In this document: piece after piece, positions 1-54,505 of the stretch | Layout of the letters: every line of letters starts with the position of its first letter | How positions within the stretch are numbered: position 1 is the stretch's first letter | DNA from: Kiritimatiellia bacterium | Lineage (GTDB): Bacteria > Verrucomicrobiota > Kiritimatiellia > RFP12 > UBA1067 | Reading direction: 5' to 3' | DNA length: 54,505 bases | NCBI GenBank assembly: GCA_024405265.1 | Contig: JAKSOZ010000009.1 | Location: forward strand, 1 to 54,505 | Position numbers and translations under genes: made by a program | The notes under the pieces: generated by a model | Databases searched by the model: none | What the model was told of the DNA's origin: nothing | Seen by the model: the letters and a program-made list of their open reading frames with translations, nothing else

Positions 1-2
1 GC

Positions 3-3000
3 GGCTTCCCGGCCGGCGTATTCCCGGGCGCCGACACGCCCAATTGGTATTCCTGGGCAGGCGCGGGCGGCGGTGGTGCGACGCGTGACGGCGGAAGCGC
101 CGAGGCCGAGGAATTCGGCATCTTGGGCGATGCGGGCCAGGGCGGTGAGGGCCGCGTCATCTGCATTACGGGACGTGAAGAGTTTTATGGCGGCGGCGGA
201 TCGGGCGGTGTCGCGAGGAGCGACGATAACCGCGCGGGCAAGGCGACGTATGCGGGCGGCGGTGCCGGTGGTGACGGTCGTCATGTGGACGGCTACGACG
301 GCATTAACGGAACCGGTGGCGGCGGCGGTGGCGGCGCGTGGTACCCCGGCAAGGAAAATCTCTATCCCGAGTCCGAGAAGGGACAGGGTGGCGCAGGCGG
401 TTCGGGTATCGTAGTCTGGCGCTATACGCCGATTCCGACGGATATCAACGCGGGGCCGGTCGTGATGTTCTCGGAAATCCGCGGCGATAAGATGAGCGCG
501 AATCTGACAATCCCCGTCATCTGCCTCGGCAAGGGTAAGGGTGAAGATGCGGGAGAGTACACCGAAGACACTTCGGATGACGGCAAGGGCAACTATGTCT
601 ATACGCGTTCGGATCGCGTCTGCACGCTTTACTTCGAGTACGGTGTCGACCGCTTTAATCTCGAACATCAGGTCTGCCTGACGACAAAGGCGCATCTCGG
701 CGAACATGAGTTCAAGGTGCCGGGACTTTTGAGGAATCAGGCCTATTGGGGACGCGTTCGCGCGGTCGATGGTGTGGGGCATGAATTTGTGACGCGCGAG
801 CTCCCGTTCGAGACAACGGACGAAGGTGATGACCGCGATGTGGACGTCGGCTATCCGCGCCTCGGCGATTACAGTTACGTGACGACGAACGGACATGAGG
901 TTGTCTTTACGGGCAAGATGCTGACGCAAGGACTTTACGACGTCAAGCTCTATCTCGCGACGAATGTGAACGATCTCGTCTGCATGTCGGCGGAAGGGGC
1001 ATGGAATAATAAGTACGAGGTGCGTCTCGACACGACGACGAATGATACGTATACGGTTACGGCAAATGACCTCACGCCCGGAACGCGTTATTGGTATATG
1101 ATCGAAGCGGCGGATGCGAATTCCAAACACGAGCAGAAGACGACGTACGAAGGCATGGGCTTGTGGTATGAGTACAAGCTCGACAAGGCGAAATTCCACT
1201 CCGCGACGATTCCGATGAAGGATCGTACGCACCATCAGTACACGACCTTTGTCACGCCGAAGGAGGCGAATCTCTCGCGCACATATCACGAAATCAAGGA
1301 CTTCGAAAACGCCGAGGAAGAAGTGCCGGTCACTTTCGAGGAAGTTCTCAAGGAGACGGGATCCTTGCCCGCGCGTCTTGAACTTTGCATTACCAAGGTC
1401 AATGAGAATACATATGCTGACGATCATGCGGTCATGGCATGGCCGCTCACGACGAATGAGGATGGCGAAGGCGGCCCTGGGAAGTACAGCTTCACGACGA
1501 ACTTTCCGTATGGTACGATGATCAAGTATCATTGGCGCGTCGTCAATACGCTCGACGAAAAGGATAATACGACCGACATCGTTCCGATCACAACGTACGT
1601 CGGCAACCCGAACCTCTTCTACTGGGTGCGTCCGTCGAGTAAGGGTCCGGGAGATTGGTGGGATAAGCAGAACTGGCACAATCCGAACGCCAACTACAAG
1701 GATATGAACGGTAACACGCTCCCCTTGAACGAGTGGCCGCTTCCTGATGTCGATTCGACCGTCATCTTCACGAATATGGTGGACGGCGCGTATGTGAACA
1801 TTACGGGACGTTGCGATGTTTTGCGCGTCAATCTCTCGATCGGCACCAATAAGGTCACGTTCGCGGGCGTCAACGACAAGAACGGACACGCGGGCAAGGC
1901 ATCGCTAATCACCAAGTTCTTCAAAACCTCGGGCTCGGGAAGCGAACTTACCTTCGATAATATCATCGCGCCCATGGATAATATCGACTTCGATTGGATG
2001 CGCGAGACGTACATCGATGAAGGTCAGGGCGGAACGGTGACGAGAGAGCGCGACGTGAGCGCGGCAAATCTGACGGTTCAGAATGAAGCCGAGGTCGCGT
2101 TACGTAATCTTACTTTCGCGCCGCTTGTGGGAACGCTCAAGGTCTGTGACGGAGCTACATTATCCGTTGGTGCCGGAGAACTGAACGGAATTCTCAATGT
2201 GGGCGGCGGAGTAAAGGTCGAGGTCGATAATGCAACGCTTGACGTCGGGACGATCCACCTCGAGCATCATGATCTTAATGATCCCGCCGGTGATCCGCGT
2301 ACGGGAGAAGCTTGCTCGTTCGACTTCCGCGGCGCGAACGCCAAGCTCAATATCGAACACGTGATCGGCAACCGCTACGGGAATACGACGACACCGTTTG
2401 TCTTCCATGTGCCGCAAGGTGGTTTTACGGGGCCTGTCGTGACGCAGAAGGGTCTCGCGGGACTTTCCGCGTTCGGCTTCGGCTTCAGACGTGAGGAAGT
2501 GATGGGCGAGGATGGACAGGCGATCGTGATCGAGAACCGCGGCAGGGGAGCGGTTGACGTGCAAATTGCTGAAGATTCGCCCGCCTATCGTTCGGTCAGA
2601 ACGGTCAATCCGACGCTCGTCAAGGCCGAACACGGCTTCTGGAATGAGGTCGACCCGTATGTTGTCTGGTGGGTTAAGGAATATCACAAGCTCGACGTTT
2701 CTCCGCGTGCTACGTTTACGCAAATTGATCGCAGCTGGCGTCGCACGAACGAGGTTTATTTCGACAAGGAGAACGAGGTTACGGGCAACTACGGTCCCAC
2801 GCTCCTCAAGGCGCGCATCACCGGTACTCAGCGCACGGTCATCGCCGTCGAGGCGCATGATGGCGAAGTCGTCCATCGCCGCGGCACAATTAAAGACGAT
2901 CTCGATTTGTATAAGAACGGCGATAAACTTCCGGACGTGGATAGGGCGAAGTGGTCGTTCGAGACGCATACTTCAACGCCTTGGAACGATTCGTTTGTGA

Positions 3001-4778
3001 GAGAGCTCGAAAAGATCGTGGCCGAAGCGGAAACCGAGGAAAGCGAGACGAACCACGAAGTCTATGTCGGCGTCGACGAGGGACTTCTCGCGATGACCGC
3101 CATCAAGAATATGGACGCTTTTTCAACTTATGTTGACGCGCACGTAAAGGTCAAGACGGCTTGGGAAGATAACGAGCCGATTGATATTTGCTCGAAGGCG
3201 AAGATCGGCGTATCGTTCGATGCGTCAGGACGTCTCGTCGTTCTTTCGGGCGATTTCGCGAATACGGCGAATACGGTGACGAACGAGACGGACTTTGTTG
3301 CGCAGGATGGCGACCTCGTTCGTATCTCCATTCAGGCCGCGCGTAATAAAGATAAGAAGGAATACTTCAAGCTCGCCGCGAATGGCGCGCCGGTCGTTGC
3401 GACGGGCTTCGTCGATTCGACCGGTTCGTGGTGCCTCCCCGATGCGCTCGCGGGTAAGGTCTTCCCGGCGCGCACGGCGGGCTCGAATCCGATCGGCATG
3501 GGTAAGGTCGGCTTCGCGGGTACGGCGGTTCTAAGAGCGATGAGCGTCGGCGCGCGTCCGCCTGCCGGACTCGAGAGTGCGTTCACACATCAGACAACGC
3601 TCGGCGACGGCACGATCGTCCCGATTCCATTCACCTACCTCGACGCGGTGCGTGTGAACAACACGGCTGAATATGAGACGATCGCGCAGAGCGAGTGGAA
3701 GAACGGCTACGAGCTGTGGGCGAGCTATGCGCTCGGTCTCGATCCGACGGATGAGAATAGCGTCTTCTGGACCGACGGTAAGATCAACCAGGCGAATGTC
3801 GAGAACTATCTCTTAGCGCCGATGGACGTCGAGCCGCCCGAAGGCTCGCTCGCCGAAATCGGCTATGACCTCCAATCTTCGACGGATCGTACCGAATGGA
3901 CGAAGGCGTATACGCTTATCAACACGAACGCGAACTTCCGTATCAGCAACTACTCGTCCCCCGAGTCGACGGATATCGCGACTTTCGTGCGTCTCGTCGC
4001 AACGGTTGCGGGTGCGCAAGTTCCGAGCACCAACTTCTTCGGCGCAGTTCGCATCGAAAGCAATCGCGAAAAGTCGGCGGTCGGCATTCCGTGGGTAAGA
4101 TCGAATAAGCATATCTCCGGAGAACTTGGAAATCTTCCGATTCAGCTCTCCGAGTACGTGACGACGGGCGACCTTGAGGAAGGGGATATGATTTATGTCC
4201 TTGGGGAGAATCGCGACAGGTATCTCGCGTGGGCGCTTCAGGACGGCAAGTGGGAGCCGATTACGGTCGTGGGCGGCACGGTCGACAAGACGACGGTCGA
4301 GCAGGGCGGCGCGGCGGAAGAAACCGAGTTGATGCTTGGCGGCGCGTTGTGGATCGTTCGCAAGAATCCAACGAAGAATTTCCACCTCGTCGGTCAGTTC
4401 CCGGTTTGCGAACTTACGACGCAGATCGAGGCGGGAACTAAGGAGAAGGGTAAGCCGAATCTGATCGCCAATCCTCTCGGCACGTCGTTCGACTTCTCGA
4501 ACATCAAGGAAGGGGTTTTGGCCGGTACGCCGACAGATCCCGGCGACCAGATCTACGTGCCGCAAGAAAATGGTGAGCTCAAGCTCTATACCTTCGAGAA
4601 CGGCGCGTGGGGAACCTTGGTCAAGACGACTAAGAAAGTCGGTAATCGTACGCTCGTAACGACGACGCGCAAGACCGATCAGAACATAATTCCGACGAGC
4701 CAGGGCTTCTGGTACGTGAGCGCGGGAGGAACGCCAATCATCAACTGGAATGGTGGCGAGCAGAAGGAGGTGAAGTAA
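3..4778 (+). CDS. giant glycine-rich exported protein, 5'-truncated
   Basis: The frame is open from base 3 with no upstream stop, so the gene starts before the window; an in-frame TTG at 123 is not a credible start. About 1590 residues are visible. The first ~135 are Gly-rich and end in GGSGIVVWRY, a closing motif I associate with glycine-rich surface repeats. Next come ~400 residues of fibronectin-III-like beta segments (for example LTPGTRYWYMIEAADAN), then a beta-helix/autotransporter-like stretch with repeated short NLTV/ATLSVG/GILNVGG strands, then a lectin-like part. Near the C-terminus lies ELWASYALGLDPTDEN, a segment type common in Verrucomicrobiota exoproteins. No membrane anchor or sorting tail is visible. 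The stop is 1 nt before the PEP-CTERM gene, which suggests joint expression. Function unknown; probably an extracellular or surface structural/adhesive protein. No homology search was possible. Confidence 0.8.
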   Translation, partial: GFPAGVFPGADTPNWYSWAGAGGGGATRDGGSAEAEEFGILGDAGQGGEGRVICITGREEFYGGGGSGGVARSDDNRAGKATYAGGGAGGDGRHVDGYDGINGTGGGGGGGAWYPGKENLYPESEKGQGGAGGSGIVVWRYTPIPTDINAGPVVMFSEIRGDKMSANLTIPVICLGKGKGEDAGEYTEDTSDDGKGNYVYTRSDRVCTLYFEYGVDRFNLEHQVCLTTKAHLGEHEFKVPGLLRNQAYWGRVRAVDGVGHEFVTRELPFETTDEGDDRDVDVGYPRLGDYSYVTTNGHEVVFTGKMLTQGLYDVKLYLATNVNDLVCMSAEGAWNNKYEVRLDTTTNDTYTVTANDLTPGTRYWYMIEAADANSKHEQKTTYEGMGLWYEYKLDKAKFHSATIPMKDRTHHQYTTFVTPKEANLSRTYHEIKDFENAEEEVPVTFEEVLKETGSLPARLELCITKVNENTYADDHAVMAWPLTTNEDGEGGPGKYSFTTNFPYGTMIKYHWRVVNTLDEKDNTTDIVPITTYVGNPNLFYWVRPSSKGPGDWWDKQNWHNPNANYKDMNGNTLPLNEWPLPDVDSTVIFTNMVDGAYVNITGRCDVLRVNLSIGTNKVTFAGVNDKNGHAGKASLITKFFKTSGSGSELTFDNIIAPMDNIDFDWMRETYIDEGQGGTVTRERDVSAANLTVQNEAEVALRNLTFAPLVGTLKVCDGATLSVGAGELNGILNVGGGVKVEVDNATLDVGTIHLEHHDLNDPAGDPRTGEACSFDFRGANAKLNIEHVIGNRYGNTTTPFVFHVPQGGFTGPVVTQKGLAGLSAFGFGFRREEVMGEDGQAIVIENRGRGAVDVQIAEDSPAYRSVRTVNPTLVKAEHGFWNEVDPYVVWWVKEYHKLDVSPRATFTQIDRSWRRTNEVYFDKENEVTGNYGPTLLKARITGTQRTVIAVEAHDGEVVHRRGTIKDDLDLYKNGDKLPDVDRAKWSFETHTSTPWNDSFVRELEKIVAEAETEESETNHEVYVGVDEGLLAMTAIKNMDAFSTYVDAHVKVKTAWEDNEPIDICSKAKIGVSFDASGRLVVLSGDFANTANTVTNETDFVAQDGDLVRISIQAARNKDKKEYFKLAANGAPVVATGFVDSTGSWCLPDALAGKVFPARTAGSNPIGMGKVGFAGTAVLRAMSVGARPPAGLESAFTHQTTLGDGTIVPIPFTYLDAVRVNNTAEYETIAQSEWKNGYELWASYALGLDPTDENSVFWTDGKINQANVENYLLAPMDVEPPEGSLAEIGYDLQSSTDRTEWTKAYTLINTNANFRISNYSSPESTDIATFVRLVATVAGAQVPSTNFFGAVRIESNREKSAVGIPWVRSNKHISGELGNLPIQLSEYVTTGDLEEGDMIYVLGENRDRYLAWALQDGKWEPITVVGGTVDKTTVEQGGAAEETELMLGGALWIVRKNPTKNFHLVGQFPVCELTTQIEAGTKEKGKPNLIANPLGTSFDFSNIKEGVLAGTPTDPGDQIYVPQENGELKLYTFENGAWGTLVKTTKKVGNRTLVTTTRKTDQNIIPTSQGFWYVSAGGTPIINWNGGEQKEVK

Positions 4779-4779
4779 T

Positions 4780-5301
4780 ATGAAGAAGCTGATATTTACG
4801 CTCGCGGCGCTTCTCATCGCGCACCTCGCTTCGGCGGAAATGCTCTACTGGATGATCGGGGATTCGACGAACGGAGGCTCGAATACGATAGAGTTCAATT
4901 ACGCGGTTGTGTACGCGGTTAACGGCGAGAGCAAGATCGCGCTTCCGAATAACGGCGAAGACGGCGAGATTTACGGCAATGAGGAGCTTTCGCCTATTAC
5001 GACGACGAATCCGCAGATGACCGAGTTCGGAGAAGGTTGGGAGTATCAAAATTACAGTTTCTATGTGGAACTTTTCAACTACGATTTCGATCTCGGTATC
5101 GGAACGAGCGTCGGCGTTTCCGAGTTCGCTACTTACGACTCGCTCGTTTCGAACGGTCATATCATTCCCTCGGGCATGGGTATTCCGGAGACGGCAAAGC
5201 TTTGGATGCCGACAACAGCGGTTCCTGAACCGACGAGCGGCTTACTAATCCTTATCGGACTCGCTTCTCTCGCGCTAAAACGCAAGAACGCCATTCGTTG
5301 A
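4780..5301 (+). CDS. PEP-CTERM sorting-domain exported protein
   Basis: 173 residues. An N-terminal signal peptide (MKKLIFTLAALLIAHLASA) is followed by a ~120-residue acidic, aromatic-rich domain I do not recognise. The C-terminus is a textbook PEP-CTERM tail: VPEPTS, a hydrophobic helix (GLLILIGLASLAL), then the basic cluster KRKNAIR. In this system an exosortase (not in this window) cleaves at the PEP motif and the protein is released or anchored at the cell surface. A strong GGAGG ribosome site lies at 4766-4770, inside the end of the upstream giant gene, 1 nt from which this ATG starts. The pair is probably co-transcribed and may be exported to the same compartment. The specific role of the middle domain cannot be read from the sequence. 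Confidence 0.85.
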   Translation: MKKLIFTLAALLIAHLASAEMLYWMIGDSTNGGSNTIEFNYAVVYAVNGESKIALPNNGEDGEIYGNEELSPITTTNPQMTEFGEGWEYQNYSFYVELFNYDFDLGIGTSVGVSEFATYDSLVSNGHIIPSGMGIPETAKLWMPTTAVPEPTSGLLILIGLASLALKRKNAIR

Positions 5302-5318
5302 TAAGGGGGTGGGGAAAG

Positions 5319-5395
5319 TGGTGGACCCGGCGGGACTTGAACCCACGACCCGGAGATTATGAGTCACCTGCTCTGACCGACTGAGCTACGGGTCC
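5319..5395 (-). tRNA. tRNA with CAU anticodon, probably tRNA-Ile2 (AUA), less likely elongator tRNA-Met
   Basis: Read on the minus strand, all 77 nt fold as a cloverleaf: acceptor GGACCCG/CGGGTCC perfect, D-arm GCTC/GAGC, anticodon loop CTCATAA, variable loop GGGTC, T-arm GTGGG-TTCAAGT-CCCGC, discriminator A and an encoded CCA. It is not an initiator: the 1-72 pair is normal and the three G-C pairs of the anticodon stem are absent. The AGAGCAG..GACTCATAATC core and C4-G69/C5-G68 resemble bacterial tRNA-Ile2, whose C34 is modified to lysidine by TilS, more than elongator Met. One U29-U41 mismatch interrupts the anticodon stem. The 5' end lies about 6 nt beyond the expected start point of its own promoter. 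Confidence 0.9.
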
Positions 5396-5407
5396 ACTAC
5401 GGGAAAT

Positions 5408-5437
5408 ATTTTATCAAATTTACCCCCTTGCGCGCAA
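5408..5437 (-). promoter_or_regulatory. tRNA promoter (minus strand)
   Basis: On the minus strand the -35 is TTGCGC (5437-5432) and the -10 is TAAAAT (5413-5408) with an 18-nt spacer and an extended-10 TGA just upstream. The expected start, about 7 nt on, falls near 5401, a few bases before the mature tRNA end at 5395. Confidence 0.65.
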
Positions 5438-5457
5438 GGGTGAATTTTTGATAAAAT
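5428..5457 (+). promoter_or_regulatory. rpoBC promoter (plus strand), mirror image of the tRNA promoter
   Basis: The -35 TTGCGC (5428-5433) and -10 TAAAAT (5452-5457) have an 18-nt spacer and an extended-10 TGA at 5449-5451. Both -35 boxes sit in the 16-bp perfect palindrome 5425-5440 and overlap by 2 bp. The predicted start near 5464 leaves a 5' leader of about 120 nt before rpoB. Confidence 0.65.
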
Positions 5458-5585
5458 AGAAAAAATAATCACCACAACTGTACAGTTAACAAAGTGGCCG
5501 CTTACCACACTTCAGGCAGTTGATGGCGTAGCTATGGCAAAATTTCGAAACAAGTAACCAAATCAAAAAGAAAAGGTAAGCTAAG

Positions 5586-9494
<3,909 letters not shown>

Positions 9495-9520
9495 TTTCAA
9501 GAAAAGGAGAATTTAAAGAT

Positions 9521-12500
9521 ATGAATCCTTTCAATACTCTCGACACCTTCGGCGGTAGCTATAACGCGTCGGCTCATTATGACGCGATCAAGGTGATGCT
9601 CGCTTCGCCTGAGACCATTCGCAGTTGGTCTCATGGTGAAGTCAAGAATCCCGAGACGATCAACTATCGTACGTATCGCCCTGAAAAGGACGGCCTTTTC
9701 TGCGAAAAGATCTTCGGACCTACCAAGGACTGGGAGTGCGCTTGCGGTAAGTACAAGCGAATCAAGAACAAGGGTATGATTTGCGATCGCTGCGGCGTCG
9801 AAGTCACCCTCGCCTCGGTCCGCCGTCAGCGCATGGGCCATATCGAACTCGCGGTTCCCGTGAGCCACATCTGGTTCTTCAAGTGTTCGCCTTCGCGTAT
9901 GGGCCTCTTGCTCGATAAGACTTCGAGCGAACTCGAGCGCGTTCTTTACTATCAGGATTGGATGGTTACCGAACCCGGAGATACGCCCCTTAAAGAAGGT
10001 CAGATCCTCTCCGACCAGGAATACGCCGACGCGCAGGAAAAGTACGAAGACGCTTTCAAGGCCGAAATGGGCGCGGAAGCCGTTCGTAAGCTCTTGAGAC
10101 GTCTTGACCTCGATAAGCTCATGGCCGAACTCGAGGAAGAGATGGAGAATACCCGCTCGAAGCAGACGCGCAAGAAAATCGCCAAGCGCATGAAAGTCGT
10201 CGAAGGCTTCCGCGCTTCGAAGAGCCTTCCCGAGTGGATGGTCCTCGATGTTCTTCCCGTTATTCCGCCGGAACTTCGTCCTCTCGTCCCGCTCGAAGGC
10301 GGACGCTTCGCGACGAGCGATCTTAACGATCTCTACCGCCGCGTCATCAATCGTAACAACCGTCTTCGCAACCTCCTCGCGCTCAAGACCCCTGACGTCA
10401 TTATCCGCAACGAAAAGCGCATGCTTCAGGAAGCGGTTGATGCCGTCTTCGACAACGGTCGACATGGTCGCGCCGTCACCGGTCCCGGCAACCGCGCGCT
10501 CAAGTCGCTGTCCGAAATTCTCAAGGGTAAGACGGGCCGCTTCCGTCAGAACCTTCTCGGTAAGCGCGTCGACTACTCGGGCCGTTCGGTTATCGTCGTC
10601 GGTCCTGAACTTAAGTTCCCGCAGTGCGGTATTCCTAAGGAGATGGCGCTTCGCTTGTTCGAGCCGTTCATTATCCGCCGCTTGAAAGAGCTCGGCATTT
10701 GCCATACGGTCCGTACCGCCCGCAAGATGATCGAACGCCGCGACGAGCAGGTCTGGGATATCCTCGAAGAAGTGACGAAGGACAAAACGGTCTTCCTTAA
10801 CCGCGCGCCTACCTTGCACCGTCTCTCGATTCAGGCTTTCGAACCCGTCCTCGTCGAAGGTAAGGCTATCCGCCTCCACCCGATGGTTTGTACGCCGTTC
10901 AACGCCGACTTCGACGGTGACCAGATGGCTGTCCACGTACCGCTCTCGATCGAAGCTCAGATGGAATCGAAGCTCATGATGCTCGCTTCGACCTCGATCT
11001 TCTCGCCTGCGTCGGGCAAGTCCGTAATGACTCCTACGCAGGATGTCTGCTTGGGCCTCTACTTCCTTACGGTTCCCTCGCAACAGGATAAGCTCGCCGG
11101 TAAGATCGCGGGCAAGACTCCTGCCGGGGAAGAACATTTGCCCTTGTTCAATGATATCGGAGAAGTCGAATTCGGCATTGCCGAAGGCTGCATTTCGTAT
11201 CATAGCCGCATCCGTTTCCGTAACCCCGACTACGGTACTTCGGGTCGTCCTCACGGCGACACGACTCACCGCACGATCGAGACGACCGCCGGTCGCGTTA
11301 TCTTCAATAACGTTTGGCCGAAGGAAATGGGCTTCTGGAACGACAAGTGCTCGAAGTCGACGATCGGCAACTTGATTCTCGACTGCCACAAGGTCGCGGG
11401 TCATGACATCACGGTCGATGCGATCGACAAGCTCAAGTCGCTCGGCTACCAGTTCGCAACCGTCTCCGGCGCTTCGATGGGTCTTAAGGATATGATCCGC
11501 CCGGCCGATAAGGACGCGGAGATCGCGAAGGCTCGCGCCGAGGCCGACAAGGTTCAGGCTCAGTTCCAGCAGGGTATCATCACCGATGGTGAACGCCATA
11601 ACAAGATCGTCGGCATTTGGTCGGCGACGACTGAAAAGGTCGGTGACGAACTCTACAAGACGATCGATAAGAACATCAGCCCTGAGAACAAGAACCCGAC
11701 CGAACTCAACCCGGTTTATATGTTCGTCGACTCGAAGGCTCGTGGTTCGAAGCTCCAGATTCGTCAGCTCGCCGGTATGCGCGGTCTTATGGCGAATCCT
11801 TCGGGTGATATTATCGAACGCCCGATTACCGCTTCGTTCCGTGAAGGTCTCTCGGTTCTCGAATACTTCATTTCTTCTCACGGCGCTCGTAAGGGTCTCG
11901 CCGATACCGCGCTTAAGACCGCGGACGCCGGCTACCTTACCCGTAAGCTCGTCGACGTTTCGCAGGACGTTATCATCACTCAGGAAGACTGCAACACCGT
12001 CAACGGTCTCGAAGTCGAAGCCATCGTCGAAGGTGACGAAGTCAAGGTTACCTTGGGCGAGCGCGTCATCGGTCGTACCGCGCTTTATGACGTTCGCAAT
12101 CCCAAGACCGGCGAGACGATCGTTCGCTCGAACGACATCATCGACGAAGAAATGGCTGAAGCGATAAACAAGGCCGGAGTCGATTCGATTTGGATTCGCT
12201 CGGGTCTTACTTGCGACGCGGAACACGGTATGTGCGCCAAGTGCTACGGGCGCGACCTCTCGACCGGTAAGCAGGTCGAAATCGGCACGGCGGTCGGTAT
12301 CATCGCCGCTCAGTCGATCGGCGAACCCGGTACTCAGCTCACGATGCGTACGTTCCACATCGGTGGTACCGCTTCCGCTTCGGCGCAGGCGACCGATATC
12401 GTCCTCAAGAACGACGGTGTTGCCAAGTTCATCGACGTTCGTAAGGTCCGCAACGACGAAGGCAAGGAAGTCGTCTTGAATAAGAACGGTAGCCTCGAGA

Positions 12501-13876
12501 TCACGCTCAAGAACGGTAATAAGGATACGTACCAGCTCCAAATGGGTACGACGCTTCTTATCGAAGACGGCGCTGAAGTCAAGAAGGGTACAAAGGTCGC
12601 GATGTGGGATCCTCACTCGGTTCCTGTTCTTTCGGAAGCGGCCGGTACCATCGTCTTCCAGGACTTCGAAGAAGACGTCTCCGTCAAGACCGAGACCGAT
12701 CGCGCTACCGGAGCGAAGACGCTCGTCGTCCTCCCCACCAGCGAATCGAATCTCCATCCTCGTATCGAAATTCACGACGAGTCGGGCAAGATGGTCGACT
12801 CGCACGACATTCCTACTGCGGCTATCGTCATGGTCCGCGACGGCATGAAGGCTTCCGCCGGTATGCTCCTCGCGAAGACGCCTCGTGAAGCCGCCAAGAC
12901 GCGTGATATTACCGGCGGTCTTCCTCGCGTCGCCGAACTCTTCGAGGCTCGTCAGCCTAAGGACGCGGCGGAAATCGCGAAGATCGAAGGTACGATCGAA
13001 TTCGGTGAAAACGTTCGCGGTAAGCGCTCCGTCAAGGTCGTCGACCACGTCACGGGTCTCTCGGAAGAGCATCTCATTCCTATGGGTAAGCAGATCGTCG
13101 TCTTCCGCGGCGATAAGGTCAAGAAGGGCCAGCAGCTTACCGAAGGTCCCGTCATTCCTCAGGAAATCCTCGAGGTCTCGGGTCCGCAGGAACTCGAAAA
13201 GTATCTCGTCAACGAAGTCCAGCAGGTTTATCGTCTCCAGGGCGTCGAAATCAACGATAAGCATATCGAAATCATTGTCCGCCAGATGCTCCGCAAGGTC
13301 CGCATCACGAACCCGGGCGATACCGACTTCCTCTGGGGCGAGCAGGTCACCCGCCAGACGTTCCTCCGCGTCAACGAACAGATGATGATGGAAGGCCGTC
13401 GTCCGGCTGAGGCGCAACCTGCGCTTCTCGGTATCACGAAGGCCGCGCTCGAAACCGACTCGTTCATCTCCGCCGCGTCCTTCCAGGATACGACTCGCGT
13501 CCTCACCGAGGCTGCTACAATGGGTCGCGTCGATGAACTCCGTGGCTTCAAGGAGAACGTCATCCTCGGACACCTCATCCCCGGCGGCACCGGCTTCCCG
13601 CTCCACCGCTACTTGAAGCTCGTTCCTTTGTGCGAGACCATTTCCGACGAGGAAATGGACAAGCTCCGCGAAGAACAGCGCAAGCGTCAGGAAGAACTCT
13701 ACGGAGTCGCTTCGGTTCTCCCCGGTGAAGAGGGAGACGGTCAGGACGATGATCTCGGAGAGCCCGTTCTCGTTAACGACACGGGCGACAATTCTGCGGA
13801 CGGCATCGATCTTCTCGGCGCCGACGAAACTATGGGACTCAATATGGAAGGAGCAGGCGATGACCTCCTCGGCTAA
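9521..13876 (+). CDS. rpoC: DNA-directed RNA polymerase subunit beta'
   Basis: 1451 residues. The N-terminal zinc site is C73/C75/C88/C91 ([17 protein letters not shown]). The catalytic magnesium loop [14 protein letters not shown] is at about residues 461-474. The second zinc site is C824, C898, C905 and C908, with the same spacing as E. coli C814/C888/C895/C898. A short acidic tail ends in GDDLLG. It starts 26 nt after rpoB behind an AAGGAG ribosome site. Its last 17 nt overlap the start of the YhcH-family gene, which is therefore probably translationally coupled. A very long antisense frame over this gene is a codon-usage shadow. Confidence 0.98.
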
Positions 13877-14330
13877 ACTCTACGTGGTCGATAAAATCGA
13901 GAACCTCGGCAACTACGCCGAGGTCTCCCCCTACTTCGCGAAGGTGATCGAGTTCTTGAAGAGCCACGATCATAACGCGCTTCCCAAGGGCAAGAACGAA
14001 GTCGACGGATCCAATAGTTGGGTCAATGGCGTCGAAATCGAACTTATTCCGCTCGCGGAGCGCAAACCCGAGCTTCACAAGAAGTATTTCGATATCCATA
14101 TTCCGCTTAAGTATGACGAAGTCATGGGAGTCGCGCCTTTCGATCCCAAGGCCGAGGGTAGCTTCAACGAGGCGGATGATATCGGCTTCTACGCTCAGAC
14201 TGTCGAGCCCATTACCGTTAAAGTCGGTGAGTTCGCCATCGTTTGGCCCGAGACTTGCTCCCACTCTCCCGCTTGCACTCCTGACGAAAAGAAGCTTCAG
14301 AAGAAGCTCATCGCCAAGGTTTTAGCCTAA
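13860..14330 (+). CDS. YhcH/YjgK/YiaL-family protein
   Basis: 156 residues, the usual family length (~150). The start is the ATG at 13860 behind GGAAGGAG, inside the end of rpoC; earlier in-frame starts would give a leader without family similarity. The signature appears as [21 protein letters not shown], then ADDIGFY, then [18 protein letters not shown] (the cupin-like metal-binding strand) and a C-terminal KKLIAKV. Characterised relatives act on sugars: E. coli YhcH is linked to sialic acid use and EbgC is a small beta-galactosidase subunit. The exact substrate is not predictable. Being translationally coupled to rpoC is an odd location and says little about function. Confidence 0.88.
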
Positions 14331-14342
14331 GGTGACTTTAAA

Positions 14343-15446
14343 GTGAAGACCTCGCAATTTTGGTATCCGCTTCCCGAAAGGCTGATCGCTCAGCATCCTG
14401 CCGAGAAGCGCGGTACCGAAAAGATGATGGTTCTTCACCGCGATACCGGCGTTGTCGAACATAAACACATCGCCGATATCGTTGATTACCTAACCGATAA
14501 AGACCTTCTCGTCGTTAACGACACGAAGGTCTTTCCCGCTCGCTTGATCGGGAAGTGGGAAGATTCCGAAGGCGCGATCGAAGTCCTTATGATTTCTGCC
14601 GCGCCCGAAGCCGAAACGACGAAAGAGCTCGTGTGGAACGTCATGATCGGCTCGGGAAGAAAGTGCCGCGAAGGTCAAGTCGCGGTTTTCGGCCCTAATA
14701 AAGAACTCAAAGTTCGATTGCTTCAGCCGTTAAGCGGTATCGGGATGTGGAAGGTCGAGTTCCTTTGCGATCGACCACTGATGGACCTATTGGATGAGTT
14801 CGGCCACACCCCGGTTCCGCCTTACGTGAAGCGCGAAGGCACTCGTGAAGAAGAGCTCGCCGATCGTGAGCGTTATCAGACGATCTACGCCAAGCACGTC
14901 GGCTCTGTCGCCGCGCCTACCGCAGGGCTTCATTTCACTCCCGAAATTTTCGCCGCGCTCGAGAAGAAGGGCGTCAAACGCGTCGCAGTTACCTTGCACG
15001 TCGGGCCCGGCACCTTCCGTCCCGTGAAAGCCGAGAATATCGAAGATCATCAGATGGACTTCGAGGCCTTTACCGTTCCTCCCGAAACCGCCGCGGCGAT
15101 CAATGAGACGAAGAAAAAGGGTGGTCGAATCGTTTGTGTCGGCTCGACGACGGTTCGCACCTTGGAGACGGTCGCGGCGGCTTGTGCGGAAAACGATCCC
15201 TCCTCCGTTCAACCTTCAACCTTCAACCTTCAACCCGGAAGCGGAGCTTCCAATATCTTCATTTACCCGCCTTATAAGTTCAAAGTTTGCGACGCGATGC
15301 TCACGAACTTCCACCTCCCGCAGTCGACTTTATTGATGATGATATCGGCGCTGGCGGGGCGCGAGAGGGTGCTTTGCTCGTACGCGCTCGCCGTGAGAGC
15401 GAACTATATGTTCTTCTCTTACGGGGATTGTATGTTGATAGTTTAA
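14343..15446 (+). CDS. queA: tRNA preQ1(34) S-adenosylmethionine ribosyltransferase-isomerase
   Basis: 367 residues (E. coli 356). QueA transfers the ribosyl part of S-adenosylmethionine to preQ1 at position 34 of GUN-anticodon tRNAs, forming epoxyqueuosine. Family segments seen are RLIAQHPAEKR near the N-terminus, VVNDTKVFPARL, the PTAGLHFTPE active-site segment, LHVGPGTFRPVK, and the C-terminal SALAGRERVLCSYALAV. About 290 residues in, a low-complexity insert (VQPSTFNLQP) is encoded by four perfect TTCAACC heptamers. The frame stays open, so the enzyme may still be functional. It starts 12 nt after the YhcH-family gene and appears to end the rpoBC unit, being followed by a hairpin and a new promoter. 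Confidence 0.95.
   Translation: MKTSQFWYPLPERLIAQHPAEKRGTEKMMVLHRDTGVVEHKHIADIVDYLTDKDLLVVNDTKVFPARLIGKWEDSEGAIEVLMISAAPEAETTKELVWNVMIGSGRKCREGQVAVFGPNKELKVRLLQPLSGIGMWKVEFLCDRPLMDLLDEFGHTPVPPYVKREGTREEELADRERYQTIYAKHVGSVAAPTAGLHFTPEIFAALEKKGVKRVAVTLHVGPGTFRPVKAENIEDHQMDFEAFTVPPETAAAINETKKKGGRIVCVGSTTVRTLETVAAACAENDPSSVQPSTFNLQPGSGASNIFIYPPYKFKVCDAMLTNFHLPQSTLLMMISALAGRERVLCSYALAVRANYMFFSYGDCMLIV
15208..15235 (+). repeat. heptamer array TTCAACC x4 inside queA
   Basis: Four perfect tandem copies of TTCAACC (28 bases). Because three heptamers make seven codons, the array is read in frame as the repeating peptide QPSTFNL. It sits just before the conserved NIFIYPPYKFK strand of QueA. Confidence 0.9.
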
Positions 15447-15473
15447 GCTTTTTGGGCTGTTTTCCACAATAAA

Positions 15474-15501
15474 TAGTGCCGGGCAAATGAGCTCGGCACT
15501 A
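15474..15501 (+). terminator. 8-bp stem-loop after queA
   Basis: TAGTGCCG (15474-15481) pairs perfectly with CGGCACTA (15494-15501) around a 12-nt loop. It starts 28 nt after the queA stop and precedes the nrdD promoter. There is no uninterrupted T-run, so it may only be a transcript 3' end or a weak terminator. Confidence 0.45.
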
Positions 15502-15530
15502 GTTGTTGATATATGTTGATAATTGTCCAC

Positions 15531-15559
15531 TTGCTTTTGCACTACGGATAGTGTATAAT
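15531..15559 (+). promoter_or_regulatory. nrdDG promoter
   Basis: The -35 TTGCTT (15531-15536) and -10 TATAAT (15554-15559) are separated by exactly 17 nt. The first nrdD codon is 51 nt downstream of the -10. The spacer is largely occupied by a palindrome (15539-15554). Confidence 0.7.
15539..15554. promoter_or_regulatory. NrdR-box-like palindrome in the nrdD promoter
   Basis: GCACTACGGATAGTGT contains the perfect inverted repeat CACTA/TAGTG and matches 12 of 16 positions of the NrdR consensus ACACWATATATWGTGT as I know it. It covers the spacer and touches the -10, a position expected for repression of ribonucleotide reductase genes by NrdR. Only one clear box is seen. Confidence 0.4.
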
Positions 15560-15609
15560 TTTCTTTCATACATACCACAACTAGTAAAAACCATTTAGAA
15601 ACCACTACT

Positions 15610-17799
15610 ATGAAGTCCATGAAGATCATCAAGCGTTCCGGTGAAGAAAAGACCTTCGATATCGAGAAGATCGTGAACGCTATTCGCAAAGCCTCCCAGG
15701 CGGTAGACTATAAGAGCGCCTTGTCCGAGGGCCGTATCAAGCTTATCGCCGAGGAAGTCGCGGGCGTTTGCGAAGCGCGTTCTCGCGCGATGACCGTCGA
15801 AGAGATTCAGGACGTCGTCGAAACTAAGATCATGGAAATGGGCGCGCACGAAGTCGCGAAGCGCTATATCACATATCGCTATAAGCAGAACCTTCTCCGT
15901 CAGGCGAATACGACTGATAAGCAGATACTCTCTCTTATCGAGTGCAACAATGAAGACGTCAAGCAGGAGAATTCCAATAAGAATCCTACGATTAACTCCG
16001 TACAGCGCGACTACATGGCCGGCGAAGTTTCGAAAGACGTCGCTTCCAGACTCCTTCTTCCTGCTGACGTCGTTCAGGCTCATCGCGAGGGGCTTATCCA
16101 TTTCCACGATATGGACTACTATGCCCAGCATATGCATAACTGCGATCTCGTAAATCTCGAGGATATGCTTCAGAACGGGACGGTCATTTCGGGAACGATG
16201 ATCGAAAAGCCGAAAAGCTTCTCGACCGCTTGCAATATCGCCACTCAAATCATCGCGCAGGTCGCTTCGAATCAATATGGCGGTCAGTCGATTTCCTTAA
16301 CGCACCTCGCTCCTTTCGTAGATGTTTCCCGTCAGGCGATCAAGAAGGAGCTTGAGAGTGAACTTGCCGACGCAGGCGTCACGATGAGCGAAGAAGCGTT
16401 CAACAAGACGGTCGAGCGCCGCGTTCGCAAGGAGATTCAGAAGGGAGTCCAGACGATTCAGTACCAGGTCGTCACCCTCATGACCACGAACGGACAGGCT
16501 CCTTTCGTTACCGTCTTTATGTATCTCGGAGAAGCGAGGAACGAGCAGGAGCGTCGAGACCTCGCAATGGTCATCGAGGAAGTATTGATCGAGCGTATTC
16601 GCGGAGTCAAGAACGAGCAGGGCGTTTATATCACTCCCGCGTTCCCGAAGCTCATCTACGTCCTCGAAGAATCGAATATTCACGAGAATTCGCCTTACCA
16701 TTATCTTACCGAGCTCGCCGCGAAGTGTACTGCGAAGCGTATGGTCCCCGATTATATCTCGGAAAAGATCATGCTCAAGAATAAGATCGATAAGAACGGA
16801 GAAGGTCACTGCTTCACTTGTATGGGTTGCCGCAGCTTCTTGACCCCGTATGTCGATGAAGACGGGAAGCCAAAATATTATGGCCGCTTCAATCAGGGCG
16901 TCGTTACCGTCAATTTGGTCGATATCGGACTTTCCGCCCATGGTGATATGGAGAGATTCTGGTCGATCTTCGCCGAACGCATGGAACTCTGCCACAAGGC
17001 TCTCCAGTGCCGCCACGAGCGTCTCACCGGAACTCTCTCTGACGCCGCTCCGATTCTCTGGCAGCACGGCGCTCTTACTCGCCTCAAAAAGGGTGAACCG
17101 ATCGACAAGTATCTCCACGGCGGATATTCGACGATTTCGCTCGGCTACGCCGGGCTTTGGGAATGTGTATACGCGATGATCGGCAAAAAGCTTACCGAAG
17201 AAGAGGGCGAAGCTTTCGGTCTCGAAATCATGAAGAAGCTCAACGAGTATACCGCGAAGTGGAAAGCGGCGGAGAATATCGATTATTCCTTGTACGGAAC
17301 CCCGCTCGAATCGACGACCTATAAGTTCGCGAAGGCGCTTCAGAAGCGTTTCGGTATCATCAAGGGCGTTACGGATCGCAACTACATCACGAACTCGTAT
17401 CATATCCACGTCACCGAGCAAATCGACGCGTTCAAGAAGCTCGCGATCGAGTCGAAGTTCCAGACGCTCTCGCCCGGCGGCGCGATCAGCTATGTCGAAG
17501 TGCCCAATCTTCAGAACAATCTTCCCGCCGTTATCGGAATCATGCGCTTCATTTACGATAACATCATGTATGCCGAGCTCAATACGAAGTCCGATTACTG
17601 CCAGGAATGCGGTTTCGACGGAGAGATCGAAATCGTGAGAGCGGAGGATGGTAAGCTCGTCTGGCGGTGCCCTAAGTGCGGCAATATGGATGAGTCGAAG
17701 CTCAATGTCGCGCGTCGTACCTGCGGCTATATCGGCAGTCAGTTCTGGAATCAAGGAAGAACTCAGGAAATTAAGGAGCGAGTTCTTCACGTATCGTGA
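15610..17799 (+). CDS. nrdD: anaerobic (class III) ribonucleoside-triphosphate reductase
   Basis: 729 residues. It reduces ribonucleoside triphosphates to deoxy forms under anoxia using a glycyl radical. An N-terminal ATP-cone (residues 1-~90, KIIKRSGEEKTFDIEKIVNAI) gives allosteric control. The C-terminal zinc site is CQECG..CPKCGN. The glycyl-radical loop is RRTCGYIGSQFW with the radical glycine at about G706. It overlaps nrdG by 4 nt (GTGA), so activase and reductase are translationally coupled. No aerobic class I or II reductase is seen in the window, which fits an anaerobic lifestyle. Its own promoter carries a NrdR-like palindrome. Confidence 0.97.
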   Translation: MKSMKIIKRSGEEKTFDIEKIVNAIRKASQAVDYKSALSEGRIKLIAEEVAGVCEARSRAMTVEEIQDVVETKIMEMGAHEVAKRYITYRYKQNLLRQANTTDKQILSLIECNNEDVKQENSNKNPTINSVQRDYMAGEVSKDVASRLLLPADVVQAHREGLIHFHDMDYYAQHMHNCDLVNLEDMLQNGTVISGTMIEKPKSFSTACNIATQIIAQVASNQYGGQSISLTHLAPFVDVSRQAIKKELESELADAGVTMSEEAFNKTVERRVRKEIQKGVQTIQYQVVTLMTTNGQAPFVTVFMYLGEARNEQERRDLAMVIEEVLIERIRGVKNEQGVYITPAFPKLIYVLEESNIHENSPYHYLTELAAKCTAKRMVPDYISEKIMLKNKIDKNGEGHCFTCMGCRSFLTPYVDEDGKPKYYGRFNQGVVTVNLVDIGLSAHGDMERFWSIFAERMELCHKALQCRHERLTGTLSDAAPILWQHGALTRLKKGEPIDKYLHGGYSTISLGYAGLWECVYAMIGKKLTEEEGEAFGLEIMKKLNEYTAKWKAAENIDYSLYGTPLESTTYKFAKALQKRFGIIKGVTDRNYITNSYHIHVTEQIDAFKKLAIESKFQTLSPGGAISYVEVPNLQNNLPAVIGIMRFIYDNIMYAELNTKSDYCQECGFDGEIEIVRAEDGKLVWRCPKCGNMDESKLNVARRTCGYIGSQFWNQGRTQEIKERVLHVS

Positions 17800-18293
17800 A
17801 CTACGCTTCTTTAAGAGAATTCGATGTAGCGAACGGAGAGGGAGTTAGAGTCTCCCTCTTCGTTTCGGGTTGTACCCATCATTGCAAGGGGTGTTTCAAC
17901 GAAGAAGCGCAGGCGTTCGATTACGGTGAGGAATTCACGACCGAAGTCGAGGAGAAAATCGCTGAACTCCTTGAAAACCCGTTCATCGCCGGTTTAACGA
18001 TTCTCGGCGGAGAGCCGATGGAGCCGGCGAATCAGCGAGCGTTGGTGCCGTTTCTACGAAGAATAAAGCCGAAAAACCTCTGGGTCTACACAGGGTGTGT
18101 TTTCGATCAGTTGAAAGATTCCGCCTCTCGTTGGCATACTGAAGTCACGGACGAATTTCTCTCGATGATCGATGTTTTGGTCGACGGACCTTTCGTGGAA
18201 TCGAAAAAAGATATTTCGCTTAAATTCCGCGGCAGTTCCAATCAGCGTATACTGAAGCTTGAGGGTGGCAAAATCGTCGGGGATTTGGTATAA
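17796..18293 (+). CDS. nrdG: anaerobic ribonucleotide reductase activating protein
   Basis: 165 residues, radical SAM activase of NrdD. The CX3CX2C cluster motif is C26-THH-C30-KG-C33, followed by the glycine-rich LGGEPMEPANQ. The GTG start at 17796 overlaps the nrdD stop (GTGA). Its partner is the upstream reductase, in which it generates the glycyl radical. The last bases of the gene carry the extended -10 element of the next operon, so the downstream transcription start lies just beyond the nrdG stop. Confidence 0.96.
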   Translation: MNYASLREFDVANGEGVRVSLFVSGCTHHCKGCFNEEAQAFDYGEEFTTEVEEKIAELLENPFIAGLTILGGEPMEPANQRALVPFLRRIKPKNLWVYTGCVFDQLKDSASRWHTEVTDEFLSMIDVLVDGPFVESKKDISLKFRGSSNQRILKLEGGKIVGDLV

Positions 18294-18294
18294 T
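18286..18294 (+). promoter_or_regulatory. extended -10 promoter of the GH20-to-tex operon
   Basis: TGGTATAAT (18286-18294) straddles the end of nrdG. A -35 candidate at the right spacing (TGGCAA, 18266-18271) is poor, which fits an extended-10 promoter. A strong AAAGGAGA ribosome site follows at 18313-18320, before the ATG at 18329. Confidence 0.55.
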
Positions 18295-18328
18295 TTCCTT
18301 TCCACAAAGAAGAAAGGAGACTCGATAT

Positions 18329-19633
18329 ATGAACATGCTGGGCCTGATTATGGCGACAATATTGCCGGTGATCCCGCAGCCGACCGAATTCACTCCGCAC
18401 GAAGGAGCCTGCGATCTTAAACACGCGGTCATCACATCCTCGATTGTCGAAGACGAAATCCTCGGTGAAGAAGGTTATCGCATGAAGATAACCCCCGAGG
18501 CCGTCGAAATCACCGCGGCGAATGAAATCGGTCTTGTTTGGGGGCAGCAGACCTTGATTCAACTCCGTGAAAGCGGCGAAACTGTTCAGTGCGGCGAGAT
18601 TCTCGATAAGCCGCTCTATCGCGTGCGCGGCTTCATGCTCGATGTCGGGCGCATGTATCACCCGATGAGCTTCCTTTATCGTGTCGCCAAGTATATGGCG
18701 CGCTATAAAATGAACGTTTTGCATATCCACTTGAACGACAATGAAATCTGCAAGGACCCGAACACCGATTGGTCGACGAAGCAGGCGGCGTTCCGTCTCG
18801 AATGCGAGACGTATCCGGGTCTCACGGCTGACGACGGACACTATACGAAGAAGGAATTCCGCAAGTTCATGCTCGACTGCCGCGATATGGGCATTACCGT
18901 CATTCCTGAAATCGACGTTCCCGCTCACTCGCTCGCTTTCACACGCTATCGTCCCGACTTCGGATCGAAAGAATACGGAATGGATCATCTCGATCTCAAC
19001 AAAATGGACGAGATACTCCCGTTCCTCGACAAGCTGTTCGCCGAGTATTTGACCGGGCACGAACCGACCTTCATCGGGCCGTATTGCCACGTCGGTACCG
19101 ATGAATACAATAAGAAAGAAGCCGAGAAATTCCGTCTTTTCACGGATAAGATGCTTGAAATGGTCGAGAAGTACGGTTATAAGGCTTGTGCATGGGGAGC
19201 TCTTACCCACGCGAAGGGATCAACTCCCGTCCGCGCCTCGTCGGACATCACGATGGATATCTGGCACAACCCTTACTATCAGCCCGCGGAAGCTCTTGAG
19301 GCCGGGTATTCGATCGTTTCGATTCCCGACGGCTACGTTTATCTCGTTCCGTTCGCCGGATACTACTACGATTTTTTGAACGATCGTTGGCTTTATGATA
19401 GTTGGGGGCCGCGTTGGGTAGGTAACTACTACGTCCCGGATGAAAAGCTTCATCTTCTCGCGGGCGGTAAGTTCGCGCTCTGGAACGACATGCTCGGACG
19501 CGGCTACAACATCGAGGACAACTGGATTCGCATCACTCCCGCTGTCAAGGTTCTTTCGCAGAAGTTCTGGTCGGGACGTCGCGCTGATATGCCCTGGAAC
19601 GTGTTCAGCCCGATTTCTTCCGCGATGCCGTGA
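18329..19633 (+). CDS. glycoside hydrolase family 20 (beta-N-acetylhexosaminidase-like)
   Basis: 434 residues. The first ~85 form the GH20 non-catalytic N-domain (TPEAVEITAANEIGLVWGQQTL). The TIM-barrel starts at YRVRGFMLDVGRMYHP; MNVLHIHLND, VIPEIDVPAHS and VGTDEY follow, the last holding the catalytic Asp-Glu pair at about D258/E259. Family members release terminal GlcNAc or GalNAc from glycans or peptidoglycan using the substrate acetamido group. The hydrophobic N-terminus is short and is not a clear signal peptide, so location is uncertain. It begins a compact operon and overlaps the amidohydrolase by 4 nt. Activity on host glycans is inference. Confidence 0.88.
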   Translation: MNMLGLIMATILPVIPQPTEFTPHEGACDLKHAVITSSIVEDEILGEEGYRMKITPEAVEITAANEIGLVWGQQTLIQLRESGETVQCGEILDKPLYRVRGFMLDVGRMYHPMSFLYRVAKYMARYKMNVLHIHLNDNEICKDPNTDWSTKQAAFRLECETYPGLTADDGHYTKKEFRKFMLDCRDMGITVIPEIDVPAHSLAFTRYRPDFGSKEYGMDHLDLNKMDEILPFLDKLFAEYLTGHEPTFIGPYCHVGTDEYNKKEAEKFRLFTDKMLEMVEKYGYKACAWGALTHAKGSTPVRASSDITMDIWHNPYYQPAEALEAGYSIVSIPDGYVYLVPFAGYYYDFLNDRWLYDSWGPRWVGNYYVPDEKLHLLAGGKFALWNDMLGRGYNIEDNWIRITPAVKVLSQKFWSGRRADMPWNVFSPISSAMP

Positions 19634-20451
19634 TAATAGACTTTCACAGTCATAATTTCCCCGAAGCGATCGCTCCGCGCGCTATGAATGCGATGGCGGA
19701 GATGGTCGCTCCCTACGCGACGCCTCAGGCCGACGGTACGCTTAGGGGTCAACTCGATGCGATGGATTTGGCAGGCGTCGACAAGGCCGTCATGCTCCCG
19801 ATAGCGACGAAGCCGACGCAGTTCGAAATTATTCTCAAAACCGCCATTCAGCATAGAGACGGGAAGGTGAGTCCGCGCGCAACCGGGCGCATCATTCCCT
19901 TCGCTTCCGTGCATCCTGCGGATCGTGAGGTCGCGCGTCACCTTGAAATGATTGCCGCGGAAGGGATCAAGGGACTTAAGTTTCATCCTTGCTACCAGAA
20001 TTTCCGCCTCGATGATCCGCGTGTTTTCCCGATGTTCGAGAAGATTGCGGAATTGGGTCTCGTCGTTACGACTCATGCGGGACTTGATTTAGGTTTTCGT
20101 GGGTGTATGGACGCCTGTGGGCCCAAGCAAATCGCGACTTTAATGAAGAACGTCCCCGGGCTTAAGTTCGTAGCGTCTCACTTGGGTGGCTGCAACGGCT
20201 ATGCGGCTCACGCGACGGATGAGCTTCTTGAACTCGGTGCATATATCGATACGTCCGCTATCCATCGAAATTGGAATCTCGACGAAGAACAGCGGCTTCT
20301 TCGTTCGTGGCCTAAGGACCGGATTCTCTTCGCAACCGACTTCCCCTGGGTTCACTACCCGGAAGCGATCAAGTGGGTCAAGTCGATTCGCGCTGAAGAA
20401 GACTGGGAATACGTTTTCCACCTCAATGCCGAAAGACTTCTCGGACTTTAA
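19630..20451 (+). CDS. amidohydrolase-2 family metal-dependent hydrolase
   Basis: 273 residues. The start is a GTG at 19630 that overlaps the GH20 stop (GTGA). Metal-ligand segments of the PF04909 TIM-barrel are visible: DFHSH (H6, H8), KFHPCYQ, TTHAGLD, ASHLGG and the final ATDFPW aspartate. The family includes decarboxylases and hydrolases such as ACMSD-like enzymes, so the substrate is not predictable. Tight coupling to a GH20 gene hints at catabolism of a released sugar derivative, but this is only context. It shares 1 nt with the following rnhB. Confidence 0.8.
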   Translation: MIIDFHSHNFPEAIAPRAMNAMAEMVAPYATPQADGTLRGQLDAMDLAGVDKAVMLPIATKPTQFEIILKTAIQHRDGKVSPRATGRIIPFASVHPADREVARHLEMIAAEGIKGLKFHPCYQNFRLDDPRVFPMFEKIAELGLVVTTHAGLDLGFRGCMDACGPKQIATLMKNVPGLKFVASHLGGCNGYAAHATDELLELGAYIDTSAIHRNWNLDEEQRLLRSWPKDRILFATDFPWVHYPEAIKWVKSIRAEEDWEYVFHLNAERLLGL

Positions 20452-21101
20452 TGGCGGTATCTCTCGAGTACGAAAAGGAATTCGGCGACGTCGTTATGGG
20501 TATCGATGAAGCCGGTAGAGGTCCGCTCGTCGGGGGTGTTTATGCCGCAGCAGTTTCGGTGCCGCTCGAAAAAGCCGAAAAGCTTTTGACGGGAGAGTGG
20601 AAGGGTATCAACGACTCGAAGAAGCTCTCCGAAAAGAAACGCGAAGAGCTTGCCGAAATCATCAAGTCGACGCCCGATTGCAAGTGGGCGGTTGCGAGCG
20701 CAAGTCCCCTCGAGATTGATAAGCTCAATATCCTCAAAGCGACGCATCTCGCGATGCGCCGCGCTGCGGAAGAGGTGAAGGCGAAGGTGGAAGGTCCAGG
20801 GGAAGAGAGGAAGATTTCGATATTAGTTGATGGATTGGCGGTGCCGAGCTTACCGAATTCGAAGAATGTCGTTAAGGGAGACTCGAAGAGCTTATTTATC
20901 GCGGCAGCTTCGATTTTGGCGAAGACGACGAGGGATCAGGATTGCCTTCGGCTCGAGAAAGAGTATCCCGGGTACGGCTTCGCGAAACACAAGGGCTATC
21001 CGACTCCCGAACATCTCGAAGCTTTAAGGAAGCTTGGGCCTTGTCCCGAGCATCGTCGTAGTTTCGGCCCCGTATCGCAAATGGAATTAGGACTTTTTTA
21101 A
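20451..21101 (+). CDS. rnhB: ribonuclease HII
   Basis: 216 residues. It removes single ribonucleotides and RNA-DNA hybrids in the cytoplasm. Motifs: MGIDEAGRGPLVGGVYAAAV (DEAGRGP metal pair), EIDKLNILKATHLAMRRA, the ISILVDG aspartate strand, and KHKGYPTPEH. A short acidic, glycine-containing stretch (EVKAKVEGPGEERK) before ISILVDG is longer than usual and is encoded by an irregular GGTGAA/GGCGAA/GGTGGAA purine repeat. Start overlaps the previous stop by 1 nt (TAATG). Confidence 0.95.
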   Translation: MAVSLEYEKEFGDVVMGIDEAGRGPLVGGVYAAAVSVPLEKAEKLLTGEWKGINDSKKLSEKKREELAEIIKSTPDCKWAVASASPLEIDKLNILKATHLAMRRAAEEVKAKVEGPGEERKISILVDGLAVPSLPNSKNVVKGDSKSLFIAAASILAKTTRDQDCLRLEKEYPGYGFAKHKGYPTPEHLEALRKLGPCPEHRRSFGPVSQMELGLF

Positions 21102-21102
21102 G

Positions 21103-21810
21103 ATGAAATGCAAAGTAATGGGAATCGTTAACGTGACGCCCGATTCGTTTTCGGATGGCGGCATGTATTTCAGGCCCGAAGAGGCGATTCGCCGCGCCAA
21201 GAATATGGTGGAAGAGGGCGCGGAGATAATCGACCTTGGGGGCGAGTCGACGCGCCCCGGATCGACGCCGATAATATGGGAAGAAGAGTGGGGACGTCTA
21301 GAGCCGGTAATTATGGGACTTAAGGGGTTGGTGCTTTCGGTTGATACTTATCATCCGGAAACGGCGGAAAAGGCGCTTGAAGCGGGTGTTAAAATCATCA
21401 ACTGCGTTTACGCGGAGCCGATACCCGAAATGCTTAAGCTCCTCGATAAGTTCCCGGAAGCGGAGCTTGTCCTCCCGACCTCTTGCTATGACCTCAATAA
21501 CTCCTCACTCATAGCTCATAGTTCATCACTCATTTGGGATCCCATGATCGGGTTCGGGACGGAGCGTGATGAGGATCTTAGACTTCTTCGCTCGACCGCT
21601 GAATTCAAGAAGATGGGCCGAGTGCTTATCGGCGCGAGTCGAAAGCGCATCGTCAAGAAGCTGACGGGTGAGAAGGTTACGGGGAAGAACTTGGGCGGGA
21701 ATCTCGGCATCGCGATTTGGTGTGCGATTAAGGGAGCGGATATCGTCCGTGTTCATGACGTCAAAGAAACGGTGCAGGCGCTTAAAGTAGTCGAAGCGTT
21801 GGAAGGTTAA
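21103..21810 (+). CDS. folP: dihydropteroate synthase, short and divergent
   Basis: 235 residues against the usual 270-280. It condenses 6-hydroxymethyl-dihydropterin diphosphate with p-aminobenzoate. Canonical parts are MGIVNVTPDSFSDGG at the N-terminus, DLGGESTRPGS, LSVDTYHPETAEKAL, ASRKRIVKKLTG and the closing RVHDVKE. However, the usual INDVSG segment reads INCVYAEP, and no MHM-type strand is seen after it. A heptamer array encodes LNNSSLIAHSSSLI just before the WDPMIGFG strand. It may be a reduced or altered DHPS; function is probable but not certain. It starts 1 nt after rnhB. Confidence 0.88.
   Translation: MKCKVMGIVNVTPDSFSDGGMYFRPEEAIRRAKNMVEEGAEIIDLGGESTRPGSTPIIWEEEWGRLEPVIMGLKGLVLSVDTYHPETAEKALEAGVKIINCVYAEPIPEMLKLLDKFPEAELVLPTSCYDLNNSSLIAHSSSLIWDPMIGFGTERDEDLRLLRSTAEFKKMGRVLIGASRKRIVKKLTGEKVTGKNLGGNLGIAIWCAIKGADIVRVHDVKETVQALKVVEALEG
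21500..21534 (+). repeat. heptamer array (consensus RCTCATA) inside folP
   Basis: Five 7-nt units in register: ACTCCTC, ACTCATA, GCTCATA, GTTCATC, ACTCATT. They are read in frame as NSSLIAHSSSLI-type low-complexity peptide between two conserved strands. Confidence 0.75.
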
Positions 21811-22262
21811 TGAACGATTTCGTTGCCATAGATTTCGAAACGACCGGCTACGATGATCGCGAGCATAACGATCCGTGGCAGCTCGGTATCGCCGTCGTGA
21901 AGGGCAGGGAAATCGTGGAGACGAAGGAATTCTTTTTCGGAACGGCTCTTACGCCCGACTTCGAGCCGATGATGAATCAGTGGGATAAGTGGTCGGAGTA
22001 TCTGATCGGGAAGAATCTCGTCGCGCATAATATCGCATGCGAGCGCACGATTCTTACCAAGGTAGCTCCGCTTACGAAATGGGGCCCCTGGACGGATACA
22101 TTGAAGCTCGCGAAAAAACGCTATCCGGGACTTAAGAGTTACCAGCTCGGGACTTTATGCGAAGCGTTCGATTGTGTGCCTGAATTCGATGGAAGAACTT
22201 GGCACGACGGGCTTTACGACGCAATCGCGTGCGCCTTACTCGCGAAGAGGCTCATGATATGA
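21810..22262 (+). CDS. DEDD-family 3'-5' exonuclease (DnaQ-like)
   Basis: 150 residues, a stand-alone exonuclease domain. Exo I is FVAIDFETTG with D8 and E10. Exo II is VAHNIACERTIL, where the usual HNxxFD aspartate is replaced by glutamate. Exo III is HDGLYDAIACALLAKRL with His and Asp (DEDDh type). Members act in proofreading, RNA processing or oligonucleotide degradation. The start overlaps the folP stop by 1 nt and its stop overlaps chrA (ATGA). Whether Glu at Exo II preserves activity is not clear. Confidence 0.82.
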   Translation: MNDFVAIDFETTGYDDREHNDPWQLGIAVVKGREIVETKEFFFGTALTPDFEPMMNQWDKWSEYLIGKNLVAHNIACERTILTKVAPLTKWGPWTDTLKLAKKRYPGLKSYQLGTLCEAFDCVPEFDGRTWHDGLYDAIACALLAKRLMI

Positions 22263-23314
22263 AAAAGCTCTGTGTTCTTTTTTATGAGCTTTTCAAAATC
22301 TCGCTTTTCGTGATCGGCGGGGGTTATTCGATTTTGACTGTCGCAGACGAAGTGTTCTCGAAGAAGGGCTGGATTAAGGAAGGTGAGCTTTTCGAACATC
22401 TACCTATTTTTCAGATGATCCCCGGGCTTATCGCGACGCATACGGCCGTTTATGTCGGCAACAAGCTCGCCGGGAAATTGGGAGCCGCGATAGGTGTCAT
22501 CGCGGTCGCGATACCTAGTATCGTCATCTTCACCTTTGTCGCGGCGGGTTACGATTTTATCCCCGTGGAAAACGAGTATCTTAAGGGTGTGTTTCTGGGC
22601 TTAAGATCGGCGGTCACAGGCGTCATTCTTTCCGCCATGTTCAAAAACTGGCCGAAATCGCTTCCCGATAAAAACGCCTATGCGATGATGATCGTCGCGT
22701 TCTTCGCGATTGCCGTCCTTAAAATCAATATCGTGTACGTGATTATCGCGTCGATCTTGACGTCGATAGCTCGCGAGTATGCTCCGAAAGGAAAGGTCTT
22801 CAAGTCGAACGCGCTCGCGCTTTTGATCTTTCTCAAATACGGTCTTATAGGCTTCGGCGGGGGCTTTGTCTTGGTCCCTGTGTATATCGCCGATTTCGTC
22901 GGCCCTACGTCGCCTTATCTCAATATTCCGGTTGAAGAATTCTCGAACTTGGTTGCGCTGACTCAGATGACGCCCGGGCCTACGGCTGTCAATAACGCGA
23001 CGTTTTTCGGCTATAGACTCTTAGGAGTGCCCGGCGCGATTGTCGCTTCGATTTTGCTTTTACTTCCCGGGAGTGTGCTCGCCTTGCTCGCGTTAAGAAG
23101 TCTCGATAAGTTCAAAACCTCGCGTCTTGTAAAGGCGCTTATGCTTGGCGTCAAACCTTGCTCGATTGCGCTCATGCTCTCGGCGGTTCATGCTTTTGCA
23201 CCGATGTCGAATCCGTATTTGGTCCTGCTCGTCGCCGCGATAGTTTACACGAAAAAGCTCGGCGTCATGAGCGTCATATATCTCTCAGCTGTTATCGGAG
23301 TATTGTTGAAATGA
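22259..23314 (+). CDS. chrA: chromate-transporter (CHR) family membrane protein
   Basis: 351 residues with many hydrophobic helices in two similar halves. The first half has ISLFVIGGGYSILTVADEV and FQMIPGLIATHTAVYVGN. The second has KYGLIGFGGGFVLVPVYIADFV and TQMTPGPTAVNNATFFGY. This is the fused bidomain form of the CHR family. Characterised members export chromate, but many anaerobe homologues have no known substrate. The start at 22259 is supported by the ATGA overlap with the exonuclease and by alignment of MKKLCVLFYELFKISL with family N-termini. It overlaps tex by 4 nt. Confidence 0.87.
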   Translation: MKKLCVLFYELFKISLFVIGGGYSILTVADEVFSKKGWIKEGELFEHLPIFQMIPGLIATHTAVYVGNKLAGKLGAAIGVIAVAIPSIVIFTFVAAGYDFIPVENEYLKGVFLGLRSAVTGVILSAMFKNWPKSLPDKNAYAMMIVAFFAIAVLKINIVYVIIASILTSIAREYAPKGKVFKSNALALLIFLKYGLIGFGGGFVLVPVYIADFVGPTSPYLNIPVEEFSNLVALTQMTPGPTAVNNATFFGYRLLGVPGAIVASILLLLPGSVLALLALRSLDKFKTSRLVKALMLGVKPCSIALMLSAVHAFAPMSNPYLVLLVAAIVYTKKLGVMSVIYLSAVIGVLLK

Positions 23315-25515
23315 GTAGTCCCGCGATTCTCAATCGCTTAGTTCAGGAAATCGGCGTGATGCCGAAGCAGATCCTCGCCGTAGAAAAGTTGCTCGGCGAA
23401 GGTTCAACCGTTCCTTTTATCGCCCGCTATCGTAAAGAGGCTCACGGAAACCTCGACGAAGTCCAAATCGGTAAAATCCAAGAACGTCTCGGATACTATA
23501 AGGAGCTCGAAGATCGAAAGGCGACGATTCTCAAGTCGATCGATGAACAGGGTAAGCTTACGGAAGAGTTGCGCGGCAAAATCGAAGAGTGCTTCGTCAA
23601 GAGTGCGCTCGAAGACTTGTATCAGCCATATAAACCCAAGCGCCGTACTCGCGCTCAGGTCGCGAAGGAAAAGGGCTTCGAGCCGCTTGCGAATGATATT
23701 TGGGAAGGTAAGGCATATTCGGCGGACGAAGAAGAGCTTCAGTACGCTCGCGACATCTTGGCCGAGCGTATCGCCGACGACGCGGTGATTCGCGGTCTCG
23801 TGAGACGTTATTTCGCGACCAAGTCGCGCGTCAAGAGCGAAGTCGTATCTCCTAAGCCGACCGAACCGACAAAGTTCGAACAGTACTATGATTTCGAAGA
23901 ATCGATTTCGACGATTCCTTCGCATCGCTATCTTGCGATTCGTCGCGGACAAAAGGAAAACGTTCTCTGGGTGAAGCTCGTGGTCGACGCGGAAGAGATC
24001 GTAGATGAAATGATGGAGGCCATCAAGAAGTCCGACGAGCAAATCGAGCTAGCTGCGCGCGATGCATATAAGCGATTGTTGGCGCCGAGTTGCGAAATCG
24101 ATGTCACGGTCGAGAAGAAAATGGAGGCGGATCGCGCGGCGGTCGAAGTCTTCGCCGAGAATCTCAGACACCTTCTATTGGCCTCGCCGCTCGGAGAAAA
24201 GGCGGTTCTCGCCATCGACCCCGGAATCCGTACCGGATGCAAGGTCGCGATGATGGATTCGACCGGTAAGTATCTGGGCAAGACGGTGATCTTTCCGATG
24301 CAGAAGAAGGAAGATTCGGAGAAAGCGATTGCGCTCATCGTCAATAAGTTCCGCCCCGAAGCGATTGCCGTCGGCAACGGCACTGCCGGACGTGAAACCG
24401 AGACGTTCGTGAAAGATACTCTCAAGAAGCTTGCCAAACAGCATCCGGAAATCCCGACGCCGATGGTCGTCTCCGTTTCGGAGGCCGGCGCTTCCGTCTA
24501 TTCGGCCTCGGAAATCGCACGTAAAGAATTCCCCGACTTGGACCTCACGGTTCGCGGCGCGATTTCGATCGGACGTCGCTTGCAGGATCCGCTCGCCGAG
24601 CTCGTTAAGATCGATCCGAAGGCGATCGGTGTCGGACAGTATCAGCACGATGTTCATCAACCGCTTTTGTCTGCGAAACTTGATGAAGTCGTCGTATCGT
24701 GCGTGAACGGCGTAGGTGTCGAGCTCAATACCGCGTCCGCGCCATTGCTCGAGCGTGTATCGGGATTGTCGGCGACGCTAGCTAAGGCGATTGTCGAGTG
24801 GCGTAATGAACATGGCAAGTTTTCGAGTCGCGAGGATTTGAAGTCCGTTAAGGGACTCGGTCCTAAGGCATTTGAGCAATGTGCCGGCTTCCTTAGAATC
24901 CGCGGTGCCAAGAACCCGCTCGACGCTTCGGCGGTCCATCCGGAGCGATATGCGCTCGTCGGTAAGATGGCCGAAGATGCGGGGCTCGAACTTAAAGCGC
25001 TTATCGGCAACGCCGACGCGGTCAAGAAGATTGATCTGAAACGTTATATTACGACAGAGGTCGGTGAGCCGACTTTGAAGGATATTTGCGCCGAACTCTT
25101 GAAGCCCGGTCGTGATCCTCGAGCCGTCTTCGAGCCTCCGAAGTTCAGAGATGATGTTTCTAAAATCGAAGATGTGAGAGAGGGTATGAAGCTCGAAGGT
25201 GTCGTTACGAACGTCACGGCTTTCGGCGCTTTCGTCGACATAGGAGTCCATCAAGATGGTCTTATTCATCTCTCCGAACTTTCCGATAATTATGTTACCG
25301 ACCCTGCAAGCATTGTCAAGGCAGGCGACCGCCTTAACGTAACGGTTATAGGAGTCGATATGGCGCGCGGTAGGATTTCGCTTTCCGCGAAATCGAAGCC
25401 CGGCTTCGGCTCAAGCGCGAGTTCGAGCGGAACAGCAGGTGTGAGATCGAGCGGGAATAAGGCTCGTAGCTGGAGCTCCGGCGGATTCAGTTGCAATCCT
25501 TTCGCCAATTTATAA
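23311..25515 (+). CDS. tex: Tex-family S1 RNA-binding protein
   Basis: 734 residues, matching Tex/YhgF. Order: N-terminal helical domain (VPFIARYRKEAHGNLDEVQI), YqgF/RNase H-like core from about residue 298 (VLAIDPGIRTGCKVAMMD), helix-hairpin-helix segment (FSSREDLKSVKGLGPKAFEQ, near 510-530), and an S1 domain from about 626 (GVVTNVTAFGAFVDIGVHQDG). The tail is Ser/Gly-rich. Tex proteins bind nucleic acid and influence transcription and toxin expression. The ATG at 23311 overlaps the chrA stop. An upstream extension to 23158 in this frame is only overlap with chrA. Confidence 0.95.
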   Translation: MSSPAILNRLVQEIGVMPKQILAVEKLLGEGSTVPFIARYRKEAHGNLDEVQIGKIQERLGYYKELEDRKATILKSIDEQGKLTEELRGKIEECFVKSALEDLYQPYKPKRRTRAQVAKEKGFEPLANDIWEGKAYSADEEELQYARDILAERIADDAVIRGLVRRYFATKSRVKSEVVSPKPTEPTKFEQYYDFEESISTIPSHRYLAIRRGQKENVLWVKLVVDAEEIVDEMMEAIKKSDEQIELAARDAYKRLLAPSCEIDVTVEKKMEADRAAVEVFAENLRHLLLASPLGEKAVLAIDPGIRTGCKVAMMDSTGKYLGKTVIFPMQKKEDSEKAIALIVNKFRPEAIAVGNGTAGRETETFVKDTLKKLAKQHPEIPTPMVVSVSEAGASVYSASEIARKEFPDLDLTVRGAISIGRRLQDPLAELVKIDPKAIGVGQYQHDVHQPLLSAKLDEVVVSCVNGVGVELNTASAPLLERVSGLSATLAKAIVEWRNEHGKFSSREDLKSVKGLGPKAFEQCAGFLRIRGAKNPLDASAVHPERYALVGKMAEDAGLELKALIGNADAVKKIDLKRYITTEVGEPTLKDICAELLKPGRDPRAVFEPPKFRDDVSKIEDVREGMKLEGVVTNVTAFGAFVDIGVHQDGLIHLSELSDNYVTDPASIVKAGDRLNVTVIGVDMARGRISLSAKSKPGFGSSASSSGTAGVRSSGNKARSWSSGGFSCNPFANL

Positions 25516-25526
25516 GGAGAGACCTA

Positions 25527-28500
25527 ATGAAGAACGTAATATTAGTAATGTCATATCTTGTCTCACTTGCGCTGTTCGCGGCGTGGGAAGACGTGACGCC
25601 AGAGAAATACCCGAACGCCGATCAAGTCGTTCTGAACGAACTGATTCATTACGAATACAATCCCGATGGCTCGTACTCCAGCCGCGATGAACAGTGGTTC
25701 AAGATCTTGACCGAGAAAGGGCGCCGCGAGTCCTCGACCATTTCTATCGGTTATAATCTGCGCTACGGCAAGGGTGAAATCACGTTCATCGAAGTTATCG
25801 GAGAGGATGGCATCGCCAGAAATATCGATATCGCTTCGACGTTGAACGAAACCACGGATAACTCTTCGATGGGATCGAACATCTTCGACCCGATGTCGAA
25901 GAACTTGAGCTGTGCGATTCCGGCGCTTAAAGTCGGCGATGTCGTTCACTTCATCATCAAGAAGAAGATCGAAAAAGCGCGCTTTCAAAATCAATGGGGA
26001 GAGATCGAAATCTTTGAATATACTTATCCGATCGAGCATATGGAAGTTACGATCAAAGCCCCGGCAGAGAGGCCGCTCTTGTCTCGATCGATTCGTAATC
26101 CTCTTGGTAACGTGACCGAAAGCGCGGAGACGCTTGAGGACGGAAGCACGCTTCATAAGTGGGTTGTCGAGAACTCGCCGCAGGCATTCGAAGAGGACGA
26201 TATGCCTCCGATGTATACCCAGATTCAGCACCTTCGTGTGTCGACAGCGACGGATTGGCGAGATCTTTCTAAGTGGTATTGGAATTTGTGTTTGCCTCAT
26301 CTGAATTGCACAACCGAAGCGATCACGAATAAGGTTGAGGAGATCGGGCATGATTACACGAAACTCTATAAATGGGTCGCCCAGGAGATCCGTTACATGG
26401 GCCTTACGATGGAAGATACTTCGCCTGGATATTCTCCTCATGACGTTAACGTTACTTTTGATAATCGATATGGTGTTTGCCGCGACAAGGCAGGGCTTTT
26501 GGTCGCGATGCTCAGGATTGCCGGATATGATGCGTTCCCGGTCCTAATAAATCATGGTGCGAAACTTGACAAGGAAGTTCCTCAACCTTTCTTCAATCAT
26601 GCGATTGTCGCAATTGATTTGAATGGGGAATATGTCTTGATGGATCCTACCGATGAATCCAGTCGAGACCTCTTCCCCTCATACCTTTCCAATTCGAGCT
26701 ATCTTGTTTGTCGCCCTGAAGGGGAAACGCTTCAGATAACGCCGACTATCAGTGCGAAGGAAAATTCGCTGATCGTCAATTCTGACGGTAAGATGGAAAG
26801 CGACGGATCGATTTTGCTTAAGAGCGAAATCATCGCGCACGGAATCAATGATAATGCTTTGCGCGGCAGACTTCTACGAATGAAAGCGCGCGATCATCGG
26901 AAGCTGATCGAGAACGTTATGCGTCGTATAGCGCCCGGAAGCGAGGTGCTCTCGGTCGAGATCACGCCTGCTGATCTTCGCAACACCGAAGAACCGCTTA
27001 CCTTCAAAGTCCTTGCGCATCTTCCGGATATGGTGACGAAAGGCGAGAATATATCGACCTTGACGTTGCCTATGCTCTCTAAGAATCTCGGTGTCGTTAA
27101 TTGGCTCGCGGAAGGTAAGACCTCTCTTGATAAGCGACGTTTCCCGCTTCAGCTCGCGGCCACGGCCGGCGCGGAGGAAACGCTCACTCTCGAGCTCTGT
27201 GAAAACTTGTGCGAGGTCATAAAACTTCCCGAGCCGATGAAACTCGAAGGCGCTGTAAGCTACATAGGCGAAGTGAATGTCGATTCATCGGTATTAAGCG
27301 CAAGGCGAGTCTTCAATCTCGAAAGGATCGAGTATTCGAGTGATGAATACCTCGGACTTAAATCGGCGTTCGAAAAGATCGAAGCCGCTGAACGCGTCGA
27401 AAGCGTTTTTGCCGCGTCGTCGATTAAGGGAGCTGACGTTCATTATCGCTTAAATGAAATCGAAGTCGCAAAGAAAGATGAGTACAACTGGGTTGTAACG
27501 AATACGTTTGAGAAGGAGATTCTTACATATGACGGCAAAAAGAAATCTTCCGAAATCATTATCGATTATAACCCGAGTTGGGAGACGATCGAGCTGGCTA
27601 ATGCGAAAGTGACGAATAAGAACGGTAGTGTCAGCGTTGTAACCGAAAAGGAGATCAACGAAATGGATGCCGAGTGGACCGGAGAAGCTCCGCGCTATCC
27701 GGCTTCCAAGCAGTTCATCGTCAACCTCCCTTCGGTCGAAATCGGCAGTGTCATCTCCTGCAAGATCGTGAGAACAATCAAGGCATCGCCTTTGCCGTTC
27801 TTTGCGCGCTATTATTTCGATACTGTCGAGCCGACAGATAAGCTTATCGTGAAAGTTGATGATTTCGTTCGTGAAGTTGCGAGCCCGAAGTTGATCGTTC
27901 GCGAATCGATGCAGCCGAATGGGGGGCTTTGGCGTGAGAACTTGATTATGTCGGATAGCGAGATTAAAGGCGGCTTTGATTTGAAGGTGAAGTCTTATAG
28001 TTTTCCGGAAGCCGGGGATAGCCTTAAAGAAATCCGTGATTGGATGGCGAAGAACATCCGCGTCGTCGGGCCTTCTCTTTATGAAACTCGGCTTATCGAT
28101 CAAATGACTTCGCCGAAGACCGTGCTTGAAGAGCGCTATGCTTCGCGCCTTGATTACGCGCGCACGATGTGCGCGGTAATGAAGGGGGCCGGGTATGAGG
28201 CTGAAGTGGTTTTCGCCTCGCTTGATAAGTTGGATAGCGAGAAGGAGCGCCTCGAAGCGCTTGCCTTCGGTAATCGCGAAAAGTATTCGAACCCGCTAGT
28301 CAAGGTCGGAAACATCTTTATCGGTACGGAAAACGAGTATACCCCGCTTGGTCTCAGCGTTTATAACGGCTCGACCTACTTCAATCCCGAGAGCGGAGAG
28401 ATCGGCACGATCATTTCCAAGTCGGCGAAGATGCCGACGGATATTGTCACTCGCGTTGATATGAAGGTTAATGAAGACGGCGGCGTCGATTTCGAGTTTG

Positions 28501-29096
28501 AGAAGTCGTATTCCGGTGTTGAAATCGGCGCGTTCAGAAAGCGCTACGCGGAGATGCTTGAAGAGGACCGCTCGCGTCACTTCCTTGAGCTCGTCAGCGC
28601 GTTCTCCACTAATGCGAAAGCGACGAGCGAGCTTGAAACCGATATTGAAAGCTACCCTTCGACGATCAAGTTCAAGGCCCATGCCAATGACTTCGCAGTC
28701 GTGAACGGAGACATGATCACGCTTGAGATACCCGACTTCGCGAAGGCCCTTTTCCCGCTTACGGGCACGAAGCGCTTGACCCCTATCGGCATCGCGGCGA
28801 AAGACTCGACTTCGATTTCGATGGTCGCGCTGAGCTTTCCGAAGGGTTTCACGGAGGTCGAGCACGTGAGCGAGGAATATGTCATGCGCGACCCGACCGG
28901 GCCTGAAATTTGGCATCGTTTCAAGGTCGAGACCAAAGTCGAAGATGAAGTTCTTACGCTCCTCTTAACGCGAATTTCTTATGAGCATGGCGCAGCATTG
29001 CTCGATAAGAGCTATTTCCCGCTTCTTAAAGAATGGTCGAAAGTCGCCGGCTCAAAGGCGAATCGTACGATCATGATTCGCAGGAAATGGTATTGA
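25527..29096 (+). CDS. exported DUF3857/transglutaminase-like protein with duplicated halves
   Basis: 1189 residues, behind AAGGAGA at 25514-25520. A signal peptide (MKNVILVMSYLVSLALFA) suggests export. Residues ~35-230 look like DUF3857. A transglutaminase core follows with a plausible Cys-His-Asp triad: C318 (GVCRDKAGLL), H358 (NHAIVAID), D373 (LMDPTDESS). The architecture repeats from about residue 640: a second DUF3857-like region, then IRDWMAKNIRVVG and YASRLDYARTMCAVMKGAGY, where Ser (873) replaces the catalytic Cys. So the second copy is probably non-catalytic. Family members are common in Bacteroidota and PVC genomes and poorly understood. It is the last gene of the operon that starts at 18329; the next gene has its own promoter. 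Confidence 0.85.
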   Translation: MKNVILVMSYLVSLALFAAWEDVTPEKYPNADQVVLNELIHYEYNPDGSYSSRDEQWFKILTEKGRRESSTISIGYNLRYGKGEITFIEVIGEDGIARNIDIASTLNETTDNSSMGSNIFDPMSKNLSCAIPALKVGDVVHFIIKKKIEKARFQNQWGEIEIFEYTYPIEHMEVTIKAPAERPLLSRSIRNPLGNVTESAETLEDGSTLHKWVVENSPQAFEEDDMPPMYTQIQHLRVSTATDWRDLSKWYWNLCLPHLNCTTEAITNKVEEIGHDYTKLYKWVAQEIRYMGLTMEDTSPGYSPHDVNVTFDNRYGVCRDKAGLLVAMLRIAGYDAFPVLINHGAKLDKEVPQPFFNHAIVAIDLNGEYVLMDPTDESSRDLFPSYLSNSSYLVCRPEGETLQITPTISAKENSLIVNSDGKMESDGSILLKSEIIAHGINDNALRGRLLRMKARDHRKLIENVMRRIAPGSEVLSVEITPADLRNTEEPLTFKVLAHLPDMVTKGENISTLTLPMLSKNLGVVNWLAEGKTSLDKRRFPLQLAATAGAEETLTLELCENLCEVIKLPEPMKLEGAVSYIGEVNVDSSVLSARRVFNLERIEYSSDEYLGLKSAFEKIEAAERVESVFAASSIKGADVHYRLNEIEVAKKDEYNWVVTNTFEKEILTYDGKKKSSEIIIDYNPSWETIELANAKVTNKNGSVSVVTEKEINEMDAEWTGEAPRYPASKQFIVNLPSVEIGSVISCKIVRTIKASPLPFFARYYFDTVEPTDKLIVKVDDFVREVASPKLIVRESMQPNGGLWRENLIMSDSEIKGGFDLKVKSYSFPEAGDSLKEIRDWMAKNIRVVGPSLYETRLIDQMTSPKTVLEERYASRLDYARTMCAVMKGAGYEAEVVFASLDKLDSEKERLEALAFGNREKYSNPLVKVGNIFIGTENEYTPLGLSVYNGSTYFNPESGEIGTIISKSAKMPTDIVTRVDMKVNEDGGVDFEFEKSYSGVEIGAFRKRYAEMLEEDRSRHFLELVSAFSTNAKATSELETDIESYPSTIKFKAHANDFAVVNGDMITLEIPDFAKALFPLTGTKRLTPIGIAAKDSTSISMVALSFPKGFTEVEHVSEEYVMRDPTGPEIWHRFKVETKVEDEVLTLLLTRISYEHGAALLDKSYFPLLKEWSKVAGSKANRTIMIRRKWY

Positions 29097-29121
29097 GCAT
29101 TTGAAATGGAAATGGTATAAT
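29093..29121 (+). promoter_or_regulatory. promoter of the gspF-pseudopilin operon
   Basis: -35 TTGAGC (29093-29098), 17-nt spacer, extended -10 TGGTATAAT (-10 at 29116-29121). The -35 overlaps the stop codon of the preceding gene. The ATG is 32 nt past the -10. Confidence 0.7.
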
Positions 29122-29153
29122 TCAGGCAAATACTTGAGAAGGGATTCTTTCCA

Positions 29154-30458
29154 ATGGCGACATTTCAGTATAGAGCTAAGGACGCCGCGGGCAATGAAGT
29201 CAGCGGCACGATAGAGGCCGGCGATCGTGGAAGCGCGATTCAGGCCGTGCGCGCGCAGGGCCTGATGCCGACGGCGCTTGGAGAAATCAAGGGCGCTCCC
29301 GCGTCCGCTCCGGCGAAGGAGTCGAAGAAGTCGGCTAAACCGGCGAAAGAAGCGAAGCCGAAAGCGAAGTCGAAAGATATCAAGCTACCGAGCTGGATGC
29401 GTGGCAAGATCAAAACGAAGGTCTTGACCCAGTTTACTCGTCAGCTCGCGACGCTCGTGAATTCGGGGCTCCCGCTTATGCGCGGCATAGAGGTTTTGAA
29501 GCGTCAGATGAAAGATCCCCAGATGCTTGAGGCGCTCGCGGGTATTTCGGAGAACATCTCCTCGGGCGGAACCTTCTCCGAAGCGCTTACCGCGTACCCG
29601 AAGATTTTCGATAATCTTTACGTCAACATGGTCAAAGCAGGCGAAGCGGGCGGTGTTCTCGAAGTCGTTTTGAGCCGACTCGCCGAATTCGCGGAAAAGA
29701 GTGAGAAAATCGCGAATAAGGTTAAGGGCGCGATGATTTACCCGGTTGTCGTGTTGGTCGCTGCGGTCGGTATTACCGGCTTCTTGCTCGTCGCGGTCAT
29801 TCCGAAGTTCCAGCAGGTCTTCCAGGATATGATGAACGGTAAGCCGCTCCCCGCCATTACCCAGATGGTCATGAATTGGTCTGATTATATCCAGCATAAC
29901 GGCCTTACGATCGTGATCGTCGTAGCGGCGATTATCGTCGCGTGCAAAATCATCGGTAAAACTGAAAAGGGCGCGTATCTCTTCGATGTTCTGAAGCTGA
30001 AAGCTCCGGTTACCGGTACGCTCGCCCAGCGTAGTGCCGTCTCGCGCATTACCCGTACGCTCGGTACGCTTCTTTCCTCCGGCGTTCCGATTCTTCAGTC
30101 GCTTACGATTGTTCGCGATACGACCGGTAACCGAGTTCTTACGAAGGCGATTCAGTCGATTCACGACAGTGTCAAGGAAGGTGAGTCGATGACCCAGCCT
30201 TTGTCGCAGTGCAAGGTCTTCCCCCCGATGGTCGTATCGATGGTCGAAGTCGGCGAAGAAACGGGTGCTCTCGCGGACATGCTTACGCGTATCGCCAATA
30301 CCTACGACGACGAAGTCGATAACGCCGTAGCCGGCATGACTGCCGCGATCGAACCTGCGCTTATCATCGTCCTCGCTGTGGTCGTCGGTACTATCGTTAT
30401 CGCTATGTTCATGCCGATGGTCGACATCATCTCCTCCGTCTCCGGCGGCGGCAATTGA
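29154..30458 (+). CDS. gspF: type II secretion/type IV pilus inner-membrane platform protein (GspF/PilC)
   Basis: 434 residues. It starts with the family hallmark MATFQYRAKDAAGNEVSGTI. A ~35-residue Ala/Lys/Pro linker (APAKESKKSAKPAKEAKPKAK) follows. Two T2SSF repeats then run (FTRQLATLVNSGLPLMRGIEVL and ITRTLGTLLSSGVPILQSLTIV) with three membrane segments: YPVVVLVAAVGITGFLLVAVI, LTIVIVVAAIIVACKII and IIVLAVVVGTIVIAMFMPM. The protein anchors the assembly ATPase and the pseudopilus base. No ATPase (GspE/PilB), secretin or prepilin peptidase gene is in this window, so they must lie elsewhere. Its stop overlaps the next gene's region. Confidence 0.93.
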   Translation: MATFQYRAKDAAGNEVSGTIEAGDRGSAIQAVRAQGLMPTALGEIKGAPASAPAKESKKSAKPAKEAKPKAKSKDIKLPSWMRGKIKTKVLTQFTRQLATLVNSGLPLMRGIEVLKRQMKDPQMLEALAGISENISSGGTFSEALTAYPKIFDNLYVNMVKAGEAGGVLEVVLSRLAEFAEKSEKIANKVKGAMIYPVVVLVAAVGITGFLLVAVIPKFQQVFQDMMNGKPLPAITQMVMNWSDYIQHNGLTIVIVVAAIIVACKIIGKTEKGAYLFDVLKLKAPVTGTLAQRSAVSRITRTLGTLLSSGVPILQSLTIVRDTTGNRVLTKAIQSIHDSVKEGESMTQPLSQCKVFPPMVVSMVEVGEETGALADMLTRIANTYDDEVDNAVAGMTAAIEPALIIVLAVVVGTIVIAMFMPMVDIISSVSGGGN

Positions 30459-30463
30459 TAAAA

Positions 30464-31633
30464 ATGAAACGTAAAGCGTTTACTTTAATCGAGCTCTTGG
30501 TCGCGGTCGTGGTGATCGCGATCTTGATGAGCATCGTCTTCAGGCTCTCCGGAATCGGCGGGAATACTCAGAAGCGAAACGAGACGGTCGCTCGTCTTCA
30601 GAAGCTCGAGAACTGCTTGTCGGGCTACTATGCCGCTTTCGGTAGCTACCCGCCCGTCCCGATGCAGCGCAATCCCTCGCGCAATTTCCGCCTGAAGGTG
30701 GAAATGGGCGTTCAGGATCCCCGCGGCAACGGCGAAGAAGTTAACGGACTTAATTGGTCGAGCGTTGAAGCCGCCTGCCGCGCGCAACCGGTAGCGACTT
30801 ACTTTCCGTTTCGTCAAAGCTATCATGACCTCGTCATGAACGTCGAGAAAGCTCTTCGTGAAAAGGCTCAACAGGCTCGCAGTAACCAAAACTTGAAAGA
30901 TCAGGGCTTTGACGATGAGCGACTTCGTCGCGGCTTCGACGATGGCCTGTCGGGAAGTGGCGTCAAAGGAGATGTCCTAACCTCTGAGGATACGGTTTTC
31001 GAGTTCGGTCTTATGAGCTTTTTGCTACCGCGTTACTTTTTCATGCTTGGTTGTCATCCTGATTTCATGAGCCGTCCGGAATGGCTTACCAACAATTCGG
31101 TCCCCGCCGATCCTCAAGATGGCTCGGAAATCCCCGGACGCGAGTCCGCGCAGTGGGAAACGTTCCGCGGTTGGTACTACGATAATCAGGGCAAGAAACT
31201 CGATAATGGTTCCGACGCTTGGAAATACTCGATGGTTCCTTCTCAGGCCGTTTGCGCAAGGTGGATGCCGAATCTAGAAGGTGCATGTCGTACTTGCGTC
31301 GGCAATTCGACCTTTTTCGGTATCAATATTTCCGATGGCGTAGCGTCCGCTTTCAGCGCCGATAATCCGGGCGTCGCGAATATGATCCGCTATCCCGACC
31401 CTTCGAACCCCAATAATGGGTATGTCGTTAACTCGATTACGATTCTCGACGGTTGGGGACGCGAATTCTTCTATTATTCAGCGCCTCCGTTCCAGAGCTA
31501 CACGCTTTGGAGTGCCGGTCCGAATGGAAAAACTTTCTGTCCTTGGGTTCCGCTCGATTCGCTCGATAAGGCTGATGAAAAGCGTACGGCCGGCGAGTGG
31601 ATGGCCGATGATATTATGCAAATGGGGTACTAA
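30464..31633 (+). CDS. large GspG-like pseudopilin
   Basis: 389 residues from the ATG at 30464; a TTG at 30455 in the same frame overlaps the gspF stop but is less likely. Class III prepilin leader KRKA|FTLIELLVAVVVIAIL with Glu at +5 and Ala, not Gly, before the cut. After the helix, a long globular part ends in a GspG-like segment (LDGWGREFFYYSAPPF, then LWSAGPNGKTF). It is much larger than a typical pseudopilin (~150 residues), so it carries an extra domain I do not recognise. It probably takes part in a pseudopilus or secretion filament in the cell envelope. Confidence 0.82.
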   Translation: MKRKAFTLIELLVAVVVIAILMSIVFRLSGIGGNTQKRNETVARLQKLENCLSGYYAAFGSYPPVPMQRNPSRNFRLKVEMGVQDPRGNGEEVNGLNWSSVEAACRAQPVATYFPFRQSYHDLVMNVEKALREKAQQARSNQNLKDQGFDDERLRRGFDDGLSGSGVKGDVLTSEDTVFEFGLMSFLLPRYFFMLGCHPDFMSRPEWLTNNSVPADPQDGSEIPGRESAQWETFRGWYYDNQGKKLDNGSDAWKYSMVPSQAVCARWMPNLEGACRTCVGNSTFFGINISDGVASAFSADNPGVANMIRYPDPSNPNNGYVVNSITILDGWGREFFYYSAPPFQSYTLWSAGPNGKTFCPWVPLDSLDKADEKRTAGEWMADDIMQMGY

Positions 31634-31637
31634 AAAT

Positions 31638-32240
31638 ATGAAAAGCGCGTTCTCTCTCGTTGAAATGCTTGTAGTCGTCGGAATCATCGCGATTCTTACG
31701 GGCTCTTCGCTCGCGGTTTACTCGAATATGACGAACAAGGCTCAGGTTACCAAGGGCCTGGAACTCGTCATGAATACGACGACCGCGCTTACTCAGTACT
31801 TCCAGGAGAAGGGTTTTTGGGCGGACGCGCTCATCGAAGGTAGCGGTGATCGTCTTAATGCGAAAGCCGCGTATCCTCTCGCGAAGGCCGGCTATATGTC
31901 GCTCTCGTATGACGCGAATATGCGCTCGCTTTCCGGCCTCGACCGTTGCGGTATCGTCGACCCTTGGGCAATGGATGCGATCAAGGCGGTTTCCTCGTCT
32001 TCTAATGCTGACCACCTTAAGGTCCGTACGGGCGGCACGGTCGATGACCATATTCTCCGTTATGCGATCGACGACGATGGTGACGGTATTACCGAGATCA
32101 ATACGGAAGGTATTTCCGCGCGAGTTCGCGCGACCGCCTGCGTTTGGAGCTGCGGTCCTGATGGAGTCTTTCAGCCTTATTCGAAGCGCGGCAGATCCGA
32201 CGACATCTATAGCTGGACGAAGGCCATGGAGGTAAGATGA
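31638..32240 (+). CDS. GspG-like pseudopilin
   Basis: 200 residues. The ATG at 31638 gives the prepilin leader MKSA|FSLVEMLVVVGIIAIL (Ala before the cut, Glu +5). The C-terminal half has DPWAMDAIK and CVWSCGPDGVFQPY, the pattern of major pseudopilins whose C-terminal loop often binds calcium. An acidic run, DDDGDGITEIN, could be such a loop. It starts 4 nt after the previous gene and overlaps the next by 4 nt (ATGA). Confidence 0.85.
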   Translation: MKSAFSLVEMLVVVGIIAILTGSSLAVYSNMTNKAQVTKGLELVMNTTTALTQYFQEKGFWADALIEGSGDRLNAKAAYPLAKAGYMSLSYDANMRSLSGLDRCGIVDPWAMDAIKAVSSSSNADHLKVRTGGTVDDHILRYAIDDDGDGITEINTEGISARVRATACVWSCGPDGVFQPYSKRGRSDDIYSWTKAMEVR

Positions 32241-32761
32241 AACGCGCCGGCTTTACCATCGTCGAAATGCTTATCGTGATCTCGGTAATCGGGGTCTTGA
32301 TGGGTATCGTAACTACCGCTGCGCGTAATTCGATTCGTGATGCTCGTGATCGTCGTAAAGTCACGATGGCCGCGATTATCGAGCAGGGTATGGCGACTTA
32401 CTATCAGCGTAAAGGTCGTTGGCCGAGCGCACTCGAGACGAAAGTCCAGGCGAATAACTTCGATAACGGCGAATACTATGATCTTCAGCCCAGCGAGGTC
32501 GATTCGTGCTTCCGTGACGTCGTTAAGTGCTCGACCGAGAAGCGTAATCCCATGATGGACGTTACGGGGCTTTTCGTCGCTCCCGCCAACGCGAAAAGCG
32601 GCATGGATTTCAACGTCGCTCGCCAGGGTAAGAAGAAAAACGCCCGAAAGCTTAACGTGAACGAGATGGTCTTCGGTTATCCCGATAAGGAATCCGGTAA
32701 ATTCAAACGCTACGGGCTTCGCTACTCGATACCCGGAGATTCGGTGAAAGTGACTTACTAA
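32237..32761 (+). CDS. pseudopilin-like protein
   Basis: 174 residues. Leader MKRAG|FTIVEMLIVISVIGVL with Gly before the cut and Glu +5. The globular part is basic (HHR-poor, many Lys/Arg; KKKNARKLNVNEM) and lacks the DPWG loop of the major pseudopilin, so it is probably a minor subunit. ATGA overlap with the preceding gene and direct abutment to the next (TAA then ATG). Confidence 0.82.
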   Translation: MKRAGFTIVEMLIVISVIGVLMGIVTTAARNSIRDARDRRKVTMAAIIEQGMATYYQRKGRWPSALETKVQANNFDNGEYYDLQPSEVDSCFRDVVKCSTEKRNPMMDVTGLFVAPANAKSGMDFNVARQGKKKNARKLNVNEMVFGYPDKESGKFKRYGLRYSIPGDSVKVTY

Positions 32762-33589
32762 ATGAAACGCGGCTTTACATTGTTGGAGCTTTTGGTTGTC
32801 GTCGGTTTGATGGCGATGCTCGGAACGATCTCGGTAAGCGGTTACCGCGCGGTAGTTCGCGGCATGGAGGAGCGTAGTGCGATTTCCGCGGCGAGCTCGT
32901 TTATTCGTGCCGCGCGTCAACGCGCCCAGATCGATAATAAACCCGTCGCGATTCTTTACTGGAACGAAATGCTCAAGGATAAGACCGAAGACGAACAGGC
33001 GATCATCGTCGGCCGCGCGATTGCGGTTCGTCAGGCCGGGCGCATTACCGGGGTTGATGGCAAGTATCTCCTCGACGAGTTCGGAGACCTCGACCAGGGG
33101 TATAAGGTTGCCGAAGACGGCGAAGATCCCGACGAAAAGAGCTTGTTCAAGATTTACAAGCTTGAAGCGAATGGTAATTGCCAGGTTGCGGAAGTGTCGA
33201 CGGAAGTTCGTGCATATACGAGAGATAACAGCCATCCGATTGAGACTCAGCCGAACTTCTACTTCAAGAGTTCTGCCGCGGATCGTAACAACAACGACCC
33301 CTATATCACTTCTTATGCGTTTTGCCAGTGCGGAGGGGACGCGAGTTTTAATGTCGGCGACGCTTACGCGACCGAGTTCGCTCAGGTCACGCTTCCCCAT
33401 GGCTATACTTTCGATCGTCAGGATCCTTCCTCGCTTAGCATGTCCAATCCGACGAGCAATCGCAAATCGCTAGGAAGAATCCCGACGCAGCTCGGCGCTC
33501 AGGCTCCGCAAATCGCGATTTACTCTATCCGTCCCGGCAAGGGCGGCCTCAGTTCTCAGAAAGTCGGCGACGCAAAGGACGAATACTGA
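32762..33589 (+). CDS. GspH-like minor pseudopilin
   Basis: 275 residues. Leader MKRG|FTLLELLVVVGLMAMLG. The following helix and strand (ISAASSFIRAARQRAQIDNKPVAILYW) resemble GspH/FimT minor pseudopilins, which typically have this 'AARSEAIRRNQPV' type of segment. The C-terminal half is longer than in GspH. It abuts the preceding gene and overlaps the following start by one base (TGATG). Confidence 0.82.
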   Translation: MKRGFTLLELLVVVGLMAMLGTISVSGYRAVVRGMEERSAISAASSFIRAARQRAQIDNKPVAILYWNEMLKDKTEDEQAIIVGRAIAVRQAGRITGVDGKYLLDEFGDLDQGYKVAEDGEDPDEKSLFKIYKLEANGNCQVAEVSTEVRAYTRDNSHPIETQPNFYFKSSAADRNNNDPYITSYAFCQCGGDASFNVGDAYATEFAQVTLPHGYTFDRQDPSSLSMSNPTSNRKSLGRIPTQLGAQAPQIAIYSIRPGKGGLSSQKVGDAKDEY

Positions 33590-34134
33590 TGAAGTTCGAT
33601 TTCAAAAAAGGCTTTACCTTAATGGAGGTCAACATGGCGATCTTCGTCATGTCGGTTGGCGTCCTTTCGATGGTATCGCTCTACTCGCTCGGTTATCGTG
33701 AGCAGAGTCAGAGTAATGAAGACGTGGTTTCTGCGGCGGTTGCCGAGTCGTACTTGGCTCCGCTCGTAGCTTCTCTCTCCGATCCGAATCTTCCGTGGAG
33801 CGAGTTTAAAAAGATCAAGTCGACTCCGTCGGGCGGATGGGGAATCAATGGCTATCTCCAGGACGTCTCTTCGAATAATTCCGACCTCCTTAAAGTGATT
33901 CAGAACCCTACCGGTACCGCGAAGTCCGCGTTTAATGATGCCAATAAGGGTACGATCGGGATTTCCGCTCCGCCTGATTTCGGCAAGCTTAATATCGCGC
34001 TTGTCGTAACGCGCAAGAACGATTATTCGCCGATCGTGGGTCTCGCTCTTCGTGCCGGGCGCCGCGCCGGCGCGCTTATGGGCCAGCCCCTATATTACAC
34101 CGAAGTTCACTTCCAGGGAGACCCGACGAAATGA
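33589..34134 (+). CDS. GspI/PilV-like minor pseudopilin
   Basis: 181 residues. Leader MKFDFKKG|FTLMEVNMAIFVMSVG with Glu +5; the MEVxxAIFVMSVGVLSM pattern is typical of PilV/GspI proteins. The rest is a small globular domain with no recognised motif. It overlaps the next gene by 4 nt (ATGA). Position after a GspH-like gene and before a GspJ-like gene mirrors the usual H-I-J-K order of type II secretion operons. Confidence 0.82.
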   Translation: MKFDFKKGFTLMEVNMAIFVMSVGVLSMVSLYSLGYREQSQSNEDVVSAAVAESYLAPLVASLSDPNLPWSEFKKIKSTPSGGWGINGYLQDVSSNNSDLLKVIQNPTGTAKSAFNDANKGTIGISAPPDFGKLNIALVVTRKNDYSPIVGLALRAGRRAGALMGQPLYYTEVHFQGDPTK

Positions 34135-34583
34135 AAAAAGGTTTCACGTTACTTGAGCTTTTGGTGGCGAGCTTGCTCTTGAGTATGCTGGTCACGATCT
34201 TGACCCAGCTTTTCTCCCAGAGTTCTATCGCTTGGCGCACGGGCGAGTCGGGAGTAAGCGATCTCGATAAGATGCGCGCTTCAATTAGCGCCAATCAGCG
34301 CGATGCCGATAACGCGCTTCCCGGGTCGGGCAATCGCCGTCTCGTTTCACTTTGGGACAAGAACGGTGAACTTCGTACGAGAGCATGGTCCGATACCGAA
34401 TGGGACGCGGGCGATCGTGTTAAATCGAAAGTTACCTCGCCCTCGGGTTGGTCGAGAGTCGAAGTTTTGAATGAAGACAGCGCCTCTACGCGCATCAAGA
34501 ACTATACCGTCGGCGTGACGAGCGCCGGTCCTGATCGTGAGTTCCAGACTTGGGACGACGTGACGAGCTATCCCGCGGACTAA
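34131..34583 (+). CDS. GspJ/PilW-like minor pseudopilin
   Basis: 150 residues. Leader MKKG|FTLLELLVASLLLSMLV followed by TILTQLFSQSSIAW, the helix pattern of GspJ/PilW proteins. The globular domain is short (~115 residues). It follows the GspI-like gene with an ATGA overlap. The assignment to J rests on order and helix pattern, not on a search. Confidence 0.78.
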   Translation: MKKGFTLLELLVASLLLSMLVTILTQLFSQSSIAWRTGESGVSDLDKMRASISANQRDADNALPGSGNRRLVSLWDKNGELRTRAWSDTEWDAGDRVKSKVTSPSGWSRVEVLNEDSASTRIKNYTVGVTSAGPDREFQTWDDVTSYPAD

Positions 34584-34603
34584 TCTCAGGAGTCTAGGCA
34601 GTG

Positions 34604-35071
34604 ATGAAGAAAGCATTTACATTGGTGGAGCTCTTGGTTGTGATCGGCATGATCGCGGTCTTGATGGGTAGCGCCGCCGCGGGCTTCTCGAAAGCTCGCG
34701 AACGCGCTAAAGTCGCGAAGGCGACCGCTGACGTCAAGGAAATCACGAACGCTATTTTGGCATACGAAAACTATGCCCCCGATAGATCTCTCGGTAGTAT
34801 TCAAGGACGTGCTCAGGGCGACGCGACTCAGAGTTCGCTCGGCTTCTTGGTCGGTGGCGAGAATGATGACGAGGGTAATCCGATCCCGATTTTGTACAAT
34901 GCTCAGTTCGATAATCGCGGTTATATTCTGGACCCTTGGGGGACGCCTTATAAGGTCGTGATCGAATCTCCTGCGGAAGACGATGATTCCGAAGAGGGTG
35001 ATGATCTCGGAATCCGCCAGATGTCGATGGGTATCTATCTCCCCAATATGAACGGGAAGGAGAGAAAATGA
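34604..35071 (+). CDS. GspG-like pseudopilin
   Basis: 155 residues from the ATG at 34604; a GTG at 34601 in frame is equally possible because the AGGAG at 34588-34592 is 8 nt from it. Leader MKKA|FTLVELLVVIGMIAVLMG (Ala before the cut). ADVKEITNAILAYENYA and the loop YILDPWGTPYKVVIE are close to the major pseudopilin GspG. Of the three GspG-like genes here it has the most canonical size and loop. ATGA overlap with the next gene. Confidence 0.87.
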   Translation: MKKAFTLVELLVVIGMIAVLMGSAAAGFSKARERAKVAKATADVKEITNAILAYENYAPDRSLGSIQGRAQGDATQSSLGFLVGGENDDEGNPIPILYNAQFDNRGYILDPWGTPYKVVIESPAEDDDSEEGDDLGIRQMSMGIYLPNMNGKERK

Positions 35072-38000
35072 AAAAAACTTTAAGGCAGGGCTCGGCGCTC
35101 CTGATCGTTCTCGGCATGCTCTCCTTTATGGTGATCTCCGCGATCGGCTTTGCCGTTTATATGCGTCAGAATCGACTTCCGAGCTCGTTTGTGCGTCGCA
35201 ACACTTCCGCTCATCAGCTTTTGCAGGCTGCGCTTGCTCGCGCGATGAACGAACTCGATAGCGCGATCGGCGAAGATCAATTCCCCGGAGTCAGGAACGC
35301 GACGACGTCCAACCCTATCAAGGGCGGTGAAAATACTCGTTATATCGATGACAGCTGGGTCGGGCGAGTCTTCATGGGCGCTCTTACCAATGTTCAAATC
35401 TCGGTTTCTTCTCGTACGAACCTTCTCGCGAGTGCCGATTCGACTATCTCGACTCTGTCGCTTGAGGGGCTTGCCTATCTTCCTCCGGCGCTCGTTAACG
35501 ACGTTCGCTATTTCGCGAAGCGCACTCCGACCGCTCAGTGGCGCACCCTCGCGTATGATGCCGGCCGTTATGCCTATACGGCGATTAACGTTTCCGATTA
35601 CTTCGACGTTAATTCCGTCGGTGCTTCTGCGCGTTTCGGCACTCCCTCGAATCGCGTTTCCATCGCGTATCTTTTCACGAACAATAATGGTATTTTCGAT
35701 CCTGAGAAAGCGAAGAAGTTCGAGCAGTTTCGTAAGAATACGCTTTCTTCCGATAAGGAGATGGTTTCGATCGCCGACTATAATCTTCGTTTGGGTGCTT
35801 CGACTTTCGCTTCTCCTTTCGTTGATTTCGTCAACGGTGAGAACGGCAGTAATTACGCGAAGTTCTATGGGAACGCCGACACCAACTTTATCGCGCGCTC
35901 GCTTTTCGTGACCGATAGCTATCAGGGTGAGAAGGTCGCTACCAATTCGGTTGAGAAGATCGATCTTTCGAAGAAGGAACATCAGCCTTTTAATGGCCAA
36001 CTCATAAACGGCGGCTCGAAGCAGCTTAATATGGAGGAGATCTATCTTAAGAACTCGTTCTTCGCTTCGACGCTGAAGAGTTTGGGGCTTGATGGCGGCC
36101 GCTTCGAGAAGGAAGCGCATATGGCTCTCTGCGACTACCTCGACGAGAACTCGATCCCGAGCTCCCTCGCGATTCCGACGACCGAGCGCGTGCCGATGAT
36201 CGCCGGCGTCGAGCTTATAAACGCGAAGGAAATGAGCTATGAAATCGAACGTAAGACCGGCGTTTGGGATAACACGAATTTTAATCCTTCGACCGGCGAG
36301 GGTCCTAAGAAGGAGGATATTCAGGTAACTCGTAAAGTGACTTATTCGCTTAAATCGCTTGGTGTTCCCGGTCAGTTCCACGTCCGCGTCCTTCCCGTTT
36401 ATCCGTTCAAGTATCACCCCGATCTTGATGATAACTTTGAAGTCGACGCGATGATGAACGTATTCTTGGGTATCGGCAATTTCGGCATGCGCGGCGGAAG
36501 CGCGACCGAAGGAAACTTCGACCTCGTCTCCTCGGATCTTTTCGTCGATTCCGCCGGCAAGGACGTCTCCGGCAAAACTCTCGTTCATAACGAAACTCTT
36601 CGTCTTACTTGCCCTAGCGAAGGTAGTCATAGGATTCAGCTTCCGAATACCATCTTGAAGGAATCCGATGCTTTGGCCGGCGGGGTATTGGACTTGAGTT
36701 TCCAGACTCCCTCGATCCCCGGCGACGCGCTCCCCATGCTGGTTACGACGGAAACTTGGAAGTGGACGGCAATGAACAGTAGCTGGAAGTTCGTATCCGA
36801 GACGGTTAAGGACGATGAAAAGCATGCTTCTCCGATTTCCGGCGGGGCGACCGGCTTTACCGTTCGTTCGGCTTATACCGGTAATTACGAGGCGCTTAAG
36901 ACTGCCGATATCAAGCCTTATCTCGCCGTTCGCCTTCGCGTCAAGCTCGGTAATAAGACTGTCGACCTCGTTCCCGCCAGTTGTGGCGATGATACGCCTT
37001 TGAACGGGCTAGCCAATTGTGCTAACGCGTGGTTAAGAGATAACGAAGGCTCCGAAGGCGATCTTTCTTGCCCGGTGCTGCTTTTCGGAGGTCCTAGCCT
37101 AGAGCAGAATCCTTTCTCGCTTGAGGCTTTGAACAATTCTGATAATTGTCTCTTCGGTAAGGTTCATGATAAGAATGATTCGACGAAGTCGGCGAAGGTG
37201 AAGTTCAATATCGAGAACAAGACCCTCTATTGTGCCGATCCGCGCTATAACCACGCGCCGGAGAATTGGGTAACGGGTACTGGGAGCTTGTCGATGAATA
37301 GCTACCTTACTGTTGCTCATGCCGCGATGAATCATAAGGGCGGTGAAAAGGATATCTTCATGTCCGTTTCCGATCAGGGATATCTCCAGTCGATTTCCGA
37401 ACTCGCGATGCTTCCGCGCACTACGAAGCTCACCTCCAACGGCATGAACGTTCTCCTCGGTAAGATCACTTCGAATCAGACCGACTTCCAGGCTTCCGGA
37501 AGTGCGAAAGATCAGAAGTGTTTTTTCCGTTCGCTTCCGCTTACGAAAGATTTTGCCGATCCTGAGGATAAGTTCTCGGTTTGCCGCGATTCTGAAGATG
37601 ACGAGGACTGCCTCGAATATGCGTTCGTTGAGGATCTCGCCGGCTTTAAGATCAATCCTTACTCCGACGATCCTGAAATCTTGAAGGGTGCCTTTAAACT
37701 TACTCCTTATGACTGGCGCGCGGCCGGTACTAACGGGGTTAGCGATCTTTCGGCTCCCGAGAATTTCGACAAGGCTTTCTGTGCCGATCCTGACGACAAC
37801 GCGGCGAAGATCGATGACAAGAAGCTTAATGAAATGATCGAAGAGTTTGTCGCGGCTATGCGCGAAACTCGCTCGAGCAATAACGGCAACTCCAAGACCG
37901 ATTGGATTTCGATTTTCAATTCGCTTGATTGGAAGCTCGACGAAACGGGCGGTCTCGCCGCGGGGCAGGAAGATTCGACGCTCTTCGGTACCGATCTAGG

Positions 38001-38304
38001 GGTTAATCTCCACTCTATCGATCGTAAATATCTTTACGGTTTCTGGCGCGATTGTTTCGCGGTCAATCAGCAGCTCTTCATTATCTTTTTGCGCGCGGAG
38101 CCGACGATTCTCGGCGGTGGCAGCGGCAAGGGTTCGACGAGAGCTCAACTTGGCGGTCGAGCGGTTGCGGTAGTTTGGCGCGATCCGTCTTCGCCGAAGG
38201 TGGAGACGAACAACTCGAAAAATCAGAGCCAGCGTAGGAAAGTCGCTTCCTGGCAGGATCCGCCTCATCGCATGCGCGTACTCTTTTACAAGACGCTCGA
38301 ATGA
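35068..38304 (+). CDS. very large GspK/PilX-like protein
   Basis: 1078 residues, about three times a normal GspK. The N-terminus MKKTLRQGSALLIVLGMLSFMVISAIGFAVYM has the GSALLIVLxxL pattern of GspK/PilX proteins, which lack the Phe-Thr-Leu-Glu start. The following HQLLQAALARAMNELDSAIG is the alpha-helical spine. The remaining ~950 residues are globular, acidic and Ser/Asn-rich, with no domain I recognise. GspK caps the pseudopilus tip, so this protein could expose a large domain at the filament tip. It is the last gene of the operon; its stop codon lies in the loop of a 9-bp hairpin. Confidence 0.82.
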   Translation: MKKTLRQGSALLIVLGMLSFMVISAIGFAVYMRQNRLPSSFVRRNTSAHQLLQAALARAMNELDSAIGEDQFPGVRNATTSNPIKGGENTRYIDDSWVGRVFMGALTNVQISVSSRTNLLASADSTISTLSLEGLAYLPPALVNDVRYFAKRTPTAQWRTLAYDAGRYAYTAINVSDYFDVNSVGASARFGTPSNRVSIAYLFTNNNGIFDPEKAKKFEQFRKNTLSSDKEMVSIADYNLRLGASTFASPFVDFVNGENGSNYAKFYGNADTNFIARSLFVTDSYQGEKVATNSVEKIDLSKKEHQPFNGQLINGGSKQLNMEEIYLKNSFFASTLKSLGLDGGRFEKEAHMALCDYLDENSIPSSLAIPTTERVPMIAGVELINAKEMSYEIERKTGVWDNTNFNPSTGEGPKKEDIQVTRKVTYSLKSLGVPGQFHVRVLPVYPFKYHPDLDDNFEVDAMMNVFLGIGNFGMRGGSATEGNFDLVSSDLFVDSAGKDVSGKTLVHNETLRLTCPSEGSHRIQLPNTILKESDALAGGVLDLSFQTPSIPGDALPMLVTTETWKWTAMNSSWKFVSETVKDDEKHASPISGGATGFTVRSAYTGNYEALKTADIKPYLAVRLRVKLGNKTVDLVPASCGDDTPLNGLANCANAWLRDNEGSEGDLSCPVLLFGGPSLEQNPFSLEALNNSDNCLFGKVHDKNDSTKSAKVKFNIENKTLYCADPRYNHAPENWVTGTGSLSMNSYLTVAHAAMNHKGGEKDIFMSVSDQGYLQSISELAMLPRTTKLTSNGMNVLLGKITSNQTDFQASGSAKDQKCFFRSLPLTKDFADPEDKFSVCRDSEDDEDCLEYAFVEDLAGFKINPYSDDPEILKGAFKLTPYDWRAAGTNGVSDLSAPENFDKAFCADPDDNAAKIDDKKLNEMIEEFVAAMRETRSSNNGNSKTDWISIFNSLDWKLDETGGLAAGQEDSTLFGTDLGVNLHSIDRKYLYGFWRDCFAVNQQLFIIFLRAEPTILGGGSGKGSTRAQLGGRAVAVVWRDPSSPKVETNNSKNQSQRRKVASWQDPPHRMRVLFYKTLE

Positions 38305-38315
38305 TAGAGCGTCTT
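38290..38315 (+). terminator. 9-bp hairpin at the end of the pseudopilin operon
   Basis: AAGACGCTC (38290-38298) pairs perfectly with GAGCGTCTT (38307-38315) around an 8-nt loop that contains the stop codon TGA (38302-38304) of the preceding gene. No T-run follows, so it is either a weak terminator or an mRNA 3'-stabilising structure. Confidence 0.5.
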
Positions 38316-38339
38316 ACCTAAACATAAAGGAATCATACC

Positions 38340-39254
38340 ATGAACTCGTACCTTGCGCTTCCTTTTTCGGGACAAGCGTCTAAGGTGTTCGCGCGTCAGG
38401 TCAAGGGCCTCGACACGCGCCTTAAGAAAATGAACTGTCGCTCGGTCGTTATCGGACTTTCGGGCGGCCTTGACTCGACGCTCGCCTTACTCGTCTCTTA
38501 TGAGACGTTCAAAAAGAACGGTTGGGATCTTAAGGGTATCCATGTTTATACGATGCCCGGCTTCGGCACGACCAAGCGCACGAAGGGCAACGCCGAGTTT
38601 CTCGCCGAAGGCCTCGGTCTCGAAATCAAGACGATCGACATCACTAAAGCCTGTAAGCAGCACTTCAAGGATATCGGTTATGATCCGGCCGTTTATCATG
38701 TCGTTTATGAAAACGCGCAGGCTCGTGAAAGAACCCAGATTCTTTTCGACATCGCGAACTTGGTCGGCGGCATCGTGATCGGCACCGGCGATATGAGCGA
38801 AATCGCTCTCGGGTGGTGTACTTTCAACGGCGATCACATGGCGAACTTCGGAGTCAACTCCGGCGTTCCGAAGACGGTGGTTCGCGAAGTTTGCGCTTAC
38901 TGGGCGAAGAAGAATCCCGGCAAGGCCGCCGACGCGATTAACGACATCATCTTGACTCCGATCAGCCCCGAACTGGTCCCCGGCCAAGTAACCGAAGATA
39001 AAATCGGCCCGTACGAACTCCATGATCATTTCATGATGGAGTACTGTGGCTTCAAGAAGTCGCACGCGGCGACGCTTGCTTCGGCGAAGAAGGCGTTTAA
39101 GGGTAAGTATGACGATAAGACGATCGAGAAATGGTATTCGATTTTCAAGACTCGTCTCGTATCTCAGGCCTTCAAGCGCAACTGTGCCCCTGACGGAATC
39201 AAGATTTTCGAGCTATACTTCGGTCCCTATGACTGGCATTTGCCCAGTGTCTAA
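38340..39254 (+). CDS. nadE: NAD(+) synthase, synthetase domain only
   Basis: 304 residues. ATP pyrophosphatase signature SGGLDST at residues 41-47, then MPGFGTTKRTKGNA, YENAQARERTQILFDIANL, VIGTGDMSEIALGW and NGDHMANFGVNSGVPKTVV. These segments match the synthetase half of the large glutamine-dependent NadE (~640 residues), not the short E. coli type (SGGQDST), yet no N-terminal nitrilase-like glutaminase is present. The residues before the P-loop (PFSGQASKVFARQVKGLDTRL) correspond to the inter-domain linker of the fused form. It follows a good AAAGGA ribosome site (38325-38330) and starts a five-gene unit. It would need free ammonia or a separate glutaminase. Confidence 0.92.
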   Translation: MNSYLALPFSGQASKVFARQVKGLDTRLKKMNCRSVVIGLSGGLDSTLALLVSYETFKKNGWDLKGIHVYTMPGFGTTKRTKGNAEFLAEGLGLEIKTIDITKACKQHFKDIGYDPAVYHVVYENAQARERTQILFDIANLVGGIVIGTGDMSEIALGWCTFNGDHMANFGVNSGVPKTVVREVCAYWAKKNPGKAADAINDIILTPISPELVPGQVTEDKIGPYELHDHFMMEYCGFKKSHAATLASAKKAFKGKYDDKTIEKWYSIFKTRLVSQAFKRNCAPDGIKIFELYFGPYDWHLPSV

Positions 39255-39269
39255 CAAATAGCTAAGAAT

Positions 39270-40310
39270 ATGACTAGAACGAGTACACGAACGATGTTCG
39301 TCGGGAAAGTGCCGCTAGGAGGCGGCGCTCCCGTCAGTGTTCAGACGATGTTGAACGACGATCCGCATGATGCCGCCGCGCTCATCGCCCACTTCAACCG
39401 CTGTCAAGAAGCGGGTGCGGACATCGTTCGTGTGACTATTCCCGATATCGAGGCGGCGAAGACTCTCGCGGAAGTGAAAAAGCACATTTCCGTTCCCGTC
39501 GTCTCCGATATTCACTTCGATTACCGCTGTGCTCTCGCGGCGATTGAAGCGGGAACCGACGCCTTGCGTCTTAATCCTGGCAATATCGGAGGACGCGCGA
39601 ATGTTCAGGCCGTAGCTCGCGCGGCAAAAGCGAAGGGTATTCCGATACGAATCGGCGTCAATAAAGGTTCGCTCGAGAAAGGCGAGACGTTGGTCTCCAG
39701 TGCACTTAAGCACGTCAAGCTCTTGGAAGATGAAGACTTTCGCGATATCGTCATCTCCGTTAAAGCGTCAAACGTCATTGAAACTTTGGCGGCTTATCGA
39801 GAGCTTTCCGAGAAAACCGATTGCGCGCTCCATCTTGGTTTGACCGAAGCGGGAACTTTTACACGCGGCACGGTTCATTCTTCGGTTGCGCTTGGAATAC
39901 TTCTTGCTGAAGCGCTCGGCGATACGATCCGAGTTTCTCTAACCGATCTTCCCGAGAAGGAAGTGAAGATCGGTCTTGAGATCCTTCGTTCGCTTGGTCT
40001 TCGCGCTCCCGGACCCTCGATCACGAGTTGTCCGACCTGCGGAAGAACGAAAGTCAATCTCTTCAAGGTCGCCGATGAAGTCGAGGCAGAGTTGGAAAAG
40101 CTCGCCAAAGAGACGAGAAGGACTTTGCCGCATGTCGCGGTTATGGGTTGCGTCGTGAATGGCCCCGGCGAAGCGAAGGGTGCTAAGGTTGCGCTCTGTG
40201 GCGGGAAGGGAGAGTTTCTTCTTTATCTCGACGGCGAACCTAAAGGTAAGTATTCGGAAGCGGAGGCGAGCGCGGCGGTTATCAAAGCGGTTAAGGAGAT
40301 AATCGCTTAA
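39270..40310 (+). CDS. ispG: (E)-4-hydroxy-3-methylbut-2-enyl-diphosphate synthase
   Basis: 346 residues. It catalyses the sixth (IspG) step of the non-mevalonate isoprenoid pathway, forming HMBPP from MEcPP with a 4Fe-4S cluster. Seen are PVSVQTMLNDD, VVSDIHFDYRCALAAIEAGTDALRLNPGNIGG, HLGLTEAGT, and the cluster cysteines SCPTCGRTKVNLF and MGCVVNGPGEA. It is the shorter bacterial form without an inserted A* domain. The stop overlaps the SDR gene start by 1 nt. Confidence 0.96.
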   Translation: MTRTSTRTMFVGKVPLGGGAPVSVQTMLNDDPHDAAALIAHFNRCQEAGADIVRVTIPDIEAAKTLAEVKKHISVPVVSDIHFDYRCALAAIEAGTDALRLNPGNIGGRANVQAVARAAKAKGIPIRIGVNKGSLEKGETLVSSALKHVKLLEDEDFRDIVISVKASNVIETLAAYRELSEKTDCALHLGLTEAGTFTRGTVHSSVALGILLAEALGDTIRVSLTDLPEKEVKIGLEILRSLGLRAPGPSITSCPTCGRTKVNLFKVADEVEAELEKLAKETRRTLPHVAVMGCVVNGPGEAKGAKVALCGGKGEFLLYLDGEPKGKYSEAEASAAVIKAVKEIIA

Positions 40311-40858
40311 TGGCGAGGCTCCTTATAACCGGTACTACGGGAGGCATCGGCGGCGCGATCAAAATCGCCGCGCTTTCCCGAGGATTTGAGGTTAGAGAGC
40401 TTAATCGATGCGATGATTTCTCCGTCTTGCCCGAAGGCGAATTCGATGCCCTTATATTCGCGACCGGGATGAATGAGGTTCTTCCCGTTACGCTCTTAAG
40501 CGACGAGAAGTTCGCTGCGATGATCGAGGCGAACGTCGGGCTTTTCCTTAAAGCTGTCAGAGCTTTTGTAAAGGGCAAGCGTTATAATCCCGGCGGTGCG
40601 AAGATCATCGCGATTTCGTCGGTAAGCGCGAAGGAAGGTTGGTCTGGAGGGGCTGCTTATTGCGCCTCCAAGGGAGCGCTTTCCGCGATGTGTCGCGCGC
40701 TTAACGAGGAACTGAGACCTAAGAAGATCGAGGTGATCGCGCTTGAGCCCGAGTACGTTAAAACTAAAATGTTCTTTGCTACGGCGGGGAGAATGGGTAT
40801 TAAAGACGCGCTTGAGCCGAACGTTTTCGCCGCGCAGGTTTTGGAGAAACTTAAATGA
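40310..40858 (+). CDS. short-chain dehydrogenase/reductase
   Basis: 182 residues, shorter than the usual ~250. Rossmann glycine motif TGTTGGIGGAI at residues 7-17, ATGMNE, catalytic serine in ISSVSAKEG and Y117-x3-K121 (YCASK). So the NAD(P)-binding and catalytic parts are present, but the C-terminal substrate-binding region is reduced. The reaction is not predictable. It lies between ispG and fumA with 1-nt and 4-nt overlaps. Confidence 0.88.
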   Translation: MARLLITGTTGGIGGAIKIAALSRGFEVRELNRCDDFSVLPEGEFDALIFATGMNEVLPVTLLSDEKFAAMIEANVGLFLKAVRAFVKGKRYNPGGAKIIAISSVSAKEGWSGGAAYCASKGALSAMCRALNEELRPKKIEVIALEPEYVKTKMFFATAGRMGIKDALEPNVFAAQVLEKLK

Positions 40859-41679
40859 CGACTGTAGAGAAAATCGTTGAGCTGATAAGAGAGACTTCGA
40901 CCTCGATTCCCGTTGATGTCGAAAAGGCGGTGAAAGCGGCGCTTAAGAAGGAGTCGAAGGGCTCTAGCGCCGAAGTTATCTTGAAAACGATTCTTGAGAA
41001 TTGTGCGCTTGCACGTAAGGCTTCGACTCCGCTTTGTCAAGATACCGGTACGCTTACTTTCTTTGTCGATACGAAACTCAAACGGAAAGTGAGCGTCGAG
41101 ATAATCAAGAAGGCCGCTGCGATCGCTACTGCGCGCGGGTATCTTCGTAAGAATTGCATCGACTCGATTACCGGTAAGAGTTATGACGATAACTGTTGCG
41201 AAGGAGCTCCCGTCGTTCACTATGTCGATAAGCGCGGCGTGACGTTGATCATGAAGGGTGGCGGGTCCGAGAATATGTCGCGCCAGTATTCGCTTCCGGA
41301 TTCGACGCTCAGTGCCGGCCGAGATTTGCAAGGTGTGAGGAAGTGCCTTTTAGATGCGGTGCAGAAGACTTTAGGGTACGGTTGTGCGCCGGGTATTCTC
41401 GGAGTTTGTATCGGCGGAGATCGCGCTACCGGTTATGAAGTCGCGAAAGAACAACTCTTGCGTGAGCTTTCCGATAAGAATCCTGATAAGACGCTATCCG
41501 AACTTGAAAAGCGTGTTTTGAGCGAAGCGAATTCGCTAGGAATCGGTCCGATGGGACTCGGTGGCGCGACGACGCTTCTCGGTGTGAAAATTGCCTCTCG
41601 TCCTCGTGTTCCGGCGTCGTTCTTCGTGACAATCGCATACATGTGTTGGGCCGCTCGTAGACGAACGATTGAAGTTTAA
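40855..41679 (+). CDS. fumA: class I fumarate hydratase alpha subunit (TtdA/FumA N-domain)
   Basis: 274 residues. It carries the oxygen-sensitive 4Fe-4S hydratase alpha domain: LCQDTGTLTFFV, NCCEGAPVVHYV, MKGGGSENMSRQY, GYGCAPGILGVCIGGDRATGYEVAKEQL and GIGPMGLGGATTLLGVKI. Together with the next gene it forms the two-subunit fumarase (or L-tartrate/related hydratase) typical of anaerobes. Substrate cannot be fixed from motifs alone. The two subunits are separated by 22 nt that form a degenerate heptamer array rather than a good ribosome site. Confidence 0.9.
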   Translation: MTTVEKIVELIRETSTSIPVDVEKAVKAALKKESKGSSAEVILKTILENCALARKASTPLCQDTGTLTFFVDTKLKRKVSVEIIKKAAAIATARGYLRKNCIDSITGKSYDDNCCEGAPVVHYVDKRGVTLIMKGGGSENMSRQYSLPDSTLSAGRDLQGVRKCLLDAVQKTLGYGCAPGILGVCIGGDRATGYEVAKEQLLRELSDKNPDKTLSELEKRVLSEANSLGIGPMGLGGATTLLGVKIASRPRVPASFFVTIAYMCWAARRRTIEV

Positions 41680-41700
41680 AAGTTAAAGTGTAGAGTGAAA
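41673..41700 (+). repeat. degenerate heptamer array between the fumarase subunit genes
   Basis: Four 7-nt units in register: AGTTTAA, AAGTTAA, AGTGTAG, AGTGAAA. They run from the fumA stop codon (TAA 41677-41679) to 1 nt before the fumB ATG (41702), so they occupy the whole junction and the place of the ribosome site. Degenerate; the 7-nt period is the main evidence. Confidence 0.4.
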
Positions 41701-41701
41701 A

Positions 41702-42277
41702 ATGATTGAGCTGAAATATCCTTTTGATGAAAAGACGGTTCGCTCGCTTAAAGTCGGCGATGCGGTAGCGATTACCGGACGTATCTACACCGGGCGCGAT
41801 AAGCTTCATAAGTTCTTTTCCGACGGCGGAAATCTTGAGGTTGATTTTCGAGATGGGGCATTGTATCACTGCGGCCCCGTGATTGTCGGAGAAGGTTCTG
41901 AGTCGAAACCCTACGTGGTTAAAGCAGCCGGCCCTACTACCAGTGTCCGAGAAAACCCCTACGAACCTGATTTTATCGCCAAGACGGGCGTGAGGCTTAT
42001 TATTGGCAAGGGAGGTATGGATAAAAATACGCTTGATGCGATGAAGCGATATGGAGCCGTGTATATTCAGGCGGTTGGCGGCGCGGCTGCAATCAGCGCG
42101 GCAGCGGTAAAGAAAGTCGCCGGCGTCAGCCATCTTAAAGAGTTCGGCGCGGCGGAAGCTCTTTGGCACTTCGATGTCGTCGATTTTCGTGGGGTAGTGG
42201 CGATGGATTCCCATGGAGAGAGCCTCTTTGAAAAAGTCGAAATTTCCTCCCGCGAGAAGCTGAATAAAATGATATAA
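41702..42277 (+). CDS. fumB: class I fumarate hydratase beta subunit
   Basis: 191 residues, the C-terminal swivel domain of class I fumarases: LKVGDAVAITGRIYTGRDKLHK, HCGPVIVG, AAGPTTSVRENPYEPDFI, RLIIGKGGMDKNTLDAMKRYGAVYIQAVGGAAA and the terminal EALWHFDVVDF. It pairs with the alpha subunit encoded upstream. Its stop codon (TAA 42275-42277) lies inside the -10 element of the next gene. The symbol follows subunit order (alpha then beta) and does not imply E. coli isozyme names. Confidence 0.9.
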   Translation: MIELKYPFDEKTVRSLKVGDAVAITGRIYTGRDKLHKFFSDGGNLEVDFRDGALYHCGPVIVGEGSESKPYVVKAAGPTTSVRENPYEPDFIAKTGVRLIIGKGGMDKNTLDAMKRYGAVYIQAVGGAAAISAAAVKKVAGVSHLKEFGAAEALWHFDVVDFRGVVAMDSHGESLFEKVEISSREKLNKMI

Positions 42278-42278
42278 T
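42270..42278 (+). promoter_or_regulatory. extended -10 promoter of the NhaC-type gene, probably leaderless
   Basis: TGATATAAT (42270-42278) overlaps the fumB stop codon. The NhaC ATG (42285) is 6 nt past the -10, where transcription normally starts, so the mRNA would begin at or next to the start codon. No good -35 is visible. Confidence 0.55.
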
Positions 42279-42284
42279 ACGCGC

Positions 42285-43673
42285 ATGGAAACTTCAGGAC
42301 TTTGGTCGGTCATTCCGCCCCTCGTTGCTATCACCCTCGCGCTCTTAACGCGCGAGGTCGTTTTATCGCTTTGCGCGGCGATTTTTTCGGGCGCGGCTGT
42401 TCATGCGTTTCTTAATCATCTTTCGGTCGTTGAGGTTTTCAAGATCTTCATCGATCTGATCGGTTCGAAGACGGCCGAGAATATGCCGATGATTCTCTTT
42501 TTATGTTTCTTGGGTGCGCTCGTTTCCGTGATTACGCGCGCAGGCGGCGCGAGAGCCTACGGAGAATGGGCGTTCAAGCGACTCAAATCCGAGCGCATGG
42601 TCAATTTAATGACGATAGCGATGGGCTTTATCATTTTCATCGATGACTATTTCAATTGCTTGACGGTCGGTACGGTAATGCGACCGGTAACCGATAAGTT
42701 CAAGATTTCTCGCGCTAAGCTCGCTTATTTCATCGACACGACTTCCGCTCCGGTCTGTATTCTAGCTCCGGTTTCAAGCTGGGCCGCATATGTGATAAGT
42801 TGTATGCCGAGCGAGCTTCAGTCTCATGGCATGGATCTTTATATCAAGGCCGGCATGATGAATTTCTACGCGATTCTCTCGCTTGTCATGGTATTTTGGA
42901 TTGCGCTTAAGAAGAACAGCGATTTCGGTCTTATGAAACGCATGGAGAAGTCTTCTCACCGTCATCGTGATATCGCGGCGGAAGTGATCATGCGCGAGGG
43001 CCTCGAGCCTGTCCCGGTCTCTCAATCAGGTAAAATCGTCGATTTGGTTGCTCCGATTCTGGTTTTGATCATTTTTGCGGTGTGGATGCTCAATAAGTTC
43101 GATGATGCCGGAGAGGCGTTGGCGCTCGCTTCCTTGATTGCGCTTGTCTTTTCGTTTTTCTTTTTGGTCCCGCGAAAGGTGATCGATTATCATCAATTCG
43201 CCGCGGCGGTTCTCTTCGGCATCAAGACTATGGTTCCGGCCCTGGTGTTGTTGGCGCTCGCCTGGGGTATTTCGTCCGTTTGCAACGATCTTCTCGGCAC
43301 CGGTAAGTTTCTCGCTTCCATTATCGTCAAGATGAACGTCGGTATTAAGCTTTTACCGGCTATCATGTTCATTTTCGCCGCGCTCTTTACTTTCACAACC
43401 GGCGCAAGCTGGGGCGCGATCGGTATCTTGGTGCCGATCGGTCTTACCGTAGCGCTCGCGGTCAATCCGGCGATGTCGGTAGCGATTTTGGCGGCGACGC
43501 TTTCGGGGAGCGTGATGGGAGATCACTGCGCGCCGACGTCCGATACGACTATCCTTTCGTCGACGGGAGCGCAGTGTAAGCACATGAATCACGTGATGAC
43601 TCAGATACCATACGCTATGGTCGCGGGCGCGATTTCCCTCGTTTTGTATCTGGCCGTTCCTTATTTTCTTTGA
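42285..43673 (+). CDS. NhaC-type Na+/H+ antiporter family membrane protein
   Basis: 462 residues with about 11-12 hydrophobic helices. Family segments: IPPLVAITLALLTREVVLSL, IFIDDYFNCLTVGTVMRPVTD (conserved acidic membrane segment), APVSSWAAYVISC, and FTTGASWGAIGILVPIG with SGSVMGDHCAPTSDTT. These are typical of the NhaC/MleN antiporter group. Cargo could be Na+/H+ or organic-acid-coupled (malate/lactate); being next to fumarase is suggestive but not proof. It has its own extended -10 promoter. Confidence 0.87.
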   Translation: METSGLWSVIPPLVAITLALLTREVVLSLCAAIFSGAAVHAFLNHLSVVEVFKIFIDLIGSKTAENMPMILFLCFLGALVSVITRAGGARAYGEWAFKRLKSERMVNLMTIAMGFIIFIDDYFNCLTVGTVMRPVTDKFKISRAKLAYFIDTTSAPVCILAPVSSWAAYVISCMPSELQSHGMDLYIKAGMMNFYAILSLVMVFWIALKKNSDFGLMKRMEKSSHRHRDIAAEVIMREGLEPVPVSQSGKIVDLVAPILVLIIFAVWMLNKFDDAGEALALASLIALVFSFFFLVPRKVIDYHQFAAAVLFGIKTMVPALVLLALAWGISSVCNDLLGTGKFLASIIVKMNVGIKLLPAIMFIFAALFTFTTGASWGAIGILVPIGLTVALAVNPAMSVAILAATLSGSVMGDHCAPTSDTTILSSTGAQCKHMNHVMTQIPYAMVAGAISLVLYLAVPYFL

Positions 43674-43703
43674 GTGATAATTCGGGATAATTTCAAGTTC
43701 GTC

Positions 43704-43749
43704 CTTGAATATTCAAGATATTATGGTATAATACAATCATAATATCTTG
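43704..43749. promoter_or_regulatory. trmL-kinase operon promoter with two palindromes
   Basis: -35 TTGAAT (43705-43710), 16-nt spacer, extended -10 TGGTATAAT (-10 at 43727-43732). The -35 lies in a perfect 14-bp palindrome CTTGAATATTCAAG (43704-43717). The -10 lies between the arms of a perfect 12-bp inverted repeat, CAAGATATTATG (43714-43725) and CATAATATCTTG (43738-43749). Operator for an unknown regulator is the likely meaning. Confidence 0.6.
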
Positions 43750-43751
43750 TA

Positions 43752-44210
43752 GTGAAGAAGTTTTCGATAGTTTTATTAAGACCGGAGATTCCGCATAATA
43801 CGGGCGCCATCGGGCGCCTTTGTGTGGGTTTGGGAGTGAAACTGAACTTGGTTCGTCCGCTGGGTTTTACTCTTGACGATAAGGCCATCGCTCGCGCAGG
43901 CCTTGATTACTGGCCTCATCTCGATATCGCGATTCACGATACCTGGGAGGATTATCTCGCCTCGGAAAAGCCGCATAACGTCTTCTTCCTTTCGACTCAT
44001 GGTGAAAAATCGCTCTATGATTGCGATTTTGAAGAAGGAGATGCGCTCGTTTTCGGTAACGAAGGTCATGGATTACCGAAGGAGTTCTACGAGAAATATG
44101 CGACTAAGCTCTTTAAGATTCCGATGCCCGGACCATTCGCGCGCTCCATTAACTTGGCTAATGCCGTTTCGATCGCGGCGTATGAGTGTTATCGTAAATT
44201 GAATGTGTAA
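43752..44210 (+). CDS. trmL: tRNA (cytidine/uridine-34-2'-O)-methyltransferase
   Basis: 152 residues, the minimal SPOUT fold. TrmL methylates the ribose of the wobble nucleotide in Leu tRNAs. Motifs: LLRPEIPHNTGAIGRLC at the N-terminus, HNVFFLSTHGEKS, DALVFGNEGHGLP and the knotted C-terminal loop IPMPGPFARSINLANAVSIAAYE. It starts with GTG at 43752 and is followed after 9 nt by the kinase gene. No dedicated ribosome site is obvious upstream; the mRNA would begin about 12 nt before the start. Confidence 0.95.
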   Translation: MKKFSIVLLRPEIPHNTGAIGRLCVGLGVKLNLVRPLGFTLDDKAIARAGLDYWPHLDIAIHDTWEDYLASEKPHNVFFLSTHGEKSLYDCDFEEGDALVFGNEGHGLPKEFYEKYATKLFKIPMPGPFARSINLANAVSIAAYECYRKLNV

Positions 44211-44219
44211 GGGAGTTTT

Positions 44220-47200
44220 GTGCTACAAGTCGGAGATAAATTCGGATCTTATAAGGTAGTCAAGCTACTTGGGCAAGGAGGCATGGGATCCGTGTTTCTC
44301 CTGGAAAATGCCGATGGTACCAAGGTTGCGGCGAAAATTCTCGATCCGGAATCGTCCGGAGATCATGAATCTCGTGTGCGATTTCTTCATGAGGCCGAAA
44401 TCGCGCTGAACTTCAAGAACCCCGGCATCATCAATACTTACGATATCGGCGAGGACCCCGACACTCATCTTTGTTATATCTTGATGGAATACGTCCCCGG
44501 CGGGACGCTCGCCGATCTCTTGAGAGCGACCGGCAAGATCGGCGCTCAGGATGCGATAATGATCACTCGCGAAGTCGCGAAGGTCTTGGAGCAGGTACGC
44601 GAACATGGCATAGTCCATCGCGATATCAAGCCCGAGAACATCATGTTCGGTTCCGATGGCCGAGTTAAAGTCGCAGACCTCGGTATCGCGCGTTCCTCCT
44701 CGATGGGCGAGGGGACGACTGTCACCAAATCCGGCGTTATCGTCGGAACCCCCGCGTATATGGCACCGGAGCAGATGATGGACTCGCACGCGGCGGATAC
44801 GAGGTCCGATATCTATTCGCTCGGCATCATGCTTCATGAAATGCTCGTCGGCTTTCGTCCGAATCATGACGCGACGCTTCTGGAGCTCATGGCCAAAGCG
44901 GTTCAGGGCGTGGCGATTCCTGATATCCGCACGATCGATCGGACGATTTCCGCGTCGCTCGCTTACGTTGTTGCGAAGATGTGCGAAGTCGATCCTAAAA
45001 AACGCTATCAGACGCCTGGGGAAGTCGCTGCGGATTTGAAGAAAGTTTTGAACGGCGAACCGTTGGAAGTCGCGCCGACTCCGACTTCGGTTAAGCGCCC
45101 GTCCGCTTCGACCAAGAAGCGATCGACGAGTGTGAAGAAGACGCTTCCGGTAAAGCTTATCGCGGCGATAGCCTCCGTGATCGTGACGATAACGGTATTC
45201 GCTATCTTGGGCGCTTCAGATGGTTCTTCTTCCGCGCCGAAGAATAATCAGATCGGCGCGGAACCTACGGCAAAAACCGCGATGAATTCGCGGAGTGCGA
45301 TAGCTCCCGAGCGGCCTAAGTTCGTTTCGAAGCCATTGGATACTTCGATCGCTCCGAATCAGCGTCTTAAGGAAGAAAACGGCAACTTGATTTTCAAGTA
45401 CACCAAGCGTTCGGAGCGAAAGGTCTCGCAAATTCAGAAGGTCGCGCATGACGCATATGATATGCTTTCTCTTATAATGGGGCCGAGTCTCGATGCCAAT
45501 CGTAAGGGCGAGATTCATTTCAAAGATCGCGACGAGACGTTTGAAGCCGACTTCGCGCCTTGTTCTTTCAAGTACGGCTTCTGGAGCTCCGCTGCGCCTC
45601 GAATCGGAATCTCGAGCGCGGTTCTTGATTCCGACGAATTGGAGGCGGGAATCGCGCTTTTGGTCGGCAACAGTTTCAGCGGACTTCATTATTCTACCGA
45701 TAAAGCCGAGTCGAGGACGATTCAGTTCGCGCTCGCGAAGGTTTTGGGCGTGCAGGTCGCGCGGCAGCTCGGACATGTCGGCTTCGCCAATAAAATCATG
45801 AATCACTTGGAAGCGCGAATGAAGAACGTTCTTAAAGAGGCACAAATTTCCGAGAAGGATGTCATGCTTTCCGCGAGGCCTCGTGAGGGGGTTAAACCTA
45901 AGCCTGTCACGTGGGGTAATCTCGACTGGGTAATCGAATATCGCGTCGCGAAGATAATCGACGAGCTTTGTCGTAAGGATCCGTATGTTTTAAGCCGCTA
46001 CTTCTCGCTTCGAGCGGAATATCGGAACAAGAGCTCGGTGATTTCCGACGCCGCTTTCGTCGAGCTGTTGTCGAAGGCGGCGAATACCGATCTCTTCCCG
46101 GCCTTCAATGAACTCGGCTCGAACGTTCATAAAGAGCCGCAGTGGGACTATATAACCGCGAAGGGCGAGAAGGTCTTCCGCGCCGAATTCGACGGCTACG
46201 ATCTTTATTACACGATCAAGGACGGTAACGCGGTAATCTCGAAGCCGAAGGCGGACGGTGGCGGAACCGAATGCGCGGCCGTCGTCAAGACCAACTCCAA
46301 GATCGTTGTCCCCGGAGAAATCGAGGGAATGCCGGTTATTGTCGGAAGTATAGCCTTTGCGGGTGGTATGGATATTGTCGAGATTATCATGCGTGAAGGC
46401 GTTATGCGCGTCGGCTTTGAAGCTTTCGTTAATTGTCTCAAGCTCGAACGCATCGTATTCCCGCGTAGTGTTAAGAAATTGGACAAAGGGACGAGCCTTA
46501 CTTGGGGTAGCTGGAATGTGAAAGAGATCGACTTCTCTATGGTTGAGAATTTCTCCGGAGAATGTTACTGGGGTATTGGCAGCCTTGAGAGAATCCTGAT
46601 CGAAAAGGATAATCCGGCGTTCGTTAATCGCGATGGCCTTATCATCCAGCGCGCCGACAAGGGACTCGTTTTTTATCCGCGTGATAAAAAGGGCGAGATC
46701 AATATTCCCGAAGGCGTCGCTTTGATCGGAGACGGAGCGCTTTGGGGATACGGGAAAGTGAAAGAACTTAAGCTTCCGAGCTCGCTGAAAGCGATTAACT
46801 CCCACTTCAATGTGGAGATCGAAAGCGGCGAATTGGCGCTTCCTGAGGGATTCAAGCGCTTGAACTGGTTGGCGTTCAAGGGGATGAAATTAAAACGTTT
46901 GATTTTGCCGAAATCGTTGAATACGATCGGTCCGGGCGCGTTTGAAGGTAGTGCCATTTCAGAGATCACGTTTATGGGTAATGTCCCCGAAGAGCTGAAA
47001 GACGGTTGGTCGAATGGTCTCGATCCTGCCAAGACGACGATTTACTTCGATAAGAACACTCGCGGTTGGGATAAGCTCGAATGTCCGGTCGCGATTAAGC
47101 CGATAGAAGAGAAAAAGCATCTGGCGATTCGCGTTTTCGATAATCTTCACTCTTCTTCCGGTTGGGTTCTTAATCGTGGCGAAATTAAGGATGAGAAGTG

Positions 47201-47477
47201 GCCGCTTAAAAACAGCGAGAAAGATCGTTATCTTGAGTTCGAAGACGAGAACTTGCCTCCGAATAGAGTCCGAGCGATATGCGATTATCCGCTGGCGGCG
47301 TGGTATGATCTCGGTATGATCTCGGAGCGCAAAGCTCGTGAAATTTCCAAAGGAAGTATGCGCGGCGCGAAAGAAATGGGCTCTCGTCCCGTTTTTGTCC
47401 CCGATCATATTTATCGACTCGTGAATACCGTTAACCACAGTGTGGATGTTCTTATCCACATGGGGTCCTACAAGTAA
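44220..47477 (+). CDS. membrane Ser/Thr protein kinase with BspA-like leucine-rich ectodomain
   Basis: 1085 residues, GTG start after AAGGGAG. Kinase domain 1-~280: GQGGMGS loop, K39, H133-R-D135-IKPEN, D153LG, APEQMM and YSLGIMLHEML. A Ser/Thr/Lys-rich linker leads to one membrane helix at about 310-333 (LIAAIASVIVTITVFAILGA). Outside it lies a ~240-residue domain I do not recognise, then LRR_5/BspA-type repeats (PGEIEGMPVIVGSIAFAG, GVMRVGFEAFVNCLKLERIV). The topology is a receptor-like kinase: an outer binding domain and an inner kinase. Its likely antagonist, a PP2C phosphatase, is encoded 12 nt downstream. Ligand and targets are unknown. Confidence 0.9.
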   Translation: MLQVGDKFGSYKVVKLLGQGGMGSVFLLENADGTKVAAKILDPESSGDHESRVRFLHEAEIALNFKNPGIINTYDIGEDPDTHLCYILMEYVPGGTLADLLRATGKIGAQDAIMITREVAKVLEQVREHGIVHRDIKPENIMFGSDGRVKVADLGIARSSSMGEGTTVTKSGVIVGTPAYMAPEQMMDSHAADTRSDIYSLGIMLHEMLVGFRPNHDATLLELMAKAVQGVAIPDIRTIDRTISASLAYVVAKMCEVDPKKRYQTPGEVAADLKKVLNGEPLEVAPTPTSVKRPSASTKKRSTSVKKTLPVKLIAAIASVIVTITVFAILGASDGSSSAPKNNQIGAEPTAKTAMNSRSAIAPERPKFVSKPLDTSIAPNQRLKEENGNLIFKYTKRSERKVSQIQKVAHDAYDMLSLIMGPSLDANRKGEIHFKDRDETFEADFAPCSFKYGFWSSAAPRIGISSAVLDSDELEAGIALLVGNSFSGLHYSTDKAESRTIQFALAKVLGVQVARQLGHVGFANKIMNHLEARMKNVLKEAQISEKDVMLSARPREGVKPKPVTWGNLDWVIEYRVAKIIDELCRKDPYVLSRYFSLRAEYRNKSSVISDAAFVELLSKAANTDLFPAFNELGSNVHKEPQWDYITAKGEKVFRAEFDGYDLYYTIKDGNAVISKPKADGGGTECAAVVKTNSKIVVPGEIEGMPVIVGSIAFAGGMDIVEIIMREGVMRVGFEAFVNCLKLERIVFPRSVKKLDKGTSLTWGSWNVKEIDFSMVENFSGECYWGIGSLERILIEKDNPAFVNRDGLIIQRADKGLVFYPRDKKGEINIPEGVALIGDGALWGYGKVKELKLPSSLKAINSHFNVEIESGELALPEGFKRLNWLAFKGMKLKRLILPKSLNTIGPGAFEGSAISEITFMGNVPEELKDGWSNGLDPAKTTIYFDKNTRGWDKLECPVAIKPIEEKKHLAIRVFDNLHSSSGWVLNRGEIKDEKWPLKNSEKDRYLEFEDENLPPNRVRAICDYPLAAWYDLGMISERKAREISKGSMRGAKEMGSRPVFVPDHIYRLVNTVNHSVDVLIHMGSYK

Positions 47478-47489
47478 GAGGTGTCGAAA

Positions 47490-48266
47490 ATGTTCGGTTG
47501 GTTGTTCGGAAAAAAGAAACGATTAGGAGCGCTCGATTACGCCGTTAAAAGCGAAGTCGGCCTCGTCAGAAGCAATAACGAAGACAATTACTTCGTTGAT
47601 GAATCGCGCACGCTTTTCTGTGTCGCTGACGGCATGGGAGGCGGAGCGGAAGGCGAAGTCGCGAGCGCGATTGTAGTCGAGGAAGTCGCGAAGGTCGTCC
47701 CCGAGAAGCCTTATCGCAGTCGTCTCGAACATTTCGAGGCGGCGCTAGAAACAGCCAATCAGCGGATTCGTAAAATCGCCGCGGACAAGGGCTATCGCCA
47801 GATGGGTTCGACGGCGGTCGGTATTATCATCAGTGAAGATCGTCCTTCGCGCGCGGCGATCTGTCATGTCGGAGATTCTCGCGCTTATCGTCTTCGCGAT
47901 TCCAAGATTGAACCGCTTACTCGAGATCACACGGTCGGAGGAGAGCTAAGCTCGATGGCGACCGGCGCAAAAGCTTCTCAGCTTAAAGATCGTGCGAATC
48001 CGCTCGCGCACATGCTCACGCGCGCGTTAGGCGCTACCGACAATTCGCTCGGCGACTGGAAGCTTATCGATCTTAAGCGAGGTGATAAGCTTATCATTTG
48101 CTCCGACGGTGTTCATGACGTCATTACCGACGATCATCTTCGCAAGATCATGAAGGCTGATGACGAGCCTGCGAAAATCGCCGCGCGACTTGAGAAAGCC
48201 ATCTTGAAAGCGGGTGCGCCCGATAACTACACTTATATCATCATCAATGTCGGAGAAGTGAAATGA
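47490..48266 (+). CDS. PP2C-family Ser/Thr protein phosphatase
   Basis: 258 residues. The ATG at 47490 is preferred to the in-frame GTG at 47481 because AGAGG (47476-47480) is 9 nt from it. Metal-binding motifs are present: VRSNNEDNYF, CVADGMGGGAEG, MGSTAVGI, CHVGDSRAYRL, LIICSDGVHDV and the final APDNYTYIII. PP2C enzymes remove phosphate from Ser/Thr residues in an Mg/Mn-dependent way. It lies between two kinase genes and overlaps the second by 4 nt (ATGA), so it very likely reverses their phosphorylation. Confidence 0.94.
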   Translation: MFGWLFGKKKRLGALDYAVKSEVGLVRSNNEDNYFVDESRTLFCVADGMGGGAEGEVASAIVVEEVAKVVPEKPYRSRLEHFEAALETANQRIRKIAADKGYRQMGSTAVGIIISEDRPSRAAICHVGDSRAYRLRDSKIEPLTRDHTVGGELSSMATGAKASQLKDRANPLAHMLTRALGATDNSLGDWKLIDLKRGDKLIICSDGVHDVITDDHLRKIMKADDEPAKIAARLEKAILKAGAPDNYTYIIINVGEVK

Positions 48267-49375
48267 GCGATAATAAGCCGGACGTGTTTCAAAGCGGGGA
48301 TCACTTCCACGGTTACGTGATCGAGCGCCTTCTCGGCAAGGGCGGAATGGGCGCGGTTTACCTCGCGCGTCATGAGATGCTTGATACGCTTTACGCGATT
48401 AAGGTGCTCTATCCCGAGGTTGCGACGTCGAACGCGAGCTATATCAAGCGTTTCTTGCGCGAAGCCAAGATCGCCACTCGCGTTCGCCACCCGAATATGG
48501 TTGCGGTTCATGACTGCGGATACGACTCGGAGCGGAACGTCTATTATCTCGTTATGGATTATGTCGTCAGTGGGGACCTTCGACAGGCGCTCGGTTTCAG
48601 CGGGCGCTTTACGGCCGAGAAGGCTGCTGACGTAATCGCGCAGGTCGCCTCCGCGCTTGATGCGATGCAGAAACTTGGCGTCGTTCATCGCGATATCAAG
48701 CCGGAGAATATCCTTCTTCAGTCCGATGGCAGCGTGAAGATCGTCGACCTCGGAATCGCGAAGGCGACGAGTCTCGGCGATGCGACGATGACGACCACGA
48801 ATATGGTTTTCGGCACTCCCGCGTATGTCGCGCCCGAGCAAGCGAAGAATGCCGCGGACGTCGACGTGAGAGCTGATATTTACTCGCTTGGCATCGTCTT
48901 TTTCGAACTCGTTGCCGGACGCACGCCTTATGAAGGCTCGAACCCTGCGGCGATTATCGCGTCTTCATTAAGCTCCGATCCGATTCCCGACGTCAGAGAT
49001 TTCAATCCCGAGGTTCCTCCGATGGTCGCGACGCTGATTCGACGGATGTGCGTTAAAGATCGTAATCGTCGACTCGCTTCTCATTCCGCCGTTCTCGCGG
49101 AACTCGCGAAACTCGGCTACTCGCTGAATCACGTTCATCTGGACGAGAAAATCGAGTATACTCCGACCGCTCAAAGCGAGAGCGCGACTGCGGGTATCGA
49201 TCTCGAGCATTTGCCGGAAAAGGCCAACCACACGCTTTCTTTCGATACCGATGACGAAGAGGTAAAGGCGTTCGTGAATAAGCTTAAAGCCAAGCGCCGT
49301 AGGAAAAACGTGATATTTATTGCGACTATAGCGATTCTTGCCGTCCTTACGCTGGCGCTAATACTGACAATATGA
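48263..49375 (+). CDS. membrane-anchored Ser/Thr protein kinase
   Basis: 370 residues. Complete Hanks-type kinase domain: GKGGMGA loop, K47, H142-R-D144-IKPEN, D162LG, APEQAKN and YSLGIVFFELVAG. A ~60-residue linker follows, and a single C-terminal membrane helix at about 346-369 (VIFIATIAILAVLTLALILT) with no ectodomain. So it is tail-anchored with the kinase inside the cell, unlike the upstream receptor-like kinase. Its stop (49373-49375) lies within the next promoter. Together with the phosphatase and first kinase it forms a closed phosphorylation module. Confidence 0.93.
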   Translation: MSDNKPDVFQSGDHFHGYVIERLLGKGGMGAVYLARHEMLDTLYAIKVLYPEVATSNASYIKRFLREAKIATRVRHPNMVAVHDCGYDSERNVYYLVMDYVVSGDLRQALGFSGRFTAEKAADVIAQVASALDAMQKLGVVHRDIKPENILLQSDGSVKIVDLGIAKATSLGDATMTTTNMVFGTPAYVAPEQAKNAADVDVRADIYSLGIVFFELVAGRTPYEGSNPAAIIASSLSSDPIPDVRDFNPEVPPMVATLIRRMCVKDRNRRLASHSAVLAELAKLGYSLNHVHLDEKIEYTPTAQSESATAGIDLEHLPEKANHTLSFDTDDEEVKAFVNKLKAKRRRKNVIFIATIAILAVLTLALILTI

Positions 49376-49381
49376 TATAAT
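49373..49381 (+). promoter_or_regulatory. extended -10 promoter of the S1-domain gene, near-leaderless
   Basis: TGATATAAT (49373-49381) starts at the stop codon of the preceding kinase. The S1 gene ATG is at 49391, 9 nt after the -10, so the 5' leader would be about 0-3 nt. No clear -35. Confidence 0.5.
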
Positions 49382-49390
49382 TCCCTAAGT

Positions 49391-50131
49391 ATGAATAACG
49401 AAAAATTCGATTTTGGTGCGCTCGTTGATGCGCAGTTCAAGAACATGCCTCGTAAGAAAAAAGTCGAGGCTCCTGTGGTTTCTTCGAATGACAACGTGAC
49501 GATCAAGGCCGCTTGGGATAATGGAGAGGCCGTTTCCGGTCTTGTCGAGAAGGAGATCAAAGGCGGCTTTGAAGTCACTGTCGCCGGTCAGCGTTGCTTC
49601 TGCCCGTTCAGTCAAATCGATAAGTTCAAGAAGGAATCGGCCGAATATATTGGAAGAAAGTTCGACTTCCTCGTGAGCGAATATTCGACGGATGATCGTG
49701 GGCTTAACGTTATCGTTTCGCGTCGTGCGCTTATGGAAGTCGAAGAAGCGGCGCTTAAGGAAGCGCTTTTACAAGAGCTTAACGAAGGCGAAACTTTGAA
49801 CGGAACGGTGACGCGCGTCATGGACTTCGGCGCGTTCGTCGATTTGGGTGGAATCGAAGGTCTTATTCCCGCCCGTGAAGTCGCTTGGGAACGAGTGAAC
49901 GATATCTCGAAAGTTCTCAAGTCGGGAGACGGTGTTACCGTCAAGATCTTGAAGATTGACCGCGAAGAAGGTAAGCTTACGCTCTCGCGCAAGGAATGTC
50001 TCTCGCGCGTCTTCAAGAAGGATCCCGCTGAAGAAGCCGCCGAGAAGTCCGCCGCGGAAGTTGCCGCGTGGATGGAAAACTCGAAGAAAAAGAACGCGTC
50101 CTTCGGCACCGGCTTCTTCGACTCCCTCTAA
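49391..50131 (+). CDS. S1-domain RNA-binding protein (ribosomal S1-like)
   Basis: 246 residues. Two S1/OB domains: the first around residues 35-110 (SGLVEKEIKGGFEVTVAGQR with IGRKFDFLV), the second around 128-205 (NGTVTRVMDFGAFVDLGGIE, AREVAWERV, KILKIDREEGKLTLSRK). Flanking parts are charged and probably flexible; the C-terminus is Lys/Glu-rich. It is too short for full ribosomal protein S1 (six repeats) and may assist mRNA binding or translation. Its stop (TAA 50129-50131) is the start of a heptamer array. The putative leaderless start is notable for a translation-related gene. Confidence 0.85.
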   Translation: MNNEKFDFGALVDAQFKNMPRKKKVEAPVVSSNDNVTIKAAWDNGEAVSGLVEKEIKGGFEVTVAGQRCFCPFSQIDKFKKESAEYIGRKFDFLVSEYSTDDRGLNVIVSRRALMEVEEAALKEALLQELNEGETLNGTVTRVMDFGAFVDLGGIEGLIPAREVAWERVNDISKVLKSGDGVTVKILKIDREEGKLTLSRKECLSRVFKKDPAEEAAEKSAAEVAAWMENSKKKNASFGTGFFDSL

Positions 50132-50165
50132 CCACTACCCACTATCCACTAACCACTACCCACTT
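50124..50165 (+). repeat. heptamer array (consensus NCCACTA) between the S1 gene and nadD
   Basis: Six 7-nt units in register: CCCTCTA, ACCACTA, CCCACTA, TCCACTA, ACCACTA, CCCACTT. They begin in the last codons of the S1 gene, contain its stop and end 6 nt before the nadD ATG, so they fill the intergenic space. Confidence 0.8.
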
Positions 50166-50171
50166 CTTCTC

Positions 50172-50804
50172 ATGCGTATCGGTATCTTCGGCGGCTCTTT
50201 CAATCCTATCCATTTAGGCCACGTTCGCGTCGCCAAGAATGCGATTGATTCGCTTGCGCTCGATAAGCTTCTCGTTATCCCGGCGAATGTCTCGCCGTTC
50301 AAGACCGAGTCGAAAGCGGCTGAGTTCTACGATCGCCTCGAAATGGCGAAGGCGATCTTCGCGCCTCTCGAAAAAGCGGAGGTCGATGATCGCGAGCTTA
50401 AGCGCGGCGGAATTTCTTATACGATCGATACGGTGAAGGAAATCGCGGCGGAAAATCCCGGTGCCGAGCTTTATCTTATTATCGGAGAGGATTCCGAGGA
50501 GGGACTACCGCGTTGGAAGGACTACGAGGAGCTTATGAAGCTCGTGAAGGTGAATGTCCATCCTCGCACCCCCGAGTCTTCGACAGCGATCAGGAAGCTA
50601 TTCGAGGACGCGAAGGTAGGTATGTCGACGGACTCGAAGATCGTCGCGGCGGTTAAGGCGGGCCTTATTCGAAAGAATGGATATTGTCCGTGCCGGCTCC
50701 CTAAGAATCCCGAGTTTTTCTGCCCTTGCGATGAGTTCAAATCTCAGATGGCCGCTCCCTCTTATCATGGTCTTTGTCATTGTCGTTATTATTTGAAGCC
50801 CTAA
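50172..50804 (+). CDS. nadD: NadD-like nicotinate-nucleotide adenylyltransferase fused to a ferredoxin-thioredoxin-reductase-like tail
   Basis: 210 residues. The N-terminal ~135 are NadD-like: MRIGIFGGSFNPIHLGH (HxGH nucleotidyltransferase motif), VIPANVSPFK, ISYTIDTVKEI, LIIGEDS and LPRWKDYEELMKLVKVNVHPR. Then the protein departs from NadD. STAIRKL may be a displaced SSTxIR motif, but the usual C-terminal region is missing. Instead a ~65-residue segment, GMSTDSKIVAAVKAGLIRKNG, leads to C172-P-C174-R, C184-P-C186 and C202-H-C204, the CPC/CPC/CHC pattern of the ferredoxin-thioredoxin reductase catalytic subunit (4Fe-4S plus redox disulfide). Start chosen at the ATG where NadD similarity begins. 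No ferredoxin or thioredoxin gene lies nearby. The fusion reading frame is continuous; its meaning is inference. Confidence 0.8.
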   Translation: MRIGIFGGSFNPIHLGHVRVAKNAIDSLALDKLLVIPANVSPFKTESKAAEFYDRLEMAKAIFAPLEKAEVDDRELKRGGISYTIDTVKEIAAENPGAELYLIIGEDSEEGLPRWKDYEELMKLVKVNVHPRTPESSTAIRKLFEDAKVGMSTDSKIVAAVKAGLIRKNGYCPCRLPKNPEFFCPCDEFKSQMAAPSYHGLCHCRYYLKP

Positions 50805-50805
50805 T

Positions 50806-52095
50806 ATGTACGAAGGAAGCGTTTTCGGTAAACTCGATCAGAAGCTCCAGCACGCGATTAAAGACGCGGGCTATCATGCGCCGACCCCGATTCAGGAAAA
50901 GTCGATCGATCATCTCTTGGAAGGGCGCGATTTGATCGGTTGCGCGCAAACCGGTACCGGTAAAACCGCTGCGTTCATGCTTCCGATTTTGAATCACCTT
51001 CTTAAGGTTCGTAAAGCTCGTCACACGGGGCATCCTCGTGCGCTCGTTCTTTCTCCGACTCGTGAACTCGCGGCGCAGACGGCGGAGAATATCAAGAAGT
51101 TTTCGAAGTATATCGAACTTCCGTTCGCCTGCGTGATTGGAGGAGTCAACCAATTCCATCAGGTTAAGGACATAAAGCGCGGCGCTGAGACTTTGGTCGC
51201 CTGCCCGGGGCGCCTTATCGACCTCATGACTCAGGGAATCATTTACCTCGATCAGGTCGAATGTTTCGTTCTTGATGAAGCGGATCGCATGCTCGATATG
51301 GGATTCTTCCCCGATGTTCGTCGCATCATCTCGAAGCTTCCGAAAGCGCGTCAGTCGCTCTTTTTCTCGGCGACTCTCTCGCCCCAGATCTTGAAGCTTG
51401 CCGGGGAACTCGTTACCGATCCCGTCCAAGTTATGATTTCCCCCGAGACTCCGACCGTCGAAAAAATAAATCAGAAGGTGATGTTCGTCGACAAGGGGCA
51501 GAAGGATGCGCTTCTAATACATCTTTTACAGCAGCACCCGGAGTGGAAGAAGGTCATCGTTTTCGCGAAGATGCGCCACGGCGCGGATCGCGTTAACAAG
51601 AAGCTCATGAAAGAGGGGATCAAGTCCGCGGCGATTCACTCCGACAAGACTCAGGCCCAGCGTACTCGCGCACTTGAGGCGTTCAAGAAGGGTGAGAATC
51701 GAGTTCTCGTCGCGACCGATATCGCTTCTCGCGGCATCGATGTCCCTGAAGTGAGCTGTGTCGTCAATATGGAGCTTCCGCTCGAAACCGAATCTTACGT
51801 TCATCGTATCGGCCGTACCGCGCGTGCAGGCGAGTCGGGCGTCGCGATCAGCTTTGTCGCCGGAGACGAAAAGGCCCAGCTTAAGGCGGTAGAGCGCTTC
51901 ATTAAGAAGACGATTCCCATTGACCGCGATCATCCGCTTCACTCCGAGGAAGCCGACCGCAAGAACGGGAAGGAAGGTAAGGGTCTTCCTCAGGCGCCTT
52001 GGATTCATCCCGCGAACAAGAATCGCAACAATCGCAAGCGTCAGGGCCACAAGGGCTTCCAAGGACGCCGTCAACCCGATTTCGGACAGAAATAA
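50806..52095 (+). CDS. DEAD-box RNA helicase (RhlE-like)
   Basis: 429 residues. All helicase motifs are present: Q motif (PTPIQEKSI), I (AQTGTGKT), Ia (PTRELAAQ), Ib (PGRLIDL), II (DEAD), III (SAT), V (VATDIASRGID) and VI (HRIGRTARAG). A short basic tail (KNRNNRKRQGHKGFQGRRQ) probably binds RNA. Role: ATP-dependent unwinding of RNA in ribosome assembly or decay. It begins 1 nt after the nadD fusion and forms an RNA-related pair with the S1 gene upstream. Confidence 0.94.
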   Translation: MYEGSVFGKLDQKLQHAIKDAGYHAPTPIQEKSIDHLLEGRDLIGCAQTGTGKTAAFMLPILNHLLKVRKARHTGHPRALVLSPTRELAAQTAENIKKFSKYIELPFACVIGGVNQFHQVKDIKRGAETLVACPGRLIDLMTQGIIYLDQVECFVLDEADRMLDMGFFPDVRRIISKLPKARQSLFFSATLSPQILKLAGELVTDPVQVMISPETPTVEKINQKVMFVDKGQKDALLIHLLQQHPEWKKVIVFAKMRHGADRVNKKLMKEGIKSAAIHSDKTQAQRTRALEAFKKGENRVLVATDIASRGIDVPEVSCVVNMELPLETESYVHRIGRTARAGESGVAISFVAGDEKAQLKAVERFIKKTIPIDRDHPLHSEEADRKNGKEGKGLPQAPWIHPANKNRNNRKRQGHKGFQGRRQPDFGQK

Positions 52096-52128
52096 TTCAT
52101 TCATTAAAATCCAAAGAGGTAACGAAAA

Positions 52129-53334
52129 ATGGCATGCAAGAAGAAATGCGCCGCGAAGGCGCCCTCTGAACTCGGTTACTGGCAGAAGTGGCATGAAGCG
52201 TATAAGGACGAGCTCCTTAAGAATATCATGCCGTTCTGGATGAAGCACGGCTTCGACAAGAAGCACGGCGGCGTCTATACTTGCGTCGATCGCGACGGCA
52301 AGCTTATGGATACGACGAAGTCCGTCTGGTTCCAGGGCCGTTTCGGTTGGATGACCGCTTACGCGTATAACCACGTCAAGAAGGACAAAAAGTGGCTCGA
52401 GGCCTCGAAGAGCTGCTGCGAATTCCTCGATAAGCACTGCTTCGACAAGGATGGCCGCGCGTTCTTCGAAGTGACGGAAGACGGCGTCGGGCTTCGTAAG
52501 CGCCGCTATGTCTTCTCGGAATGTTTCGCCGCTATTGCCTATGCCGAATATTCGCTCGCTTCGGGCGATAAGGCTTGGGGAGATAAGGCGATCGAGCTTT
52601 TCAAGCGTATCCGTAAGTTCGTTAAGAACTCGAAGAAGTACATGCCGGCGAAGTACACGGACGCTCTTCAGGCCCAGGGTCATAGCTTAACTATGATTCT
52701 TATCAACGTCGCGAACGTCCTCAAGCAGATTTCGGACGACAAGGTCCTCGATCAGCAGATCACCGAATCGATCGAACTTCTCGTCAAGTACTTCATTCAC
52801 CCCGAGTTCAAGGCGCTCCTCGAGATGGTCGGTCCGAACGGCGAATTCATCGATACTCTCGCCGGCCGCGTCATCAATCCCGGTCACTGCATCGAAACCT
52901 CGTGGTTCCTCCTCGATGTCGCGCTTGAACGTAAGGACGAAGCCTTAAAGGAAATCGCCCTCAAGATTCTCGACTGGTCGTGGGATTGGGGCTGGGATGA
53001 ACAGTATGGCGGCATCATTTCCTTCAAGGACTGCCGCAACCTCCCGCCGCAGTGCTACGAACAGGACATGAAGTTCTGGTGGCCTCAGTGCGAAACGATC
53101 ATCGCCTGTGCCTACGCGTACAAGATTACCGGCGACAAGAAGTGGCAAGAGCGTCACAAGCTCGTCAACGATTGGGCTTTCGAACACCTCAAGGATAAGG
53201 AATATCCCGAATGGTACGGCTACTTACATCGTGACGGCACGGTCGCTCAGCCCGCGAAGGGCAATATCTTCAAGGGCCCGTTCCACATCCCGCGTATGCT
53301 CGTCAAGATGATGGATTTGACGAAGGATATGTAA
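52129..53334 (+). CDS. N-acylglucosamine 2-epimerase (AGE) family enzyme
   Basis: 401 residues, the normal size for this (alpha/alpha)6-barrel family. Segments: WFQGRFGWMTAYAYNHV, PAKYTDALQAQGHSLTM, LLEMVGPNGEFID, the catalytic-histidine region NPGHCIETSWFLLDVALE, KFWWPQCETIIACAYAY, and the C-terminal GYLHRDGT (second catalytic His). AGE-type enzymes epimerise N-acylglucosamine to N-acylmannosamine or isomerise free sugars such as mannose or cellobiose. The family supports sugar processing, as do the GH20 and YhcH genes elsewhere here, but they are not linked. AGAGG precedes the ATG. It converges with the next gene, with a 3-nt gap. Confidence 0.9.
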   Translation: MACKKKCAAKAPSELGYWQKWHEAYKDELLKNIMPFWMKHGFDKKHGGVYTCVDRDGKLMDTTKSVWFQGRFGWMTAYAYNHVKKDKKWLEASKSCCEFLDKHCFDKDGRAFFEVTEDGVGLRKRRYVFSECFAAIAYAEYSLASGDKAWGDKAIELFKRIRKFVKNSKKYMPAKYTDALQAQGHSLTMILINVANVLKQISDDKVLDQQITESIELLVKYFIHPEFKALLEMVGPNGEFIDTLAGRVINPGHCIETSWFLLDVALERKDEALKEIALKILDWSWDWGWDEQYGGIISFKDCRNLPPQCYEQDMKFWWPQCETIIACAYAYKITGDKKWQERHKLVNDWAFEHLKDKEYPEWYGYLHRDGTVAQPAKGNIFKGPFHIPRMLVKMMDLTKDM

Positions 53335-53337
53335 GCG

Positions 53338-53817
53338 TTAGACGAGAGTCTCTAAATTGAGAACTCCGTTATGGTGCCAGGCGTCGAGAGTGACCTTGGC
53401 ACCATCTTTCATTTTAAGGACGGCGATCTTTTTCGACTTCCATTGAGCGCGGTCGACTTCGGCGATATCGTCCTTCGTGTACTTCTTCCCATTGATGACC
53501 ATATTGAGCGCGTCATCATATTCGAACGAGAAGCGGTAGGACTTGAGAAGATTGGTGCCGACGATGGCGCCCGCGAGTAAGGAAAGAAGGGCGAAGCCGT
53601 ATTGAGTCTTCGTCTTCTGGTCCTTGAATTGAGCGAGGGCTTCAGTGGTCATGTCTTCCGGCGGCGCGGACTTTTCGATACTAGTATACAATTCCGCCGC
53701 GCTCATCCTCGGATAGGTGACGATCCCGTCGTAAGCGAACCACGCTCCGAGGCCAAGCATGAGAATGGTGACGAAAAGATGACGTTTCAAATATTCTTGA
53801 TTTATTGTAAGCTTCAT
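53338..53817 (-). CDS. small two-helix membrane protein of unknown function
   Basis: 159 residues on the minus strand, start chosen at the ATG at 53817 because a promoter lies 7 nt upstream; a longer frame starts at 53979 but runs through repeats. Two membrane segments: LFVTILMLGLGAWFAY near the N-terminus and YGFALLSLLAGAIVGTNLL in the middle. Between them lies a Pro/Glu-containing stretch, and after them a soluble ~60-residue beta-rich part with a YTKDDIAEVDRAQWKSKK segment that could be a small PH-like domain. I do not recognise the family. It is the only minus-strand protein gene in the window. Confidence 0.7.
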   Translation of the reverse strand: MKLTINQEYLKRHLFVTILMLGLGAWFAYDGIVTYPRMSAAELYTSIEKSAPPEDMTTEALAQFKDQKTKTQYGFALLSLLAGAIVGTNLLKSYRFSFEYDDALNMVINGKKYTKDDIAEVDRAQWKSKKIAVLKMKDGAKVTLDAWHHNGVLNLETLV

Positions 53818-53824
53818 GCCGGAT

Positions 53825-53833
53825 AGTATATCA
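53825..53833 (-). promoter_or_regulatory. extended -10 promoter, leaderless minus-strand transcript
   Basis: On the minus strand, TGATATACT (53833-53825) ends 7 nt before the ATG at 53817. Transcription would therefore start at or within one base of the codon. A good -35 is not obvious. Confidence 0.5.
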
Positions 53834-53917
53834 TATTTCCCATATCTTGTGAAATTTGGCCGCAACTCGTGGCGGCTACCGCCGCCAGGCGGACATCGGC
53901 TGGAGGGGGATGAGATA

Positions 53918-53996
53918 GTGATAAGCGATAAATGATAAGTGAAGGTGGGGAACGATCTGAAAAGTGACCATTCCACCACTTAACACTTATACTTTA
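53918..53996. repeat. pair of inverted heptamer arrays
   Basis: Left arm: GTGATAA, GCGATAA, ATGATAA, GTGAAGG (53918-53945). Right arm: CCACTTA, ACACTTA, TACTTTA (53976-53996), which in reverse complement resembles the left arm. The arms could pair as an imperfect hairpin of about 28 bp. Upstream, a small hairpin (GGCGG at 53871-53875, CCGCC at 53879-53883) is also present. No gene is seen here. Confidence 0.65.
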
Positions 53997-54038
53997 TCGC
54001 TCGCGATTGCTCGCAATCGAGTTACATATCGGGGTATG

Positions 54039-54126
54039 ATCGAATCAATACCGTGGCCGGCTCGAATCAATATCGGGACCGCTTCAAATCATTACCGTCC
54101 CCCGATCGAATCATTACCGTCCCCCA
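54039..54126. repeat. 22-bp tandem repeats, four copies (TCGAATCATTACCGTCCCC family)
   Basis: The core CGAATCA-type box starts at 54041, 54063, 54085 and 54107: exactly 22 bp apart each time. Copy 3 has CAAATCA. An inverted copy of the same motif follows (CGGTATTGAATTGAAGCGG, 54136-54154). The 22-bp period puts all boxes on one face of the helix (two turns). Confidence 0.85.
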
Positions 54127-54127
54127 A

Positions 54128-54291
54128 GCGGCTCTCGGTATTGAATTGAAGCGGCTTCAGTATTCAAAGAAAGCGGCTACTCGCTCCAAAGTAAGCGGCT
54201 ACTTGCTCTAAAGTAAGCGGCTACTTTGGTTGTTTATAGCGGCTACTTTTATCAAAGTAAGCGGCTACTCGATACGAAGTTGCCGCTTACA
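54128..54291. repeat. 22-bp repeats with GCGGCTACT boxes
   Basis: GCGGCTACT starts at 54173, 54195, 54217, 54239 and 54261, each 22 bp apart. Weaker GCGGCT boxes at 54128 and 54151 extend the register. The last copy is inverted (AGTTGCCGCTTAC at 54279-54291). The unit is roughly AAAGTAAGCGGCTACT with a variable remainder. Multiple phased binding sites are typical of the end of an IS21-type element or of an iteron-like origin; neither is proven here. Confidence 0.8.
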
Positions 54292-54340
54292 ATTTGCCGC
54301 GTAGGGTAGATCATGCCTACTCATTGCCTTTACCTTGTGT

Positions 54341-54499
54341 CGGCGAATTTGGCCGCAACCGTGCTCTCTAGCGAAAACGGCTCGATACTTAAGAGCCTCT
54401 AGGCGCTCGGTAATCTTTAGATTGACCTCGGCCTGAGTCTCGACGTCTCGATCTCGTTTTCGCTTAGTTCCGCTCGGCTGACGGCGGCCAAATTCGCCG
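54341..54499. repeat. 16-bp inverted repeat, far apart
   Basis: CGGCGAATTTGGCCGC (54341-54356) and its perfect reverse complement (54484-54499) are separated by 127 bp. A related AATTTGGCCGCAAC-type sequence recurs near 53852. From 54292 to 54505 I see no convincing gene; the only frame is a weak minus-strand ORF discussed under rejected items. Confidence 0.75.
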
Positions 54500-54505
54500 C
54501 GCATG

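Follow-up and report, generated by a model that had tools for sequence, protein, structure and literature searches.

A NadD protein carrying a C-terminal domain of the ferredoxin:thioredoxin reductase type in a genus of uncultured Kiritimatiellia

A gene on the forward strand of the 54,505-nucleotide stretch of DNA analysed here (the window), at positions 50172 to 50804, encodes a protein of 210 amino acids in which nicotinate-nucleotide adenylyltransferase (NadD) continues in frame into a tail homologous to the catalytic chain of ferredoxin:thioredoxin reductase (FTR). We find this to be a conserved and real domain fusion, with known parts in a new and apparently undescribed architecture, and we think it probable from the sequence comparisons that the protein is bifunctional, serving both as NadD and as the thioredoxin reductase of the cell, which would probably be fed by ferredoxin. 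The sequence-only reading of the window had known of no described NadD-FTR fusion, and our literature search, which covered mostly open-access papers, likewise returned no such description and no paper naming both FTR and nicotinate-nucleotide adenylyltransferase.

The NadD domain and its FTR-type tail

The reading frame runs uninterrupted from an ATG through 210 codons to a TAA stop, and the single continuous passage from NadD into the tail that had been read from the letters is correct, as are the positions given for six cysteines (172, 174, 184, 186, 202 and 204), which make up the architecture CPC-x9-CPC-x15-CHC on the C-terminal side of NadD in a single chain. The gene encodes the one NadD match in the window genome, an incomplete draft assembly of 1.7 Mb that is 77% complete.

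The NadD (nucleotidyltransferase) domain occupies residues 1–141 (50172–50594, forward strand, as for all features of the gene). The Pfam model CTP_transf_like (PF01467) covers residues 5–141 with an E value of 2e-20, and the NCBIfam model for NadD, TIGR00482, scores 136.3 bits against a cut-off of 112.45. Both the nucleotide-binding motif GGSFNPIHLGH (residues 7–17; 50190–50222) and the SSTxIR motif (residues 136–141; 50577–50594) are conserved, with G7, G8, F10, P12, H14, G16 and H17 of the former and S136, S137 and R141 of the latter invariant among 28 relatives. An AlphaFold2 model is strong for this domain up to about residue 130, where pLDDT is mostly at least 90, and its best match in the PDB is 1kaq, the NadD of B. 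subtilis. The N-terminal domain is most likely the NadD of the cell, to judge by sequence, and would make deamido-NAD from nicotinate mononucleotide and ATP.

In fold, in the two motifs and in its score above the TIGR00482 cut-off the window protein resembles other NadDs such as 1kaq, but it differs from them in a shorter hairpin before SSTxIR, in an FTR helix that replaces the final helix and in an Fe-S-type domain added at the C-terminus. The C-terminal region of NadD had been described as missing, which holds for the final helix but not for the SSTxIR motif, present as S136 to R141. The hairpin (~17 residues), which is short by comparison with B. subtilis NadD, is short also in the unfused NadDs of the genus, so that its shortening is unrelated to the fusion. 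The fused proteins take two forms, one in which the last NadD helix is kept before the tail (11 of 37, for example LVPEAVALFIRHAV) and one in which it is absent (26 of 37, the window protein included). In the window protein, the helix that comes first in the FTR domain (residues 156–168; 50637–50675) lies at the usual place of the last NadD helix in both the alignment and the model, the latter being of low confidence here (pLDDT ~53).

The FTR catalytic-type domain itself (PF02943) extends over residues 149–210 (50616–50801) and contains CPC at residues 172–174 (50685–50693), CPC at 184–186 (50721–50729) and CHC at 202–204 (50775–50783). None of the six cysteines varies among the 37 fusions, and the histidine of CHC is invariant too in the aligned set. 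Scored directly, residues 147–209 of the window protein reach 18.5 bits with FeThRed_B (PF02943), under the gathering score of 22, and since this score alone is insufficient the case for homology rests on intermediates. Among three free-standing homologues scored with the same model, two reach 40 and 24 bits, both from the family and order of the window genome, and the third reaches 17.9. Small proteins, about 65 residues long, that are encoded in sister genera and in other families of the order align along the whole tail, with identities of 42–48% for the nearer and 37% for the most distant, and the Vescimonas fastidiosa protein WP_212821942.1, annotated as a "ferredoxin-thioredoxin reductase catalytic domain-containing protein", shows 50% identity with it (E 4e-15). 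A profile made of the tail and its homologues found a single chain in the PDB, FTR subunit B (7pwe), at an E value of 0.003. Through these intermediates, homology of the tail to the FTR catalytic chain is established at the level of sequence; both domains proposed by the sequence-only reading were recovered, CTP_transf_like directly and FeThRed_B under the cut-off for the protein itself and over it via close homologues, and a chance pattern of cysteines is ruled out by the relationship to free-standing FTR-like proteins.

With the FTR catalytic chain and the short proteins of anaerobes the tail shares the order CPC, CPC, CHC and some 60 aligned residues; it differs in its spacings of x9 and x15 and in being fused to NadD. 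In spinach FTR the spacings are x16 and x8, and the earlier remark that the order but not the spacing is that of the plant enzyme agrees with the sequence. The AlphaFold2 model of the tail is poor (pLDDT 38–53) because the underlying alignment held only two tail-bearing rows.

Recurrence, conservation and origin of the fusion

The tail is present in 37 of the 61 genomes of the genus and always stands in frame on the NadD found there, the genus members without a tail retaining an unfused NadD, while sister genera encode its homologue separately, as a protein of about 65 residues. Since the draft assembly behind the window is incomplete, a false join or frame error might be suspected, but the same in-frame fusion with conserved domains recurs in 37 separately assembled genomes; this refutes such an artefact, to which we assign a vanishingly small probability, and bears out the fusion that had been claimed. 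Across 114 pairs unsaturated at synonymous sites, median dN/dS is 0.19 for the tail and 0.26 for the NadD part, and the tail is thus under somewhat stronger constraint than the domain to which it is joined. The fusion persists across the deep divergences of the genus, where protein identity falls to about 56%. An uncultured Lentisphaerae bacterium, RUG712 (L031), is a record of the same genus, and its protein is identical to that of L018.

A tree of the tails places all fusion tails on one side of a branch from the free-standing homologues with support of 100/96, a result in favour of a single fusion. In the tree of the NadD part the fused genes do not all group together, but a tree in which they do was not rejected (AU p = 0.19). 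These sequences are read most simply as a single fusion with later losses, and the number of fusion events is probably one, although two separate fusions may have occurred. We infer the number and order of events from sequence as follows: a free-standing FTR-like gene of the kind seen in sister genera would have been joined, probably once, to the 3' end of nadD, and the final NadD helix would have been lost afterwards in the lineage of the window. Adjacent nadD and FTR genes in outgroups, a candidate source of the join, were not seen, the two genes lying on separate contigs in the genomes examined from sister genera g27 and g30. No intact FTR gene apart from NadD was found in the genomes of the genus; G113 carries, besides its fusion, a partial second copy of the tail with six cysteines (L140, positions 12052–12261 of G113:C5), some 8.5 kb from the fusion gene.

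Other joins occur in the family. In g30 an FTR-like domain is in frame with TsaC/Sua5, threonylcarbamoyl-AMP synthase (L156, complement of 2–748 of G144:C59), which by its sequence is an independent FTR fusion, and in four genomes of the same genus NadD is continued without a frame break by a HAD-like hydrolase part (L172, L173, L209 and L210 in G145, G146, G142 and G143, respectively). These varied joins suggest that the ends of nadD and of FTR-type genes are easily joined. Both the g30 NadD-HAD proteins and the longer NadD described by PRK07152 are like the window protein in having a NadD with an additional C-terminal domain and unlike it in that the added domain is not FTR; the PRK07152 model covers just the NadD part of the window protein.

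The genes flanking the fusion vary between the genus members examined. Upstream in the window (47481–50131) lie genes for a PP2C-type phosphatase, a Ser/Thr protein kinase that has a hydrophobic stretch towards its C-terminus and an S1-domain RNA-binding protein, and the gap directly before the fusion gene (50124–50164) is filled by a 7-base unit, CCACTAN, repeated six times head to tail, where chance would produce no such array; the repeat was not seen upstream of the genes of eight relatives. Several tandem arrays of a 22-base repeat lie near the end of the window (54038–54280). A free-standing FTR-like gene at a phage-like locus elsewhere (L157, 5535–9310 of G056:C89) stands by genes for a putative NrdG-type activase, NrdD anaerobic ribonucleotide reductase and a glutaredoxin-like protein, with a dUTPase-like gene nearby. 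Two short, unannotated human-gut phage records carry a free-standing FTR homologue that is homologous to the FTR of L157, and pattern matches to the tail in IMG/VR yielded no confirmed viral relative.

Thioredoxin reductases in the genus and the family

Within the family, genomes with an FTR of this type nearly always lack the flavin thioredoxin reductase TrxB, which was called at an E value of 1e-40 or better with TIGR01292. Within the genus TrxB is found in 2 of 37 tail-bearing and 17 of 24 tail-less genomes (Fisher p = 8e-8) and, among genomes at least 80% complete, in 1 of 28 with the tail and 9 of 12 without (p = 7e-6); elsewhere in the family, where FTR stands alone as a protein, TrxB occurs in 0 of 11 FTR-bearing genomes and 39 of 43 others (p = 1e-8), and within g27 in 0 of 7 and 8 of 9 (p = 0.001), all of these p-values overstating the evidence because the genomes are related. 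The 16 genomes of g27 divide into 7 with FTR only, 8 with TrxB only and 1 with neither. The exceptions in the genus are G025 and G122, which have both the tail and TrxB, and 7 genomes that have neither, perhaps through incompleteness of their assemblies; incompleteness cannot account for the absence of TrxB from 35 of 37 tail-bearing genomes, because completeness is no higher among those without a tail. The NadD tree offers only four well-supported independent contrasts, nearly all in the expected direction, a number with which significance is unreachable. As a rule for the whole phylum the exclusion fails outside the family: among the genomes sampled across the phylum, TrxB accompanies FTR in every one of the 28 FTR-bearing members of families f42 and f48, and there the short FTR must do something additional or be redundant.

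Two kinds of TrxB-type protein occur in the genus members without a tail. The first consists of NADPH enzymes with HRRxxxR, their genes often adjoining a thioredoxin gene; those of the second (L188–L198) are about 40 residues short and are without HRRxxxR. Absence of this motif is a mark of the ferredoxin-dependent flavin enzymes, FFTR (PMC10880999), which the second kind resembles in sequence. Close relatives thus appear, from their gene content, to swap ways of reducing thioredoxin, the tail among them. The role proposed for the tail is that of the flavin thioredoxin reductases (TrxB/NTR and FFTR), but these are flavoproteins, to which the sequence of the tail is unrelated. A thioredoxin-family match is present throughout the genomes of the genus, and the window genome encodes a thioredoxin with WCGPC, at 84139–84423 of G000:C12, as well as pyruvate:ferredoxin oxidoreductase, an enzyme that yields reduced ferredoxin.

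The role of the tail and of its attachment to NadD

Because of the near-exclusion with TrxB inside the family, we favour ordinary thioredoxin reduction as the job of the tail. Its 60 or so residues would form a minimal FTR catalytic domain doing what TrxB does in related genomes. By homology with FTR, a [4Fe-4S] cluster would be held by C172, C184, C186 and C202, and C174/C204 would be the redox disulfide, an assignment that follows the spinach enzyme; reduced ferredoxin would pass single electrons via the cluster to C174/C204, which would then reduce the WCGPC disulfide of thioredoxin. Only the catalytic subunit of FTR contacts ferredoxin and thioredoxin, and the variable subunit is reported to occur in oxygenic phototrophs alone (PMC9025218), findings that make a catalytic domain without a partner subunit plausible and indeed expected. 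Our literature search found no experimental paper on the role of the short FTR-like proteins of anaerobes.

The sub-threshold Pfam score of the tail, its cysteine spacing unlike that of the plant enzyme and its low-confidence model count against the reductase reading, and would suit a tail without reductase activity in which the six cysteines merely hold a structural metal, whether zinc or a non-catalytic cluster. We consider this very unlikely, since every one of the six cysteines is invariant, the pair that matches the FTR redox pair among them, and so, across the aligned set, is the histidine of CHC, and since a structural metal would leave the absence of TrxB unexplained.

There is also the question of why the probable reductase should be attached to NadD. 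The sequence-only reading had suggested that the tail could couple NAD synthesis to redox state; the near-exclusion with TrxB points instead to an ordinary thioredoxin reductase, although a redox switch, in which the cluster or disulfide alters NadD activity so that NAD synthesis tracks the state of ferredoxin or thioredoxin, may coexist with that role. The long conservation of a fusion to one particular enzyme speaks for such a switch, as does the alignment of the FTR helix at the lost NadD helix in 26 fusions, that of the window included, where the domains may share structure. Yet the genus members without a tail manage with an unfused NadD, which therefore needs no tail; 11 fusions hold NadD's own last helix and a linker; the TrxB pattern is equal for free-standing FTR in sister genera, with no need of a link to NadD; and the joins of NadD to a HAD-like part and of FTR to TsaC/Sua5 show that the pairing is not specific. 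We regard a switch as unlikely, and hold equally doubtful its fullest form, in which a ferredoxin-driven Fe-S/disulfide unit that is also the thioredoxin reductase of the cell would set NadD activity via the shared helix, and NAD synthesis would answer directly to the ferredoxin and thioredoxin state in cells that have abandoned NAD(P)H-dependent thioredoxin reduction. The attachment may also have no coupling value, being a chance join of two housekeeping activities with co-expression at most as its benefit. This absence of coupling is compatible with the bifunctional protein that we favour, and we give it a substantial chance, somewhat short of even. The varying flanks of the fusion and the further NadD or FTR joins in the family would accord with a chance join; its retention down to about 56% protein identity would not, nor would the lack of an intact FTR gene apart from NadD in any genome of the genus, where the partial tail copy of G113 is the only extra one.

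On the bifunctional reading, these uncultured bacteria of gut type have an essential enzyme of NAD synthesis joined to a domain that is probably their sole thioredoxin reductase. The genus belongs to a bacterial family in which flavin and Fe-S-type thioredoxin-reducing enzymes replace one another between close relatives, and which thereby provides a natural test of what the short FTR-like proteins of anaerobes do. If it is true that the two domains communicate, the fusion would connect the ferredoxin pool physically and directly with NAD synthesis.
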